Source of the DNA: a bacterium
GTDB lineage: Bacteria > Patescibacteriota > Saccharimonadia > Saccharimonadales > UBA4665
DNA length: 11,692 nt
Assembly (NCBI GenBank): GCA_021804315.1
Contig: JAJZHX010000010.1
Coordinates: 1 to 11,692 of the forward strand
Direction of reading: 5' to 3'
This document shows, one piece after another, positions 1 to 11,692 of this stretch. A program made the translations under genes and the position numbers. How positions within the stretch are numbered: the stretch's first letter is position 1; the number at the start of each line of letters is the position of its first letter. The notes under the pieces are model-generated. The model was not told the origin of the DNA, did not search any database, and saw only the letters and a list, made by a program, of their open reading frames with translations.

Positions 1-1
1 T

Positions 2-403
2 AATATACTTATCTACATATTAGACGATGCCAGTCCATTTTCTAAGCCAGCCCAAGAGTTACTAAAAAGACTGGAGAGCACTGAGGCATCAGTCTATTTA
101 TCAACCGTAGCTAGAACCGAGATTCTACATCGACCATATCAAGTATCCGTTGAGATAGGCGATAAAACTAAACAATTTTTATCTAGTTTTGGTTTTATCT
201 CTTTCGTAAGTGTTTCTGAGGAAATTGCAGACAAAGCTGCTGAGCTTTGCGCTAAAGTGGGAGCAAAACTAAAGAGCATAGACTCTATTCATTTAGCAAC
301 AGCCCTAGACTCAGGTGCTACTGAATTTTGGACTAACGACCACGAGCTATTAAAGGTACAGATACATGGATTGGTTATTAAGTCACTAGATGATATTAAG
401 TAA
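2..403 (+). CDS. vapC: PIN-domain toxin (VapC-type), module 1, 5' end outside window
   Basis: This is the C-terminal ~133 residues of a PIN-domain ribonuclease, the toxin of a type II TA pair. The window begins inside the first beta strand (NILIYIL), so the first catalytic Asp, normally just before this Asn, and the start codon lie outside. The conserved Glu in ARTEILHR, the Asp in SIDSIHLATAL and the terminal WTNDHEL acidic site are all present, so the visible part looks intact. Such enzymes cut tRNA or rRNA with Mg2+ held by these acidic residues. The partner antitoxin should lie just upstream, off the edge. The gene ends 16 nt before the relic ychF start of junction A, on the same strand, so an ychF restored there would have been read from this operon. 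Confidence 0.8.
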   Translation, partial: NILIYILDDASPFSKPAQELLKRLESTEASVYLSTVARTEILHRPYQVSVEIGDKTKQFLSSFGFISFVSVSEEIADKAAELCAKVGAKLKSIDSIHLATALDSGATEFWTNDHELLKVQIHGLVIKSLDDIK

Positions 404-410
404 GGCAAAT

Positions 411-540
411 TAGACAAGCATGAGCAGTATTTTGTGGTAGAGTTATTTTTCAAATCAATCTTTTGAGATAAGTTTTAGCTTACCTGCACCAGATGATAAA
501 AGAACACTAGGATATTCGTAAAGTTTTATAGAAAAACTAC
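411..540 (+). repeat. Junction repeat A (ychF 5' relic + L segment)
   Basis: Positions 420-444 are a relic ychF start of the AGC-AGT class (ATG AGC AGT ATT, then TGTGGTAGAGTT with a small deletion). Segment L follows from 445 to about 536. Here L carries several private substitutions and an in-frame TAA in its fossil reading frame, so it is one of the more decayed copies. It has no clear -10 hexamer before the ATG, unlike copies C, F and G. That fits a + strand module upstream that would have supplied transcription. Confidence 0.7.
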
Positions 541-543
541 TCA

Positions 544-973
544 CTAGCTAACAATGCTAAAGTTAAATCGTTGCCTTAATGGATTAAAATCCGTGGAGTC
601 AAATGTTAATAAGCGTCTAATTCCAGCATAGCGTAATGTGGCCAAGGTACTGCAATCAACTAGGCTGATATTCTTAGCTTCCACTTCATTAAAAATATTT
701 AGACTAGCTGTATGTAAGTCTTCGCTTATGTGTATTCGCTTGATATGCTGAGCATCGGATAGGCTATCAGCTACAGACCTAGCTATTGCCTTGCCTGCCC
801 TCCGAGAAAGTATGGTCAGAACTTCAGTCTCAACATAATTCGATATATATAGATTAGTCTCTTCATGAGACAGCTGTTCTGCTATTTTCTTAGCGTCCTC
901 ATGTAGGCTATCCGCAACATTAAAGGTCTATAAAATAGCTAGAGTCTACTATTACTGAATTATTATCTGCCAT
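544..973 (-). pseudogene. Broken PIN-domain toxin (VapC), module 2
   Basis: Reading from the ATG at 973, the protein begins MADNNSVIVDSSYFIDL and then hits TAA. The continuation FNVADSLHEDAKK lies in another frame after a single-base difference near 921-926. From there the frame stays open to the TAG at 544-546, ending RFNFSIVS. The whole length aligns with the intact module 8 toxin (LLTF-D...DFKPLRERFDFSIVS), so this is a decayed paralogue. The first Asp, the Glu in ETEVLTILS, the Asp in SLVDCSTLA and the last Asp survive, split over two frames. The start overlaps the end of the antitoxin pseudogene, as in module 8. The frameshift falls before most catalytic residues, so no active toxin is expected unless it is read through. 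Confidence 0.8.
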
Positions 974-1220
974 ATAAGTATTCATCTAAATTAGAAGCTA
1001 GGTCTTTAGGACCTTCGAAGTTGATTTCTTCCGCAAGTTTAGCCTGAGATAAAAGCCAAGCTCCAGAATTAGTTTTGGCCTCTTTAGCTAATACTTCCGT
1101 ATTAGATTTTTCTTCAACAAGCTACCTGATAACATCAGACATGCTGGTCTTACGCTTTAAAGCCAGTGCCTTAAGCCAGTCAAGTTGTTGTCGTGGTAAA
1201 TAGATTTGCGTACGTTGCAT
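963..1220 (-). pseudogene. Broken ribbon-helix-helix antitoxin (VapB), module 2
   Basis: The ATG at 1220 gives MQRTQIYLPRQQLDW, the beta strand and first helix of a VapB-type DNA-binding antitoxin. Codon 33 is TAG (1122-1124), where the module 8 homologue has Glu. Past it the frame stays open and ends with the family tail GPKDLASNLDEYLYGR, which would wrap around the toxin. The gene therefore has one nonsense mutation plus an otherwise intact frame. The truncated 32-residue product would lack most of the ribbon-helix-helix fold. The operator and promoter upstream remain well formed, so decay may be recent. No sign of stop-codon recoding exists elsewhere in the window. Confidence 0.8.
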
Positions 1221-1227
1221 AACTACC

Positions 1228-1257
1228 CATATACATTATAATGTATACAAAAGTCAA
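1228..1257 (-). promoter_or_regulatory. Promoter and palindromic operator of module 2
   Basis: On the - strand the -35 box TTGACT (1252-1257) and the -10 box TATATG (1228-1233) are 18 nt apart, and the -10 lies 7 nt before the ATG, giving a leaderless transcript. A perfect 18 bp palindrome, TATACATTATAATGTATA (1230-1247), fills the spacer and overlaps the -10. This is the expected place for autorepression by the VapB antitoxin or the VapBC complex. The half-site ATACATT recurs in module 3 and closely in module 8. Confidence 0.7.
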
Positions 1258-1289
1258 GAATTTTGAGTTAATATTTTAGGTGTCTTGAC

Positions 1290-1324
1290 TTGACTTCTAG
1301 CAATGTATGGTATACATTAGATGT
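1290..1324 (+). promoter_or_regulatory. Leaderless promoter and operator of module 3
   Basis: TTGACT (1290-1295), a 17 nt spacer and TACATT (1313-1318) end 6 nt before the ATG at 1325. The operator is a perfect 7 bp inverted repeat, AATGTAT-GGT-ATACATT (1302-1318), covering the spacer and -10. It uses the same half-site as the divergent module 2 operator 55 bp away, so cross-regulation between the two RHH antitoxins is plausible. Confidence 0.7.
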
Positions 1325-1555
1325 ATGTTAAGAACTCAACTTTATCTACCCGAAGACTTACGTCAAGAAATAAATGCAGTTGCACGGCAGGAGAAAAAGC
1401 CCGCAGCAGTAATAATGAGAGAGTTACTGGTAGAGGGTATTAGAAATAAGCATAGAGAAACAACGGGAACAGCCATGAACAGACTAGCCTCTCTAAAAGT
1501 TAAAGGTGGCCCTTCCGATCTTTCTATCAACTTAGACAAATATTTGTACGAGTAA
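1325..1555 (+). CDS. vapB: Ribbon-helix-helix antitoxin (VapB-type), module 3
   Basis: A 76-residue antitoxin beginning MLRTQLYLPEDLRQEI, the usual strand and helix of ribbon-helix-helix VapB proteins that bind DNA as dimers. The second helix follows (AAVIMRELLVEGI), and the C-terminal toxin-neutralising tail ends PSDLSINLDKYLYE. That tail closely resembles those of modules 2 and 8. An upstream in-frame ATG at 1307 would add six residues, but it lies inside the operator and ahead of the predicted transcription start. The leaderless promoter and the conserved (M)xRTQ(L/I)YL start both point to 1325. The stop codon overlaps the toxin ATG by one base (TAATG), indicating coupled translation. Confidence 0.88.
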   Translation: MLRTQLYLPEDLRQEINAVARQEKKPAAVIMRELLVEGIRNKHRETTGTAMNRLASLKVKGGPSDLSINLDKYLYE

Positions 1556-1974
1556 TGGAACCTCCTATTATTGCCGATTCTAGTGGCCTTATATCTCTAG
1601 TTTCAGAGGACGATAGTAATCACAAGCTTGCTCTAAAAGTAGCTAAAGAGTTAAGTGGTTTAAACAGCTTAATAATTGTACCTAGTGACGTCTTTAGTGA
1701 AACCCTAAATGTTATAGGTAAGAAACTTAGTCATCAACTGGCAATTGAGGTAGGTAAAGAGCTGATTAGCTCTAGTGCATATTCAGTTATAGAAGCCGAC
1801 AGTTTACTTAGAGACAGTGCCATTAGTCTATTCAGCAAACAAGCAGAATCTGTTAGTTTTACTGATTGCATAGTGATGGTATTTGCAGATAGTTACAATG
1901 CAGACAATATTTTTGGTTTTGATAAAGTCTTTAAAAATAATGGCTACCGTAGACTAGGTTTTGACGATAGTTAA
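1555..1974 (+). CDS. vapC: PIN-domain toxin (VapC-type), module 3
   Basis: A 139-residue PIN-domain ribonuclease of normal family length. The four acidic positions are visible: Asp8 (PIIADSSGLI), Glu49 (VFSETLNVI), Asp104 (SFTDCIVMVFA) and Asp123 (FGFDKVF). It is expected to be held inactive by the antitoxin translated just before it from the same mRNA. It is a distant relative of the module 2 and 8 toxins (shared SNHK near residue 21). It is one of only two + strand modules, and ends about 13 nt before the relic ychF codons of junction B. Confidence 0.9.
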   Translation: MEPPIIADSSGLISLVSEDDSNHKLALKVAKELSGLNSLIIVPSDVFSETLNVIGKKLSHQLAIEVGKELISSSAYSVIEADSLLRDSAISLFSKQAESVSFTDCIVMVFADSYNADNIFGFDKVFKNNGYRRLGFDDS

Positions 1975-1979
1975 CTTGA

Positions 1980-2115
1980 GGCAATAATCAAGAGCAGTAT
2001 AAGTTGTGGTATAGTTATTTTTCAAACCAACCTTTTGAACTATACTTTATGTTGCCTTAACCTGACGATAAACGTACTCGGGGATATTCGGCTGAGTTTT
2101 ATAGAGAAGTTAAAG
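1980..2115 (+). repeat. Junction repeat B (ychF 5' relic lacking ATG + L segment)
   Basis: Codons AGC AGT ATA AGT TGT GGT ATA GTT (1993-2016) spell SSISCGIV, the ychF N-terminus, with different synonymous codons from the local ychF. Compared with copy A, four bases (CATG) that include the start codon are missing. GAGG at 1978-1981 could have been its Shine-Dalgarno sequence. L runs from 2017 to about 2112. In this copy the bases flanking the join form a good hairpin: GTATAGTT pairs with AACTATAC and CAAA with TTTG. Confidence 0.75.
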
Positions 2116-2128
2116 ACTGCATAACCAT

Positions 2129-2398
2129 TTAGTTGTAAACCTGATTATGGCTACCTACATCCAGAAAAATTATAGCTTCATCAGTTTCTTCATAAACAAC
2201 TCTTACGTCACCAGCTATACTAAAAGCTCTTTTGCCTTGCAGTTTACCCTTCAAGGGGTGGTCGTTGATAGGATAGCCTCGCTTACCACCCTGAAAAGCA
2301 ACAACTCTAGTTCTATAGACAACTTTTAAGTTGTTTATTGGAGACACCCTTTGCTTATAATGTTTTTCAAAATCCTTAGATAAACGAATTGGTTTCAT
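2129..2398 (-). CDS. RelE/YafQ-type mRNA interferase toxin, module 4
   Basis: An 89-residue toxin of the RelE/ParE superfamily, closest in look to YafQ, which cuts mRNA in the ribosomal A site. Visible hallmarks are the N-terminal LSKDFEKHYKQRV helix, the NDHPLKGKL turn with His47, the strand GDVRVVYEE with Asp64, and the C-terminal LDVGSHNQVY carrying His84 and Tyr88. These correspond to catalytic His/Asp positions known in YafQ, though the exact equivalence is my inference. The ATG overlaps the antitoxin stop (ATGA), so translation is coupled. This is the only non-PIN toxin in the array. Confidence 0.88.
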   Translation of the reverse strand: MKPIRLSKDFEKHYKQRVSPINNLKVVYRTRVVAFQGGKRGYPINDHPLKGKLQGKRAFSIAGDVRVVYEETDEAIIFLDVGSHNQVYN

Positions 2399-2682
2399 AT
2401 TTTATCTAGGTGCGCCATCATCTCTTCTACGCTATAGAAAGGTTTGCTAACATTTTTACCTTTCTTAGCTTCTTCTGCGGCCCTGTTAATTCTGTTTGCG
2501 GCAGTAGAACTAGGCTCACCCCAATCATCATTATCAAAACTAAGAACACGGTTATCTGCTTCGGCTTTAGCCCAGACACGAATATACGCCTGTGCTGAAT
2601 CAAAGCCTAGCTTTCTAGCTTTAGCCTCAAGCTTTTCTCTAATAGCTTTGTCCATTGGTATGTGAAGAGTTGTTGTATTCAT
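2395..2682 (-). CDS. RelB/DinJ-like antitoxin, module 4
   Basis: A 95-residue protein upstream of, and overlapping, a YafQ-like toxin. The N-terminal half (TTLHIPMDKAIREKLEAKAR, then GFDSAQAYIRVWAK) fits the strand-helix-helix DNA-binding fold of RelB/DinJ antitoxins. The charged, flexible C-terminal half ends FYSVEEMMAHLDKI, a helix resembling toxin-binding ends in this family. The start is fixed by a leaderless promoter 7 nt upstream. Family naming rests on fold-like features and toxin partner, so it is less sure than the toxin call. Confidence 0.82.
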   Translation of the reverse strand: MNTTTLHIPMDKAIREKLEAKARKLGFDSAQAYIRVWAKAEADNRVLSFDNDDWGEPSSTAANRINRAAEEAKKGKNVSKPFYSVEEMMAHLDKI

Positions 2683-2689
2683 AATTATA

Positions 2690-2718
2690 AGTATATAAAA
2701 GTTATATTATTATGTCAA
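2690..2718 (-). promoter_or_regulatory. Leaderless promoter of module 4
   Basis: On the - strand, a consensus TTGACA (2713-2718), a 17 nt spacer and TATACT (2690-2695) end 7 nt before the ATG. The -10 and start region (TATACTnATAATTATG) nearly duplicate those of module 5, although the two antitoxins are unrelated. Confidence 0.75.
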
Positions 2719-2730
2719 AAATAAACTATG

Positions 2731-2866
2731 TGATCTGTTATAATTCAAGCATGTTTTCATCGGTTTCATGTGATATAGTTATTTTCAAACCAACCTTTTG
2801 AGTTAAGTTTTAGCCTACCAGAACCTGACGATAAAAGAACCAGAGGCTATTCACCAAAGTTTATTG
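2731..2866 (+). repeat. Junction repeat C (ychF promoter + 5' relic + L segment)
   Basis: Positions 2731-2780 match the 50 bases around the real ychF start (7144-7193) at 45 of 50 positions. The match includes the extended -10 (TGTTATAAT), the 6 nt spacer and the ATG at 2751. L follows from 2781 and is the only copy with four T in the T tract at the join. If expressed, the relic start would give a 16-residue peptide, MFSSVSCDIVIFKPTF. Module 5 toxin ends 6 nt past the repeat. Confidence 0.85.
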
Positions 2867-2872
2867 CTTAAC

Positions 2873-3289
2873 TTAAATTAGATTTACTGCAAGTTTAAGT
2901 CCGACTTTTTCATACCAAGAGTCAAAGCTAAATACTGCATCAGCCTTGATGGTCTTAACGGTTGCAGCTACCGTAGCGTCAAACAATGTATTTTGTTTGC
3001 TACCATATGGCTTAAATAAAGTCTCGGCTAGTTCTAGTGTACTTTGGTCAACCGATACTATTTCAAGCTGACTATCACGTATCATTTGAGTTAGCTCGCT
3101 GGTTAAGACAGGGTTGCTAAGCTTTCTTTGTATTGCCGTAACTGCTTCGACAATTGCGGTGGATGGGTACACCAACTTGACTCCTTTATCGTATAGATTT
3201 TGAAGTGTTTCAATAGTTTTTGTGGCTAGCGCGTCATCTTTATTAACCAACGCAATTAGTACATCAGTGTCAACTACTACTGTTTTCAT
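2873..3289 (-). CDS. vapC: PIN-domain toxin (VapC-type), module 5
   Basis: A 138-residue PIN ribonuclease. Asp7 (VVVDTDVLIAL), Glu48 (IVEAVTAIQ), Asp104 (LFDATVAATV) and Asp123 (FSFDSWY) are all present, so the active site looks complete. It pairs with a Phd/YefM-type antitoxin rather than a ribbon-helix-helix protein, a combination known among PIN toxins. It starts 12 nt after the antitoxin stop with no obvious Shine-Dalgarno sequence, so reinitiation or coupling is likely. Its 3' end abuts junction C. Confidence 0.88.
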   Translation of the reverse strand: MKTVVVDTDVLIALVNKDDALATKTIETLQNLYDKGVKLVYPSTAIVEAVTAIQRKLSNPVLTSELTQMIRDSQLEIVSVDQSTLELAETLFKPYGSKQNTLFDATVAATVKTIKADAVFSFDSWYEKVGLKLAVNLI

Positions 3290-3301
3290 AAGATCTAGTT
3301 A

Positions 3302-3583
3302 CTACTTTCCCCACAAGTAATTATCGTGGTTAGTTGCTAAATCTTTAGGCAACTTTTCATCAGTGAAAAGTTTTCTTGCTCTTTCAGAAAAATCTAGCAA
3401 GTTTTTTGCAGAATCTTTATTCTTTAGCCTTTGTAACTCTTCCAAGTCATCCAAGCTTACAATAGCAACCTGAGGCTCTTTGTGGGCCGTAACTATAGCT
3501 GGACGTCTTGTATTCCTGACATCATTAAACACGCTTTTATAATCACGTAGTATATCTCTAGCTGTAACAGTTGTAGTTATCAT
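3302..3583 (-). CDS. Phd/YefM-family antitoxin, module 5
   Basis: A 93-residue antitoxin starting MITTTVTARDILRDYKSVFN. The VTARDxLRDYK start, the RRPAIVTAHKEPQVAIVSLDDLEEL core and the acidic C-terminal tail are the classic Phd/YefM layout: a DNA-binding N-terminus followed by a toxin-blocking tail. The frame is open for 55 codons further upstream, but that part crosses the promoter and a large palindrome. The ATG at 3583 sits exactly 7 nt after a -10 box and gives the family-typical N-terminus, so I chose it. The partner is the PIN toxin immediately downstream. Confidence 0.87.
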   Translation of the reverse strand: MITTTVTARDILRDYKSVFNDVRNTRRPAIVTAHKEPQVAIVSLDDLEELQRLKNKDSAKNLLDFSERARKLFTDEKLPKDLATNHDNYLWGK

Positions 3584-3590
3584 AATTATC

Positions 3591-3619
3591 AGTATATATT
3601 TTGTCAATAATTTTGTCAA
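3591..3619 (-). promoter_or_regulatory. Leaderless promoter of module 5
   Basis: TTGACA (3614-3619), a 17 nt spacer and TATACT (3591-3596) end 7 nt before the ATG at 3583. A second TTGACA lies inside the spacer as part of a direct repeat of TTGACAAAAT, which may be an additional binding site. Confidence 0.78.
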
Positions 3620-3620
3620 T

Positions 3621-3653
3621 ATATATTTTTGACATACTATGTCAAAAATATAT
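3621..3653. promoter_or_regulatory. 33 bp perfect palindrome upstream of module 5 promoter
   Basis: The left arm ATATATTTTTGACATA (3621-3636) and its exact complement TATGTCAAAAATATAT (3638-3653) flank one central base, C3637. It abuts the -35 box of module 5 and itself contains TTGACA in both orientations. It may be an operator for the Phd-type antitoxin or a nearly symmetric second promoter. As an AT-rich 16 bp stem it could also extrude or act at the RNA level. Confidence 0.65.
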
Positions 3654-3671
3654 GCTTCCCATGATATGATT

Positions 3672-3718
3672 AGGAGAAAATAAGCATGAGCAGTATTTCG
3701 TGTTATAAGAGTTGTTAT
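3672..3718 (+). repeat. Junction repeat D, truncated (ychF 5' relic only)
   Basis: ATG AGC AGT ATT TCG TGT (3686-3703) is the ychF start of the AGC-AGT class, with AGGAG at 3672-3676 as a plausible Shine-Dalgarno sequence. After TGT only a scrambled TATAAGAGTTGTTATT remains, and segment L is missing. The next toxin ends 17 nt on. I read this as a junction that lost L by deletion. Confidence 0.6.
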
Positions 3719-3734
3719 TAATATTAGTAATAAG

Positions 3735-4124
3735 TCAGACTTTGGCAATTAGTAGGTCTGGTATTTGCTTAAAATCTGAATCAAGCGTTACAAGCAAATA
3801 ATCATGTTCTAGTGCTAATGCTGCGATCCACATATCATTGCTACCTATAGGCTTGCCTGCTTTTTTAAGTCTTGCATATATTAATCCATATATGGTGGTT
3901 GTTTTGTCGCTAAGCTTGAGTACTCTAACCTGAGGTTTGTCTAGAAATTGCTGTAGGTATTTTTCATTGTAGTCGGTTTTATTGCCAGCAGCAAAACCTG
4001 CCCTGAGTTCCCCAATTACAACAATAGGTATGTAGATGATACTATCCGGTTGAAAATAACTTTTAAGTCTCGGGTCGCCTTTGAAGAACGATGAATACGC
4101 ACTAGTATCAATTATGTAATTCAT
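3735..4124 (-). CDS. vapC: PIN-domain toxin (VapC/FitB-like), module 6
   Basis: A 129-residue PIN ribonuclease with a complete acidic set: Asp6 (NYIIDTSAYSSFF), Glu39 (VVIGELRAGF), Asp97 (IGSNDMWIAALAL) and Asp115 (LVTLDSDF). The IGEL..G and NDxWIAA motifs are textbook VapC/FitB. Two in-frame ATGs exist. The one at 4124 overlaps the antitoxin stop as ATGA and starts right before the first strand; the one at 4130 would add Met-Glu. I prefer 4124, without certainty. Together with the FitA-like antitoxin upstream this is a standard bicistronic VapBC pair, converging on the truncated junction D. Confidence 0.9.
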   Translation of the reverse strand: MNYIIDTSAYSSFFKGDPRLKSYFQPDSIIYIPIVVIGELRAGFAAGNKTDYNEKYLQQFLDKPQVRVLKLSDKTTTIYGLIYARLKKAGKPIGSNDMWIAALALEHDYLLVTLDSDFKQIPDLLIAKV

Positions 4125-4378
4125 TTCCATAATTTTGTATCAGGCCTAGAAAGATCTTTAATAACTTCGTCAAACTCAGAACCCAGACTGTCCTTGCCTG
4201 CACCAAATAACCAATCAAAGCTACTATCTGTTGGCAATTCTGTGGTACCAAATGTTTGCAAGGTTAGTAAATCAACCACCGTCTGGTTAAAAGATTTACC
4301 TGATTGCTTGGAGCGCTTTTTTATAACCATATCAACAGCTGGTGGAATATTTCTAATTGTGTATTGAATACTACTCAT
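4121..4378 (-). CDS. vapB: FitA-like ribbon-helix-helix antitoxin (VapB), module 6
   Basis: An 85-residue antitoxin. SIQYTIRNIPPAVDMVIKKR followed by GKSFNQTVVDLLTL is the strand, helix 1 and helix 2 pattern of FitA/VapB ribbon-helix-helix proteins (TIRNIP...). The rest (FDWLFGAGKD...FDEVIKDLSRPDTKLW) is the toxin-binding tail rich in Asp, Phe and Trp. The start follows a leaderless promoter by 6 nt. The stop overlaps the toxin start, giving strict translational coupling. Confidence 0.88.
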   Translation of the reverse strand: MSSIQYTIRNIPPAVDMVIKKRSKQSGKSFNQTVVDLLTLQTFGTTELPTDSSFDWLFGAGKDSLGSEFDEVIKDLSRPDTKLWK

Positions 4379-4380
4379 AT

Positions 4381-4413
4381 ATACATAGTATGCTATGTAT
4401 GCTTATCTGTCAA
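4381..4413 (-). promoter_or_regulatory. Leaderless promoter and operator of module 6
   Basis: TTGACA (4408-4413), a 17 nt spacer and TACTAT (4385-4390) end 6 nt before the ATG. The perfect inverted repeat ATACATAG-TATG-CTATGTAT (4381-4400) covers the -10, as expected for autorepression. Confidence 0.78.
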
Positions 4414-4458
4414 TAGAGTTTTATGTTAATATTTACAAATGAGATTCGTGGTCGAGTT

Positions 4459-4611
4459 GTGTCCTTACAAATAGGTGTAGTTATTTTTTCAAACCAACCT
4501 TTTAAGTTAAGTTTTAGCCTTCCGGCATCAGATGATAAACGAACTAGAGGTTACTCACCCAAGTTCATAGAAGACTTATTAATATCTAAATCCATTCAGA
4601 TAGCAATTTAG
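4459..4611 (+). repeat. Junction repeat E (MSLQIGVV-type ychF 5' relic fused in frame to L)
   Basis: GTG TCC TTA CAA ATA GGT GTA GTT (4459-4482) reads MSLQIGVV if GTG is the start. This matches the MSLxIGIV N-terminus common in YchF proteins of other bacteria but not the local MSSSVSCGIV. L follows from 4483 to about 4580. The join has six T here, so the relic and L stay in one frame, giving a 50-codon open frame (VSLQIGVVIFSNQPFKLSF... DDKRTRGYSPKF...) ending at 4611. No good promoter or Shine-Dalgarno sequence precedes the GTG. I treat it as a junction repeat and not as a proven gene. Confidence 0.7.
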
Positions 4612-4999
4612 TAGGTATATGTTTATTGGCTTTTTTGGCTAACCTTACGTCGTTAGTTATAAATAAATCGGCCTTACTCTTAATAGCAGTAACGAGATGT
4701 ATCGCGTCGGGAAGTCTTAACCCACCATCATGTTGTAATCTTAGCTCACCAGCTTTCAAACAGACATCGTCATCGCAAGGGGCAGTAGACATATTTCTTA
4801 TTTGCTCAACAAAGTTAGCTAAATCTACTGGTTCCCTACTCTTGCTAACCCCTAACACTTCACCATAAACTAAAGATGAAGATACTGCTTTATACTTTCC
4901 GCTGGCTATATCTCTTATAAGTTTTTGTGCTTGCACGCTATGTTCTTCATGAGGAGATAGGGCTGCAATTAGCACATCACTATCAATTGCAAGTAACAT
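4586..4999 (-). CDS. vapC: PIN-domain toxin (VapC-type), module 7
   Basis: A 137-residue PIN ribonuclease with Asp6 (LLAIDSDVLIAAL), Glu47 (LVYGEVLGV), Asp98 (LRLPDAIHLVTAI) and Asp117 (FITNDVRLAKKA), a full catalytic set. The LPDAIHLATA-like motif and ITND end resemble module 1. It starts 6 nt after the stop of an AbrB-type antitoxin, which marks a PIN-AbrB pair like module 9. Its last codons overlap the open frame running out of junction E by 26 nt, showing how tightly cargo and repeat abut. Confidence 0.9.
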   Translation of the reverse strand: MLLAIDSDVLIAALSPHEEHSVQAQKLIRDIASGKYKAVSSSLVYGEVLGVSKSREPVDLANFVEQIRNMSTAPCDDDVCLKAGELRLQHDGGLRLPDAIHLVTAIKSKADLFITNDVRLAKKANKHIPTKLLSEWI

Positions 5000-5005
5000 A
5001 TAGGC

Positions 5006-5245
5006 CTACCATTCCTCGTCTCGCATATTGCGTAATTCAGATTTGGCATTAATTGGAAATGCGTCACCATACTGACCCAGGAAATCATCTAGGGTTTTAT
5101 CTTTGCGGAAGACTATCTCGTCTTCAGAAACACGTTCAACTCTAAATCGTTGTCCTTCAGGCTTAAACAAGCCTAGTTTCTTTCGAGCCATTTTAGGTAT
5201 GACTACCTGATATTTGCTAGATAGAGTTACTACGTCAGTTTTCAT
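5006..5245 (-). CDS. AbrB/MazE-type (SpoVT-AbrB fold) antitoxin, module 7
   Basis: A 79-residue swapped-hairpin DNA-binding protein. VVTLSSKYQVVIPKMARKKLGL is the AbrB/MazE signature (normally S.KGQ..IP...R..L), followed by RFRVERVSEDEIVFRK as the second hairpin. The C-terminal tail (LDDFLGQYGDAFP...) presumably neutralises the PIN toxin encoded next. The tail ends RNMRDEEW. The start is set by the promoter 6 nt upstream. The usual Gly of KGQ is Tyr here (KYQ), a mild deviation. Confidence 0.88.
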   Translation of the reverse strand: MKTDVVTLSSKYQVVIPKMARKKLGLFKPEGQRFRVERVSEDEIVFRKDKTLDDFLGQYGDAFPINAKSELRNMRDEEW

Positions 5246-5280
5246 AACTACATTGTAGTTTAATGTTAAACAAAAGTCAA
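5246..5280 (-). promoter_or_regulatory. Leaderless promoter and operator of module 7
   Basis: TTGACT (5275-5280), a 17 nt spacer and TACAAT (5252-5257) end 6 nt before the ATG. AACTACA-T-TGTAGTT (5246-5260) is a perfect inverted repeat from start codon to -10, and GTTTAA-TG-TTAAAC (5257-5270) is a second one in the spacer. Both are candidate sites for the AbrB-type antitoxin. Confidence 0.75.
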
Positions 5281-5337
5281 GTGTTATACATTATTATATA
5301 TGTTTAACAAAATACAACTTCCTATTTTCATTTTACT

Positions 5338-5475
5338 TAGTATTTTTTTATGTCTTCATCTGTTTCTTGTAGTATAGTTATTTTTCAAACCAACCCTTTG
5401 AGTTTAGTTTTAGCCTACCTGAACCTGATGACAAGAGAACTGGTGGATATTCACTAGATTTTGTGAACAAATTAC
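5338..5475 (+). repeat. Junction repeat F (ychF promoter + 5' relic + L segment)
   Basis: TAGTAT (5338-5343) lies exactly 6 nt before the ATG at 5350, the same geometry as at ychF. Codons to 5379 read MSSSVSCSIV. L starts at 5380. With five T at the join the ychF frame runs on for a 35-residue peptide ending VDIH at 5457. The fossil L frame (SLPEPDDKRTGGYSLDF) lies in another frame. Module 8 toxin ends 3 nt past the repeat. Confidence 0.8.
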
Positions 5476-5478
5476 AAT

Positions 5479-5910
5479 CTAGCTAACAATACTGAAGTCA
5501 AATCTTTCTCGTAACGGCTTAAAATCGGTAATATCAAAGGTAAGTAATTGCTTTATGCCTACATAATTGAGAACTGCCAGAATACTACAATCAACAACAC
5601 TCATGTTTTTTGTTTGTATCTCACTAAAAATCTCCAAGCTACGGTTATTTAGCTCTTCGTTAATGTGAGTTAATTCAATATTTTCACTATTTAGTAACCT
5701 ATCCCTCACTTCAACTGCAATTTCTCTGTTAACTCTTTGGGACAAGACAGTAAGAACTTCAAGGAGTATATAGTTTGATGTGTATAACTTGGTATCTAGC
5801 TCGGACATACTAACAGCTAGCAGTTGAGCTTTTTTATGATTAGAGTCTGAGGTATTAAAAACTGCTATTAGAAAGTTTGAGTCTAGAAAGACGGCATCTT
5901 TATTGGCCAT
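5479..5910 (-). CDS. vapC: PIN-domain toxin (VapC-type), module 8
   Basis: A 143-residue PIN ribonuclease starting MANKDAVFLDSNFLIAVF. Asp10, Glu51 (ILLEVLTVLS), Asp107 (SVVDCSILAVL) and Asp126 (LLTFDITDF) are present. An upstream ATG at 5922 would add MNIY, but the ATG at 5910 gives the same overlap with the antitoxin (ATGGCCAATAA) and the same N-terminus as the module 2 homologue, so I choose it. This is the intact version of the decayed module 2 toxin, with the C-terminus FSIVS shared exactly. Confidence 0.87.
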   Translation of the reverse strand: MANKDAVFLDSNFLIAVFNTSDSNHKKAQLLAVSMSELDTKLYTSNYILLEVLTVLSQRVNREIAVEVRDRLLNSENIELTHINEELNNRSLEIFSEIQTKNMSVVDCSILAVLNYVGIKQLLTFDITDFKPLRERFDFSIVS

Positions 5911-6163
5911 ATAGATATTCATCCATCTTAGAAGATAGGTCGGCTGGTCCTTTAATTTCTTTCTTTTCTGCCCAAGCTACTTGTGATAAAAGCCACTCTC
6001 CTGCATTAAGATTTTGATTAGCTCTCTTGGCGGAAAAGCTTTTGGCTGTTTTCTCGTCAATTGCCTCACGAATTACGCTAGAAATACTAGTTTTTCTCTT
6101 TAATCCTAGAGCCTTAACGCGATTGTGCTGTTGCTGAGTTAAATAAATTTGCGTCCTTATCAT
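5900..6163 (-). CDS. vapB: Ribbon-helix-helix antitoxin (VapB-type), module 8
   Basis: An 87-residue antitoxin. MIRTQIYLTQQQHNRVKALG plus KTSISSVIREAIDEK gives the ribbon-helix-helix fold. The tail (GEWLLSQVAWAEKKEIKGP..DLSSKMDEYLYGQ) is shared with modules 2 and 3. The stop codon lies inside the first codons of the toxin gene, an 11 nt overlap that couples the two. A leaderless promoter sets the start 7 nt downstream of its -10. Confidence 0.88.
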   Translation of the reverse strand: MIRTQIYLTQQQHNRVKALGLKRKTSISSVIREAIDEKTAKSFSAKRANQNLNAGEWLLSQVAWAEKKEIKGPADLSSKMDEYLYGQ

Positions 6164-6168
6164 AAGGA

Positions 6169-6200
6169 TTAATATACATTATGCTGTATATTAATATCAA
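6169..6200 (-). promoter_or_regulatory. Leaderless promoter and operator of module 8
   Basis: TTGATA (6195-6200), an 18 nt spacer and TATATT (6171-6176) end 7 nt before the ATG. A perfect 10 bp inverted repeat, TTAATATACA-TTATGC-TGTATATTAA (6169-6194), spans the whole spacer and -10. Its core resembles the ATACATT half-sites of modules 2 and 3. Confidence 0.75.
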
Positions 6201-6205
6201 GTGTT

Positions 6206-6350
6206 ATCTGTTAAAATGAACCTATGTCTTCATCTATTTCTTGCGGTATAGTTATTTTTCAAACCAACCTTTTGAACTAAGCTTTAAGTTGCCAGAGCTA
6301 TATGATAAAAGAACTCGTGGGTATTCGCCAGAGTTTATAAAGCGACTACG
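6206..6350 (+). repeat. Junction repeat G (ychF promoter + 5' relic + L segment)
   Basis: ATCTGTTAAAAT with its -10 TAAAAT at 6212-6217 matches the ATCTGTTATAAT of ychF, with the same 6 nt gap to the ATG at 6224. Codons to 6253 read MSSSISCGIV. L runs from 6254 to about 6346. The relic frame would end as an 18-residue peptide at 6280. Between 6351 and 6366 only short spacer remains before the module 9 toxin stop. Confidence 0.82.
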
Positions 6351-6366
6351 CCATGAGTCGCTTGGG

Positions 6367-6765
6367 CTATAATTCGGCGACTATCTTTGGGGCAGTTTCA
6401 GCAAGTTTTTTGTCGAAAGTTAATAGTGGTATAGCATCATTTAACTCAGCATAGGCAGTGAGACAAGCATTAACGAACGAAATCTTTTCGTTAGATACGT
6501 AGAGTGGTATAGCTTTCTCTAACATAGCTTTATTACAGATAATTTGAGGTATATTTGTAAGCCCTAATAATAGTTTACCTATAAGTTGTCTATCAAATTT
6601 ATATGCCTTGCCCGACATAATCCAGACACATTCAAATAATACTGCATCTTCTAGTATTAAACTGTTAGACTTAGACGAATCAATTAGAGTAACTACTCTG
6701 TCCAACTGCTCAGGTACATCTCTAAGTAGTAATCTAAGAGTTATATTGGTATCGAGGCTCTTCAT
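6367..6765 (-). CDS. vapC: PIN-domain toxin (VapC-type) with Asn at a conserved Asp, module 9
   Basis: A 132-residue PIN protein with Asp5 (KSLDTNITLRLLL), Glu45 (VLFECVWIM) and Asp118 (LLTFDKKLAE). At the third acidic position the family usually reads F-x-D-A-L; here it is SFVNACLTAYAEL, with AAT (Asn99) in place of GAT/GAC. One base change would explain it. PIN nucleases normally need this Asp for metal binding, so the toxin may be weakened. The frame and length are otherwise normal. It starts 15 nt after the antitoxin stop with no clear Shine-Dalgarno sequence. It is the module nearest ychF and so the most recent addition under the accretion model. Confidence 0.85.
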   Translation of the reverse strand: MKSLDTNITLRLLLRDVPEQLDRVVTLIDSSKSNSLILEDAVLFECVWIMSGKAYKFDRQLIGKLLLGLTNIPQIICNKAMLEKAIPLYVSNEKISFVNACLTAYAELNDAIPLLTFDKKLAETAPKIVAEL

Positions 6766-6780
6766 AAGCTGCCAGGCCAG

Positions 6781-7074
6781 TTATTTGATATTCCTCAGGT
6801 AATGCTCTGTTGCGCCCTCTTCTGCTGCTTCATTAATAGCATTGTCTAGCTCTTCGTCACTTAAGGGCTTAACTTTGTACTTATTCATATGCGCCGCGGT
6901 TTCTTTATGTAATTCTTCAAGCCTACCCTTCCAGTCGTTCTTTTCAATAACTATCTTGTTATCTTTTTCAACCTTGAAATTTATAGATTCCCCAGGCTTA
7001 ATTTGCATACTACGACGTATGCTAGCAGGAATTGTTACTTGTCCTTTTCTAGTCATAGTAGTGCTATATGTCAT
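6781..7074 (-). CDS. AbrB/MazE-type antitoxin, module 9
   Basis: A 97-residue protein starting MTYSTTMTRKGQVTIPASIRRSM, the canonical KGQVTIP..IR swapped-hairpin motif of AbrB/MazE antitoxins. A second hairpin follows (ESINFKVEKDNKIVIEK), then a long helical tail (LEELHKETAAHMNKY...EELDNAINEAAEEGA) that should bind the PIN toxin. The frame is open about 49 codons further upstream, but that part crosses the promoter and overlaps the divergent ychF start. The ATG at 7074 lies 7 nt after a strong -10 and gives the family-typical start. Confidence 0.87.
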   Translation of the reverse strand: MTYSTTMTRKGQVTIPASIRRSMQIKPGESINFKVEKDNKIVIEKNDWKGRLEELHKETAAHMNKYKVKPLSDEELDNAINEAAEEGATEHYLRNIK

Positions 7075-7081
7075 AGTATGG

Positions 7082-7110
7082 ATATTATCAAAAGTAGTAC
7101 CTATTGTCAA
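7082..7110 (-). promoter_or_regulatory. Leaderless promoter of module 9
   Basis: TTGACA (7105-7110), a 17 nt spacer and TAATAT (7082-7087) end 7 nt before the ATG. CATA-G-TATG (7072-7080) spans the start codon and may be an antitoxin site. The promoter diverges from that of ychF, and about 40 bp separate them. Confidence 0.75.
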
Positions 7111-7148
7111 AGTATTACATTTTATAATTCCATACTGCCAGTTTAATC

Positions 7149-7163
7149 TGTTATAATTCAAGC
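7149..7163 (+). promoter_or_regulatory. Extended -10 leaderless promoter of ychF
   Basis: TG-T-TATAAT (7149-7157) is an extended -10, which compensates for the lack of a good -35. Six bases (TCAAGC) follow before the ATG at 7164, so the mRNA is probably leaderless; no Shine-Dalgarno sequence is present. The same ATCTGTTAwAAT block precedes junction relics C and G. Confidence 0.72.
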
Positions 7164-8246
7164 ATGTCTTCATCAGTTTCGTGTGGTATAGTTGGCCTAC
7201 CAAATGTTGGTAAATCAACACTTTTTAATGCCCTAACTGGCGCTAATGTTTTAGCTGCCAATTATCCTTTTGCAACGATCGAGCCGAATAGTGGCGTTGT
7301 GCCGGTTGATGATAATCGACTAAATAAATTAGCTGAACTTTATAAGACTGACAAAATTGTTCCAGCCACCATTAATTTTGTAGATATTGCTGGTCTTATT
7401 AGTGGCGCTAGTCAGGGTGAAGGTCTAGGTAATCAATTTTTAAGTCATATTAGAAGCGTATCAGTTATTGTACAAGTTGTCAGAGCTTTTGAAGATAATA
7501 ACGTTACTAGACCAAGCGAATTTATCAGTATTAAAAATGATATCGATATTATCGCTACAGAGCTAATATTAGCTGATTTAGTAACTGTTCAAAAGCGACT
7601 TACTAAGTTTGAAAAGGAAGTTAAAGCTAACCCTAAACTAAAGCCAATTTTCCAAGTTTATAAAGCTGTTGAAGCAATTTTACAAAACAATGAGCCACTT
7701 TGGGATCATTTAGAAATAGACCGGACATTGATTGAAGATCTCCACTTACTTACTGCTAAAACTGTTATTTACGTATTTAATATTGATGAAAAGGATTTAA
7801 TGAACGAGCCTAAGAAAACTGTCTTAGCTAGTTTGGTTAAACCAAAAAAAGCTTTGTTTATTTGCGCCAAACTGGAAAGCGAACTAAACTCACTCGATCA
7901 AGATGATGCTCTGGAATTACTAGCGAGTTATCAGCAAAACGAATCAGGCTTAAGTCAGCTAACTCGTGTCGCTTATCAAGAGCTAGGCTTACAAAGTTTT
8001 CTAACCGCTGGAGAAAAGGAAGTAAGGGCTTGGACAATCAAAAAAGCTAGTAGCGCTAAACAAGCTGCTGGAGTGATTCATAAAGATTTTGAAAAAGGTT
8101 TTATTGCTGCCGAAATTGTTAAATATTCTGATTTAGTTAATTCAGGCTCGTTGCAACAAGCCAAAGCTAAAGGATTAGTCAAAACAGAAGGCAAAGACTA
8201 TATTATGGAAGAAGACGACGTAGTTTTATTCCGATTTAATGTTTAG
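7164..8246 (+). CDS. ychF: Ribosome-associated GTPase/ATPase YchF (OLA1 family)
   Basis: A 360-residue protein of full family length (about 363). It has the P-loop GLPNVGKS (residues 11-18), switch region ANYPFATIEPN, G3 DIAGL (74-78), NIDE (206-209) in place of NKxD, and a C-terminal TGS domain (about 275-358) ending EEDDVVLFRFNV. The NxxE in place of NKxD is the family feature linked to ATP use. YchF binds ribosomes and affects leaderless mRNA translation in E. coli, which is interesting because most genes here look leaderless. Its first ten codons (MSSSVSCGIV) and promoter are the sequence copied at the junctions between the TA modules upstream. Its 3' end converges on the next gene with a 2 nt gap. 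Confidence 0.96.
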   Translation: MSSSVSCGIVGLPNVGKSTLFNALTGANVLAANYPFATIEPNSGVVPVDDNRLNKLAELYKTDKIVPATINFVDIAGLISGASQGEGLGNQFLSHIRSVSVIVQVVRAFEDNNVTRPSEFISIKNDIDIIATELILADLVTVQKRLTKFEKEVKANPKLKPIFQVYKAVEAILQNNEPLWDHLEIDRTLIEDLHLLTAKTVIYVFNIDEKDLMNEPKKTVLASLVKPKKALFICAKLESELNSLDQDDALELLASYQQNESGLSQLTRVAYQELGLQSFLTAGEKEVRAWTIKKASSAKQAAGVIHKDFEKGFIAAEIVKYSDLVNSGSLQQAKAKGLVKTEGKDYIMEEDDVVLFRFNV

Positions 8247-8248
8247 AC

Positions 8249-9145
8249 CTAGAGCTTGACTACTGTACTAATTGCCCGATTTAAAACAGGCGTTTTGGAA
8301 AAACGTCGCCGTCTAAGAGCTAAGGGTAATTTGGAGTAGGCTATTTGTGTTGGAGTTGGATGTAGTGGGATAGGTTTAGCAAGGTTATTATAAACTTGAG
8401 ACAATTGTGTTTGGCTATTATTAAAGATTTCCTTCACCCCTTCGTTATAAATATCTTGAGAAATTTTTTCTTGTTCAGAAAGATTAACGGCTTTAGCTGT
8501 TTGCATTTCTTCAGACTCAAGATCAATATTATGCCGTTGGTTATAATCCTTAATCAAGCTCTTAGCATATAAATAATCAGCAAGTTCGTGGCTAGGTCTT
8601 GGTGGTTCTGGAATAGATAAATTGTTGTTTTTCGAGTAAATAGCTTTTTGTAGTTCAGCCTGATACTGTTGCTGAGATAAAAGGTAAGCTTGTAATTGAA
8701 AATTTATCTGTTCTAGATGAGATACTTGAGAGTCTTGATGATCAAACTGCTTCCTTTTATTGGCAGCTATTTTATGCTGTACATGGCCAATTAATTTTCT
8801 TAGTCTTGGCTTATTATAACTTCTAAAATGTAGGTTTTTTTCTCCAGAACTAATACTAATTTCCGCACCTATCAGTCGATGACTATAGTCTATTTCACTA
8901 ATCATGTCATAGCGCATATCCTCAACAGTTAAGTAATGAAGAGGCTTTTTATCTATTAAAAGTACTCTGATGTCGGTGGCGACTAGCAAAGCAAAACCGC
9001 CATCATAAATACCGTTAACCGCTTCAAAGATTTCCTCTTCTGGCAAAATAACATCAGGTAGCTCAGATGCTTCACTTCTACCCCACCCCTGATAATTAAA
9101 CTTGATCAACTTAAGTTGCCTAAGTATTTCTTTTTTGTCTACCAT
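8249..9145 (-). CDS. YokE-type PH-domain protein with glutamine-rich helical tail
   Basis: A 298-residue protein. Residues about 35-125 look like a bacterial YokE-like PH domain: EEEIFEAVNGIYDGG, then LLVATDIRVLLIDKK, SEIDYSHRLIGAEISI and HFRSYN, the alternating strands that end in a helix (KLIGHVQHKI). Residues about 130-230 are Gln/Lys/Glu-rich and probably coiled coil. The basic C-terminus reads LALRRRRFSK. No signal peptide or membrane segment is visible, so it is likely cytoplasmic. Function is unknown; such PH domains often bind membranes or proteins. Unlike its neighbours it has a strong Shine-Dalgarno sequence. It converges on ychF with no room for a terminator between them. Confidence 0.8.
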   Translation of the reverse strand: MVDKKEILRQLKLIKFNYQGWGRSEASELPDVILPEEEIFEAVNGIYDGGFALLVATDIRVLLIDKKPLHYLTVEDMRYDMISEIDYSHRLIGAEISISSGEKNLHFRSYNKPRLRKLIGHVQHKIAANKRKQFDHQDSQVSHLEQINFQLQAYLLSQQQYQAELQKAIYSKNNNLSIPEPPRPSHELADYLYAKSLIKDYNQRHNIDLESEEMQTAKAVNLSEQEKISQDIYNEGVKEIFNNSQTQLSQVYNNLAKPIPLHPTPTQIAYSKLPLALRRRRFSKTPVLNRAISTVVKL

Positions 9146-9150
9146 GACAG

Positions 9151-9157
9151 CCTCCTT
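9151..9157 (-). promoter_or_regulatory. Strong Shine-Dalgarno site of the PH-domain gene
   Basis: AAGGAGG on the - strand lies 5 nt before the ATG at 9145 and fixes that start. It is the only textbook ribosome binding site for a real gene in the window. It implies a true 5' leader, with TATTCT near 9209-9214 as a weak -10 candidate. The rest of 9158-9286 shows nothing else I can name. Confidence 0.75.
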
Positions 9158-9286
9158 TTTTCTACCAGCTGCACTGTTAAGGTTAGTTTGTTTTTAAATT
9201 AAATTCCGTTAGAATACTTACTTTAAGCAAGAGACTTTAATCACGTTTAAGAGGGTAATTTTATAAATTGATACAAAACAAAAATT

Positions 9287-9315
9287 TTGACAAATAAATA
9301 ATCTTTTATCATAAT
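9287..9315 (+). promoter_or_regulatory. Leaderless promoter of the Crp/Fnr-family gene
   Basis: A consensus TTGACA (9287-9292), a 17 nt spacer and CATAAT (9310-9315) end 6 nt before the ATG at 9322, the same geometry as the TA modules. This supports the first Met over the one four codons later. Confidence 0.75.
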
Positions 9316-9321
9316 TAAACT

Positions 9322-9981
9322 ATGCTGGCCACGATGAAGCAGACAGCTGAATTGGTGGACTTCTTTTTGACGGTTGGAAGCAAACAAACGTTTAAGAAAA
9401 ATACGGTAATTATTGATAGACATGATATGCCTAACGGTGTCTACTATATATTTGAAGGCATGGTTAAAGCCTACGACGTAACCAAGTATCATGAAGAAAA
9501 TTTACTAGTCATCAGAAAAAATGAGGAAATTTTTCCAATTATCTGGGCTATTACTGGTCAAGAAAGAAATATTGCCTATCGCGCAATTACCGATACTACT
9601 ACCTATAGAGTAAGTCGAAAAAGCTTTTTAAAGTTTATTACTACTAACGAATCAAGCCTGGCTCCCCTACTTGATATGACTATTGAAATGTACCGGCTAC
9701 ATAGTGAGCGTATTTTTAGCTTAGAATATCGAGCTGTCAGGGAAAGAATCATTGCTTTTTTACTGAATATGAGCCAACGATTTGGCAAGCAACAAGATAA
9801 TGGGTATGTTTTCATAGAGGTACCACTAAGACATCAAGATATAGCTAGCTCAGTTAATGCTAGAAGAGAAACAACTAGCAGAGAAATAGCTATTATGGCC
9901 AGAAAAGGCTGGTTGGAGAATAAAAAATCATACTTCTTATTAAAAGATATTAAAGCTTTAAATAAGAACCTTTTTATTTAG
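9322..9981 (+). CDS. Crp/Fnr-family transcriptional regulator
   Basis: A 219-residue regulator. The N-terminal half (about 15-115) is a cyclic-nucleotide-binding-type beta roll: GVYYIFEGMVKAYDV resembles the family G-x-YY-I-x-G-x-V core. A dimer helix follows (about 116-150). A winged helix-turn-helix ends the protein: HQDIASSVNARRETTSREIAIMARKGWLE (split at 171-199) keeps the RExxSR recognition helix. There are no cysteines, so an Fnr-type iron-sulfur cluster is excluded. The cAMP-contacting Arg-Ser/Thr phosphate cassette of Crp is not evident. The effector is unknown. It stands alone and overlaps the next, convergent gene by 4 nt at the stops. Confidence 0.9.
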   Translation: MLATMKQTAELVDFFLTVGSKQTFKKNTVIIDRHDMPNGVYYIFEGMVKAYDVTKYHEENLLVIRKNEEIFPIIWAITGQERNIAYRAITDTTTYRVSRKSFLKFITTNESSLAPLLDMTIEMYRLHSERIFSLEYRAVRERIIAFLLNMSQRFGKQQDNGYVFIEVPLRHQDIASSVNARRETTSREIAIMARKGWLENKKSYFLLKDIKALNKNLFI

Positions 9982-10634
9982 TGCCAGTTAAGTACAACTT
10001 GCTCAATAACATTAACTATCTTACTGTGATCCGGTAAGTCATTATTATCATAATAATGGTTATTGTCTCTATAATCTTCTATGACATCAAGGCAATAAAT
10101 TTCGTCACCTAAGATATGCATTCGATCAACCGCCGGTACGCTAGCTAGTGGCACAGCAAAGATTAATTTAGCTATGCTGACAGGTTTAAGGAACTCATAG
10201 GCTAGCTCCACCTGAAAAGATGTTTTTAAGCCTTCAGACACTAAAATAACGTTTTGGTCTTTTAATAAACTTTTATCTACCGTACCACTTGAACCTTCCA
10301 AACTATTGAGTTCATGGATATAGCGTAGTTTTTCTTGTTCAATAAAACTACGATTCTCACTTAAAAGTTCATCGATCTCCCCGCTTGAATAAAAAGGGTT
10401 GTATGAAACCACCCCTTCACTAGTTATGCCTGCTACTGCTTCTGGCTCTAAGGGTAAATGAATACTCGCACTATTGAGTAAGGTTAATATCGCATGTAGC
10501 TCTGAAGCTATTTGACTACCTACAATAACCCCACCATCATCAATTGCCATAATAGCACAATTCGAGTGTCGATATTTTTTAACTAATTGCCTAGCTAACA
10601 TTCTGCCAGCCTGAGTACGACTTGAAAAATACAT
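9978..10634 (-). CDS. Phosphoribosyltransferase-like protein with degenerate PRPP loop
   Basis: A 218-residue protein resembling the predicted phosphoribosyltransferases of COG1926. Shared features are the start FSSRTQAGRMLARQL, a central AVAGITSEGVVSYN segment, a helical insert (ELLSENRSFIEQEKLRYIHEL), and the late strands KLIFAVPLASVPAV and GDEIYCLDV. Two active-site motifs differ: family ALPRGGVPVG reads AIDDGGVIVG (about 30-39), and the PRPP loop VILVDDGxATG(A/S)T reads VILVSEGLKTSF (129-140), losing the acidic pair. It may therefore bind another ligand or be regulatory, not catalytic. It is third in the efp-tlyA operon, 27 nt after tlyA, with no strong Shine-Dalgarno sequence. Confidence 0.75.
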   Translation of the reverse strand: MYFSSRTQAGRMLARQLVKKYRHSNCAIMAIDDGGVIVGSQIASELHAILTLLNSASIHLPLEPEAVAGITSEGVVSYNPFYSSGEIDELLSENRSFIEQEKLRYIHELNSLEGSSGTVDKSLLKDQNVILVSEGLKTSFQVELAYEFLKPVSIAKLIFAVPLASVPAVDRMHILGDEIYCLDVIEDYRDNNHYYDNNDLPDHSKIVNVIEQVVLNWH

Positions 10635-10661
10635 AATTTACTTATTTTTAAGTTTAACAAA

Positions 10662-11366
10662 TTAAATTTTTTTTAGATAATAAAATCTTTCAATATTACC
10701 TTTAACGCCTGGCACTCTGGAATCCACTTTAGCTAGGATACGAAATTGATGCTTAATCTGTTCTTCGAATTGTTTTAAAATTTGCCGTCTTAAACGATTA
10801 TTTTTAATAACTCCATCGATTTTTAATTTATTATCTTTAGTCTCAAATTGTGGTTTAACCATAGCAATAATTTTACTTTTTTTAGAAACAAGTTTATGAA
10901 TATGCGGTAAAATTTCAACCAAGGAGATGAAAGAAACATCAATTAAAACTACGTCAGGACAAAGATTGGTTTTAAAATCTCTAATATCGGTTTTCTCATA
11001 TAGACTAAGTTGCTTGTTAAGCCTAAGTGAGTGATGCATTTGATGACTGCCTTTATCGACAGCAACGACCTGTTTGGCTCCATGCTTAAGGGCATAATCA
11101 CTAAAGCCACCAGTACTACTACCAACATCTAAAACTATGTTATTTTTAAAGTTAACTTTAAATGTTTGATTGGCAAAATCTAGTTTTAGACCAGCCCGAC
11201 TAACATAAATATCTTTAGCATCTAATTTAATAGGATGTTCTATATATTGAATAGGCCTGGAGTTAAGTTTTAGCTTATTTAAACTATTTATTTTTTTAGC
11301 TTGGCTACTGCTAGATACTAGGCCCTGTTTTACCATTGAACTATCTAGTCGCTTGGACTTTGACAT
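10662..11366 (-). CDS. tlyA: TlyA-family rRNA 2'-O-methyltransferase (S4 + FtsJ-like domains)
   Basis: A 234-residue protein from ATG 11366. The N-terminal S4-like RNA-binding part (KRLDSSMVKQGLVSSSSQAKK) is recognisable but looks shortened and degenerate after residue 25. SRAGLKLDF (56-64) is the TlyA linker motif (usually SRGGLKLE). The methyltransferase SAM motif is DVGSSTGGFSDYAL (80-93), followed by VAVDKG, LIDVSFISL and MVKPQFE. TlyA enzymes methylate ribose in 16S and 23S rRNA and were once called haemolysins. An upstream in-frame ATG at 11417 would add 17 residues inside efp. The ATG at 11366 lies 4 nt after the efp stop and gives the normal start MSKSKRLD. Confidence 0.9.
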   Translation of the reverse strand: MSKSKRLDSSMVKQGLVSSSSQAKKINSLNKLKLNSRPIQYIEHPIKLDAKDIYVSRAGLKLDFANQTFKVNFKNNIVLDVGSSTGGFSDYALKHGAKQVVAVDKGSHQMHHSLRLNKQLSLYEKTDIRDFKTNLCPDVVLIDVSFISLVEILPHIHKLVSKKSKIIAMVKPQFETKDNKLKIDGVIKNNRLRRQILKQFEEQIKHQFRILAKVDSRVPGVKGNIERFYYLKKI

Positions 11367-11370
11367 ATGA

Positions 11371-11692
11371 TTACTTTTTATTGAGTCGTTCTCTATAATT
11401 ACCCGTTTCGGTATCAACAGAAATTATATCACCAGACTTAATAAAAGCTGGTACTTTTATAACTAAGCCGGTTTCTAAAGTCGCATTTTTGGTAATTGCT
11501 GTGCTTGTGTCACCCTTAACGGCATCCTCGCTATAACTGACAGTTAACGCTACATTCTTGGGTAAAACAAGATTAATTGGTCGATTGTTAAATAGCTGAA
11601 GCTGGATATTATCTCCTTCTTTTATGTACTGCTCCTGGCCATAAATTAAATCAACTGGCACCTCAAACTGCTCGAAGGTGTCCTGATCCATA
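11371..11692 (-). CDS. efp: Elongation factor P, N-terminal part outside window
   Basis: About 106 C-terminal residues of EF-P, cut by the right edge. MDQDTFEQFEVP corresponds to the MDxETYEQ segment in domain II, so this Met is internal and not the start. GQEQYIKEGDNIQLQLFNN and INLVLPKNVALTVSYSE complete domain II. GDTSTAITKNATLETGLVIKVP and ISVDTETGNYRERL (split over the end) are the conserved domain III. EF-P relieves ribosome stalling at proline runs. Domain I with the modified Lys/Arg loop is not in view. It is the first visible gene of the efp-tlyA-phosphoribosyltransferase operon. Confidence 0.95.
   Translation of the reverse strand, partial: MDQDTFEQFEVPVDLIYGQEQYIKEGDNIQLQLFNNRPINLVLPKNVALTVSYSEDAVKGDTSTAITKNATLETGLVIKVPAFIKSGDIISVDTETGNYRERLNKK

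Follow-up and report, generated by a model that had tools for sequence, protein, structure and literature searches.

Toxin–antitoxin cassettes at the ychF start of a Saccharimonadales bacterium, with joints that probably derive from a large serine recombinase

Introduction

How does a conserved GTPase gene come to have its start copied several times over, with toxin–antitoxin (TA) modules lying between the copies? The question is raised by the window, meaning here the whole 11,692-nt stretch of Saccharimonadales DNA analysed, in which ychF (7164..8246, + strand), encoding a YchF-type GTPase (YchF-GTPase_C, E 1.2e-35; MMR_HSR1, E 3e-23), is the insertion target. A first-pass annotation had proposed that units consisting of a conserved segment L, TA cargo and a ychF 5′ end insert serially at this start. 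Gene gain in Saccharibacteria and Patescibacteria is poorly understood, and comparison with related genomes leads us to propose that a large serine recombinase (LSR) integrating at the ychF 5′ end may build the array.

Results

Joints and TA modules of the array

Six joints, each a ychF 5′ end followed by segment L, and a seventh without L lie upstream of ychF with TA modules in between. A profile search of the window placed the six at 418-540, 1988-2112, 2752-2871, 4460-4578, 5350-5474 and 6224-6348 (E 1.7e-28 to 6.6e-34, matches expected by construction, as the profile was made from the window's own copies); the true ychF start at 7164 matched the profile weakly (E 0.007), and an ungapped repeat finder recovered the joint family without any profile. 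The first-pass annotation had described seven junctions with L, all in + orientation. The orientation holds in every case, and L holds for six; the seventh (3682..3705, +; 92% identity to 416-439) is a ychF-start remnant that is not followed by L. At the related locus of G062 (L157), L at 2358-2462 precedes the cassette homologous to the one that follows this remnant. TA modules do occur in both orientations, mostly on the minus strand, the plus-strand ones being one pair and a toxin cut by the contig start. A Pfam domain search of the toxins with open frames identified six PIN-domain and one YafQ-type, accompanied by Phd, FitA-like and MazE-type antitoxins and three antitoxin candidates without a Pfam match.

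The array continues beyond the contig, whose start cuts a PIN-type (VapC-like) toxin (1..412, +, read over 2-412), the cargo of a further distal cassette; residues 8-144 are 78% identical to the L106 toxin by tblastn, with 78% DNA identity to L106. This distal-most partial toxin is open over its whole visible length. Junction A (414..540, +; ychF-start copy and L, GG core 436-437; repeat finder and profile search) is followed by a decayed VapBC-type module (544..1250, −, found by tblastn), a relative of the open cassette at 5479-6163 (toxin 53% and antitoxin 54% amino acid identity), and by a plus-strand module (1307..1974) with an 82-aa antitoxin candidate (1307-1555, no Pfam match) and a PIN toxin (1555-1974, E 1.3e-10). 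The earlier suggestion that decay is mostly distal is thinly borne out, holding for the 544-1250 module but not for the open distal-most toxin. Junction B (1986..2112, +; ychF-start copy and L, GG core 2008-2009; same two methods) precedes a minus-strand pair (2129..2682) that recurs in L106, L107, L110 and L114, composed of a YafQ-type toxin (2129-2398; YafQ_toxin, E 1.1e-10) and a presumed antitoxin (2395-2682) without a Pfam match. Junction C (2733..2871, +; core GA 2772-2773), recognised from sequence, repeats and profile, comprises a −10-like box, a ychF-start copy and L; its closeness to the true start, earlier put at 45 of 50 bases, is borne out by the 92% identity of 2733-2780 to 7146-7193. 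The minus-strand pair behind it (2873..3583), a PIN toxin (2873-3289, E 1.7e-11) and a Phd-type antitoxin (3302-3583; PhdYeFM, E 6.5e-8), belongs to families f1 and f2, present at 11 loci each.

Beyond the remnant lies a FitAB-like cassette (3717..4475, −) with a PIN toxin (3735-4130), an antitoxin (4121-4378) whose FitA-like match falls under the curated cut-off, and its own ychF start. This cassette shares 87.6% DNA identity with L157 over 760 nt, and its homology to G062 extends as far as the GG core (4474-4475), ending at 4475; toxin and antitoxin are 90.8% and 90.6% identical to those of G062 at the amino acid level, against only 57.3% for ychF. Junction D (4436..4578, +), recognised by profile and by comparison with relatives, joins a ychF-start copy of the G062 type (VSLQIGVV) to L and is followed on the minus strand (4586..5245) by a PIN toxin (4586-4999, E 7.9e-15) and a MazE-like antitoxin (5006-5245; E 7e-4, under the curated cut-off). 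Junctions E (5332..5483; core AG 5371-5372) and F (6206..6349; GG core 6245-6246), both + and both from repeat finder and profile search, are again ychF-start copies with L. The former precedes a minus-strand cassette (5479..6163) with 85.5% DNA identity to L105, containing a PIN toxin (5479-5922, E 5.6e-13) and an antitoxin candidate (5900-6163) without a Pfam match, and the latter a minus-strand pair (6367..7074) of PIN toxin (6367-6765, E 2.9e-5) and MazE/PrlF-type antitoxin (6781-7074; MazE, E 8.2e-12). The present ychF start (7146..7193, +; GG core 7185-7186), with TGTTATAAT 6 nt upstream of the ATG, was presumably brought in by the last cassette.

Origin of segment L

What, then, is L? 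In two relatives, G020 (L161, 1-270) and G056 (L106, 12290-12511), the C-terminus of an LSR continues past the core and on into the L peptide. Complete elements are present in G067 and G088, with L at the left, an HTH_17-like gene, an LSR gene and then ychF, the right-hand LSR gene overlapping the ychF start with its 3′ end; a third such element in G023 (HTH_17-like gene, LSR, ychF) lacks the left end. An L at the left together with an LSR 3′ end overlapping ychF at the right places attP inside the LSR gene, so that integration would remove the tail of that gene. Of the 120 best LSR homologues, 105 have their C-terminus in the ychF P-loop, translated in a frame other than that of ychF, and such ends were seen in 0 of 2400 shuffled tails and in 0 of 120 sequences in the one other frame tried. 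Substitutions among 32 copies of L pile up at third codon positions (parsimony counts 154/128/265). The LSR of L149 has Resolvase N-terminal (PF00239, 1.1e-26) and Recombinase (PF07508, 2.6e-16) domains, and a zinc-ribbon match (PF13408, 1e-4) slightly under cut-off. These comparisons make it probable that L and the joints derive from an LSR, L being the last ~35 codons of its gene. An independent small protein was set aside as an identity for L, which fits as a detached LSR tail, and a structural RNA or attC-like hairpin is less likely because L carries a coding signal.

The read-through joints and the 105 of 120 homologues place attP in the recombinase coding sequence and indicate that the gene is altered by integration, as in suicidal integrases. 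LSR elements bounded by attL and attR within a single target site are those of G067 and G088; in other families, four of the eight genomes searched have such elements (G425, G215, G392 and, weakly, G384). The genome-wide recombinase search advised in the first-pass annotation detected no LSR of this family in the window's genome, which is 59% complete and whose two other recombinase genes the query did not recover, but intact copies occur in relatives. A search of IMG/VR for the LSR gave one pattern match and no relative.

The crossover point

Sequence comparison favours the GG of the Gly codon in GIVGLPNVGKS as the crossover point. The first-pass annotation had placed the join after Gly-Ile-Val, whereas the most similar cassette pairs put the boundary 7 nt earlier; L begins TATAGTTA, and GGTATAGTT is therefore shared. 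Nine genome pairs with similar cassettes or LSR ends were selected and compared base by base. They agree at 32-35 of the 36 bases preceding the core and at 28-33 of the 42 that start with it; counted from the first G, exact identity runs on for 2-5 nt in eight of the pairs and for 14 nt in the ninth. In a set of 34 pairs, many have too little upstream identity for any drop to show; the YafQ pair of G047/G054 has no drop at the core and G045/G061b a mild one.

An LSR-derived arm, GGTTGGKTTR (called at ≥8 of 10 positions, that is, at least eight), lies 13 nt before GG in 15 of 20 ML-type starts, being absent at the other five, and in 0 of 21 SC-type and 0 of 35 other ychF starts; two other starts match one nt off. 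Symmetry about GG was examined in three joints, a fourth (G031) being left out: the G020 joint scores 9/10, with 0 of 2000 shuffles as good, and G056 and G027 score 6/10 (68 and 43 of 2000 shuffles), a score that other axes equal. A P-like arm also stands to the left of L in 12 of 53 joints, one nt of shift allowed, with 25 of 53 untyped; such joints are not a canonical product.

Cassettes across related genomes

Across 93 genomes from the family, matches to a joint ORF numbered 49, of which 47 share a contig with ychF and sit either upstream of its start or across it; the placement of L is taken from this count, as part of the loci were fetched for having L. Searches with two query peptides gave 78 L-peptide matches, some places being counted twice. 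Of 82 loci fetched, four (L266, L278, L288 and L289) were dropped, their P-loop lying outside the search pattern, and partial ychF matches in G065, G057 and G070 were left out of the locus set. Upstream length varies among the remaining 78 loci, two of which (L272 and L296) begin at ychF with no upstream visible. LSR sequence, intact or relic, is present at 15 of the 78. A scan of the contig collection for ychF returned mostly Actinobacteria.

The search of relatives proposed earlier found ychF loci with no detected L, one L or several, and common TA cassettes occur in permuted order between genomes, in agreement with serial insertion at the ychF start with replacement of its 5′ end; the unit layout of L, TA and ychF 5′ end is likewise supported. 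Across 159 ORF pairs, comprising all ORFs of the array regions with the TA genes among them, 120 are more alike than ychF and 39 are not.

Discussion

Proposed mechanism and alternatives

In the mechanism that we propose, attB would be the ychF start, with the GG of the P-loop Gly codon as central dinucleotide, and attP would lie within the LSR's own gene, ~35 codons upstream of the stop, overlapping an out-of-frame ychF start. At the left end, integration would strand the LSR tail (L, the P′ arm) after the old ychF start; at the right end, the element would supply ychF with a new start; this deposit and replacement are supported by the comparisons above. A TA cassette would be a unit of L, TA and ychF start without an LSR, and each unit leaves a ychF start that can be targeted again, so units would accumulate. 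Most likely, the TA units are LSR-less relatives of the LSR element moved by cis-mobilisation, in which they would ride with an adjacent integrated LSR element and remain after its precise excision. The composite that this model requires was found once, in G052, where TA and an SC-type start are followed by a decayed L, an LSR relic and ychF, although L is a weak match there (nhmmer E 0.041, peptide E 0.19) and was recognised in part by visual inspection. Loss of a unit should be made difficult by its TA cargo. The whole scheme comes from comparison, and recombination by the LSR is itself predicted.

Cassettes might instead be mobilised in trans, the LSR excising each circle of L, TA and ychF start and inserting it at ychF, somewhat as an integron cassette is inserted. 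This route would fit the small units with a single TA pair, their permuted order and the loci that have just one unit, as well as the FitAB cassette (G062, window junction D), whose right end retains a P-like arm shifted by one nt; we regard it as conceivable though doubtful, because most right ends (all 21 SC-type starts) lack the P motif, so that the circle would be attL-like and canonical attP × attB recombination would not insert it alone. Sites of the attL type are normally poor LSR substrates, and direct circle insertion is just one possible route for cassettes that mostly lack a right recombinase-type arm. Serial insertion of whole LSR islands, each losing its LSR in place, would leave cassettes that are themselves immobile, with TA modules persisting because their loss is costly. 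The 15 loci with LSR sequence, the succession of L, the same TA and an LSR relic seen in G037 and, on a weak LSR match, in G009, the decayed module at 544-1250 and the differing right ends of the FitAB unit in G053 and G062 all favour such loss. This account is nevertheless unlikely, since the same LSR-less unit occurs in different genera, more alike than ychF, and some pairs have alike right ends up to the core, where independent deletions would differ.

Saccharibacteria take up DNA naturally, and the repeated ychF starts and L could serve as homology for recombination without a recombinase. In the nine aligned pairs, however, identity falls at the core instead of continuing into ychF, on which ground homologous recombination was set aside as the main route, and the LSR elements use the same point; we consider it very improbable. 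We give almost no credence to an assembly artefact or to tandem duplication at the 5′ end of ychF: the copies are alike within the window, but start types vary from joint to joint and have matching counterparts in other genomes, and joints of this kind recur in many genomes that were assembled separately.

We tentatively raise a further idea, on balance rather unlikely: that the array is a bacterial cassette platform unrelated to integrons, with ychF as landing site and a self-splitting LSR as engine. If so, an L arriving behind a resident LSR would restore the full LSR C-terminus besides marking the joint, so that recombinase activity would be subject to feedback from the growing array. The LSR scheme would tie gene flow in Saccharibacteria, and in other Patescibacteria too, to a named recombinase family and a specific insertion site, and the LSR clade could become a source of genome tools. 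It also offers a comparative case for attP-in-gene integration by a bacterial serine recombinase, where a review, in the part drawn on here, limits suicidal integrases to archaea (PMC8371274). TA modules appear as single array cassettes, each unit giving a conserved GTPase gene a renewed start.

Comparison with known systems

In the open PMC literature, a search on large serine recombinases and ychF integration returned pneumococcal phages only, and one on ychF as an island integration site a pneumococcal satellite prophage described as integrating upstream of ychF; searches on Saccharibacteria serine recombinases and Patescibacteria recombinase–TA elements returned only apparently unrelated work, one on truncated serine integrases and attP only work on Streptomyces elements, and one on suicidal integrases, bacteria and serine only the archaeal review. 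Integron arrays have small one-module cassettes, commonly TA modules, and one growing end. The ychF array is like them in all three respects but differs in that its joints resemble LSR sites and its target is a housekeeping gene. The integrase of phage Mx8 is of the tyrosine type, and we know of no cassette array for this phage. Its attP lies inside int, and integration alters the 3′ end and properties of the integrase (PMC6070905); the ychF LSR gene likewise gains a new 3′ end, although Mx8 has a phage integrase and does not insert at ychF (PMC6070905). Tyrosine integrases of the SSV1 type also have their target site within the integrase gene, which is split on integration, and are called exclusive to archaea, whereas the ychF LSR is a bacterial serine recombinase that loses ~35 C-terminal codons (PMC8371274).

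The earlier claim that no element family of this layout had been described needs narrowing, as tandem accretion of serine-recombinase islands and cis-mobilisable elements are a close known kind. In the accretion of CIMEs with ICEs and IMEs, recombinase-less elements keep their att sites, stand in tandem at one site and are reported to transfer in tandem (PMC5704250). The ychF cassettes share the missing recombinase and the tandem build-up at one site, and their left joints are attL-like; CIMEs, however, retain both attL and attR, where at the right end of most ychF units there is a fresh ychF start that lacks the P arm, and the ychF units are ~1 kb or less with mostly one TA pair (PMC5704250). 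The Dehalococcoides ssrA islands have a CcrB-related serine recombinase, a single-copy target gene, tandem islands and recombinase-less neighbours for which cis-mobilisation was proposed, as in the ychF array (PMC3146451). Those islands lie at the 3′ side of an RNA gene rather than at the start of a protein gene, and attP within the recombinase gene and TA-only units belong to the ychF array, neither being described for Dehalococcoides in the part of that report drawn on here (PMC3146451). Set beside these systems, the ychF array is a variant of tandem island accretion.

Recombinase sequence and L upstream of ychF

A natural ORF across one distal joint of the window, that is, a ychF 5′ end followed by the ~90-bp segment L, matched 30 of the 93 genomes of the family, and 47 of the 49 matches lay on the ychF-bearing contig, in the same orientation and upstream of or overlapping the ychF start; the other two were on G082:C12 and G003:C59. 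ychF itself was matched in 84 of the 93 genomes. We took 82 ychF loci (two from genome G061), in 78 of which the P-loop could be placed; upstream of ychF, 35 of these contained L, 15 sequence of a large serine recombinase (LSR), 41 either of the two, and 44 L, LSR sequence or the motif of the LSR-derived attP half (P arm). A TGTTAnnAT-like −10 box preceded the start codon closely at 28 of 76 ychF starts, at 6–8 nt in 25 of them. The G061 bin has two ychF genes (C8:21656–22732 and C47:4602–5684), both with TA cassettes upstream, reflecting either a second copy or a mixed bin.

The window, contig C95, belongs to a genome of 581 kb and 59% completeness. By ychF, the nearest named relatives are MAGs of Candidatus Saccharibacteria, a name also carried by the best LSR match. 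TA modules fill its left 7.1 kb, with six joints and one ychF-start remnant without L between them, while domain annotation places ychF, a bacterial-PH-domain gene, a Crp-type regulator, a phosphoribosyltransferase, an FtsJ-type methyltransferase and elongation factor P in the right half. The PH-domain gene (8249–9145) is convergent with ychF, and a similar-looking ORF occupies that place in ten array loci with ychF compared. DNA and protein searches of the assembled part of this genome returned no further L outside the window array. Two other recombinase-family genes of this genome, with frames of 575 and 476 aa, occur at G000:C94:10189–10506 and G000:C32:2386–2604, both missed by the ychF-type LSR query.

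L as the tail of a recombinase gene

L contains an open frame, +2 with respect to ychF, that many copies close with a stop codon. At locus L106, a single uninterrupted frame extends from a recombinase-like C-terminus across the GG of the Gly codon in GIVGLPNVGKS of the ychF P-loop (the core) and on into the L peptide; at L113, a relic of that C-terminus leads directly into the ychF start. The G067 element comprises L, a Shedu-type gene with SduA N and C domains (a defence-type cargo, L149 6315–7286), an HTH_17 gene and an LSR of 550 aa; the 3′ end of the LSR gene extends over the start of ychF. A stretch of 7.7 kb in G088 spans L, an HTH_17-like gene, the LSR gene and ychF; G023 has the last three of these, on a contig that does not reach the left end of the element (HTH_17 called in both by similarity, ORF family f17). 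At one joint of G020 the LSR frame runs on into L until a stop, and another LSR C-terminus lies at ychF. Because of these read-through frames and open LSR elements, L is, on sequence evidence, the last ~35 codons of an LSR gene with attP inside that gene, and integration is predicted to swap this tail for ychF codons read out of frame. Such an out-of-frame ychF tail was found in 105 of the best 120 LSR homologues (of 602 at E ≤ 1e−20, among 8000 scored candidates), compared with 0/2400 shuffled tails and 0/120 in one other frame.

Substitutions in L by codon position numbered 154, 128 and 265 (parsimony, 32 copies) and pairwise differences 3957, 3339 and 6055 (35 copies). As third positions are favoured, L appears to have been coding sequence in its recent past, which would fit repeated renewal from LSR genes; several window copies have stops or an altered T-run despite this bias.

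Placement of the crossover

The ychF-proximal unit was shared by 34 locus pairs, and the nine with the most alike upstream ends, including three LSR elements, were aligned base by base. Before the Gly codon, 32–35 of 36 bases were identical, and from it onward 28–33 of 42; counted from the first G, exact identity extended 2–5 nt in eight of these pairs, and in G067/G088 it reached 14 nt. Many of the remaining pairs had low upstream identity, the YafQ pair of G047/G054 had no identity drop at the core, and the right ends of the FitAB pair of G053/G062 differed. The LSR-side arm GGTTGGKTTR stood 13 nt before GG at 15 of the 20 ML-type ychF starts, at 0/21 SC-type starts and at 0/35 others; the G062 and G041 starts matched one nt off. 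The arms of the G020 joint were symmetric about GG at 9/10 positions, no other axis exceeding 5 (0/2000 shuffles), and those of the G056 and G027 joints at 6/10, equalled by other axes. Given where identity ends, the fixed arm distance and the symmetry of the G020 joint, GG is the best single placement of strand exchange, short of proof.

Movement of TA cassettes

Shared TA pairs occur in differing orders among genomes: the YafQ pair precedes the Phd/PIN pair in the window, follows it in G054, stands before further pairs in both G056 and G061, and in G047 lies beside ychF, after an ATPase gene. Across all 159 pairs of ORFs shared between array regions, the ORFs were more alike than ychF in 120 (by >10 points in 80) and not above it in 39; in the 40 widest gaps, protein identity was 74–99% for array-region ORFs vs 48–68% for ychF. 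The FitAB cassettes of the window and G062 share 87.6% DNA identity as far as the core, core included; that of the window bears a G062-type ychF start, the two ychF proteins being only 57.3% identical. Since ychF is a conserved gene, vertical descent would predict the reverse pattern; these comparisons indicate that TA cassettes move between genomes.

At L111 (1330–2167), the right end of a TA unit runs not into ychF but into an ORF that by eye is methyltransferase-like and whose ATG is closely preceded by a −10-like box. An AAA_14/DUF4143 ATPase gene is cargo between two L joints at L110 (2323–3465), in place of a TA module.

A proposed route of transfer

These sequences support a mechanism in which an LSR element integrates at the start of ychF, with L remaining on its left and ychF receiving a new start on its right; LSR-less TA units have the left end in common with such elements. 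In G052, an old LSR tail/L is followed by the Phd/PIN pair, an SC-type ychF start/decayed L (weak, nhmmer E 0.041), an LSR relic and ML-type ychF, an order suggesting that the LSR element integrated at a ychF start that a TA cassette had brought. A composite of TA unit and LSR element would then excise from the distal joint and integrate elsewhere; if the LSR element later came out precisely on its own, the TA unit would stay behind together with a fresh ychF start. Alternatively, TA units may have inserted directly as circles, but most of their right ends have no P arm, so that alone they are attL-like. We infer the composite route with later LSR loss and prefer it because canonical reactions suffice, although it leaves unexplained the 12 of 53 joints in which a P-like arm lies to the left of L.

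Other families and known systems

LSR homologues (E ≤ 1e−15) were present in 25 of 379 genomes sampled from the phylum; ychF lay directly downstream at 15 of 26 LSR places, spanning nine families, and the remaining 11 had no ychF within the ≤1.5 kb examined per side. The L tail was found in four of eight LSR+ychF genomes searched (G425, G215, G392 and, weakly, G384), about 9–12 kb upstream of ychF, and a ychF start was legible before 5 of 7 joints examined in these other-family elements. LSR elements at ychF in other families (L230–L233) carry genes whose products, by eye, resemble macro-domain, GIY-YIG and AAA proteins.

In the open PMC literature searched, we found no serine recombinase combining a site in its own 3′ end, the ychF 5′ end as target and small target-renewing TA units. 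Known systems include islands stacked in tandem at a single gene, with a serine recombinase and with recombinase-less neighbours mobilised in cis (PMC3146451, PMC5704250), an arrangement like the ychF array, and an attP within the integrase gene in Mx8 (PMC6070905) and archaeal suicidal integrases (PMC8371274), reminiscent of the ychF LSR with attP inside its own gene.
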